Positions 1 to 37,002 of a stretch of DNA of 37,002 nucleotides are shown here, piece by piece. The position numbers were made by a program, and so were the translations under genes. The stretch spans positions 1 to 37,002 of the forward strand of contig DAOURK010000031.1 in NCBI GenBank assembly GCA_030625085.1, in the 5' to 3' direction. Under the pieces are notes generated by a model. It was not told the DNA's origin, searched no databases, and saw only the letters and a list, made by a program, of their open reading frames with translations. The stretch is from Pseudomonadota bacterium (lineage in GTDB: Bacteria; SZUA-182; DTGQ01). How positions within the stretch are numbered: position 1 is the stretch's first letter; each line of letters begins with the position of its first letter.

Positions 1-64
1 AATTTCCATAATCTTCCGCTGCTCCGGAAAAAATTTTATAAAACTTTTCTAAAAATGTTCAATA

Positions 65-86
65 ATCTACCTAAAATCTACCTAAA
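65..86. repeat. 11-bp tandem direct repeat
   Basis: ATCTACCTAAA occurs twice head to tail. It lies in the AT-rich 268 bp before the first gene, where I see no other structured feature. Function unknown. Confidence 0.6.
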
Positions 87-268
87 ACAAACCTACGGAA
101 AAAAATTATTGCGCGTTTCCTGTTATATTATTGCACCCCCCCTTACTTCATTAGAATAGAGTCCATAATGAAAATTCCCACCTTTACTTTTTCGCCCGAT
201 TCTATATAATATCCTTATTCAATCTCATTCAAAAAAATAATCCATTCCACCAGAAAAAGGAAAAAACA

Positions 269-877
269 TTGCCTCTCAAAGGCTTATATAGAAAAATAAA
301 ATATGGCGACCCAATTATAATTGTTTCAGGTCTACCACGTTCAGGCACTTCTATGCTCATGAAAATGTTGGAAGCAGGCGGTATAGAAATTGCCTCTGAT
401 GAGATAAGGACCGCTGATGACGACAACCCGAAAGGCTATTATGAATTGGAAAAGGTCAAGGAGCTTGACAAAAGCGAGGATAAATCCTGGCTGGCTGAAT
501 TCCGGGGCAAGGCAGTAAAGATCATTTCTTACTTCTTAAAAGACTTGCCGAAAACGAACAACTATAAAATAATATTTATCGAACGTAATCTCCAGGAGAT
601 GATTACCTCTCAAAATAAAATGCTTGCCCACCGGGGTGAGGTCGTCGATCCGGCTGGTGATGAAAAAATGATTAAAAATTTCAAAACCCATCTCCAAAAA
701 ATAAAAAATATGCTCGGCAATGAACCTCATTTTGAACTGCTTTACCTCAATCATAGCGATGTGTTGAAACGCCCAATCAAAGAAGTTGAAAAAGTTAATC
801 AATTTCTTGGAGGATACTTAGATAAAGAAAAAATGATCGGCATAATCGATCCTAAACTATACAGAAACCGTCATTGA
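269..877 (+). CDS. sulfotransferase-like P-loop protein
   Basis: A 202-residue protein whose N-terminus has a P-loop resembling the 5'-phosphosulfate loop of PAPS-dependent sulfotransferases (GLPRSGTSMLMKML, residues 21-34). It would transfer sulfuryl groups to an unknown acceptor; no catalytic base or substrate can be assigned. The phrase DDDNPKGYYE just after the loop, and the IIFIERNL strand near residue 110, resemble a family of short bacterial sulfotransferases of about 200-240 residues. The start is a TTG preceded by AAAAAGGAAAA, and the frame stays open further upstream, so the N-terminus is uncertain. No signal peptide or membrane segment is visible. It stands alone: the next gene is 770 bp away, and its TGA stop is the first three bases of a mobile-looking inverted repeat. 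Confidence 0.7.
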   Translation: MPLKGLYRKIKYGDPIIIVSGLPRSGTSMLMKMLEAGGIEIASDEIRTADDDNPKGYYELEKVKELDKSEDKSWLAEFRGKAVKIISYFLKDLPKTNNYKIIFIERNLQEMITSQNKMLAHRGEVVDPAGDEKMIKNFKTHLQKIKNMLGNEPHFELLYLNHSDVLKRPIKEVEKVNQFLGGYLDKEKMIGIIDPKLYRNRH

Positions 878-980
878 TGGTCTCGTAAAAAGTCCTAAAT
901 TAACGGGTTTAGGCATTATAACTATTTGATTTTATCAGATACTATTTTTATAAATTCGACTTTTTACGATTGCGTCGTCA
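875..980. repeat. MITE-like element with terminal inverted repeats
   Basis: The left end (TGATGGTCTCGTAAAAAGTC, 875-894) faces an inverted copy at 958-980 that shares the exact 12-mer TCGTAAAAAGTC and then an imperfect end. About 60 bp of AT-rich sequence lies between. The same end sequence recurs at 1328-1347 and, inverted, at 1477-1496. The left end overlaps the stop codon of the sulfotransferase-like gene. Confidence 0.65.
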
Positions 981-1045
981 CTAGCCTTTAAAATATTGAA
1001 CCAATAACTTACATTATTTGATTGGCAATACACTCACACTACTAA

Positions 1046-1113
1046 TGTCCATAATAAATCAGAAAAATTTACCACAAAATTTTATTAACGTGAGGCTTAC
1101 AAAATTATGGACA
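1046..1113. repeat. 10-bp perfect inverted repeat
   Basis: TGTCCATAAT (1046-1055) is exactly complementary to ATTATGGACA (1104-1113), separated by 48 bp. It sits in the 347 bp between the two MITE-like elements, which are AT-rich and otherwise show only an orphan TTGACA (1274-1279) with no good -10 box and no gene. Confidence 0.45.
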
Positions 1114-1327
1114 GCGCAAACAAAACAAATAATTATATCACTTAGACAATAAGGCCATTATTAAAATAACCACTGTAAATTTCAAAAAATAGAATTATGT
1201 TTTATTTTTTATAAGTTACCAACTCTTTGTATTTCAATCTGTTAATATTTGCTTATATATAATTAAATTTTACTTGACAATAAAAATAAAACCATGTTAA
1301 AAGAAGAACAATCAATTATATACACAA

Positions 1328-1496
1328 TGATGCATTCGCAAAAAGTCCTTTTTGGTAAATTTGTCATTTCGACCTCAGGGAGAAATCTTATGTTTTTCAT
1401 CATGTTGTGCGATAAAAATTTCTCACAGGAGTTTACAGTGAACTTAGTGAATCTGTTCGGAATGACAACTTAATGAGACTTTTTACGAAACCATCA
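1328..1496. repeat. 169-bp nested inverted-repeat element
   Basis: The outer ends are TGATGCATTCGCAAAAAGTC (1328-1347) and GACTTTTTACGAAACCATCA (1477-1496); the right end, inverted, matches the left end of the 875-980 element at 19 of 20 positions. An inner pair is nested inside: GTCATTTCGA followed by GAGAAATCTT (1363-1389) on the left and TTCGGAATGAC (1456-1466) on the right. The inner motif recurs near 35754-35826. There is no reading frame of note, so this looks like a non-autonomous element or two repeats inserted in one another. Confidence 0.65.
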
Positions 1497-1651
1497 CTCA
1501 ATAGCATCATTAAATTCTCAGGAATCTTAGAAATAAACGCCTTAAACAGGTACATCTGAACGTGGATATGCCCATATTTTTTATTAGAGGGCCGATACGC
1601 TAAAAAAACCTAATTAAATTATTTATAATATTTGGCGAAGCGGAGTACGGA

Positions 1652-2404
1652 ATGAAAATAGTTGCTTATCCGATCATTGATCAAATCGGTATCATCATCC
1701 TTATCCTCTCGTTAATTGGTAATGTTTTTCATTTTTCAGGCAATATTCTCAGTGGCCGCTTTAAAAACAGATTCATTAAAAAAAATTACCGCCCGGTAAC
1801 TGAAGAAGAATATATTTTAATGCCCCCAAGATTAATGCATTGGATACATCTGATCTCTATAGTGGCCCTGTCTTTTACGGGGTTATGTATTCGCTATGAG
1901 TGGTTAAAACCTCAACTTCCCCAGATGAAAATACATCATTACTGTTTTATGGTGATTATTCTCATCAATCTTGTAACCAGATTTCTGTATGCCTTTTATG
2001 GTAAAACAAAAACTTATAAAGATTATGCTTTCGGCATAAAGGATATTCTGAACACCCCTGCTGTTTTAAAATACTATCTGTTTTTTAAAAATGACTACCC
2101 ACATATTTCAAAATATGCTTCCCTACAAAAATTAACCTACAATTTTTTCTGGATTATGGTAATCATACAAGGGATAACAGGATTTATGATCCTCTGGCCC
2201 AATATTTTGCTGGGGTGGCTGGCATCGCCCTTTGGATCTGTAGAACTGGCTGATAATTTTTTTAGTGGAATTCATACGGCAATTATGTGGGCCTTTATTA
2301 TTTTCACTAATATCCATGCCTATATTGCCACTGTAGAAGGGTGGCCATTGTTTAAACTTATTTTCTTTAATGTTGAGCCCAAAGAAACCGCGGCCGAGCA
2401 TTAA
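1652..2404 (+). CDS. membrane cytochrome b (cytochrome b561/b6-like)
   Basis: A 250-residue integral membrane protein with about five hydrophobic segments (roughly residues 12-32, 62-80, 96-116, 162-182 and 205-228). Histidines suitable as b-heme ligands lie in these segments: H63/H66, H95/H96, H208 and H222. The spacing fits a four-helix di-heme core of the cytochrome b561/formate dehydrogenase-gamma type. It probably passes electrons between a quinone or a periplasmic cytochrome and the Rnf subunits encoded next to it. GGAG lies 7 nt before the ATG. rnfC follows after 39 bp on the same strand, so the two are likely co-transcribed. No CxxCH motif is present, so hemes would be non-covalent. 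The heme ligands are read from sequence; the electron partner is inferred from context. Confidence 0.8.
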   Translation: MKIVAYPIIDQIGIIILILSLIGNVFHFSGNILSGRFKNRFIKKNYRPVTEEEYILMPPRLMHWIHLISIVALSFTGLCIRYEWLKPQLPQMKIHHYCFMVIILINLVTRFLYAFYGKTKTYKDYAFGIKDILNTPAVLKYYLFFKNDYPHISKYASLQKLTYNFFWIMVIIQGITGFMILWPNILLGWLASPFGSVELADNFFSGIHTAIMWAFIIFTNIHAYIATVEGWPLFKLIFFNVEPKETAAEH

Positions 2405-2443
2405 TAAGATAATCTTGGATTTATTATTAATTAGGAAAAAGCA

Positions 2444-3769
2444 ATGAAATTGCCGTCCTTTAAAGGAGGTATCCATCCTCCACATTATAAATCGGAATCA
2501 GAACATAAGGCCATTGTCACCTGCCCTTTACCGAAAAAAATCATCCTTCCCTTGAGTCAACATATTGGCGCTCCTTGTAAACCATTAGTAGAGGTTGGAC
2601 AGCATGTCAAAGCCGGACAAAAAATTGCTCAAGCCGAGGCATTCATCTCTGCGCCAATCCATGCCAGTGTTTCCGGAACTGTTGAATCTATTGCTCCTCA
2701 TCCCCACTTCACCGAAACTGATATTATGAGTATTACCATCATTCCCGACCAAGAACAAGAATCTGTCACTTTTCAGGAGATAGCCAATCCGGAGAAAGAG
2801 TCTATTGAAAAATTAAAATCTATAGTTAAAGAGGCTGGAATTGTCGGTATGGGTGGGGCCGCTTTCCCAACTTTTGTCAAATTATCCCCTCCAAAAGATA
2901 AACAAATCGATAGTCTCATTATCAATGCTTGTGAGTGTGAACCATTTTTAACCTGTGATCACCGTTTGCTGCTGGAAAAGACAGATAATCTCTTAGAGGG
3001 AATCAATCTGATCCTTAAAATTATCGAAGCACCAAATGCTTATATTGGTATTGAAAATAATAAACCGGATGCCATTAACCTTGTAAAAGAAGCCATAACC
3101 TCTAAAAACTATAAAAATATTCAGGTTGTTAACCTTGAAACCAAATACCCGCAAGGGGGTGAAAAACAACTGATTAAAGCCATTTTGGGCAGAGAAGTCC
3201 CTCTTCGAAAGCTTCCCAGTGAAGTAGGGGCTGTTGTTCAAAATGTAGGGACGGTTGTGGCCATTTATGAAGCCATTAAATTTGGCAAACCCCTCATTGA
3301 GCGTGTATTGACGGTTACTGGTCCAGGGATTAAAAATCCACAAAATATTCTAGCCAAATTGGGTACTCCCATTGGCCATTTAATTTCTTTTTGTGGTGGC
3401 TGGCGAGATGAGCCCCCGGCAAAAATAATTATGGGTGGCCCCATGACGGGTTTTGCCGTATCCAATCTTGATATTCCAATTGTTAAAGGAAGTTCCGGAA
3501 TTCTGGTGTTACCTCCCGAAATGGTATCCGATACTAATAATTACTTGCCTTGTGTTAAATGTGGAAAATGTGCTGAGATTTGTCCCATGTACTTTGTTCC
3601 GAGTATGATAGGGTATTATGCAGAAAAAAAACGCTACCGGGATGCTGAGGAATTCGGGATTTTTAACTGTATTGAATGTGGCTCTTGTAGTTATATCTGC
3701 CCTTCTCGCAGACCTTTGATTAAATTTATCCGCAAAGCTAAAGGGCAAATAATGGCCAGGAAAAAATAA
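2444..3769 (+). CDS. rnfC: electron transport complex Rnf subunit C
   Basis: A 441-residue RnfC, the peripheral NADH-oxidising subunit of the ion-translocating NADH:ferredoxin oxidoreductase. The N-terminal part (residues 1-110) is the barrel-sandwich domain. It is followed by a flavin/NADH-binding core with the family signature GMGGAAFPTFVKL and the segment NACECEPFLTCDHRLLLE. Two [4Fe-4S] binding motifs close the protein: C370-C373-C376-C380 (PCVKCGKCAEICP) and C409-C412-C415-C419 (NCIECGSCSYICP). The length matches the short RnfC form without the alanine/lysine-rich C-terminal extension of some proteobacteria. AGGAAA precedes the ATG. rnfD starts 21 bp downstream. The usual partners G, E, A and B are absent from the window. 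Confidence 0.93.
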   Translation: MKLPSFKGGIHPPHYKSESEHKAIVTCPLPKKIILPLSQHIGAPCKPLVEVGQHVKAGQKIAQAEAFISAPIHASVSGTVESIAPHPHFTETDIMSITIIPDQEQESVTFQEIANPEKESIEKLKSIVKEAGIVGMGGAAFPTFVKLSPPKDKQIDSLIINACECEPFLTCDHRLLLEKTDNLLEGINLILKIIEAPNAYIGIENNKPDAINLVKEAITSKNYKNIQVVNLETKYPQGGEKQLIKAILGREVPLRKLPSEVGAVVQNVGTVVAIYEAIKFGKPLIERVLTVTGPGIKNPQNILAKLGTPIGHLISFCGGWRDEPPAKIIMGGPMTGFAVSNLDIPIVKGSSGILVLPPEMVSDTNNYLPCVKCGKCAEICPMYFVPSMIGYYAEKKRYRDAEEFGIFNCIECGSCSYICPSRRPLIKFIRKAKGQIMARKK

Positions 3770-3790
3770 TACCTCCATAAGGGTAATCAA

Positions 3791-4807
3791 ATGAAGAAAT
3801 ATCAATTAATAACAAACGTACCTCCTCATATAAGAACCCCCGGTGATGTAAGTGAAGCTATGCAGGATGTCATCATTGCTCTTATGCCTGCCTTTCTGAT
3901 TTCAGTGTATTTTTTTGGCCTCAATGCTCTATTTGTAACTGGTATATGTATTATATCATGCAAAATGACCGAATTTTTTATACGGGCTTATCTTGGCCGC
4001 CCATTTAGTCTTAATGATAGAAGTGCTGTGGTGACAGGTTTACTACTAGCCCTGTCCCTGCCGGCGACAACCCCCTGGTGGCTTGCCGCCTTAGGAGGGT
4101 TGGTAGCCATTGGTATTGCTAAGGAGCTCTTTGGGGGATTGGGAAAAAATATTTTTAATCCTGCTCTGTTCGGCCGAACCTTTCTGTATGTTTTTACCGG
4201 CTGGTATCCATTAATTGATGAATATATTAGACCCCTATGGTGGAAAACTCTTGGGTTTAGTCAGTTACTCACGGCTAAATTTTCTGAAAATGGTGTTATA
4301 ATTGCCGATCTGGCCGGCCGAAAAATTGACGGCATTACAGCAGCCACTCCTTTGGCTATCACCAGAGCCGGCTCTCCCGTATTTCACACCCTTAAAGGTT
4401 ATGGCAGCCTTCTTTTGGGTAATATTGGCGGTGTTTTGGGAGGATCAGCCCTGGCCCTTTTGCTTGGTGCAGCCTATCTTATCTACAAAGGGCATATTGA
4501 CCTGAAAATTCCTGGCAGTATTCTCATTACTACTGCTATTCTCGCTATTGCTTTTGGTAAAGACCCCATTTTTCAAATCCTGGCCGGTGGATTAATTTTG
4601 GGTGCCTTTTTTATGGCTACTGATTGGGTTACCAGCCCTATTACTCCCTACGGGAAAATTATTTTTGGCATTGGAATCGGCATCTTCACCTTTTTTGTAA
4701 GAAATTACGGGACTCGTGTGGAAGGAATGTGTACGGCTATTCTTCATATGAATGTTGTTGCTCTTTTCATAGATCGTTATACTCAACCTCGATATTTCGG
4801 CGGATAA
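3791..4807 (+). CDS. rnfD: electron transport complex Rnf subunit D
   Basis: A 338-residue polytopic membrane protein of the NqrB/RnfD family, which carries covalently bound FMN and forms part of the ion-conducting core. The flavinylation site is visible as D180-G-I-T183-A-A-T186, followed by PLA. It fits the DxxTxAT signature recognised by the flavin transferase ApbE, with T186 as the expected attachment residue. The N-terminal SPHxR-type segment appears as PPHIRTPGDV. About nine hydrophobic segments follow. GGGTAATCA precedes the ATG. It is the third gene of the cytochrome b-rnfC-rnfD run. In most Rnf operons rnfG follows, but here a response-regulator gene does. No apbE is present in the window. 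Confidence 0.93.
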   Translation: MKKYQLITNVPPHIRTPGDVSEAMQDVIIALMPAFLISVYFFGLNALFVTGICIISCKMTEFFIRAYLGRPFSLNDRSAVVTGLLLALSLPATTPWWLAALGGLVAIGIAKELFGGLGKNIFNPALFGRTFLYVFTGWYPLIDEYIRPLWWKTLGFSQLLTAKFSENGVIIADLAGRKIDGITAATPLAITRAGSPVFHTLKGYGSLLLGNIGGVLGGSALALLLGAAYLIYKGHIDLKIPGSILITTAILAIAFGKDPIFQILAGGLILGAFFMATDWVTSPITPYGKIIFGIGIGIFTFFVRNYGTRVEGMCTAILHMNVVALFIDRYTQPRYFGG

Positions 4808-4854
4808 GAAGGGGAGGACATAAAAAATTAAATGAGTATAAAGGAGAAACAGCT

Positions 4855-5775
4855 ATGAAAATTCAAGACCCAAAAATATTATTAATCGAAGACAATTTAA
4901 GTCAGGCTAAATTAGTAAAAAACGTTTTAGATAAAAGCTCTATGGAATATTGTTTAACGCACGTCACTTCCGGCGAAGAAGGCCTTGATCTTCTCAAAAA
5001 TCCCAATGAATTTGATATTGTTCTCCTTGATTACTCTTTACCTGAAATGAACGGGCTGGATGTCTTACGTAACATAAAAAAAATGCAATTGGAATTACCG
5101 GTAATCATAACCACTGGGCATGGAAGTGAAGATATTGCCGTACAAATAATGAAAGAGGGGGCTTTTGACTATGTTATTAAAAAAGAGGATTATATAGAGC
5201 GAATCCCTTATGTAATTAAAGAAAGTTTACAGCAGTGCCTTTTTGAAAAAGAGAAAATGAAATTGGAAAGTCAACTGCGTGAATCTGATGAGCGATACGG
5301 AAACCTGTTTGAGACCTCTCTGGACGGCATTATTATTCTTAATCCCGAAACCAAAATCTTGTCAGTCAACCCCGCCTCAACAAAAATTTCAGGCTATTCC
5401 CTTGAAGAGTTGTCTCATTTAAACCTTAACAATCTCTTTCGCTCTGCTGAGGGCCAAAAATCTTTTCAGGAACTATTAAAAGAAAATGAAACACAAGAAA
5501 ATTTAGAATTTGAACTGGTTAGCAAAGATAAAAAAATAAAGACCGTTTTGATTTCATTTGCTCATATTAAAGCTGATAAAGGCACCCATACTGAGGGAAA
5601 GGCCATTTCCTGTTTTATTGGAATAGGCGTGATATTTAAGGACATCACCGAAAGAAAACTGGCTGAAAAAAGAATTGAAGAATTACTGGAAGAGTCTAAA
5701 GCCAAATCTAAAGAACTGGAAAAAGCCAATAAAATGTTAGAAAATTACATTACCGGACGAAGGAGTCAAATCTAA
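4855..5775 (+). CDS. response regulator receiver-PAS protein without output domain
   Basis: A 306-residue cytoplasmic signalling protein. Residues 7-125 form a CheY-like receiver with the acidic pair E12/D13, phospho-acceptor D59 (VLLDYSLPEMNG), T85/T86 and K109. A PAS domain spans about 145-270 and ends with the usual FKDITERK exit. A charged coiled coil (about 270-300) follows, and then the protein stops where a histidine-kinase core would normally begin. The start is the ATG with AAGGAG 8 nt upstream; the longer open frame that runs back into rnfD is not coding. An eight-codon mini-frame (4832-4858) overlaps the start codon. The gene follows rnfD by 47 bp and converges on coaBC. It may be an adaptor or a truncated hybrid kinase. 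Confidence 0.85.
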   Translation: MKIQDPKILLIEDNLSQAKLVKNVLDKSSMEYCLTHVTSGEEGLDLLKNPNEFDIVLLDYSLPEMNGLDVLRNIKKMQLELPVIITTGHGSEDIAVQIMKEGAFDYVIKKEDYIERIPYVIKESLQQCLFEKEKMKLESQLRESDERYGNLFETSLDGIIILNPETKILSVNPASTKISGYSLEELSHLNLNNLFRSAEGQKSFQELLKENETQENLEFELVSKDKKIKTVLISFAHIKADKGTHTEGKAISCFIGIGVIFKDITERKLAEKRIEELLEESKAKSKELEKANKMLENYITGRRSQI

Positions 5776-5798
5776 AAAAATTACAACAGTGCTTTTAC

Positions 5799-7001
5799 CT
5801 ATTTTTTGACTAATGTCTCCACTTTATCCAGGATTTTTTCAGCCACCTTCTCTTTAGTCATTAAGGGAAAGTGGATGACATTGTGCTGTATATCAATCAA
5901 AGATACTTTATTAGTATCAACATCAAACCCTGCGCCTTCCTGGGTTATATCATTAACACAAATCAAGTCCAAATTTTTGGTCCTTAATTTTCCCTTCGCT
6001 TTTTCTAATACATTTGTAGTTTCGGCGGCAAATCCAACAATGATTTGACCCTTTTTTTCTTGCCCTAAAAACTCTAATATATCGGGAGTATTCTGTAATT
6101 TAAAAAAATCTGCCGGCAAAGTATGCTTTTCAATTTTACTGGAAGCCGGATGCAATGGTTGCCAATCACAAACCGCAGCAGCCATAATAACAATTGTTGA
6201 TTGAGGGAAATGATGTTCCACGGCTTGCCTCATTTCCTCGGTGGTAACGACAGGTATATAATTAATATGGGGGCTGTAAGGGGAAAGGTTGGTTGGACCA
6301 CTAATCAAGGTAACGTGCGCCCCCCTCTGATAAGCAACTTTAGCTAGGGCAAATCCCATTTTCCCGGAAGATCTATTGCTAAGATATCGAATGGGATCAA
6401 GGTATTCTCGTGTAGGTCCTGCGGTAATAATAATGTTATGTTTTTGTAAAGAACTTTCCCTCCTCAATTTTTGAATAACACGCTCAACAATATCTTCAAC
6501 GGCAGCCAATCTCCCTTGCCCACTTTCACCGCAAGCCACTTCGCCCACCCCCGGCTCTATAATTTCTATGTTATTTTTTTTTAAAAGGCTAAGATTTCTT
6601 TGAACAAAGGGATTAAGGTACATCGTGGGATTCATGGCCGGTGCTAATAAAATTGGGGCCCTCATCGATAAAAATAAAGAGCTTAAAAAATCATCGGCAA
6701 TACCTGAAGCAAATTTCCCAATTATATTAGCAGTGGCAGGAGCAACCAATAAAAAATCAGCTTTCCGGGATAAAGCAATATGTTCAGGCTGAAATTCTTG
6801 ATGGGCCTCAAATAACCCAGTAATGGTTTTTTGTTTTGAAAGTATTTGAAAGGTTAATGGAGAGATAAATTCGACGGCATTTTTGGTCATCACTACCGTC
6901 ACACAAGCCTTTAGCCGACTCAATTCCCTTAAAATTTCGACTGACTTATAGGAAGAGATACTTCCCGAAACCCCCAAAACTATCTCTTTTTTTGCTAGCA
7001 T
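5799..7001 (-). CDS. coaBC: bifunctional phosphopantothenoylcysteine decarboxylase/phosphopantothenate-cysteine ligase
   Basis: CoaBC makes 4'-phosphopantetheine from phosphopantothenate and cysteine in coenzyme A synthesis. The N-terminal CoaC half (about 1-180) is the FMN decarboxylase: GVSGSISSYKS at the start, the active-site histidine in PEHIALSRKAD, PAMNPTMY, and the substrate flap with its cysteine in GEVACGESGQGRL. The CoaB half begins near 190 with AGPTREYLDPIRYLSNRSSG and contains AAAVCDWQP and KIEK. Length is typical at about 400 residues. The start used is an ATG immediately preceded in frame by GTG; GAAGAAG lies upstream of both. It is the last gene of the yicC-remA-gmk-rpoZ-coaBC run, 44 bp after rpoZ. 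The stop is 23 bp from the convergent receiver-PAS gene, with no clear terminator between. Confidence 0.96.
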   Translation of the reverse strand: MLAKKEIVLGVSGSISSYKSVEILRELSRLKACVTVVMTKNAVEFISPLTFQILSKQKTITGLFEAHQEFQPEHIALSRKADFLLVAPATANIIGKFASGIADDFLSSLFLSMRAPILLAPAMNPTMYLNPFVQRNLSLLKKNNIEIIEPGVGEVACGESGQGRLAAVEDIVERVIQKLRRESSLQKHNIIITAGPTREYLDPIRYLSNRSSGKMGFALAKVAYQRGAHVTLISGPTNLSPYSPHINYIPVVTTEEMRQAVEHHFPQSTIVIMAAAVCDWQPLHPASSKIEKHTLPADFFKLQNTPDILEFLGQEKKGQIIVGFAAETTNVLEKAKGKLRTKNLDLICVNDITQEGAGFDVDTNKVSLIDIQHNVIHFPLMTKEKVAEKILDKVETLVKK

Positions 7002-7045
7002 CACCCTATATACTTCTTCTAATTTCCCCGGGCTAAAAAATCCTC

Positions 7046-7369
7046 TTAGGTCGCCTCTTTTATATCTTCTGACTCTGCTGAGCTTTCTGACTGAATCGGT
7101 TGCTCTTCGGAGGGTAGATTTTCTTGCTTTTCATCCACAACACAATGTACTTGGTTAGCCCTAAATTCTTCTACAGCCAAGGTTGTCGGTTTAATACTCT
7201 TTGATTCAACAAGCGCCACCTGATTTGGGGTTATCCCTCGTTTTTTGGCTATTTGTATAATTTGTTTGCTCCTCTTTGCTGCAGCAATTACTAATTGAAA
7301 CTTTGAAATTATTTGGGGTTCAGATTCTTTATTATCAGTAGATTCTTTATTTTCAGTAGATTTTTTCAT
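7046..7369 (-). CDS. rpoZ: DNA-directed RNA polymerase omega subunit
   Basis: A 107-residue omega subunit, which stabilises the beta' subunit during RNA polymerase assembly. The conserved core is ISKFQLVIAAAKRSKQIIQIAKKRG, continuing into PTTLAVEEFRANQV, as in other RpoZ proteins. A low-complexity repeat (STENKESTDNKES) extends the N-terminus and an acidic tail the C-terminus, making it longer than the roughly 70-residue minimal form. The ATG at 7369 is chosen over the in-frame GTG nine bases upstream because that GTG lies inside the AGGTGAT ribosome-binding site. Its position between gmk and coaBC is the classic order and supports the call. Confidence 0.9.
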   Translation of the reverse strand: MKKSTENKESTDNKESEPQIISKFQLVIAAAKRSKQIIQIAKKRGITPNQVALVESKSIKPTTLAVEEFRANQVHCVVDEKQENLPSEEQPIQSESSAESEDIKEAT

Positions 7370-7429
7370 TTCTATCACCTATACCCTAATATTTACTAAA
7401 GATTATTCTTATTTAGCTACAGCAGACCT

Positions 7430-8047
7430 CTACCATATCCCCTGTAAACTATATTTCACCTTGGATGGTCTGCACTGTTCAGCCAAAATAATAGCTTTAA
7501 ATTTAGCAATTGTTTCTTCCAACTTATTATTTACAATGAGATAATCATATTCATAGCAGCAACGCACTTCTTTCTTGGCTGTAATTAATCGATGCTTGAT
7601 CTCTTGCACTGTATCAGTTTTCCGATTCCGTAATCGTTCTTCAAGGGCCTCCCATGAGGGAGGAATGAGAAAAATAAAAATAGCACCTGGTAATTTTTTT
7701 TTTAAGGAACAAGCACCTTGTACATCAACATCTAAAAAAATATTTTTTTTCTCTTCTAGGGCCGCTTTAATAAAATCCTTGGATGTGCCATAAAAATTTT
7801 CATGTACTTTAGCCCATTCCAAGAAAAAATCTTTGCCGATTTTTCCTTGGAAAATTTCTTTGGAAATAAAATAATAATCCTGCCCATCAACCTCATCAGC
7901 TCTTGGCAAACGAGTAGTATAGGAGATAGAATACCTAAAATCCTTAATCTGAGATGTCAGAATTTTCCGTATAGTAGTTTTTCCTACTCCTGAAGGCGCT
8001 GAGATTATAAAAAGCAATGACTCTTCGTTAGTAAGATCGAATCCCAT
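7430..8047 (-). CDS. gmk: guanylate kinase
   Basis: Guanylate kinase phosphorylates GMP to GDP with ATP. The P-loop SAPSGVGKTT is at residues 16-25. The GMP-binding part follows with YSISYTTRLPRADEVDGQDYYF, the tyrosine-rich segment ENFYGTS and the Walker-B-like IFLDVDVQGA; the lid contains ERLRNRKTD. The 205-residue length from the ATG at 8047 matches the family. The frame is open 45 bases further upstream, but that stretch is part of a dispersed palindromic repeat (8070-8120) and would add a hydrophobic tail foreign to guanylate kinases, so the later ATG is preferred even though no good Shine-Dalgarno sequence precedes it. rpoZ follows after 60 bp. Confidence 0.95.
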   Translation of the reverse strand: MGFDLTNEESLLFIISAPSGVGKTTIRKILTSQIKDFRYSISYTTRLPRADEVDGQDYYFISKEIFQGKIGKDFFLEWAKVHENFYGTSKDFIKAALEEKKNIFLDVDVQGACSLKKKLPGAIFIFLIPPSWEALEERLRNRKTDTVQEIKHRLITAKKEVRCCYEYDYLIVNNKLEETIAKFKAIILAEQCRPSKVKYSLQGIW

Positions 8048-8069
8048 TATTTTTGTATCTATCAACTTG

Positions 8070-8120
8070 GACAAGATCAACAGAATCACCATAATTCTTA
8101 TTTATCCTGTTAATCCTGTC
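8070..8120. repeat. dispersed palindromic repeat upstream of gmk
   Basis: GACAAGATCAACAGAATC (8070-8087) pairs with TATCCTGTTAATCCTGTC (8103-8120): inverted, 14 of 18 positions match. This resembles the widely dispersed GACAGGATTAACAGGAT-type bacterial intergenic repeat. On the minus strand it would form a hairpin in the gmk leader, and it creates the misleading upstream extension of the gmk frame. Confidence 0.65.
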
Positions 8121-8191
8121 TAACTAATATAAAGGGCTGACAAACGGCATAAATAAATTAAAAATCCCTCTACAATTTAAAATAATATAGC

Positions 8192-8455
8192 TTAATTAGT
8201 CGATGAGGGTTCAGACTTAATGCGTTGTGAAATGGTTTCTGATTGCACAGCAGAAAGCATAATATGGCCACTATCAGTAATAATAATAGATCTCGTGCGC
8301 CTTCCGTGAGTAACATCAACTAATTTGCCGGCTTGACGGGCATCTTCTTTAAATCGTTTCATCGGTGCAGAATTAGGGCTAACCACAGCCACAATTCTAC
8401 AGCCAACAACAATATTTCCAAAACCAATATTAATCAATTTATTAATATTGTTCAA
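8192..8455 (-). CDS. remA: RemA-like regulator (DUF370)
   Basis: An 87-residue protein of the DUF370/RemA family. The family signature is the opening [21 protein letters not shown], continuing with [42 protein letters not shown]. In Bacillus subtilis RemA is a DNA-binding activator of matrix genes; the role in Gram-negative bacteria is not established. The start is TTG: there is no ATG in frame before a stop, and the sequence GGGGGAAGAGG lies just before it, though closer than usual. It sits between yicC and gmk, the normal neighbourhood in many anaerobic Gram-negatives. The genes are 40 bp from yicC, so co-transcription is likely. Confidence 0.9.
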
Positions 8456-8495
8456 ATACCTCTTCCCCCTCTTAAATAGTTTAGATCAAAACAAT

Positions 8496-9374
8496 TCACT
8501 CAATATTTTGAATCTGCTCCCTAATTTTTTCCAACTCACCTTTCAATTCAACTGTTTGTTGAGAAATAACAATGTCACTACTTTTATACCCTAAAGTATT
8601 AACCTCCCGGTGAATTTCCTGAAGCAAAAAATCCAATTTTCGACCAATAGGGCCGTCAAACAATAATAATTCCTCTAACTGATGAAGATGGCTGCCAATT
8701 CTGATCAATTCCTCAGTAATGTCAATTTTTTCAGCTGTAATTACTAATTCTTGCTCTAGCCTTTCAGGATTAATAGATACATCTGAAAAATGTTCGGTGA
8801 TTTTAGTAGACAACTGCTCCCTTAATTCAGTTATAAGCTGAGGAAATTTTTTCTTTATTTGCTCAATGATTGTATCAATGTAATCAACTCGGGCTTTAAT
8901 ATCCTCATATAAAGATTTTCCCTCACCAAGCCTCATCTCTTTAATTGATTGAATAGCTTTCTGCAAAGCCTCTTCTATAATCGGCCAATATATATCAAAG
9001 TCTAAATCCTGCTCTTGCACTCCAATAATTTCACGAATGAATGGCATGAGTAAAGAAAGATTTATTTTTTCTTTTATGCCCAAATGATTAGACAGTCCGC
9101 ACAAGGCTTGATAATATTTTGAAGCATTTTCATAATTAACCGGCAATTCGGTTGAACTCGTAAATTTATTAATGGAAACATGTACATCCATTTTTCCTCG
9201 GTGAAAATAAGATTTCATTATATCACGAATTTTTTTTTCCAGAATATAGGAAGGGGCAGGCAATTTAATATTAATATCAAAAAACCGATGATTCAAGGAT
9301 CGACCTTCTACAACTACATTTATATCATCCCTTTGTGCTATGCCGCGTCCATATCCGGTCATGCTTACAATCAA
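8496..9374 (-). CDS. yicC: YicC family endoribonuclease-like protein
   Basis: A 292-residue YicC-family protein. The N-terminal signature SMTGYGRG and EGRSLNHRFFDINIKLP, together with the C-terminal DUF1732 part (RKLDFLLQEIHREVNTLGYKS), are characteristic. E. coli YicC has been linked to RNA decay as an endoribonuclease, and this one is assumed similar. The start is TTG with GGAG 8 nt upstream, giving MIVSMTGYG, which matches the family N-terminus better than the internal ATG at 9362. It is the first gene of the minus-strand run and has a candidate promoter at 9418-9444. Confidence 0.93.
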   Translation of the reverse strand: MIVSMTGYGRGIAQRDDINVVVEGRSLNHRFFDINIKLPAPSYILEKKIRDIMKSYFHRGKMDVHVSINKFTSSTELPVNYENASKYYQALCGLSNHLGIKEKINLSLLMPFIREIIGVQEQDLDFDIYWPIIEEALQKAIQSIKEMRLGEGKSLYEDIKARVDYIDTIIEQIKKKFPQLITELREQLSTKITEHFSDVSINPERLEQELVITAEKIDITEELIRIGSHLHQLEELLLFDGPIGRKLDFLLQEIHREVNTLGYKSSDIVISQQTVELKGELEKIREQIQNIE

Positions 9375-9417
9375 CCGCTTATCTCCTCTTTAGTTGTAAA
9401 TAAATTCGGTAGTGCAT

Positions 9418-9444
9418 GTTATATTATTAAATCAATAATGTCAA
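9418..9444 (-). promoter_or_regulatory. candidate promoter of the yicC-coaBC run
   Basis: Reading the minus strand, TTGACA (9439-9444) is followed after 15 bp by TATAAC (9418-9423), about 45 bp before the yicC start. The spacer is shorter than the ideal 17, so this is tentative. Confidence 0.4.
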
Positions 9445-9514
9445 TGAATTTACAGCGCTCTCATCGTAGTATTTTTAGGCAGTGTAAAGTCTCAGCCCTG
9501 CTAAAAAAATTATA

Positions 9515-9568
9515 TTGACGAAAGGCTAAGGCCTGAAGCCTGCGCAACAATAAAACTTAAGGCTTAAG
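9515..9568. repeat. GC-rich palindromic repeat
   Basis: A degenerate palindromic stretch with AGGCTAAGGCCTGAAGCCT followed by CTTAAGGCTTAAG (9556-9568). It contrasts with the AT-rich surroundings in the 321-bp gap between the divergent yicC and HEPN genes. It resembles the GGCTTTAGCC elements at 23920 and 31666 but is not clearly the same family. The rest of this gap holds the two promoters. Confidence 0.4.
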
Positions 9569-9606
9569 ATAGTCGAAATGAAAATTACTAAAAACTGCTA
9601 TTTCCC

Positions 9607-9635
9607 TTGACAGAGGATAGTCCATTTGTGATAAT
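9607..9635 (+). promoter_or_regulatory. strong sigma-70 promoter of the HEPN-receiver-PBP1A operon
   Basis: TTGACA (9607-9612), 17-bp spacer, then GATAAT (9630-9635) with an extended -10 TG one base upstream (TGTGATAAT). Transcription would begin near 9642, leaving a leader of about 55 nt before the HEPN gene. Confidence 0.65.
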
Positions 9636-9695
9636 TACTTCCATAGCTATGCTTATCAAAAAAGTCGGCTTTTACAGCCAAAAGGAGAAGAATAC

Positions 9696-10148
9696 ATGCA
9701 TGACCCAAAAGATATTGCTGAGGCATATTTATTAGAAAGTGAAGTTGACATTCAGGCCGCCAGATTAACTTATGTAAATGGTCTTTATAGCCGAACCATC
9801 CATTTTGCTCAGGAAGCGGTAGAAAAAATAACGAAAGGGTGCTTAACTCTGCGAAACGTTGTAACCCGAGATCATAAGACATCCACTCTTTTTGTAGCAG
9901 TCTTTCAAAATGATATTCCTGATATTAATAAAATTTACGAAGCAATTACCTCTTTAGAAAAACACGGGGCAAGAACTCGATTTCCGTTATACCAACGCAA
10001 GGATTTACCTCTGTGGATACCTTCAAAGGTTTATGGAGAAGCAGAAGGCATGGATGCACTTACCAAGGGAGAATATGTATATCGTGTATTAAAAGAATAT
10101 CTCATAAAAAAAATCAGGCCAAACAATGAGTCTTCCCAACAAAGTTAA
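9696..10148 (+). CDS. HEPN domain protein
   Basis: A 150-residue all-helical protein of the HEPN family (PF05168 type). The segment YSRTIHFAQEAVEKITKG (residues 31-48) matches the usual helix that reads SR..FLAQQAVEKALKA, and a later RDHKTSTLF provides the conserved histidine (H60). R53 and H60 are spaced as R-x6-H, within the range of the HEPN RNase motif, but this could be chance. AAGGAG lies 8 nt before the ATG. No nucleotidyltransferase (MNT) partner gene adjoins it, so a classic HEPN/MNT toxin-antitoxin pair is not supported. Instead it overlaps the receiver gene by 23 bp. Its role with that regulator and PBP1A is unknown. Confidence 0.75.
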   Translation: MHDPKDIAEAYLLESEVDIQAARLTYVNGLYSRTIHFAQEAVEKITKGCLTLRNVVTRDHKTSTLFVAVFQNDIPDINKIYEAITSLEKHGARTRFPLYQRKDLPLWIPSKVYGEAEGMDALTKGEYVYRVLKEYLIKKIRPNNESSQQS

Positions 10149-10518
10149 TTCGAGCCCCTATATTCTTGTGGTTGACGATGATAAAGAGTTTTGTAAGGCC
10201 CTCAAAGAAATCCTTAATGATGATGGATATCAAGTTTTGACTGCCGGCAATGGTGAAGAAGCTTTTCGTTTAACCAAAAAATATGGTGTTCAGTTGATTA
10301 TATCCGATATTCGGATGCCCATCTTGAATGGTATTGCTCTTTTAGAGTTAATACACGACCAAAATCCTCAACTCAAGGTAATTATTGTAACCGCTTATGA
10401 AGAGGTGGCCTCTTATATTAAAGTAATGAGTTTAGGTGCCTTTGAATATATGAAAAAACCCCTGGATATAGACAAACTGAGAAAAGTGGTCGCCGGGGTC
10501 ATGATTAATGAAACATAA
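10126..10518 (+). CDS. single-domain response regulator
   Basis: A 130-residue CheY-like receiver with no output domain. The acidic pocket is D17-D18-D19 (ILVVDDD), the phospho-acceptor is D61 (IISDIRMPILNG), the switch threonine is T89 and the lysine is K111 (MKKPLD). The receiver resembles those of NtrC-type regulators but ends directly after it. The start ATG lies inside the HEPN gene (overlap 23 bp) with AGG upstream, and its end overlaps the PBP1A start by 11 bp, so the three are likely translationally coupled. No kinase partner is adjacent. It may act by protein contact, for example on the HEPN protein or on cell-wall synthesis. Confidence 0.88.
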   Translation: MSLPNKVNSSPYILVVDDDKEFCKALKEILNDDGYQVLTAGNGEEAFRLTKKYGVQLIISDIRMPILNGIALLELIHDQNPQLKVIIVTAYEEVASYIKVMSLGAFEYMKKPLDIDKLRKVVAGVMINET

Positions 10519-12865
10519 ACTTGCTTACCTGGGAATCTTTTCCCTTTTACTCGTCACCATCTTTATAGGGATAGCATCCGGTTATCTTTATCAGATAATC
10601 CACAACCTTCCGGATATTAAATTCATCCAGGAATATACACCTGGGCAAATAACCCTAATTTACGCAGAAGATGGTCAACAAATTGCCTCTTTCTGTTTGG
10701 AAAGACGAATTCTTGTCCCTCTGCCTGAAATTAGTCAAAATTTCATTAAGGCCATTTTAGCCATAGAAGACGCCAATTTTTATCAACACAAAGGCATCTA
10801 TTGGCCTCGTGTTATTCAGGCTTTTTGGAAAAATCTCAAGTCCGGTCATTATGTGCAAGGAGCCAGCACCATTACCCAACAATTAGCCCGCTCGATATTT
10901 CTTTACCCTCAAAAAACTATCTCGCGTAAAATCAAAGAAGCTTTTTTAGCGTATAAAATCGAAAAAAAGTACTCTAAAAAAGAAATTTTAGAATTGTATG
11001 TAAACCAGATTTACTTTGGGAGTGGCGCTTATGGTGTGGAAGCAGCAGCCAAATCCTACTTTGAAAAAAAAGCCATAGATCTAAAGATCGCTGAAGCAGC
11101 TTTTCTGGCTGGTTTAATTAGGGCCCCAAGTAGATATTCCCCTTTTCGAAATCCTGATCTGGCGCAAAAAAGATGTCGAATAGTGCTAAAAAGATTGCGA
11201 GAAGAAAAATTTATTACCCAAGAGCAACATCATTCAGCTTTGCAATTCCCCTTTGAATTTCAAAAAAAAGAGAAAAAAACACCTGCACCCTATTTTGTTG
11301 AATATATCCGGCAATATTTACAGAATAAATTTGGGCGCTCAGGCCTTTACAAAAGCGGTTTACAGGTTTATACCGCTTTAGATTTACACTTACAAAAAAC
11401 AGCTCAAAAATCCTTGCAATGGGGATTAGAGCGATTGGATAAGCGACAGGGATTCCGTCCTGTTTCCTCTCCTATTGAAAACATTACTGTATCGGAGGAA
11501 AAAATCCGACAAGCCATTAACCAACGAAAGCCAATGGGAGAGAAGCTTTTGGGGGTAGTAAAAGAAGTTTTTAATAAAAAGGTCCTCGTGGATGTCCTTG
11601 AATGGGAAGGAGAGATTAATTTAAAAAATATGCGTTGGACCAAAGTAAAGCATCCCGACAAAATTTTGAAAAAAAAAGATAAGGTTTTTGTTCGCATCAA
11701 AGGATATCAGGAGGCTGAGGCAGAAAAACCATTTAGATTAATTCTTGCCTTAGAGCAAGTCCCTCTTGTTCAGGGGGCTTTGGTAGCTTTAGAACCTAAA
11801 ACCGGTTTCATCCGGGCTCTGGTAGGGGGCTATGATTTTTCCAAAAGTCAATTCAATCGGGCAGTGCAAGCCCACAGACAACCCGGCTCTTCTTTCAAAC
11901 CCTTTATTTATACAGCAGCCCTTCGGCAAGAAAAAACTTTGGCTGATATTATTATTGATTCTCCAATAATCTATAAAGATGAAGCCCGGGAGAAAGATTG
12001 GAAACCGACCAATTATTATGAAAAATTTAACGGCCCTACCACCTTTCGCCAGGCCTTAGAACATTCAAGTAATGTAGTTACCGTGAAGCTATTAAAAGAG
12101 GTAGGGGTCGATCATACCATTGATTTGGTCAGAAAAATGGGGATTACCTCTCCACTTTCTCCAGACCTGTCTTTAGCCTTAGGCGCTTCCGGGGTTACAT
12201 TGCTGGAATTAACCTCGGCTTATGGGGTCTTTAGCGCCCAGGGGGTTTATACACCTCCTATTGCTATCAAATGGATCCTTAACCACAAAGGCGAAATGGT
12301 ACAAAAGAATGACCCTTCCCCTCAAATAGTACTGGATAAACAAGTCAATTATCTTATTACCTCCTTACTGGAAGGCGTCGTACAACATGGCACCGGATGG
12401 CGGGCCAAATCTTTAAGACGACCTGTAGCCGGCAAAACAGGCACAACAAACGAATATAATGATGCCTGGTTTATCGGTTTTAGCCCGGATTTGGTTGTAG
12501 GCGTATGGGTAGGATTTGATGAATACCGGAGCTTGGGAGAAAAAGAAACCGGATCAAGAGCAGCTTGTCCTGTCTGGGTAAAATTTATGTCTGCCGCCTT
12601 GGAGGACAGACCGGTAAAAAATTTTCCCATTCCAACCGGCATAAGCTTTATGAGCATTGATGCAGATACAGGACTGCAAGCTACACCAGATTGTGACAAT
12701 ATTATTGTAGAGGCCTTTCGCGAAGGGACTGAGCCGGAAAAATTATGTAACTGTCAAAATTTGGGCACTGATAGATTTTTAAGTATAGACTTCCAAGCGC
12801 AAAAAACACAAGCCCAAGAAATAATTCCTCATATCCCCAAAAAAAATACCTTTTCCCCTGATTAA
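10508..12865 (+). CDS. mrcA: class A penicillin-binding protein 1A
   Basis: A 785-residue bifunctional peptidoglycan synthase anchored by one N-terminal membrane helix (about residues 5-27). The glycosyltransferase domain (GT51, about 55-230) shows EDANFYQHKGI with the catalytic glutamate, GASTITQQLARSIFL and RKIKEAFLAYKIEKKYSK followed by EILELYVNQIYFG. The transpeptidase domain carries the nucleophile S461 in PGSSFKPF (SxxK with K464), the SSN motif in HSSNVVTVK and the KTG motif in AGKTGTTNEYNDAWF. Between the two domains is an OB-like insert typical of PBP1A. All catalytic motifs are intact. It is the last gene of the HEPN-receiver operon and converges on an LpoA-like lipoprotein gene 16 bp away. 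Confidence 0.96.
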   Translation: MKHKLAYLGIFSLLLVTIFIGIASGYLYQIIHNLPDIKFIQEYTPGQITLIYAEDGQQIASFCLERRILVPLPEISQNFIKAILAIEDANFYQHKGIYWPRVIQAFWKNLKSGHYVQGASTITQQLARSIFLYPQKTISRKIKEAFLAYKIEKKYSKKEILELYVNQIYFGSGAYGVEAAAKSYFEKKAIDLKIAEAAFLAGLIRAPSRYSPFRNPDLAQKRCRIVLKRLREEKFITQEQHHSALQFPFEFQKKEKKTPAPYFVEYIRQYLQNKFGRSGLYKSGLQVYTALDLHLQKTAQKSLQWGLERLDKRQGFRPVSSPIENITVSEEKIRQAINQRKPMGEKLLGVVKEVFNKKVLVDVLEWEGEINLKNMRWTKVKHPDKILKKKDKVFVRIKGYQEAEAEKPFRLILALEQVPLVQGALVALEPKTGFIRALVGGYDFSKSQFNRAVQAHRQPGSSFKPFIYTAALRQEKTLADIIIDSPIIYKDEAREKDWKPTNYYEKFNGPTTFRQALEHSSNVVTVKLLKEVGVDHTIDLVRKMGITSPLSPDLSLALGASGVTLLELTSAYGVFSAQGVYTPPIAIKWILNHKGEMVQKNDPSPQIVLDKQVNYLITSLLEGVVQHGTGWRAKSLRRPVAGKTGTTNEYNDAWFIGFSPDLVVGVWVGFDEYRSLGEKETGSRAACPVWVKFMSAALEDRPVKNFPIPTGISFMSIDADTGLQATPDCDNIIVEAFREGTEPEKLCNCQNLGTDRFLSIDFQAQKTQAQEIIPHIPKKNTFSPD

Positions 12866-12881
12866 AAAATAACGTTTTGTT

Positions 12882-15122
12882 TTAATTAAGTCTAATGAAG
12901 CGATGGTTCTTAATAGTGAGAATAGGGATTTCTTTTATTGCCTCTCCCGATGAGCTAAAGCGAGTCACTCCAGTAACTCCATAAAAATCTCTGGTATTAT
13001 AAATTGATTTGCGCAATTCTTCCCTGTTTACATTGTCAGATTTCATAAGTGCCTCAAGAATAATATTTGTGGCATCATAGGCTTGGGCCGACAGCAAATC
13101 GGGGAGACAGCCATAATTTTTTTTATAATTAGTAACAAATTCCCGTACATGTGGCTCCATGTCTTCCTTGAAAAACCCACTGGTAAACACTACCCCTTCA
13201 ATATATTTTCCCCCATAGGTAATAACCTGCTCAGAATACCAACCATCACACCCTAATAATTGGATATCATATTTTTCTTCACCTTTTTCAGAAGGTGATT
13301 GGATTTGTATATAGGTATTAGCGTCAGCTAATATATTTTCCTGAAGCATTCCTGTGGAAATATTAGGGTCTCTTTGCGTATCTTCACCCTCTTTTAATTC
13401 CGCGGCTAATTCTTCTTCTTCCAAAACGTAAAATGGGACCTGCGGCGCTATGAGAACCACCTCTTCCGGGTATCCCGGGATAAAAAGCCCCTCCGGCCGA
13501 ATCCAATTAATTCGTTCCAATTGGTAGCGAAAATCAGTATCTCCTTCTTCATAAAATTCAATAATACTTATTTCTCCGCCAAGTTTTTCTATCTCTTGAG
13601 CAAAAATCTTCATTAATTCGATTCCGTAAGGATTATAGGGATAAAGAATCCCCATTCGTTCTAAATTAAGAACATTGATTGCATATTCAGCTAAGGCCCT
13701 CCCTTGCTGTTGATTGGTTAGACAATTGCGGAAAAAATACGGGCTGCTTTCCGGAATACTTTCTCCTGTAGCTGTTGGGGTGATAATAGAAACTCCCAAC
13801 TCGTCGGCAACAGGAGCAAGGGCATAAGCTACAGAACTTAACAATGGCCCAACAAACACCATGATTTGCTCTTTTTCAGCAAGCAATTCCAGCCCGTTCT
13901 TCCCATAATCAGGATTTCCTTTAGAGTCGACAATAAATAATCGAATATCAGAATTTGTACGAAGGTTATATTCCTCAAGAGCCAGTTTAATTCCTTTCAC
14001 TACTTTATTACCATAAACAGATAAATCTCCGGAAATAGGAACAATACAACCAATTTTAGTTTTGTTGATAGTTAATCTCAGATCCAGTTTTTCCAAAGCA
14101 CCTAAAACTGTCTCTTTTCCCGGATGATTGGGAAAGGTGGTCAAAAATTCCTCCCAGACTTGCCTGGCTTTTAATAATTGTGACCCTTTTTGTAATTTAT
14201 AGCCTAATTCAATTAACGCCAGATCAGCAGGATAGTTCTTATTATATCGTCCAATCAGAGTTTGAAGCTCTTCCTGGCTAATTTGATTTTGAATGACAGC
14301 AATGATTTCTTGTTCATATTGCCTGAGCAACTCAGGATCTTCTGCATATTGACGGGCTTTTAGTAATTCATCGAGGGCCTCCAAGGGAAGTTTGCGCATT
14401 AGGTTGGCCTTGGCTAAAGATTGGTGAATTTCAGATCGATGAGTAACCCCATATTTAGTGTTGAGCAAGTGATGTAAATTAGCTATGGCCAAGTCGTATT
14501 TTTCAAGATGAATCCAGCAGAGACTTATTTTGTATAGAATTTTAGGGGTCTGTTTATTTTGGGGGTCAAACATCTGTAAAAAAGAAGTATATTCATCAAG
14601 GGCCTTACGATACTCCTTTAGGGCAAAATAAGCATCAGCTAAAAATATAATTGTTTCATCTTCTTGCCCCGCATGATCATAACGTAAATATTCCTGAAAG
14701 AGGGGAATTGATTCAGCGTAATTTTGAAAATAAAAATAACAAAGAGCGATTCCAAGTTTTGCCTCTAAAAAATAAACGCTATGGGGATAATTGAGGATAA
14801 TTTTCTCAAATTGAAAAAATGCCCTTTGATATTCCTTTTGATGGAGGCTAATCCGGCCCAAATGAAAAATAGCCCTGTCTGCTAATGGATGTTGAGGATT
14901 TTGTAAAAGAAATGTAGTGTATAACCTTGCTGCACGTTTATACTTTTTTTGGTGATAGAATTGGTCAGCTAAATTATATCGATCAATAACAGGAATATTT
15001 CTAGGCACACACCCCAAGGCAGCGACCATCAAGCCTGCCAATAAAATAACTATTATAGGTGATCGATAGCAAAACAAAGCATTAAAATGATTATATCTCT
15101 CGTATCGCAAAAATCTTTTCAT
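12882..15122 (-). CDS. TPR and periplasmic-binding-fold lipoprotein, LpoA-like
   Basis: A 746-residue exported lipoprotein. A hydrophobic signal ends in a lipobox, AALGC, with C38 as the acylated residue. Residues about 45-320 are tandem TPR-like helix pairs (for example DQFYHQKKYKRAARLY, GRISLHQKEYQRAFFQFEK). From about 357 a type I periplasmic-binding fold follows (KIGCIVPISGDLSVYGNKVV continuing GIKLALEEYN), as in leucine-binding proteins. An acidic low-complexity insert (EEEELAAELKEGEDTQ) interrupts it. The same two-part plan is known from E. coli LpoA, the outer-membrane activator of PBP1A. Here the PBP1A gene is the direct convergent neighbour, which supports that role but does not prove it. 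The alternative is an amino-acid ABC-transporter binding protein; no permease genes are nearby. Confidence 0.82.
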   Translation of the reverse strand: MKRFLRYERYNHFNALFCYRSPIIVILLAGLMVAALGCVPRNIPVIDRYNLADQFYHQKKYKRAARLYTTFLLQNPQHPLADRAIFHLGRISLHQKEYQRAFFQFEKIILNYPHSVYFLEAKLGIALCYFYFQNYAESIPLFQEYLRYDHAGQEDETIIFLADAYFALKEYRKALDEYTSFLQMFDPQNKQTPKILYKISLCWIHLEKYDLAIANLHHLLNTKYGVTHRSEIHQSLAKANLMRKLPLEALDELLKARQYAEDPELLRQYEQEIIAVIQNQISQEELQTLIGRYNKNYPADLALIELGYKLQKGSQLLKARQVWEEFLTTFPNHPGKETVLGALEKLDLRLTINKTKIGCIVPISGDLSVYGNKVVKGIKLALEEYNLRTNSDIRLFIVDSKGNPDYGKNGLELLAEKEQIMVFVGPLLSSVAYALAPVADELGVSIITPTATGESIPESSPYFFRNCLTNQQQGRALAEYAINVLNLERMGILYPYNPYGIELMKIFAQEIEKLGGEISIIEFYEEGDTDFRYQLERINWIRPEGLFIPGYPEEVVLIAPQVPFYVLEEEELAAELKEGEDTQRDPNISTGMLQENILADANTYIQIQSPSEKGEEKYDIQLLGCDGWYSEQVITYGGKYIEGVVFTSGFFKEDMEPHVREFVTNYKKNYGCLPDLLSAQAYDATNIILEALMKSDNVNREELRKSIYNTRDFYGVTGVTRFSSSGEAIKEIPILTIKNHRFIRLN

Positions 15123-15204
15123 CCCTCATGTTCACATTACATAATATGTTCATTTAAAACCATTAGACTGAACACTTTTAATCTTGAAATCAGTAAAACT
15201 CCCG

Positions 15205-15285
15205 AATTTTCCCCTAAATCTCCTTAACAAAAAATTGGGGTTAAATTGAAAGTCCCCTTTAATAAAGGGAGACGGGGGGAAATTA
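15205..15285. repeat. dispersed palindromic repeat (CCCCTTTAATAAAGGG type)
   Basis: An outer pair AATTTTCCCCTAAATCTCC (15205-15223) and GGGAGACGGGGGGAAATT (15268-15285) encloses an inner hairpin TCCCCTTT (15253-15260) and AAAGGGA (15264-15270). Similar elements with GTCCCCCTTTAT..AAAGGGGGATTTAGGGGGA are common intergenic repeats. It lies in the 313-bp gap between the divergent lipoprotein gene and uvrC; the only other thing I see there is the -10 box at 15341. Confidence 0.65.
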
Positions 15286-15340
15286 ATCCGGTTTTTATAA
15301 TCTCTCATCAAAAAAATAAAAACCCTTTTTGATTGTGTAA

Positions 15341-15349
15341 TGATATAAT
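15341..15349 (+). promoter_or_regulatory. extended -10 box, candidate uvrC promoter
   Basis: TGATATAAT forms a perfect -10 hexamer (TATAAT, 15344-15349) with an extended TG. No good -35 hexamer is at the right distance. It lies about 85 bp before the uvrC start. Confidence 0.4.
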
Positions 15350-15435
15350 AAAGCCGATGAACTGTCAATTTGGAAGTGGGGCTGGGAAAAGAGAAAAGAA
15401 TTATTCTTTACTGTGCAGTTCGCTAAAATGAATGA

Positions 15436-17235
15436 ATGCTCATGGTAATAAGAGAAGAAATAAAAAATCTCCCGGGAAAACCGGGGGTCTATTTAATGAA
15501 AGATAAAGAGGAGAGAATTTTATATATTGGAAAAGCTATTTCTCTCAAGAAACGGGTAAGATCTTATTTTGGTAAAATTTCTGATCAAAACCCCAAATTA
15601 GAGTCTCTTGTTCCTCAAATTCAGCATATTGATTATATTGTTACTTCATCTGAACTAGAGGCTTTAATCCTAGAAAATACACTCATCAAAAAACATAGAC
15701 CAAAATATAATGTAGTCTTAAGAGATGATAAAAATTATCCCTATCTCTGCCTGACCATAACTGAAAAATATCCTCGTCTAGTGGTGACCAGAAAGGTTCG
15801 AAAAAACCAAAATATGTATTTTGGTCCCTATATCCCGGCAAACGCCATGAAAAGAACCTTAAAAACTATTTATCAGCTTTTCCCTTTGCGCCAATGCAGC
15901 GCCCTTTCCAAAAGAGATCGGCCATGTTTGCAATATCAGATGAAAAGATGCGGGGGCCCCTGCGCCGGAATGATTACCGCCAAAGAATATCGAGCCATTG
16001 TTCAAGAAATAAAACTTTTTCTCTTGGGAAAAAAGAAATCTCTACTCACTTATTTAAAAAAGCAGATGCATGAAGCTGCCGAAAGACTTGAATATGAAAA
16101 AGCAGCAGGGCTGCGAGACCAGATCCAAGCTGTTCAGAAGACCCTTCAGACACAAAGTGTGTTTAGTAGGAAGCTCAAAAATAAAGATATTATTCATTAT
16201 GCCAGAACTGGAGATCTAATAAGTGTGGTTATCTTTTTTGTGCGTCACGGGTATTTGTTGGGGAAAAAAAATTTTTTTCTCTCTGCCCCGCAAAAAATTT
16301 CAGATGAGGAAGCCTTAGGATCTTTTGTCAAACAATTTTATGCTCAAGGAGTTATTATTCCACGAACGATACTATTGGGAAGCTCTATATCTGAAACAAA
16401 AATTATTGAAAGCTGGTTATCTCAAAAACGGGGCTCATCGGTTACTTTGATTTTCCCAAAAAGCGGAGAGGGGAAAAGGCAAGTGGAAATGGTCAGACAA
16501 AATGCCCAAATTTTTCTGGAGGTTCATCTCACCAAAACCTCACACCAGGACCCGGCCTTATGCTCTTTGGCTAAAGATCTTCACCTTCCCCGGTTACCAT
16601 CTCGGATAGAAGCCTTCGATATATCGAACCTAGCGGGAAAAGAGGCCGTAGGATCTATGGTTTGTTTTATTGATACAAAACCGGTCAAAGCGCAATATCG
16701 AAAATTTAAAATTAAAAAAGTCACGGGTATCGATGATTATGCCATGATGCGGGAGGTTATGCATCGACGATACAGCCGCCTGCTTCAGGGGGGAAAAGAT
16801 CTGCCTGACCTCATCCTCATTGACGGAGGAAAGGGGCATTTACAGGCAGGCCTCAATGCTCTGAAGGAGTTAAAAATTTCAAATGTTACCACGATTTCCC
16901 TAGCCAAAAGGGAAGAAGAAATTTATACTCCCCATCAAATTGATCCTCTGCGATTATCTCGCCACTCAGCAAGTTTACAACTCTTACAAAGAATCCGGGA
17001 TGAGGCTCATCGATTTGCTATTACCTATCACCGCCAAAGCCGAAAAAAAAAAATACTCACTTCTCAACTTTTCCAGATCAAGGGAGTTGGTCAGACAAGG
17101 CAAAAAGCCTTATTCAGCCATTTGGGGAGCCTGACTCAAATCAAAAAAGCTGACCAGAAAGAGTTAGCCGCTATCCCCAAAATAGACAAAAAGACGGCTC
17201 AACGCATTTTTGAATTTTTTCATCCACAAAAATAA
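15436..17235 (+). CDS. uvrC: UvrABC system protein C (excinuclease subunit)
   Basis: A 599-residue UvrC, the dual-incision nuclease of nucleotide excision repair. The N-terminal GIY-YIG domain (about 13-95) shows GVYLMKDKEERILYIGKA and the arginine in KKRVRSYF, and makes the 3' incision. Four cysteines in the segment QCSALSKRDRPC to RCGGPC are in the place of the UvrC iron-sulfur ligands. The UVR motif (EAAERLEYEKAAGLRDQI) contacts UvrB. The RNase H-like 5' nuclease domain begins IEAFDISNLAGKEAVGSMV, with catalytic aspartates including DLILIDGGKGHL. A C-terminal helix-hairpin-helix follows (QIKGVGQTRQKALFSHLGS). Two ATGs lie six bases apart at the start and neither has a strong ribosome-binding site. 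The gene is complete and stands alone. Confidence 0.96.
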   Translation: MLMVIREEIKNLPGKPGVYLMKDKEERILYIGKAISLKKRVRSYFGKISDQNPKLESLVPQIQHIDYIVTSSELEALILENTLIKKHRPKYNVVLRDDKNYPYLCLTITEKYPRLVVTRKVRKNQNMYFGPYIPANAMKRTLKTIYQLFPLRQCSALSKRDRPCLQYQMKRCGGPCAGMITAKEYRAIVQEIKLFLLGKKKSLLTYLKKQMHEAAERLEYEKAAGLRDQIQAVQKTLQTQSVFSRKLKNKDIIHYARTGDLISVVIFFVRHGYLLGKKNFFLSAPQKISDEEALGSFVKQFYAQGVIIPRTILLGSSISETKIIESWLSQKRGSSVTLIFPKSGEGKRQVEMVRQNAQIFLEVHLTKTSHQDPALCSLAKDLHLPRLPSRIEAFDISNLAGKEAVGSMVCFIDTKPVKAQYRKFKIKKVTGIDDYAMMREVMHRRYSRLLQGGKDLPDLILIDGGKGHLQAGLNALKELKISNVTTISLAKREEEIYTPHQIDPLRLSRHSASLQLLQRIRDEAHRFAITYHRQSRKKKILTSQLFQIKGVGQTRQKALFSHLGSLTQIKKADQKELAAIPKIDKKTAQRIFEFFHPQK

Positions 17236-17299
17236 ATTGCCCTCTCACCCACACCACGAAGGAAAGGGGAGTTGAAAAATTAATAAAAGGGATTTTTAG

Positions 17300-18106
17300 G
17301 TGAAAAAAAAAGAAAAAAAGGATTTACCATCTGATTTTATCAAATTTTTAGGTACTGGAGGCGCACGATTTGTTGTTTCAAAACAACTAAGGGCCTCGGG
17401 AGGTATCTGGCTTTCCTATCAAGGGACCCAGGTTATTATTGATCCCGGACCCGGGGCTTTGGTCAAGGCCCTTTCCGGCAGACCAAAACTTGATCCTGCT
17501 CAACTCGACGGTATTATTTTGACCCATCGGCATCTGGACCATGCCTCTGATGTAAATATCATGATTGAAGCCATGACAAAGGGAGGATTTCAAAAAAAAG
17601 GGACCTTATTTGTGCCTGCAGATGCCCTCGATCATGATCCGGTTATCCTCCGGTATATCCGATCCTATGTAGCCCATATTGAACTGCTCCAGGAGAAAAA
17701 ATCTTATCATCTGGGGCCAATTCATTTTTCAACACCCGTTCGACACAATCATCCTGTGGAAACCTATGGATTAAATTTTTTCTTTTCCCAAGGGACCCTC
17801 TCCCTAATCGCTGACACGCTTTTTTTTCCGCAACTCACAAACCACTATCAAGCTGATTGTCTTATTATTAATGTAGTGCGTCTCAAAGCAATTTCAGATA
17901 AAGTTATTTATCACCTTTGCTTGGATGATGCCAAAAAAATTATTGCCAGGATAAAACCTGCAAAAGCCCTTTTGACCCATTTTGGCATGACCATGCTTCA
18001 AGCAAAACCCTGGAAACTGGCTGAAGAATTATCTCGCCTTACCGGTGTTGAGGTGATTGCCTGCTCGGACGGTATGACCCTCTCCCTGGAAAGCCTGCTT
18101 ATCTAA
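17300..18106 (+). CDS. MBL-fold metallo-hydrolase
   Basis: A 268-residue metallo-beta-lactamase-fold protein. The metal-binding signature HRHLDH (HxHxDH) lies in ILTHRHLDHASDVNIM; further ligands are likely in VRHNHPVETYG, LIADTLFF and the C-terminal THFGMTML. The front part (DFIKFLGTGGARF, VIIDPGPG) resembles the ribonuclease Z/phosphodiesterase branch rather than the lactamases. The substrate is unknown. The start is GTG with AAGG nine bases upstream. It follows uvrC by 64 bp, a gap containing a degenerate CCCTCTCACCC..GAAAGGGGAG repeat, and converges with larE 15 bp further on. Confidence 0.85.
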   Translation: MKKKEKKDLPSDFIKFLGTGGARFVVSKQLRASGGIWLSYQGTQVIIDPGPGALVKALSGRPKLDPAQLDGIILTHRHLDHASDVNIMIEAMTKGGFQKKGTLFVPADALDHDPVILRYIRSYVAHIELLQEKKSYHLGPIHFSTPVRHNHPVETYGLNFFFSQGTLSLIADTLFFPQLTNHYQADCLIINVVRLKAISDKVIYHLCLDDAKKIIARIKPAKALLTHFGMTMLQAKPWKLAEELSRLTGVEVIACSDGMTLSLESLLI

Positions 18107-18121
18107 ATATGGGTTTGCCCT

Positions 18122-18931
18122 TCAGAAAAATTTTGGTAAAGCTTCGTCCATGGCGCCCTTTCTGTAGCCTTCAGTATCTATGGCTACATAAATGAAACCC
18201 GCTCTTTTACATGCCGTCCGGATAAGCTCCCTCTTGGCCCATCCTGCTTCTATTTCCTCTTGGCTAAATTCAATTCTAGCCATATCCCTATGACTTCGTA
18301 TCCTAAATTGAATAAAGCCCATGGTGCGCAAAGCATTTTCAGCTTTATCCACCCTTTTCAGCTTGAAATTGGTTAATCTTTCACCATAAGGAAAACGAGT
18401 AGCCAAACAAGGCGATGCCGGTCTTTGAGGTGTCGGCACCCCTAATTTACTAGATAAATATCGTATTTCAGCCTTGGTCAATCCTGCCTCGCATAAAGGT
18501 GATCCTATAGAAATTTCCTCAAGGGCTTTTCTGCCGGGGCGGTAATCTTTCAGGTCATCCGCATTGCTGCCGTCAAAAACCCCCTCATACCCTTCATCAA
18601 GAGCAAACTTTTTTAATTCAGAAAAAAATTTCCTTTTGCAATAATAACAACGATCAGGGAGATTATCCAAAATTTGTGGGATATCAATGCAATCCGGCTC
18701 AGTTAAACTGATTATGTGGTGCTTTAAGTTCATTAAGGAAGCTATCTTCTTCGCTTCTTTCAGTTCAAAAGCCGGATACAATACTGATGTTACAGTAACA
18801 AGCAGAACATTCTTTGGTAAAATCTCTCCGGCAATAAAGGCCAAAAAAGTACTATCTACTCCACCGGAAAAAGCAATAATAGCGGATTTATATTTACCAA
18901 TTATTTTTTTTAGGGCTTGCAGTTTTTTCAT
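18122..18931 (-). CDS. larE: ATP-dependent sacrificial sulfur transferase LarE
   Basis: A 269-residue PP-loop enzyme of the LarE family. The ATP-pyrophosphatase loop is FSGGVDST (residues 21-28). The family motif PASPCLATRFPYGERLT contains C175, which corresponds to the sacrificial cysteine C176 of Lactobacillus plantarum LarE, the sulfur donor to the nickel-pincer nucleotide precursor. A further CxxC (C95, C98 in DRCYYCK) is present. LarE serves nickel-pincer cofactor synthesis together with LarB and LarC, for lactate racemase LarA and related enzymes; none of these is in the window. The gene stands alone on the minus strand, divergent from HU. Confidence 0.9.
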   Translation of the reverse strand: MKKLQALKKIIGKYKSAIIAFSGGVDSTFLAFIAGEILPKNVLLVTVTSVLYPAFELKEAKKIASLMNLKHHIISLTEPDCIDIPQILDNLPDRCYYCKRKFFSELKKFALDEGYEGVFDGSNADDLKDYRPGRKALEEISIGSPLCEAGLTKAEIRYLSSKLGVPTPQRPASPCLATRFPYGERLTNFKLKRVDKAENALRTMGFIQFRIRSHRDMARIEFSQEEIEAGWAKRELIRTACKRAGFIYVAIDTEGYRKGAMDEALPKFF

Positions 18932-19125
18932 ATAAATTCTTTATAAACCCAATTAAAGGCAAAATTGTACTCCCCTGCAGATATAAAAAATTATTGGGAA
19001 TAATCTACTGTATTTTATCATACATGTCAAAAATAACCTCATCACTAATCTCTATCAGACTTAAGTTACTGAAAACATATCTGAACGAAAATTTAATTCA
19101 CTACTATAAAAAAATAAGATAATAC

Positions 19126-19155
19126 TTGACAAACATAATATACATAGAGTATAAA
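19126..19155 (+). promoter_or_regulatory. sigma-70 promoter of the HU gene
   Basis: TTGACA (19126-19131), an 18-bp spacer and TATAAA (19150-19155), about 41 bp before the HU start codon. Both boxes are near consensus. Confidence 0.7.
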
Positions 19156-19196
19156 GGAAAAGATACTTCAACATTTTATAAAAAGGAGGAGGGTGT

Positions 19197-19466
19197 ATGA
19201 ATAAGTCTGAATTAGTAGCCAAAATAGCCAAAGATACAAACATGAGCAAAAACGCAGCGGAGAAAGTGGCTAATTCTTTTATGGCTAATGTTGGTGGCGC
19301 TCTTAAAAAGGGAGAAAGTGTAACTCTTGTAGGCTTTGGGACATGGTCGGTCGCCAAAAGAAAAGCGAGAAACGGAAGAAATCCACAAACTGGCGCGCCT
19401 ATCAAAATCCCCGCTAAAAAAGTACCAAAGTTTAATCCTGGTAAAGGCTTAAGAGAGTTAGTATAA
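19197..19466 (+). CDS. hup: HU-family DNA-binding protein
   Basis: An 89-residue nucleoid protein. The helical N-terminus MNKSELVAKIAKDTNMSK, the family signature VTLVGFGTWSVAKRKARNGRNP and the C-terminal PAKKVPKFNPGKGLRELV identify HU/IHF. Features such as GRNPQTGAPIKIP are those of HU rather than IHF. It bends and compacts DNA as a dimer. AAGGAGG lies a few bases before the ATG, and strong promoter and terminator sequences bracket the gene, giving a monocistronic, highly expressed unit. Confidence 0.96.
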   Translation: MNKSELVAKIAKDTNMSKNAAEKVANSFMANVGGALKKGESVTLVGFGTWSVAKRKARNGRNPQTGAPIKIPAKKVPKFNPGKGLRELV

Positions 19467-19486
19467 AAATTTCGGTATGATAAATT

Positions 19487-19525
19487 AAAAAGCCACCTGA
19501 GAATAATTCCGGGTGGCTTTTTTTT
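19487..19525 (+). terminator. rho-independent terminator after HU
   Basis: AAAAAGCCACC (19487-19497) pairs with GGTGGCTTTTT (19512-19522), followed by further Ts. It is 21 bp after the HU stop. The A-run on the left would also allow it to work in the other direction. Confidence 0.9.
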
Positions 19526-19530
19526 AATCT

Positions 19531-21903
19531 ATGATTACTTTAAACGATAACGACAGCTATTTAACCTTTAAAGGCTTTCTAAAGCTTCCTACCCTCTTCT
19601 TTATTGGGATGTTTATATTTCTCTTCGGAGATGTTACATCTATCTCTTATATTACCGAAGCCTCACAAATCTCAGATGCAAATGAATACAGAGAGCAAAG
19701 CTATAAATCCTTCCAAAAAGGGGCCTTTGAGCAGGCTATCATAAATGGGATGCTAGCGGCGCGACTGTATGGAGAACAGACAAAGTACGAAGAGCAAGTT
19801 GAGGTGCTTATTCATTTGGGACGGGCCCATCAATCCCTTGGACAATACAAAAAATCCCTGAGGGGCCTTGAGACTGCATTAACCCTGGCTACAAAAAAAA
19901 ATAACCAAATACAAATAGCATCTATTTTAGAACATCTTGGTATTGCATACCTCTATCTGGGGCCAAAGGAAAAAGCAAAAAATTATCTTGATGAAGGACT
20001 TGCCATAGCCAAAAAGAAAAATAATCTAAACCTCATGGCTTCCATCTTAAATACCTTAGGGAATATGTATGCTTATTGGAATTTATACTCTGAGGCCATC
20101 GATGCCTACAAAGAAAGTATCGCTTTGGCCAAAAAAACCAAAATCCATGTGCTGGCTGCACTTCCCTTAGCAAATGCCGCAGCAGCGTCATTACAAAACG
20201 ACAATTTTAAGGAAGCTGAAGTATTCCTCAATTCGGCCTATGAAGAATATTGCAAAATGCATGATTCTCATAAAAAGGCTTATGGATTAATTAACCTGGC
20301 GCAAACCTGTCGTCGCATGAGCACTCGTATGACCCAAAACAAACCGGAGTCTCCTCAAAAAATACAGCTTCTGGCATACAAAGCGCTTAATAAAGCGGCT
20401 GTCATCGCCGAGGCCATTGATGACTATCGCGCCAGTTCATATGCCTTTGGGTATTTGGGCCAGATTTACGAAAATAAAGGCCGATATCAAGAAACGCTCC
20501 AACTTACACGAAAGGCTCTCTTTGCTGCACAACAAATAAGGGCGCCTGAATCTCTTTACCTTTGGCAATGGCAAACCGGCCGCCTATTTAAAGAGCAAGA
20601 AAAAATAGATGAGGCTATTTCAGCCTATAGGAATGCCATTCATACTCTTCAATCATTTCGCCTGGAAGCATACACCGGCTGCAGCACTTGTAATAAAGCA
20701 TCATTCCAAAAATCTGTAAAGCCGGTATTTTTTGAACTGGCAGATTTGCTTCTTCAACGCGCCGCCTCCTTGCTAAAAAAAGAAGGTGGTCAAGCATGTC
20801 TCCTTGAAGCACGTGAAACAATAGAATTATTGAAGGCTGCCGAATTAAGGGATTACTTTCATGACCCTTGTCTGGATGCTTATCAATCCAAAATGAGCTG
20901 TCTCGATAATCTTTCTTCCGATACAGCCATAGTTTATTTGATACCCCTCCCCAACCGGCTGGAATTACTGTTGAGTCTACCGGATGGGATAAAAAGATTC
21001 CCCATACTGGTCGGCTCAGATACTTTACGGGAAGAGGTAAAATTATTTCGTATAAAATTGGAAAAAAGAACCACCAGAGAATACCTGCTTCATGCTCAAA
21101 GACTCTATGAGTGGCTGATTTATCCCCTCGAAAATGATCTTACCTTGTCTAAGATTAAAACCTTAGTTTTTGTGCCTGATGGTGCACTGCTTACTATCCC
21201 TATGGCCGCCCTTCACGACGGGCGCCAGTTTCTTATCAATAAATTCGCTATAGCCGTTACCCAGGGATTAAATCTCGTTGATCCTCATCCAATGAAAAAA
21301 AAAGATACAAAGATACTCTTAGCCGGACTAACCGAATCTGTGCAAGGATTTCCCGCCCTGATTAATGTATCTTCCGAACTTCAAGCCATTCAAAAAATTT
21401 TTAAAGGCACAGTATTAAAAAATGAGGACTTTCTTATCTCCCATATAAAAAAGGAATTAAAGGAAACACCATATTCGATAGTACATATTGCCTCTCATGG
21501 AGAATTTAAGGGGGAGTCAGCTCAGACTTACATTTTGACTTGGGACGGCAAGCTATCTATGGATCAAATTGAGGGTTTCATGAAGCTCACCCGCTTTCGT
21601 CAAAACCCTGTAGAGTTGCTCACCTTAAGCGCTTGTCAAACGGCTGCCGGGGATGATAGGGCCGCTTTGGGTTTAGCCGGTGTAGCCATGAAGGCCGGAG
21701 CCAGAAGCGCCTTGGCCACTCTATGGTTCATAAATGATCGAGCCTCTTCTGAATTGGTTGGAGAGTTTTACCGGCAACTTCAGCAAGAGTCCATTTCAAA
21801 GGCCAAAGCCCTGCAAATGGCCCAGGTAAAATTGCTCAGTAGTAACCGCTATCAACATCCCTGCTATTGGTCTGCTTTCCTTATGCTGGGCAATTGGTTA
21901 TAA
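19531..21903 (+). CDS. exported TPR-CHAT domain protein
   Basis: A 790-residue protein with an N-terminal hydrophobic segment (about residues 13-34) that should act as a signal peptide or anchor. A long TPR array spans about 50-420 (for example HLGRAHQSLGQYKKSLRGLE and NTLGNMYAYWNLYSEAIDAY). The CHAT domain, a caspase-like peptidase fold, occupies about 510-790. Its catalytic dyad is intact: H656 in VHIASHGEF and C702 in LSACQTA, followed by GLAGVAMKAGARSALATLW. Substrate and activating signal are unknown. The ATG lies only a few bases after the T-run of the HU terminator, with no ribosome-binding site, so the true start may be elsewhere. The CHASE2-cyclase gene begins 8 bp after the stop, and a DUF928 gene follows. 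Confidence 0.88.
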   Translation: MITLNDNDSYLTFKGFLKLPTLFFIGMFIFLFGDVTSISYITEASQISDANEYREQSYKSFQKGAFEQAIINGMLAARLYGEQTKYEEQVEVLIHLGRAHQSLGQYKKSLRGLETALTLATKKNNQIQIASILEHLGIAYLYLGPKEKAKNYLDEGLAIAKKKNNLNLMASILNTLGNMYAYWNLYSEAIDAYKESIALAKKTKIHVLAALPLANAAAASLQNDNFKEAEVFLNSAYEEYCKMHDSHKKAYGLINLAQTCRRMSTRMTQNKPESPQKIQLLAYKALNKAAVIAEAIDDYRASSYAFGYLGQIYENKGRYQETLQLTRKALFAAQQIRAPESLYLWQWQTGRLFKEQEKIDEAISAYRNAIHTLQSFRLEAYTGCSTCNKASFQKSVKPVFFELADLLLQRAASLLKKEGGQACLLEARETIELLKAAELRDYFHDPCLDAYQSKMSCLDNLSSDTAIVYLIPLPNRLELLLSLPDGIKRFPILVGSDTLREEVKLFRIKLEKRTTREYLLHAQRLYEWLIYPLENDLTLSKIKTLVFVPDGALLTIPMAALHDGRQFLINKFAIAVTQGLNLVDPHPMKKKDTKILLAGLTESVQGFPALINVSSELQAIQKIFKGTVLKNEDFLISHIKKELKETPYSIVHIASHGEFKGESAQTYILTWDGKLSMDQIEGFMKLTRFRQNPVELLTLSACQTAAGDDRAALGLAGVAMKAGARSALATLWFINDRASSELVGEFYRQLQQESISKAKALQMAQVKLLSSNRYQHPCYWSAFLMLGNWL

Positions 21904-21911
21904 GCTATTAT

Positions 21912-23891
21912 ATGAAAAATCCTGCTATGAACTTGAAATCAAAAACGAAACAATCTCCAGTGGTGGTAAGTGTCCTGATCAGTGCCGGGATTTGCCTCAT
22001 TATTATAGCCTTACGTACAATAAGAGGTCTTGAATTCCTCGAACTTGCCGCTTACGATCACTACCTTTGTCGGCAGCCAAAGGTTTGTTCACCAAATCCC
22101 CCTGTTGCTCTAATCACTATTTCAGAGGCAGACATTCAAAAGCAAGGGTGCTGGCCCTTACCAGACGGCACCTTAGCTGAATTATTAAAAATCCTTCTTA
22201 ATTATCAACCCCGGGCCATCGGGTTAGATATTTACCGGGATATCCCGGTCCCCCCTGGAAGCGAACAACTGGCTGGCATCTTTTCCAGGCATGATAATAT
22301 TGTGACAGTGAAAAAAATTGGAGATGAAACTTCCCTTGGTGTCTCATCACCCTATATGGTAAACAGTACGAATCTGGTAGGGTTCAATGATATTCTGGTT
22401 GACCTGGGTGGTGTTGTCCGCCGTGGCCTGCTTTTTCTCGATGACGGGGAGACAAGCTTTTATTCTTTTGCCCTGCTCCTGGCAATGCTTTACCTGGAGG
22501 AGGAAGATATCCTGCCCCAGGCCGGTCTATCTAATCCTCAACATTTACGACTGGGAAAAACAACCTTTGTGCCATTCAAATCTCATGACGGCGGATATAT
22601 CAAGGCCGATGATAGAGGATATCAATTCTTGCTGGACTATAAAAACAAGCTGGGAGCGTTTCAAAATTTTTCTCTGACTCATGTATTATCCGGACAAATC
22701 AGCCCGAATCCGTTTCAGAATAAAATTGTCATTATTGGCGTTACAGCAGAAAGCTTAAAGGATTTTTTCTTTACCCCTTTGAGCAAAAACTCGGAGTCAA
22801 TCAACAAAATGTCCGGGGCCGAACTTCATGCCCATATAATCAGTCAAATAATCCGTTCCGCCCTTGAAGGTGGAAAGCATAAAAAATCAATGAATGAGTG
22901 GTATGAATGGGGATGGATATTGATGTGGAGCCTGATAGGAGGGTTAATGGTTTTATGGAGGCGGTCTTTTTTACATTTTTTACTGTTGACTATAGCCGGT
23001 TTACTTGCCCTAGGATTTATAAGCTACTTCATCTTCAATTTAGGTTGGTGGGTCCCCCTGGTGCCGCCTGCTTTGGCCCTCTTGATATCCGCCAGTCTGG
23101 TAACTGCCCATATGTCATATCAGGAAAAGGTGCAAAGGGCCATTCTGATGCAACTTTTTTCCAAGCATGTTTCCAAAAATGTAGCCGAAAGTATTTGGCA
23201 ACAAAGAGATCAATTTATGGATGGCGGCCGGCCTCGTACACAAAAATTAGTAGCTACTGTTTTATTTACTGATTTAAAAGGATTTACCACCATATCAGAA
23301 AACCTTAGCCCTCAGGCTTTAATGGATTGGTTAAATAATTATATGGAAGCCATGGCTCAGATAGTTATCGATCATGGAGGTGTGATTAATAAATACATAG
23401 GTGACGCTGTTATGGCTGTCTTTGGAATACCTCTACCCAGAGTGGACGAGGCCGAAATAAGGCGCGATGCTGAAAATGCCGTCAGTTGCGCCCTGAGCAT
23501 GGCCGAAGAAATCAAAGGGTTGAACAGCCTTTGGCAAAAACAAAATCTGCCGACTGCCAAAATGCGCATAGGGATTTTTACCGGCCCACTAGTAGCAGGA
23601 TGTATTGGTAGTTCCCATCGTATGGAATACACAGTGATTGGGGATACAGTCAATATTGCCTCAAGGCTGGAAGGATTCAATAAGGATTCGGTTGACCCCT
23701 CTTTAACGAATCATGCCTGCCGTATTCTGATTGGGGGAAAAACTTTAGACCTCCTTGGCCGACAGTTTCAAACTGAAATGGTAGGCAAAGTAAACTTAAA
23801 AGGTAAGGATAAAAAGATAACTATTTACCGGGTAACCGGTCGGGTAGATCAAAGTAATGATAATTCCAATAATACAAATTTTCAGATTTAA
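21912..23891 (+). CDS. CHASE2-sensor class III adenylate cyclase
   Basis: A 659-residue membrane sensor cyclase. An N-terminal helix (about 14-34) leads into an extracytoplasmic CHASE2 domain (about 35-320; motifs PPVALITISEADIQ and AIGLDIYRD). Three transmembrane helices follow (about 330-425), then a cytoplasmic class III cyclase domain (about 450-600). The two metal aspartates are D454 (LFTDLKGFT) and D498 (KYIGDAVMAVFG). Lysine K494 and the later VIGDTVN are those of adenylate rather than guanylate cyclases, and VNIASRLE supplies the transition-state asparagine and arginine. All active-site residues are present, so cAMP production is likely. The chosen ATG is 8 bp after the CHAT gene; an in-frame TTG at 21867 overlaps that gene. 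Neither has a clear ribosome-binding site. Confidence 0.9.
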   Translation: MKNPAMNLKSKTKQSPVVVSVLISAGICLIIIALRTIRGLEFLELAAYDHYLCRQPKVCSPNPPVALITISEADIQKQGCWPLPDGTLAELLKILLNYQPRAIGLDIYRDIPVPPGSEQLAGIFSRHDNIVTVKKIGDETSLGVSSPYMVNSTNLVGFNDILVDLGGVVRRGLLFLDDGETSFYSFALLLAMLYLEEEDILPQAGLSNPQHLRLGKTTFVPFKSHDGGYIKADDRGYQFLLDYKNKLGAFQNFSLTHVLSGQISPNPFQNKIVIIGVTAESLKDFFFTPLSKNSESINKMSGAELHAHIISQIIRSALEGGKHKKSMNEWYEWGWILMWSLIGGLMVLWRRSFLHFLLLTIAGLLALGFISYFIFNLGWWVPLVPPALALLISASLVTAHMSYQEKVQRAILMQLFSKHVSKNVAESIWQQRDQFMDGGRPRTQKLVATVLFTDLKGFTTISENLSPQALMDWLNNYMEAMAQIVIDHGGVINKYIGDAVMAVFGIPLPRVDEAEIRRDAENAVSCALSMAEEIKGLNSLWQKQNLPTAKMRIGIFTGPLVAGCIGSSHRMEYTVIGDTVNIASRLEGFNKDSVDPSLTNHACRILIGGKTLDLLGRQFQTEMVGKVNLKGKDKKITIYRVTGRVDQSNDNSNNTNFQI

Positions 23892-23919
23892 AATTTCATA
23901 CAATAATTTTTAATACCTG

Positions 23920-23975
23920 TAGCCCTGGGCTTTAGCCTTGCTAAAATAGCTAATGCCCGCGCTACTACTGTCTGA
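23920..23975. repeat. dispersed inverted repeat (GGGCTTTAGCC type), copy 1
   Basis: A left arm reading AGCCCTGGGCTTTAGCCTTG (23921-23940) and a degenerate right arm AGCTAATGCCCGCGCTA (23948-23964), followed by CTACTGTCTGAA. The right side aligns with the 31700-31735 element, including the trailing CTACTATTGCCTGAA, so both belong to one family. It lies between the cyclase and the DUF928 gene. Confidence 0.6.
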
Positions 23976-24027
23976 ATATCGATTATAGAATTATTTTTCT
24001 AAAAACCTACAAAGGTGGGGGTATACT

Positions 24028-24783
24028 ATGAAGGAATACTCTAATCCGGCAATATGGATACTCATCGCAAGCTTTACTTTGCTGATTTCCTTATCCGCAT
24101 TTGCTTCTGACAGACGAGACAAAAAACGAAAAGGGAAACCGTCTGACCAAAGTAAACACCAATCTATTTCCCCTATGTTCATATATAAACCGCCAAAAAG
24201 GGGCAAGCCAGGAAATCGTGTGGGGGGAGGCACCCGTGGGCAAGGGGATAATATCTCTCCCTTGGCTGCCTTGGTACCGGATCATACCGGATTGACTACT
24301 AAAAATCAACCCTCCCTTTACTGGTTTTTAGCAAATTCGACTACCAATCGAATTGAATTTACCATAAGCAATAAACAGAAGATAAACCCTCTTTTGGAGA
24401 TAAGCCTTACCAATCCTGACAGACAGGGTATACAATGTATACATTTATCAGACTATGGTCTGAAGCTCTCATCGGGAATAGAGTATCAATGGTTTGTGGC
24501 TTTAGTGCCTGATCCTGATTCAAGGTCAAAAGATATTGTAGCCGGAGGGACAATCAAACACATTAAGCCTCCAAAAACGCTCACCCAAAGGCTAACTAAG
24601 GCAGGCATGATGAAAATCCCGGGGATCTATGCTGATGAGGGGATCTGGTATGACGCCTTATCAGCCATTTGTGAATTAATAAAAACTCATCCCAATGATA
24701 AAAACTTACGCTTACAGCGAGCTTCACTCTTGCAGCAGGTAGGATTGCCGGAGGTTTCCCCTTACGTGGAAAAAAGACCATAA
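24028..24783 (+). CDS. secreted DUF928 family protein
   Basis: A 251-residue exported protein. The signal peptide ends at AFA|S (cleavage after residue 26). The mature part matches DUF928: YKPPKRGKPGNRVGGGTRG, then LAALVPDHTGLTTKNQPSLYWFL, and SGIEYQWFVALVPDPDSRSKDI. No enzymatic motif is visible. DUF928 proteins are best known from cyanobacteria, where I recall them near CHASE2 and CHAT genes. AGGTGGGGG precedes the ATG. The position directly after the CHAT and CHASE2-cyclase genes suggests a shared function, perhaps as a periplasmic partner of the CHASE2 sensor. The function itself is unknown. Confidence 0.85.
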   Translation: MKEYSNPAIWILIASFTLLISLSAFASDRRDKKRKGKPSDQSKHQSISPMFIYKPPKRGKPGNRVGGGTRGQGDNISPLAALVPDHTGLTTKNQPSLYWFLANSTTNRIEFTISNKQKINPLLEISLTNPDRQGIQCIHLSDYGLKLSSGIEYQWFVALVPDPDSRSKDIVAGGTIKHIKPPKTLTQRLTKAGMMKIPGIYADEGIWYDALSAICELIKTHPNDKNLRLQRASLLQQVGLPEVSPYVEKRP

Positions 24784-24789
24784 AGTATA

Positions 24790-24891
24790 AAGCTTTTCTT
24801 TGAAGGTAAATATTTTATTATTGTAATATATACATTTTTATGTAATATAATAATATTGCTGGTAACCAGCATACCATTACAAAAAAAGCTT
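24790..24891. repeat. structured AT-rich inverted repeat region
   Basis: AAGCTTTTCTTTG (24790-24802) is complementary, with one gap, to CAAAAAAAGCTT (24880-24891). Inside are an imperfect AT palindrome (about 24809-24857) and the exact palindrome TGCTGGTAACCAGCA (24857-24871). It starts 6 bp after the DUF928 stop. It may act as a terminator or be a small non-autonomous element. Confidence 0.5.
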
Positions 24892-24921
24892 CATATACCT
24901 ATTATACCTAACGCTCACCCC

Positions 24922-24967
24922 CCAACGATTAGAGCAATACCGTTGGCTTGGCCATGATTGTAATCAT
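24922..24967. promoter_or_regulatory. paired palindromes upstream of the UPF0182 gene
   Basis: CCAACG (24922-24927) and CGTTGG (24941-24946) form an interrupted palindrome. ATGATTGTAATCAT (24954-24967) is a perfect one with a 2-bp centre. Both lie 45-90 bp upstream of a TTGACA box, where operators are often found. No regulator can be named. Confidence 0.35.
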
Positions 24968-25013
24968 ACCTATTTTGTATGTATTTGTCAGATGGTCCGT
25001 ATATGATTAATTC

Positions 25014-25072
25014 TTGACATATTTTTTTTATTTATGATAGCATACCTCTTGATAATTCAAGATAATTCAAGA
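25014..25072 (+). promoter_or_regulatory. candidate promoter and 10-bp tandem repeat before UPF0182
   Basis: TTGACA (25014-25019) is followed by TAGCAT (25038-25043) after 18 bp, a weak -10. Just downstream GATAATTCAA is repeated in tandem (25051-25060, 25061-25070, then GA), forming CTTGA..TCAAG half-sites that could bind a regulator near the transcription start. Confidence 0.4.
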
Positions 25073-25112
25073 TTTTGTGAATAATTAACAGTTTAATCTA
25101 TTAGGAGAATTT

Positions 25113-27926
25113 ATGAAAAACAAAAAATGGGGGTTGCTTATTGGTCTAATTTTTTTATTGGTGTTAAGTTTTGGAAAATTAGCCACTATCTATGGAGAGT
25201 TTTTGTGGTTTAAAATGATGACGTACTCTTCGGTGTTTTGGACAATTCTATTTGCCAAAGGACTACCGGGCCTTGTTTTTGGAATAGTTTTTGCCCTGAT
25301 TGCCGGCCTCAATATTTATCTGGCCAGAAAAATGGGGCCCACCAAAACCCACTGGGAACTTTCCATTCGTGGTCAGGGACAAAACCCCGCCCAGGTTATT
25401 CCCATTAAACCGGAATATGTTAATAAATTCTTAATTGTTATTTGCCTGGTTCTTAGTCTGATAATGGGAATATGGCCGGCCATGTTAAAATGGGATGAAT
25501 TTCTGCGTTTCTTGTACCAGACCCCCTTTTCAGGCCTGGATCCAATTTTTCATAAAAACATCGGCTTTTATGTATTTTCTTACCCGGTTTATGTTTTTTT
25601 ACAAAAATGGCTTTTTTATGGTCTGGTTATAACCACTGGAATAGTTGGATTTATTTATGTAAAAGATCAAGCCATGAATATTAAATTGGGCGCATTTATG
25701 TTCACTCGAAGAGCCAAAACTCATTTATCTTTACTGGCCGGTTTTATCTTGATACTTATTGCCTGGGATAGAAGATTAAAAATGCTGGGACTTCTTTATT
25801 CTCCCCGTGGAGTAGCCTTTGGGGCCAGTTATACTGATATGCGCGCTCAATTGGTTGCCTATTGGATTATTGCTATTATTGCTGCTGTTTGTGCCTTTAT
25901 ATTCTGGATCAATATATCCAGCAAAGGATGGAAATGGCCGCTTGGAGGCGTGGCCACTTTGTTTGCCCTTTCTGTTCTTGTAAGTGGTCTTTATCCTTGG
26001 GCCCTCCAAAAACTTGTAGTTGAACCCAATGAATTAACCAAGGAAAGGCCTTATATCGATTATAATATCAAGTATTCCCGGCTCGGATATAATCTGGATA
26101 AAATTGAAGAAAGTGACTTTCAGGCATCAACCAATCTAAATTTAGGGGATATTCAAAAAAACTCCCTAACGCTAAAAAATGTAAAATTATGGGACAAGAG
26201 CCCATTAAGGCAAACCTATAGCGAATTACAAGAGATGCGTTTATACTACAAATTTGTCAGCGTGGATGAGGATCGTTATACGCTTAATGGTGAAAAAACG
26301 CAAGTAATGCTCTCCGCCCGCGAGCTAGATCAAAGCAACCTCCCCTCTCAAGCCCAAACATTTGAAAACAGACATTTTAAATTTACTCACGGCTATGGCA
26401 TATGTATGAGCCCGGTCAACAATGTGACCAAAAAGGGATTACCTAATCTGGTTATTAGGGATATTCCTCCAGTGAGCGAGACAACACTTGATATTACCCG
26501 TCCTGAAATTTATTACGGGGAAATAGGCAATGAATTCGTTGTTGTCAATACCAAAACCCAGGAATTTGATTACCCTAAGGGAGATTCTAATGCTTACACA
26601 AGATATGAAGGAAAGGGCGGCGTTTCCATTGGTAGTTATCTTAACCGCCTGATCTTTTCCATAAAATTTTCCGATCCTAAAATCTTTCTTACCGGCTATA
26701 TCACCCCTAAGAGTCGAATCATGTTTCATCGTCAGATTAGAGACAGGGTGAAGACCATAGCACCTTTTTTAACCTATGATCGAGACCCTTATGTAGTAGT
26801 ATCTGAAACAGGCCGAATTTTTTGGATTCAAGACGCTTATACCACCACGGATAAATATCCCTATTCTGAACGATTTGCCTTATATTTTGAGCAGCAGACA
26901 TCTTATCAAACACCTCTCAAACTTTTTGCCGGCCAAAAATTGAGGCCAAAAATGATCAACTATATCCGCAATTCCGTCAAAATAGTAATAGATGCTTACA
27001 ACGGGGAAACTAATTTTTATGTAGTGGATGATGAGGACCCGATTATTCAAACCTACCAAAAAATATTCCCCCACCTTTTTAAACCCTTGGCCGAGATGCC
27101 GGAAACTCTGCTGGCTCATATCCGCTATCCTCGAGATTTGTTTGAAATTCAGGCCAATATGTATCAAACCTATCACATGCGCGATGCCCAGGTTTTTTAC
27201 AATAAAGAAGACTTGTGGGACTTGCCTGTGCAAAAAAGCCTTTCCGGTCAAATAGAATCGCCCATGAAAGGATATTACATTATTATGCGTTTACCTGCTC
27301 GGACGAGCGAGGAATTCCTCTTAATGGTCCCCTTTACACCTGATAATAAAAGCAATATGATTGCCTGGATGTGTGCTCAATGCGACGGCCCTGATTATGG
27401 AAAATTACTGGTTTACAAATTTCCCAAGGAAAAATTAATCTATGGTCCCCGTCAGATTGAAGCCAGGATTGACCAACAGACAGCGATCTCCAGTGAATTA
27501 ACCTTGTGGAGTCAACAAGGCTCAGAGGTTTTTCGTGGAGACCTGTTGGTAATACCCATCGAAGAATCAATACTTTACATTGAACCGGTCTATCTTATAG
27601 CCACAGACCAAAGCAGTTTACCTGAACTAAAGCGAGTGATTGTCGCTTATGGGGAACAAATCGAGATGGAGAAAACCCTTTCTGCCGCCTTACAGAAAAT
27701 ATTTGGCAAAGGAACGGCTGAAGCATTTTCCCCCAAATTAGAGCCGCGTTTTGATCAAGGCCAAATCAAGGACCGATCTATAAGTGAACTGGTGAGAAAA
27801 GCCGATCAATATTTTCAAGCTGCTCAAAAAAGCCTCCGTGAGGGAAATTGGGCTGAGTATGGGCGCTACCAGGAACAATTACAAGAAATAATTCAGAATC
27901 TGGTGGAGTCCTCAGAAGAAAAATGA
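25113..27926 (+). CDS. UPF0182 family membrane protein
   Basis: A 937-residue protein of the UPF0182 family. About seven transmembrane helices occupy residues 1-310 (first one GLLIGLIFLLVLSFG; later ones include PGLVFGIVFALIAGLNIYLA and LVAYWIIAIIAAVCAFIFW). A large, probably extracytoplasmic domain follows, with family phrases such as RPYIDYNIKYSRLGYNLDKI, RPEIYYGEIGNEFVVVNTK, IRYPRDLFEIQANMYQTYHM and LLVIPIEESILYIEPVYL. A charged coiled tail ends the protein. Function is not known for the family. Length is normal. AGGAGAA precedes the ATG. The gene has its own promoter candidate and is followed 46 bp later by a TPR lipoprotein gene. Confidence 0.92.
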   Translation: MKNKKWGLLIGLIFLLVLSFGKLATIYGEFLWFKMMTYSSVFWTILFAKGLPGLVFGIVFALIAGLNIYLARKMGPTKTHWELSIRGQGQNPAQVIPIKPEYVNKFLIVICLVLSLIMGIWPAMLKWDEFLRFLYQTPFSGLDPIFHKNIGFYVFSYPVYVFLQKWLFYGLVITTGIVGFIYVKDQAMNIKLGAFMFTRRAKTHLSLLAGFILILIAWDRRLKMLGLLYSPRGVAFGASYTDMRAQLVAYWIIAIIAAVCAFIFWINISSKGWKWPLGGVATLFALSVLVSGLYPWALQKLVVEPNELTKERPYIDYNIKYSRLGYNLDKIEESDFQASTNLNLGDIQKNSLTLKNVKLWDKSPLRQTYSELQEMRLYYKFVSVDEDRYTLNGEKTQVMLSARELDQSNLPSQAQTFENRHFKFTHGYGICMSPVNNVTKKGLPNLVIRDIPPVSETTLDITRPEIYYGEIGNEFVVVNTKTQEFDYPKGDSNAYTRYEGKGGVSIGSYLNRLIFSIKFSDPKIFLTGYITPKSRIMFHRQIRDRVKTIAPFLTYDRDPYVVVSETGRIFWIQDAYTTTDKYPYSERFALYFEQQTSYQTPLKLFAGQKLRPKMINYIRNSVKIVIDAYNGETNFYVVDDEDPIIQTYQKIFPHLFKPLAEMPETLLAHIRYPRDLFEIQANMYQTYHMRDAQVFYNKEDLWDLPVQKSLSGQIESPMKGYYIIMRLPARTSEEFLLMVPFTPDNKSNMIAWMCAQCDGPDYGKLLVYKFPKEKLIYGPRQIEARIDQQTAISSELTLWSQQGSEVFRGDLLVIPIEESILYIEPVYLIATDQSSLPELKRVIVAYGEQIEMEKTLSAALQKIFGKGTAEAFSPKLEPRFDQGQIKDRSISELVRKADQYFQAAQKSLREGNWAEYGRYQEQLQEIIQNLVESSEEK

Positions 27927-27972
27927 TGGGAAAGAAGTCAAAATAAAAATTGCCGGGGAAAGGGGATTTTAG

Positions 27973-28770
27973 ATGAAAAAAAAGGTTATACACTTAGGTT
28001 GCATGGGTTTCGTCACCTGGACGGTTGCCCTTTCTCTCGTTGGATGTCATGGGATGAAAGCCCGCCGACAGAAGGCGGAAAGCCATTATGAATACGGTAT
28101 ATTGTATCTACAAAACAGCAAATACCATCTGGCGAAGCGGGAATTTCAAAAGGCCGGAGAATTGAATCCAAAAGATTATCGCCTTTATAATGGGTTGGGT
28201 TTGGCTTATTATTTTCAAGGAAAATTCTCTTTAGCCATTAAGGAATATGAGAAGTCCATAAAATTAAACCCAAAATATCCGGACGCTTATAATAATATGG
28301 CCTCCGCTTTCGCCAAGCTGAAACAATGGCCTAAAGTAATTCACTATACTGACAAGGCCTTATTTATTTTATCGTATACCACCCCCGAATTTGCTCACTA
28401 TAATAAGGGGGTAGCTTATTATCACTTAGAAGAATATGAAAAGGCTCAAACAGAGTTGGAAATTTCTCTGGAATTAGAGGAAAACTATATTGATCCCCAT
28501 TATCAGTTAGGTTTGACCAAACTAAAGCTAAAATTATATTCAGGGGCCTCAGAAGAATTTCAAAAGGTCATACAATTGCTCCCTATGGCCAGGGATAAGC
28601 AGGGAGATCCTCTGCTGGTGGACAGCCATTATTACCTGGCTATCTCGTATTATTATTCCAATCAAAAAAATCTGGCAGCTAAAGAATTTCAAAAGGTTAT
28701 CGAGTTTGCCCCTGAAAGTGACAGGGCACAGGAAGCCCGCCAATACTTAAGCAAGATAGAAATAAAATAA
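27973..28770 (+). CDS. TPR lipoprotein, PilF/PilW-like
   Basis: A 265-residue lipoprotein. The signal sequence ends in the lipobox SLVGC with C25 as the modified residue. About six TPR units follow, for example YGILYLQNSKYHLAKREFQK, LGLAYYFQGKFSLAIKEYEK and YYLAISYYYSNQKNLAAKEF. The plan resembles PilF/PilW, the outer-membrane pilotin of type IV pilus secretins, and also BamD-like scaffold lipoproteins. No pilus genes are present in the window, so the specific role is open. GGGGAAAGGGG precedes the ATG. It may be co-transcribed with the UPF0182 gene before it and with ftsY 14 bp after it. Confidence 0.8.
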   Translation: MKKKVIHLGCMGFVTWTVALSLVGCHGMKARRQKAESHYEYGILYLQNSKYHLAKREFQKAGELNPKDYRLYNGLGLAYYFQGKFSLAIKEYEKSIKLNPKYPDAYNNMASAFAKLKQWPKVIHYTDKALFILSYTTPEFAHYNKGVAYYHLEEYEKAQTELEISLELEENYIDPHYQLGLTKLKLKLYSGASEEFQKVIQLLPMARDKQGDPLLVDSHYYLAISYYYSNQKNLAAKEFQKVIEFAPESDRAQEARQYLSKIEIK

Positions 28771-28784
28771 AATCTCAAGGAATA

Positions 28785-29747
28785 ATGAATATGGAGGCCA
28801 AATCAACAGGTTTATTTAAACGATTGTGTCAGGGCTTATCCAAATCACATAATGCTTTGGTAAATGGTCTGGAAAGGCTTTTCGTCCACAAAACTCGCAT
28901 TGATGAGGATTTGTTTGATGAATTAGAAGAAATTTTGATTCTGGCTGATCTTGGTGTCCAAACCTCCAGCCAAATAGTTGACAAGCTCAAAGAGGCGATT
29001 CGACAAGAAAAAATTCATGAGCCTTCTCAACTGAGGCCCATTTTACAAAAAATATTAATTGAAATGTTAACCCCTTTCCAGTCTCCCTTAGATATTTCTT
29101 CTTCTTGTCCATTTGTTATGATGGTGATTGGTGTTAATGGTGTTGGTAAAACAACAACCATAGGTAAATTAGCGGCCCGTTATGGACAACAAGGGAAAAA
29201 GGTACTCCTGGCAGCAGCGGATACCTTTCGCGCTGCTGCTATTGAGCAATTGCAAATTTGGGGCGAGCGAGCCAAAAGCGCCGGGGTTATTAAACACCAG
29301 CCTGGAGCAGACCCTGCCGCTATTGTTTATGATGCTATACAGGCAGCCAAAGCACGAGAAGCGCATTTACTCATTATTGATACGGCCGGAAGATTGCACA
29401 ATAAAACTCATCTGATCGCAGAATTACAAAAAATGAAACGAGTAATTTCTCGAGAATTACCTGGTGCACCGCATGAAATTCTCCTCATATTAGACGCCAC
29501 AACCGGTCAAAACGGCTTGCAGCAAGTCAAGCAATTTAATGAGGCCATGGAGGGAATTACCGGTCTTGCTTTGACTAAACTTGACGGCACCGCCAAGGGA
29601 GGCATACTATTCAGCATTGTCAATGAATTAGCCATACCGGTGAAACTGATAGGCATAGGGGAGAAAATAGAGGACCTGCGTAATTTCTATGCTGAGGAAT
29701 TTGTCTGTGCTCTCTTTGAAAAAAGCGAGGGAAATAATCATGGATAA
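28785..29747 (+). CDS. ftsY: signal recognition particle receptor FtsY
   Basis: A 320-residue SRP receptor GTPase that docks ribosome-SRP complexes at the inner membrane. The NG domain is complete: N domain at about 15-95 (FDELEEILILADLGVQTS), P-loop GVNGVGKTTTIGKLA, DTFRAAAIEQLQIWGER (I box), DTAGRLHNK (G3) and LTKLDGTAKGG (G4). The acidic A domain of E. coli FtsY is missing, as in many bacteria. The ATG has AAGG upstream. The last eight bases overlap ribD (ATGGATAA), so translation is probably coupled. ftsY next to riboflavin genes is not a functional pair but occurs in several anaerobic lineages. Confidence 0.96.
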   Translation: MNMEAKSTGLFKRLCQGLSKSHNALVNGLERLFVHKTRIDEDLFDELEEILILADLGVQTSSQIVDKLKEAIRQEKIHEPSQLRPILQKILIEMLTPFQSPLDISSSCPFVMMVIGVNGVGKTTTIGKLAARYGQQGKKVLLAAADTFRAAAIEQLQIWGERAKSAGVIKHQPGADPAAIVYDAIQAAKAREAHLLIIDTAGRLHNKTHLIAELQKMKRVISRELPGAPHEILLILDATTGQNGLQQVKQFNEAMEGITGLALTKLDGTAKGGILFSIVNELAIPVKLIGIGEKIEDLRNFYAEEFVCALFEKSEGNNHG

Positions 29748-30882
29748 AGATCAAAAATATATGAGACAAGTCTTTAAACTGGCCGAACTTGGGAAAGGGA
29801 AGACCTCGCCTAATCCTCTGGTAGGAGCTCTTATTGTCAAAAATGATATCATTGTAGGGCAGGGTTATCATGAAAAATACGGGGCTCCACATGCGGAAAT
29901 TAAAGCCTTGAAGCAAGCACGTCAAAAGGCCGAAGGAGCCACTCTTTACATCAATCTGGAGCCATGCAGACATAAGGGGCAGACCCCCCCCTGTACCACT
30001 GAAATCATTCATGCCGGCATCAAAAGGGTGGTTATGGCCACCAAGGACCCAAACCCTCTGGTAAACGGGCAGGGGATTCAAGACTTAAAGGAACAAGGAC
30101 TTGAAGTAAAAACCGGTGTATTGGAGAAAGCCGCCAAAAAATTAAATGAATACTTTTTTAAATATATTCGTACAGGCACACCCTTTGTTATTCTAAAAAT
30201 GGGTATGAGCCTTGATGGTAAAATGGCCACTAAAACAGGGGACTCCCGTTGGATAACCAGCGAATTACTCCGAGGTTTTGTTCACCAATTACGCAATGAA
30301 ACTGATGCCGTCCTGGTGGGTATTGGCACGGTAATTCGGGATAACCCCCGTTTGACAACTCGATTAAAAAAGGGCCGGGGCCGGGACCCAAAACGAATTA
30401 TTGTAGATAGTTTGCTTCGGACTCCGCTGCAAGCGAGAATTTTTACCCAGCAATCGGATGCGGGAAATATTATTATTACCACCACTAATGCGCCGGCAGA
30501 ACGTCTTAAAAAGCTGGAAAAAAACGGGGCTCAAGTAATTTTTATTAAAAGCATAGGAAAAAATATGGTAGATTTAAAGGCCATGTTAGTTGAACTCGGA
30601 AAATTACAGATCACCTCCCTCTTGATTGAAGGGGGCCCAGGCATCAATGGTTCGGCCATCCAGGCTGGAATTATTGATAAAGTTATTATGTTCATTGCCC
30701 CAAAAATTATTGGCGGTGTCGCAGCTCCTAGCGCTATTGGGGGTGAGGGGGTAGCCCGAGTTGATGATGCAATCAAACTATACGACATTAAAACCAAACG
30801 ATTCGGCAATGATTTAATGATAGAAGGATATATTGACGGTTCCACGCCTGCCTGTGTTTGGGCTCCTTTTGGATGTCAATAA
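29740..30882 (+). CDS. ribD: bifunctional riboflavin deaminase-reductase RibD
   Basis: A 380-residue RibD catalyses the deamination and reduction of the pyrimidine intermediate of riboflavin synthesis. The N-terminal deaminase carries the zinc site H51-A-E53 and C76/C85 (EPCRHKGQTPPC). The C-terminal reductase (about 150-370) begins with FVILKMGMSLDGKMATKTGDS and includes SLLIEGGPGINGS. GAGGGA lies about 8 nt before the ATG, which overlaps the end of ftsY by eight bases. The upstream frame extension into ftsY is not used. It is the first of five riboflavin-linked genes in a row; ribE follows after 2 bp. Confidence 0.96.
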   Translation: MDKDQKYMRQVFKLAELGKGKTSPNPLVGALIVKNDIIVGQGYHEKYGAPHAEIKALKQARQKAEGATLYINLEPCRHKGQTPPCTTEIIHAGIKRVVMATKDPNPLVNGQGIQDLKEQGLEVKTGVLEKAAKKLNEYFFKYIRTGTPFVILKMGMSLDGKMATKTGDSRWITSELLRGFVHQLRNETDAVLVGIGTVIRDNPRLTTRLKKGRGRDPKRIIVDSLLRTPLQARIFTQQSDAGNIIITTTNAPAERLKKLEKNGAQVIFIKSIGKNMVDLKAMLVELGKLQITSLLIEGGPGINGSAIQAGIIDKVIMFIAPKIIGGVAAPSAIGGEGVARVDDAIKLYDIKTKRFGNDLMIEGYIDGSTPACVWAPFGCQ

Positions 30883-30884
30883 TC

Positions 30885-31568
30885 ATGTTTACCGGTTTAG
30901 TAAATGAAGTAGGTAATATTATCAGTATACAAAAAAAAGGAGAAATTTCTCGCCTTAGTATTCGAATTACAGCAGCCAACGACCAGGACCGGATCGGAGA
31001 CAGTATTTGTATAAATGGTGTCTGTTTGACAGTGACTGCCTTAAGCGGTCATATCTTACAATTTGATCTTTCTTTGGAAACAACGACCACCACTACACTA
31101 GGAAAATTAAAGGCCTCTGACCGAGTAAACATAGAGAGGGCCTTGCGCCTCAGTGACCGATTAGGGGGACATCTTCTTTCGGGTCACATAGACGGCATAG
31201 GATATATTCGAGAACGAAAAAAAAATGATAAGCATTATTTACTGGGGATAGAATTCCCTCAAAAAATTTCCTGCTATTTAGTTGAAAAAGGATCAATCGG
31301 CATAGATGGAGTTAGCCTGACTATTGCTGATCTTGAAAAAAACCTCCTTTGGGTATCTATTATCCCCCATACATCTGAAGTTACCACATTAAAGGAGAAA
31401 AAAAGGGGCCATCAGGTAAATGTGGAAGCAGATCTTTTAGCTAAATACATTTATCGCCTGCTTGCTGATCATCCTGCGATTCAATTGAGCGAATCAAAAA
31501 CTCACTCTTCTCTTAAGGCACCTGATTTTGGGAAAGAATTATTAGCCAAACATGGATTTTTATCATAA
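30885..31568 (+). CDS. ribE: riboflavin synthase alpha chain
   Basis: A 227-residue riboflavin synthase, which dismutates two 6,7-dimethyl-8-ribityllumazine molecules to riboflavin. The two lumazine-binding repeats are visible: MFTGLVNEVGNI with SICINGVCLTV in the first and DRLGGHLLSGHIDGIGYI with GSIGIDGVSLTIAD in the second. The ATG giving MFTGLV is the family's usual N-terminus, so the nine codons upstream are not coding. The start is 2 bp after the ribD stop with no strong ribosome-binding site, suggesting coupling. It ends 225 bp before ribBA, after which lie a small palindrome and a dispersed repeat. Confidence 0.95.
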   Translation: MFTGLVNEVGNIISIQKKGEISRLSIRITAANDQDRIGDSICINGVCLTVTALSGHILQFDLSLETTTTTTLGKLKASDRVNIERALRLSDRLGGHLLSGHIDGIGYIRERKKNDKHYLLGIEFPQKISCYLVEKGSIGIDGVSLTIADLEKNLLWVSIIPHTSEVTTLKEKKRGHQVNVEADLLAKYIYRLLADHPAIQLSESKTHSSLKAPDFGKELLAKHGFLS

Positions 31569-31572
31569 AACC

Positions 31573-31720
31573 TTCCCCATGGGGAATAACAAATTGAAAA
31601 ATTAACAAAATTACGTTATTATAGATTTTCAGATAATAAATTCCATACACGCACTTTTTAAACTATAGCGCAGGGCTTTAGCTCTGTAGTTTATTTCAGC
31701 AGGGCTAAAGCCCTGCGCTA
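31573..31720. repeat. intergenic palindrome and dispersed inverted repeat (copy 2)
   Basis: TTCCCCATGGGGAA (31573-31586) is a perfect palindrome just after ribE. A long inverted repeat follows: the arm at 31666-31686 (CGCAGGGCTTTAGCTCTG at its core) pairs with the arm at 31700-31720 (CAGGGCTAAAGCCCTGCGC) at 20 of 21 positions around a 13-bp loop. The sequence continues CTACTATTGCCTGAA, shared with the element at 23920. No FMN riboswitch consensus is seen in this leader. Confidence 0.75.
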
Positions 31721-31793
31721 CTATTGCCTGAAAAATGATTGGGAAATTATCTTTTTGAAAAACTATAGATAATACCAGAAAGGGAGATGTCGC

Positions 31794-33005
31794 ATGTGTT
31801 TTAGCACCATTCCGGAAGCATTGGAAGATTTTCAGCAGGGCAAGATGCTCATTGTTATTGACGATGAAGACCGTGAAAATGAGGGCGACTTAACTATAGC
31901 CGCGGAAAAAACTACGCCTGAAATTATTAATTTTATGGCCCAATATGGACGCGGCTTGATCTGCTTGCCAATGGAAGGCAAACGTCTTGATGAACTTAAA
32001 ATTCCCATGATGGTTCAAGAAAATACCTCTTCTTTTGAGACGGCTTTTACCATTACCATTGAAGCAAAACATAAAACAACCACCGGCATTAGCGCTGCAG
32101 ATCGAGCAGTTACTATTTTAACAGCTATTGATCCCAAAACAAAACCTGAAGACATGGCTCGTCCGGGCCATATGTTTCCACTTCGAGGCAAAGAGGGAGG
32201 AGTGTTAACTCGAACCGGACAAACAGAAGCAGCCATTGATTTGGCACGATTGGCCGGATTATACCCGGCAGGCGTTATCTGCGAAATAATGAATCCAGAC
32301 GGCACTATGGCCCGATTGCCTTCTTTAATAAAATTTTCAAAAAAACATAACATCAAACTGGTTACTATCAAAGATCTTATTGGATATCGACTTCGCAATG
32401 AAAAACTCGTTTCAAGGGCTGCTACATTTTCTCTTCCCACCAAGTATGGTATATTTCAATCTATTGCCTATGAAAGTAAAACCGATAAACAAGTCCATAT
32501 TGCTTTAACTATGGGAAAATGGAATGAGGAAGAAGAAATCCCTGTTCGTGTACATTCGGAATGTTTAACCGGTGATGCCTTAGGTTCGGTGCGCTGTGAT
32601 TGCGGGGCTCAATTAGAAAAAGCTATGGAAATAATCGCTCAACGAGGAAAAGGGATTATCCTCTATCTTCATCAGGAAGGCCGCGGCATCGGCCTTTTAA
32701 ATAAATTGCGGGCTTATGAACTTCAGGATCAGGGAAGAGATACAGTAGAGGCCAACGAAGACTTGGGATTTAAAGCGGATTTACGTGAATATGGAACAGG
32801 CGCCCAGGTCCTGGTAGATTTAGGGGTAAAAAAAATCCAATTATTAACCAACAATCCCCGTAAAATTATAGGCTTAGAAGGATACGGCCTTCAGATAGTC
32901 AACCGAATAGCCCTTGAAATTAAAGCTTCCAAAAGTAATGTTCATTACTTAAAAACAAAAAAAAAGAAACTTGGCCATTTACTCACTATTGAGGAGAAAA
33001 AATGA
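31794..33005 (+). CDS. ribBA: bifunctional DHBP synthase/GTP cyclohydrolase II RibBA
   Basis: A 403-residue fusion supplying both precursors of riboflavin. The N-terminal 3,4-dihydroxy-2-butanone-4-phosphate synthase (1-200) has [12 protein letters not shown] and [16 protein letters not shown] with the [10 protein letters not shown] motif. The C-terminal GTP cyclohydrolase II (205-400) has the zinc cysteines C257, C268 and C270 ([20 protein letters not shown]) and [18 protein letters not shown]. Both halves look active. GGGAG precedes the ATG. The stop overlaps the ribH start (ATGA). Confidence 0.96.
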
Positions 33006-33481
33006 TGCCTAAAATCTTAGAAGGAGATCTGATTGCTCATGATCTTCACTTCGGTATAATTCTAAGTCGTTTTAATGATTTTATTACTAACCCTTTATTG
33101 GCAGGGGCTCTGGATGCCTTATACCGTCACGGAGCAACCGAAGACCATATTGAAATTATTAAAGTGCCCGGGGCCTTTGAGATCCCCTATGTTGCTAAAA
33201 AAATTATCCAAAACAAAAAATACGATTCAGTTCTTTGTCTGGGGGCTTTAATTCGGGGTGATACTCCCCATTTCGAATATATAAGCGCTGAAGTTACCAA
33301 AGGAATAGCTCAAGTATCTCTTGATAGCGGAGTTCCTGTCATCTATGGGGTTATCACCACGGACAATATTGAACAGGCCATAGAACGAGCAGGCACCAAA
33401 GCAGGCAATAAAGGCTGGCTGGCGGCTGTTTCAGCCATAGAAATGGCTCGCCTGTATAAAAAAATTGGCAAGAAAAAATAA
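33002..33481 (+). CDS. ribH: 6,7-dimethyl-8-ribityllumazine synthase
   Basis: A 159-residue lumazine synthase, the penultimate enzyme of riboflavin synthesis and normally an icosahedral or pentameric shell. Family motifs: [42 protein letters not shown] with the catalytic histidine, and [21 protein letters not shown], then [17 protein letters not shown]. Two ATGs are adjacent (33002 and 33005); GAGGAG fits either. The start overlaps the ribBA stop, so translation is coupled. nusB begins 8 bp after its stop. Confidence 0.96.
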
Positions 33482-33489
33482 AAAAAATT

Positions 33490-33924
33490 ATGGGTAAAAG
33501 GCGATTATCCAGAGAATTCGCTTTACAAATACTTTTTCAGTTGGATATAACGAAAGATCCTCTCCAAAAGGGAATAGATCTGTTTTGGGCCATTCGGGAA
33601 TTTCCTGACGAGATTAAGGAATTTGCGAATTGTTTGGTGGACGGAACCATAAAAAACCTGGTATTTATTGATCAGTGCATCTCATCTTTTGCCACCAATT
33701 GGTCCCTTAGCAGAATGCCCACAGTAGATCGAAATATTTTACGATTTTCAGTGTATGAAATTCTCTTTAAACCGGAAATCCCCGATAAAGTGAGTATTAA
33801 TGAAGCCCTGGAAATCGCTAAAGAATATGGAACCGATGAATCTCCTCCTTTCATTAATGGCATTTTAGATAAAATAAGCAAGGGAAAAACAAAACTGCTT
33901 TCATCTTATTCTCGAAAAAAATGA
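33490..33924 (+). CDS. nusB: transcription antitermination factor NusB
   Basis: A 144-residue all-helical NusB, which binds BoxA RNA with NusE/S10 and promotes antitermination in rRNA operons. Motifs: SREFALQILFQLDIT at the start, ATNWSLSRMPTVDRNILRFSVYEILF, and VSINEALEIAKEYGTDESPPFINGILDKI near the end, all typical. ribH-nusB is a widespread gene order. The stop overlaps the start of the next gene as ATGA. Confidence 0.96.
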   Translation: MGKRRLSREFALQILFQLDITKDPLQKGIDLFWAIREFPDEIKEFANCLVDGTIKNLVFIDQCISSFATNWSLSRMPTVDRNILRFSVYEILFKPEIPDKVSINEALEIAKEYGTDESPPFINGILDKISKGKTKLLSSYSRKK

Positions 33925-34613
33925 AGCATCTCCTCTTTTCAGATGTTCATAGTGATTTAATAGAACGAAAGTTAAGCCAAGATAGTCCCGCCAGATCATA
34001 CCTGATAAGATTGAATGAAGAATGTGAAAGAATGAATCAAATTATTGAAACCATTAGGGCTTTTTCCCACCAGGCTGATAGCGCTTTTGAATATATCCAC
34101 CTCAAAAAATCCATAGAGGATGCTATCTCATTATTTTCTCAACAATTTAAAAAGTATAATATTAATCTAAAAAAAGATATCCCTACTAATCTCCCTCCGA
34201 TTCTTGGGAATAAAACAAAATTGCAGCAGGTCTTTGTCAATCTCATTTCCAATGCGCGTGATGCTTTAAATGCCCAAACGAAAACTCAAGAAAAGCAGAT
34301 CAGCATTCATTGTGAATTGGATGATAAAAACAACAATATTCTGATTCAAGTTAAAGATAATGGAATCGGGATTGATCAAAATATACAATCCCGTATTTTT
34401 GATTCCTTTTTCAGCACCAAGAAGGATAATCAAGGAACAGGGTTAGGGCTTTCTATAGCCAGAACGATCATTGCCGATCATAAGGGTCAAGTAAATTTTT
34501 CCAGCACACCAGGGGAAGGGACATCTTTTATTATTCGGCTTCCCTTTACTGAAAATACTGAATATAAGGTAACCAAAATACAGCACATGAAAGACAAGAT
34601 AGCTTCTTTATAA
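33921..34613 (+). CDS. histidine-kinase-like ATPase lacking the phospho-acceptor helix
   Basis: A 230-residue soluble protein that is almost entirely the ATPase half of a histidine kinase. Residues 25-52 (ARSYLIRLNEECERMNQIIE) resemble the second helix of a HisKA domain. The first helix, with its H-box (H-E-L-x-x-P), is missing; the only early histidines (H3, H10) are not in that context. The HATPase domain is intact: N box around 102-116 (KLQQVFVNLISNARDAL), G1 at 146-150 (DNGIG), F box (FDSFFSTKK) and G2 at 172-178 (GTGLGLS). No sensor or membrane segment is present. It overlaps nusB by four bases (ATGA). It might be a remnant, or a kinase that acts on another protein's phospho-acceptor or directly by protein contact. 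Confidence 0.8.
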   Translation: MKHLLFSDVHSDLIERKLSQDSPARSYLIRLNEECERMNQIIETIRAFSHQADSAFEYIHLKKSIEDAISLFSQQFKKYNINLKKDIPTNLPPILGNKTKLQQVFVNLISNARDALNAQTKTQEKQISIHCELDDKNNNILIQVKDNGIGIDQNIQSRIFDSFFSTKKDNQGTGLGLSIARTIIADHKGQVNFSSTPGEGTSFIIRLPFTENTEYKVTKIQHMKDKIASL

Positions 34614-34622
34614 ATTATGGTA

Positions 34623-35240
34623 TTATGAACTTTTGGGATGAAATCGTGCTTTTGATAGATGAATAATCTGCCATTTTTCTTGAAACCATTTGATAGTTAA
34701 GGTAAAAGAAATTATTAAATCTTTATCCGCCAGATGAGGTGAAATAGTAGTTGCTAGAGGTGATGCGGATGTTTCTATCTCAATAGCTATTTTAAAATTG
34801 TTCGATAGATCATCTTGATTAATCTGATACCTTAAGGGTGATCTTTCAGAAATTGAGAGGCGATGAAACACTAAAATCAACTCCCGAAAACGATCAATAT
34901 GCCGGCGCAGTAATTCATCCTGAGCTAATCTCATCTTGGTTTGAGCAGGGCTTACCGGGGCAAAAAAGGGCCGCTTTACATCTGTGGCAGGTGTCACGAG
35001 ACAATAATCCAATAAGGTACAAATATCCTTTTTTACCACCAAAGACACAAACTGTTGAGGCACTTGTTGCTCTTGCATCAACGAAATAATCTCAGCCCGA
35101 GCATAACTGATCTCGGGTTTAGCGATTAACCAGAGCATTAACCAAAACAAAAGATATAATCCGATCCGAAAAATTTGGCTTCGGGAAGATTTGTTCATCT
35201 TCATTCGTTTATTATGAACTCCATCTTGCATATTTCGCAT
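34623..35240 (-). CDS. exported protein of unknown function
   Basis: A 205-residue protein not recognised. After a basic N-terminus a hydrophobic segment (about residues 27-42, GLYLLFWLMLWLIA) and a possible cleavage site SYARA suggest a signal peptide or anchor. The mature part has a helical middle (QTKMRLAQDELLRRHIDRFREL) and a C-terminal beta-strand region ending in FTLTIKWFQEKWQIIHLSKA, reminiscent of NTF2-like or SnoaL-like folds, but this is only an impression. Several ATGs cluster at the start (35240, 35231, 35204, 35198) and none has a well-placed ribosome-binding site; an N-terminus at 35204 would give a more usual signal peptide. It converges with the kinase-like gene 9 bp away. Confidence 0.65.
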   Translation of the reverse strand: MRNMQDGVHNKRMKMNKSSRSQIFRIGLYLLFWLMLWLIAKPEISYARAEIISLMQEQQVPQQFVSLVVKKDICTLLDYCLVTPATDVKRPFFAPVSPAQTKMRLAQDELLRRHIDRFRELILVFHRLSISERSPLRYQINQDDLSNNFKIAIEIETSASPLATTISPHLADKDLIISFTLTIKWFQEKWQIIHLSKARFHPKSS

Positions 35241-35325
35241 GTTAGCGTGAGTTTACGAATTAGTGATAGTCAACCCCTATTAACATCTTTATTTTCAATA
35301 AATTTATCTCTCCCACCTATACCTC

Positions 35326-35562
35326 CTAACTTGACAAATATCGCTCCATATTGAATAAATTATTGTTGAAGGTTACTACCAACGTCAGATCCTTTCCATA
35401 TATTTGTTTATTGGTTCGGAATGCTTTGACTTCTTCAAGCCTGGGATTATAAAAAGGAGTAAAACGTTTATCGTTACTGGAAATTAGCGCTAGGTCTTTG
35501 TGATCCGTCAGCTTTACAGAACCAACAAAATGATAAACTGATTCCTTATTATACCTGATCAA
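35326..35562 (-). pseudogene. fragment of an IS1634-type transposase
   Basis: A 78-codon frame whose sequence HFVGSVKLTDHKDLALIS and EEVKAFRTNKQIYGKDLTL followed by VVTFNNNLF matches the middle of IS1634-family transposases (typically FVGSLVPSDHxDLL then AYRTxKxVxGxxRTVVVTYNxxLF). The catalytic acidic residues and both termini of the usual roughly 450-550 residues are missing, and stops close the frame on both sides. It is an old, decayed insertion-sequence remnant. Confidence 0.6.
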
Positions 35563-35753
35563 CGAGGCCTTTTCACCCCTTTATTCCCTTCAATTTATTT
35601 TTAATCGCGATTCTTGGGTGATATATCGGATATTGTATTAAAATTTAGCAATAAATTTACACCCATCCCTATATTTTGTTATACTATTTGTATTCAAACA
35701 CTGTAGAAAATGACCAGTAATCCTTATACCTTGTTCAGCATGCCGAAAAATAT

Positions 35754-35826
35754 AAGATTTCTCGCTCCGAAATGACAAGGTTAATGAATTGGAATTGCCG
35801 GACAGCCACCTGGCATTCGAAATGAC
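35754..35826. repeat. dispersed repeat (AAGATTTCTCGC..CGAAATGAC type)
   Basis: AAGATTTCTCGCTCCGAAAT continuing GAC (35754-35776), followed by ATTCGAAATGAC (35815-35826). Inverted, the first part equals the inner motif of the 1328-1496 element (GTCATTTCG, then GAGAAATCTT). It lies in the 459 bp between the IS remnant and the IS630-type gene, which otherwise hold only a terminator. Confidence 0.6.
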
Positions 35827-35858
35827 CCCTTGATGAGATGTATTAGGAATTCATTAAC

Positions 35859-35894
35859 AAAAAAGCCTGGATAATTAAAAATCCAGACTTTTTT
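35859..35894. terminator. bidirectional rho-independent terminator
   Basis: AAAAAAGCCTGGAT (35859-35872) and ATCCAGACTTTTTT (35881-35894) pair at 13 of 14 positions around an 8-bp loop, with A- and T-runs on both sides. It could end the minus-strand transposase transcript, whose stop is about 130 bp away. Confidence 0.7.
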
Positions 35895-36021
35895 GTTTCT
35901 TACAGTATATATCATTCTTATATTACGTTTTTAAATCATCCATTTTATTTTCTATTAATAAATTACTACTATAGCATGTTCCGTATATCATGATACTCAA
36001 TAATTACTCTTGACAAGATTT

Positions 36022-37002
36022 TTACATTTCCTCTAAATATGACTCCGCCCCCAATTCCTCATAGCGACTTTGCCCCTTGTATTCTTCTTCAGCATTTGCT
36101 GCATAAACTTCATCAAGTTTCTCATCTTCGGTCCAGTATTTATCTTCTTGTTCATTAACTTCAGCTATAATTTTCTGACAGGTACAAGCTATAACCTTTG
36201 CAAACCCCTTAGGCAATCTTTCACGTAATCCTTTCATTGTGAAATCGCAGTTGTCAGCCATATAGTTTTTTACAACCGCCCAACAAGTCTCAATAGGTTG
36301 GAGTTCCGGGTGATAAGGAGGGGTGCGTAGTATTGACATATTATGCTCAGCTGCCAAAATATCTAATTGGTATTCTGGAACAGGCGCAAAACGGGTGCAC
36401 AATTCCACAAGTTCAGATTTAAGCATATCTTCCCGCCATGGATGAGAATTCCGGGTCAACCATCGTCGCAGTTGCTCCCTTGAACTACTTTTGTTTGGGA
36501 AAAAATTATCTGAATAAACGTTATGGTATCTCGCATTATCTAGAATTATTAGAGATTTCGGTGGAATGTTTGGCAACAACTGCCCTTTAAACCATTTTGA
36601 AAAATTATCCCAGTTCATTTGACCATGGTAGTCACCAGTTCGTTTTTTTGCCTCGAAAACCAGTTGCGCTCCTTCAACCCAGCCATCTTTCGTGACAGCA
36701 TGTACTACTATCAGGCGAGGGCCAACACCAGATGGCTTGTTTACCAGTGGGCCGTCATCATCAAGATACCATGTAAACGGACTGGAGTGATTTTTGTTTA
36801 TATAGGTTTCGTCCAAGTAAACCTCTGGGCGTTTCAAAGTTCCATCAGAGTTCCGATTGGCGAGCTTGGCCCGAAGATAATAGCGACGAGCTAAAATAAC
36901 ACGGTCTTGCTCTTTTAAGCTATCTCTCCTTCGTCCTTCTCCATGGGTAAAGCCCCATCGTTTAAGTGCCCGCCAAAGTGTCGTTTTGGGAACCTCAATG
37001 CC
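36022..37002 (-). CDS. IS630-family/DDE_3 transposase, 5' end beyond the window
   Basis: The frame runs without a stop from 36022 to the right edge, giving at least 326 residues; the 5' end is outside the window. The edge-proximal part is a helix-turn-helix (VPKTTLWRALKRWGFTHGEG). The DDE catalytic residues are visible: YLDETYI (first D, followed by E), IILDNARYH (second D) and HPELQPIETCWAVVKNY (E). An insertion between the second D and the E (REQLRRWLTRNSHPWREDML) and an acidic C-terminal tail resemble the Tc1/mariner-like branch often met in large repetitive genomes. The interior TTG at 36837 is not the start. Terminal inverted repeats could not be recognised at the 3' end. Confidence 0.85.
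   Translation of the reverse strand, partial: GIEVPKTTLWRALKRWGFTHGEGRRRDSLKEQDRVILARRYYLRAKLANRNSDGTLKRPEVYLDETYINKNHSSPFTWYLDDDGPLVNKPSGVGPRLIVVHAVTKDGWVEGAQLVFEAKKRTGDYHGQMNWDNFSKWFKGQLLPNIPPKSLIILDNARYHNVYSDNFFPNKSSSREQLRRWLTRNSHPWREDMLKSELVELCTRFAPVPEYQLDILAAEHNMSILRTPPYHPELQPIETCWAVVKNYMADNCDFTMKGLRERLPKGFAKVIACTCQKIIAEVNEQEDKYWTEDEKLDEVYAANAEEEYKGQSRYEELGAESYLEEM

Follow-up and report, generated by a model that had tools for sequence, protein, structure and literature searches.

A CHAT, CHASE2-cyclase and DUF928 gene module recurrently associated with two-partner secretion genes: a possible trans-envelope signalling system

Signalling from the outer membrane to CHASE2 receptors has been described in Sinorhizobium meliloti, where the CHASE2-class III cyclases CyaD1, CyaD2 and CyaK respond through the outer-membrane β-barrel NsrA and make cAMP (PMC13001267), and therefore outer-membrane-to-CHASE2 signalling exists. 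The locus analyzed here, which is located in a stretch of 37,002 nucleotides (the window), encodes a cyclase of the same CHASE2-class III type. However, in the part of that report available to us NsrA is an outer-membrane barrel that is not described as a secretion partner, the signal is a plant protein, and neither CHAT nor DUF928 is mentioned. A CHASE2-DUF928 pair has been noted in Nostoc punctiforme, one of seven cyanobacteria, in a link to WD40 proteins (PMC5587647), and the two families lie close together there as they do in our locus; CHAT does not appear in the available text of that paper, nor does two-partner secretion in its passage on the pair. Regarding the secretion machinery itself, FhaB/FhaC-type two-partner (type Vb) secretion relies on a TpsA with a TPS/adhes_NPXG domain and an ShlB-type TpsB with POTRA domains, and such proteins are present in the same genome and clade as our locus. 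As far as the literature searched shows, however, a dedicated TPR-CHAT, DUF928 or CHASE2 protein does not belong to the described systems, and the Tps pair of the host genome is unlinked to the window. In Craspase (type III-E CRISPR), the cytosolic TPR-CHAT protein Csx29 acts with Cas7-11 and a CRISPR array. The TPR-CHAT architecture is shared, whereas the CHAT protein of the window begins with a hydrophobic segment and thus does not match a cytosolic protein, and no Cas families were detected among the part of the window ORFs searched in Pfam. The Pycsar defence systems, in which a cyclase is paired with an effector gene, do not match either: the PADLOC model PycC covers the cyclase domain only, and the neighbouring genes encode CHAT and DUF928 proteins. 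The individual parts are known, but their combination appears to be undescribed in the literature searched, where no connection of CHAT or CHASE2 with two-partner secretion was found.

The window corresponds to contig C187 of a draft genome of 4.94 Mb. Three of its plus-strand genes had been read in the initial annotation as CHAT, CHASE2-cyclase and DUF928 genes, and all three are recognized by Pfam. The TPR-CHAT gene (19531..21903) encodes 790 amino acids (CHAT E-value 9.7e-58, with TPRs), with the TPR region at approximately residues 92-376 (19804..20658; TPR_12, TPR_1 and TPR_MalT) and the CHAT domain at the C-terminal residues 522-788 (21094..21894). The predicted dyad, which the initial annotation had called intact, consists of His656 in the motif HIASHG (21496..21498) and Cys702 in the motif SACQT (21634..21636); both residues, together with His652, are invariant in all 59 homologous CHAT domains aligned. 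Domain and dyad place the protein in the CHAT family (PF12770), with a predicted role as a caspase-like protease. Its identity with the protein from Nitrospirae WY4.bin7 is 52% across 770 amino acids. The hydrophobic segment at residues 15-33 could be either a cleaved export signal or a membrane anchor, and export to the periplasm is plausible.

The second gene (21912..23891, plus strand) encodes a CHASE2-class III adenylate cyclase of 659 amino acids (CHASE2 E-value 4.1e-62, Guanylate_cyc E-value 8.8e-28). The mechanical ORF begins at TTG 21867, within the CHAT gene; the plausible start is ATG 21912, 8 bp past the CHAT stop codon, and residues are numbered from it. The CHASE2 domain (21993..22946) is predicted to be periplasmic and is flanked by hydrophobic segments at residues 16-34 on one side and 356-374 and 381-399 on the other, which is the arrangement of a CHASE2 receptor. 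The class III cyclase domain (23253..23828) contains the two metal-binding Asp residues, Asp454 (within FTDLKG) and Asp498, the substrate pair Lys494/Thr574 and the transition-state residues Asn581/Arg585, Lys494 and Asp498 being located together within NKYIGD. The active site residues named in the initial annotation (Asp454, Asp498 and Lys494) are therefore correct, and Asp454, Asp498 and Asn581 are invariant in all 29 cyclase domains aligned. The Lys494/Thr574 pair presumably represents the class IIIb adenylate cyclase pattern, and the nearest solved structure to this domain is 3r5g, named CyaB (E-value 4.8e-33).

The DUF928 gene (24028..24783, plus strand, 251 amino acids) begins 136 bp past the cyclase stop codon, and owing to this gap and the 8-bp gap between CHAT and CHASE2, a single transcript spanning the three genes is likely. 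The profile of DUF928 (PF06051) is matched with an E-value of 1.9e-38 and a score of 132.5 bits against a cut-off of 26. Hydrophobic N-terminal segments, located at residues 8-26 in this case, make the export of the DUF928 protein as plausible as that of CHAT. The DUF928 domain (24223..24759) was modelled as a seven-strand β-sandwich followed by five helices in two AlphaFold2 runs, which share one four-sequence alignment and are not independent; their mean pLDDT was 63 and 70, and ten-residue blocks of the core mostly reached 72-87 and 78-90. The best PDB match of both models in Foldseek is the C-terminal domain of MtxA (E-values 3e-5 and 5.6e-5), which consists of an Ig-like and a five-helix TPR-like domain, a fold that the models share, although with modest TM-scores on the target (0.58 and 0.44). 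A link at the sequence level was rejected, since profiles of four or 51 sequences do not find MtxA (4z29). Given this and the fact that Ig/FnIII and TPR folds are common, the relation between DUF928 and MtxA is a lead that consists of structural similarity only. According to the available part of its description, MtxA (PDB 4z29) has the Ig-like and TPR-like fold and a signal peptide, and in magnetotactic bacteria the gene that comes after mtxA encodes a CHASE2 cyclase (PMC4439547). On the other hand, MtxA has an additional N-terminal region, its sequence similarity to DUF928 is undetectable, and that part of the description reports neither CHAT nor TPS.

In the host genome, the three genes are flanked by an HU gene and UPF0182. 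The UPF0182 gene, mostly followed by TPR and FtsY genes, is conserved in three genomes of the same family; in the stretches examined from these genomes CHAT, CHASE2 and DUF928 do not precede it, and DUF928 is absent from the three genomes. Within the order, DUF928 is common only to the host genome and to one genome of another family (G004). The module is thus patchy in the class of the host, by gain or by repeated loss. A single canonical TpsB-TpsA pair is present in the host genome as well, but on contig C58, which is why it could not be seen in the window: the ShlB-type TpsB with POTRA domains is located at 29952-31694 (6953-8695 in stretch L043) and the TpsA with a TPS domain at 31713-34322 (8714-11323 in L043). 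The TPS domain is the only Pfam domain of this TpsA, and a known toxin domain of contact-dependent inhibition (CdiA/CdiB/CdiI) is not among the matches. Window genes and Tps pair are on separate contigs in this assembly, but they are linked in the Nitrospirae MAG WY4.bin7, where TpsB (ShlB), TpsA (TPS), CHAT, CHASE2-cyclase and DUF928 genes lie side by side (L041), the last three in the same order as in the window. In G004 they are distributed over three contigs (C45, C217 and C267), one with CHAT, one with CHASE2-cyclase, DUF928 and TpsB, and one with TpsA. Both DUF928-bearing genomes of the order have CHAT, CHASE2-cyclase, TpsB and TpsA of the same clades, in dispersed form. Identity to the proteins of G004 and WY4.bin7 is 50-59% for CHAT, CHASE2-cyclase, DUF928 and TpsB, and 37-40% for TpsA. 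Near their C-terminal end, TpsA proteins of the window clade and of part of the Nitrospirota set carry the motif C-x-A...SSF-x-[IV]-x-G-R-x-x-L-P, a possible processing or sorting signal; its frequency is no test, because the pattern was written after viewing the same sequences.

How widespread is this association? When 386 genomes from across the domain were sampled, DUF928 turned up in the host genome and G004; the three further carriers all belong to a single other phylum group, which was taken as cyanobacteria from gene content and named plasmids. The family is carried by 47 of 146 cyanobacterial genomes, and 54 of 246 genomes of the Nitrospirota group (the group of WY4.bin7) carry it as well, so that the view of the initial annotation that these genes co-occur mainly in cyanobacteria is half right. 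Neighbourhoods within approximately 8 kb of DUF928 were surveyed at 40 loci of each group. The loci, one or two from most genomes, were chosen among the matches with the neighbours not inspected beforehand, and the resulting proportions are estimates. CHAT, CHASE2, TpsA or TpsB was present near DUF928 at 67 of the 80 loci (31 of 40 cyanobacterial and 36 of 40 Nitrospirota-group loci), versus none of 20 random windows, which were taken from the same cyanobacterial genomes only. The conserved signalling module that had been proposed is borne out by this co-occurrence, but it is larger than the three genes of the proposal: the trio is real, and the TpsB-TpsA pair also belongs to it. The nearest partner of DUF928 is usually less than 300 bp away on the same strand. 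Among the cyanobacterial loci CHASE2 occurs at 25, CHAT at 12, TPS at 10 and ShlB at six, and approximately one fifth lack any partner nearby. At the Nitrospirota-group loci CHAT (36), ShlB (33) and TPS (27) are more frequent than CHASE2 with a cyclase domain (eight); TpsA or TpsB is present at 34 of the 40, CHASE2 is absent within 8 kb from 32, including 28 of the 36 with CHAT, and the commonest order is TPS-ShlB-CHAT-DUF928 without CHASE2. Across the 246 genomes of this group, TPS is present in 51 of 54 genomes with DUF928 and in 34 of 192 without it (Fisher p 4e-26, a statistic that ignores phylogeny). All five families occur together in one cyanobacterial genome (L107), Nostoc sp. UHCC 0302 and Planktothrix agardhii each have a complete set on a plasmid, and 13 of 14 loci on named cyanobacterial plasmids have at least one partner. 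A plasmid of Picosynechococcus sp. PCC 7003 carries the arrangement DUF1822-CHASE2-DUF928-CHAT.

The phylogeny is concordant for four of the five families, as judged from quick trees with SH-aLRT support only. The CHAT proteins of the window, G004 and WY4.bin7 are grouped with a support of 93 inside a starred six-row clade, and their CHASE2 proteins fall in a starred five-row clade. A starred four-row clade joins the TpsB of C58 with the cassette-linked TpsB of WY4.bin7 and the DUF928-linked TpsB of G004, and a six-row TpsA group contains the same three genomes (support 85). In the DUF928 tree the three sequences are mutual nearest neighbours, with a grouping support of 0. The trio of the window does not, therefore, trace to unrelated donors, which would have spoken against a module; apart from the unsupported DUF928 grouping, it stays with WY4.bin7 and G004 throughout. 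The acquisition from cyanobacteria that had been suggested is disfavoured, because in all five trees the cyanobacterial rows are on one side of a single branch (SH-aLRT 96-100) and the window is nearest to WY4.bin7 and G004.

Gene fusions bring some of these families into one polypeptide. In one cyanobacterial protein (L120) a TPS domain is fused to CHAT, and Calothrix sp. 336/3 has a 1415-amino-acid protein of POTRA, POTRA_2, TPR and CHAT domains (the POTRA being of ShlB type) that adjoins CHASE2-DUF928. Such fusions beside DUF928 would place TPR-CHAT at the secretion apparatus. The CHASE2 proteins of cyanobacterial DUF928 loci (n = 38) differ in their output domains: 14 have a cyclase, 12 CHAT, five GGDEF and four a kinase domain, and one case of TIR-CHASE2 beside DUF928 was found in Kovacikia minuta. 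As the outputs are swapped while CHASE2 stays constant, the interaction common to these loci is probably on the periplasmic side, via CHASE2. Where CHAT is fused to CHASE2 in cyanobacterial proteins, it lies ahead of the first membrane segment and appears to be cytosolic, which fits poorly with one common periplasmic role; CHAT therefore probably has two roles.

Our results suggest a five-part system, present in at least three phyla, with which bacteria process or monitor a surface-displayed protein. The module itself is well supported: the domains are present with intact catalytic motifs, the linkage recurs, four families give concordant trees, and there are fusions as well as outputs swapped on a constant CHASE2. 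The explanation we favour, although we stop short of calling it probable, is that the trio forms one arm, made up of protease, sensor and adaptor, of a trans-envelope system around two-partner secretion. TpsB, the outer-membrane barrel with POTRA domains, would export the TpsA exoprotein; TPR-CHAT, the predicted caspase-like protease, would dock in the periplasm at the TpsB/TpsA complex and either process TpsA or check its export. DUF928, as a putative periplasmic adaptor of Ig/FnIII-plus-TPR-like fold, would bind the periplasmic CHASE2 domain and carry the state of the TpsA/TpsB complex to the inner membrane, where CHASE2 would set the cyclase output, which would be cAMP in the host and other outputs elsewhere. 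We infer this mechanism from the features of the module, and with it that CHAT is an active protease, what its substrate is, that DUF928 binds CHASE2 and which way the signal runs. The most general form of the proposal is put forward somewhat more tentatively: a previously undescribed relay in at least three phyla, in which a type Vb exporter and its exoprotein are monitored by a periplasmic caspase-like TPR-CHAT and a DUF928 adaptor and reported by CHASE2 receptors whose outputs can be exchanged (cAMP, c-di-GMP, kinase, CHAT or TIR), with MtxA as a remote member of this class of adaptor.

Other explanations have to be weighed against the same observations. The initial annotation proposed the periplasmic CHASE2 domain as the direct target of CHAT and DUF928, which would cleave or bind it and thereby set cAMP, in which case the secretion genes would be incidental neighbours. 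The contiguity of the trio in the window and in WY4.bin7 agrees with this, as do the prevalence of CHASE2 as the commonest DUF928 neighbour in cyanobacteria (25 of 40), the existence of CHAT-CHASE2 fusions, and the CHASE2 cyclase that also adjoins MtxA, the best structural match of DUF928. However, most Nitrospirota-group loci have no CHASE2 nearby (32 of 40, and 28 of the 36 with CHAT) while 34 of 40 have TpsA or TpsB, and fusions join CHAT with TPS as well as with POTRA domains; CHASE2 is thus not favoured as the target of CHAT, and we consider this explanation unlikely. If, instead, CHAT and DUF928 served TpsA biogenesis only, as maturation factors or chaperones, with the CHASE2 cyclase as an optional regulator lacking direct contact, then the commonest Nitrospirota-group layout without CHASE2 and the C-terminal motif of TpsA would be readily understood. 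This would leave unexplained both the frequent cyanobacterial DUF928-CHASE2 pairs without TPS nearby and the swapping of outputs on CHASE2, which makes it rather improbable as the whole account.

Bacterial immunity and cell-death systems also use CHAT and TIR domains as effectors, and the locus could accordingly be an envelope-stress or cell-death module in which CHAT, or TIR in some versions, is the executioner upon damage to the outer membrane or the surface, and cAMP the alarm. TIR-CHASE2 in Kovacikia minuta, the TIR gene that adjoins CHASE2-DUF928 in Calothrix sp. 336/3 and the frequent location of cyanobacterial loci on plasmids are in line with such a role. It is nevertheless doubtful for the window, whose CHAT has a putative export signal and is adjoined by neither TIR nor nuclease genes, and where the PADLOC matches are of a generic kind (for CHAT, TPR and a weak hit to BovA, 2.8e-4; PycC on the cyclase domain, without a paired effector). 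Finally, exported and membrane proteins might merely share genomic islands with no functional link, as dispersed layouts such as that of G004 and the several loci on plasmids could indicate. The operon-like layout in three phyla, the absence of all partners from the 20 random windows, the concordant trees of four families and the fusions make this very improbable.

If the trans-envelope system around two-partner secretion is real, DUF928, a family of unknown function, gains a testable role, CHAT proteases become tied to an outer-membrane secretion pathway, and there is a physical candidate for the sensing of cell-surface events by CHASE2. Should the structural resemblance to MtxA hold, it would also hint at the function of this unexplained magnetosome-island protein. 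The output may differ even among the cyclases: in some homologues the substrate pair is Asp/Thr or Glu/Gly and not Lys/Thr, and the substrate may therefore vary among these relatives.

Directly upstream of the CHAT gene in the window, the HU gene is closed by an inverted repeat that resembles a terminator when read by eye (positions 19490-19530, arms AAGCCACC...GGTGGCTTTTTTT). This repeat is missing from the output of the tool scan, probably owing to its long loop.

Some of the neighbourhoods compared encode fusion proteins (coordinates refer to the fetched stretch of DNA named with them). On a plasmid of Calothrix sp. 336/3, ShlB-type POTRA domains, TPRs and CHAT are united in one protein (L263, 7692-11939), and a protein adjoined by DUF928 begins with a TPS domain at its N-terminus and has CHAT at its C-terminus (L120, 2542-6405). 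Cyanobacterial loci also encode CHAT-CHASE2 fusions, for example L031 10447-12789, in which CHAT precedes the first membrane segment; the CHAT part of this and similar fusions is probably cytosolic. On plasmid pB of Kovacikia minuta, a CHASE2 domain shares one protein with three TIR stretches, and this protein adjoins DUF928 (L267, 3624-6773). On several cyanobacterial plasmids (L264, L266, L268, L269, L271 and L273) DUF1822 lies 5' of CHASE2-DUF928 or nearby, sometimes accompanied by a gene whose annotation is that of a sigma-70 family factor.

After the second CHASE2 protein of the genome come an SH3-domain protein, an M48 peptidase and a third protein whose match to FadL-type outer-membrane transporters is weak and under the cut-off (contig C25 of G000; L026, 5877-10887). 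Here, too, CHASE2 adjoins a possible outer-membrane barrel.

Several TpsA proteins, namely that on contig C58 of the window's own genome (L043, 8714-11323) and some of those of the Nitrospirota group, share a conserved motif close to their C-terminal end, C-x-A...SSF-x-[IV]-x-G-R-x-x-L-P. In the Nitrospirota group, DUF928 is often present as a tandem duplicate (L184, L186, L188, L204, L207, L209 and others).
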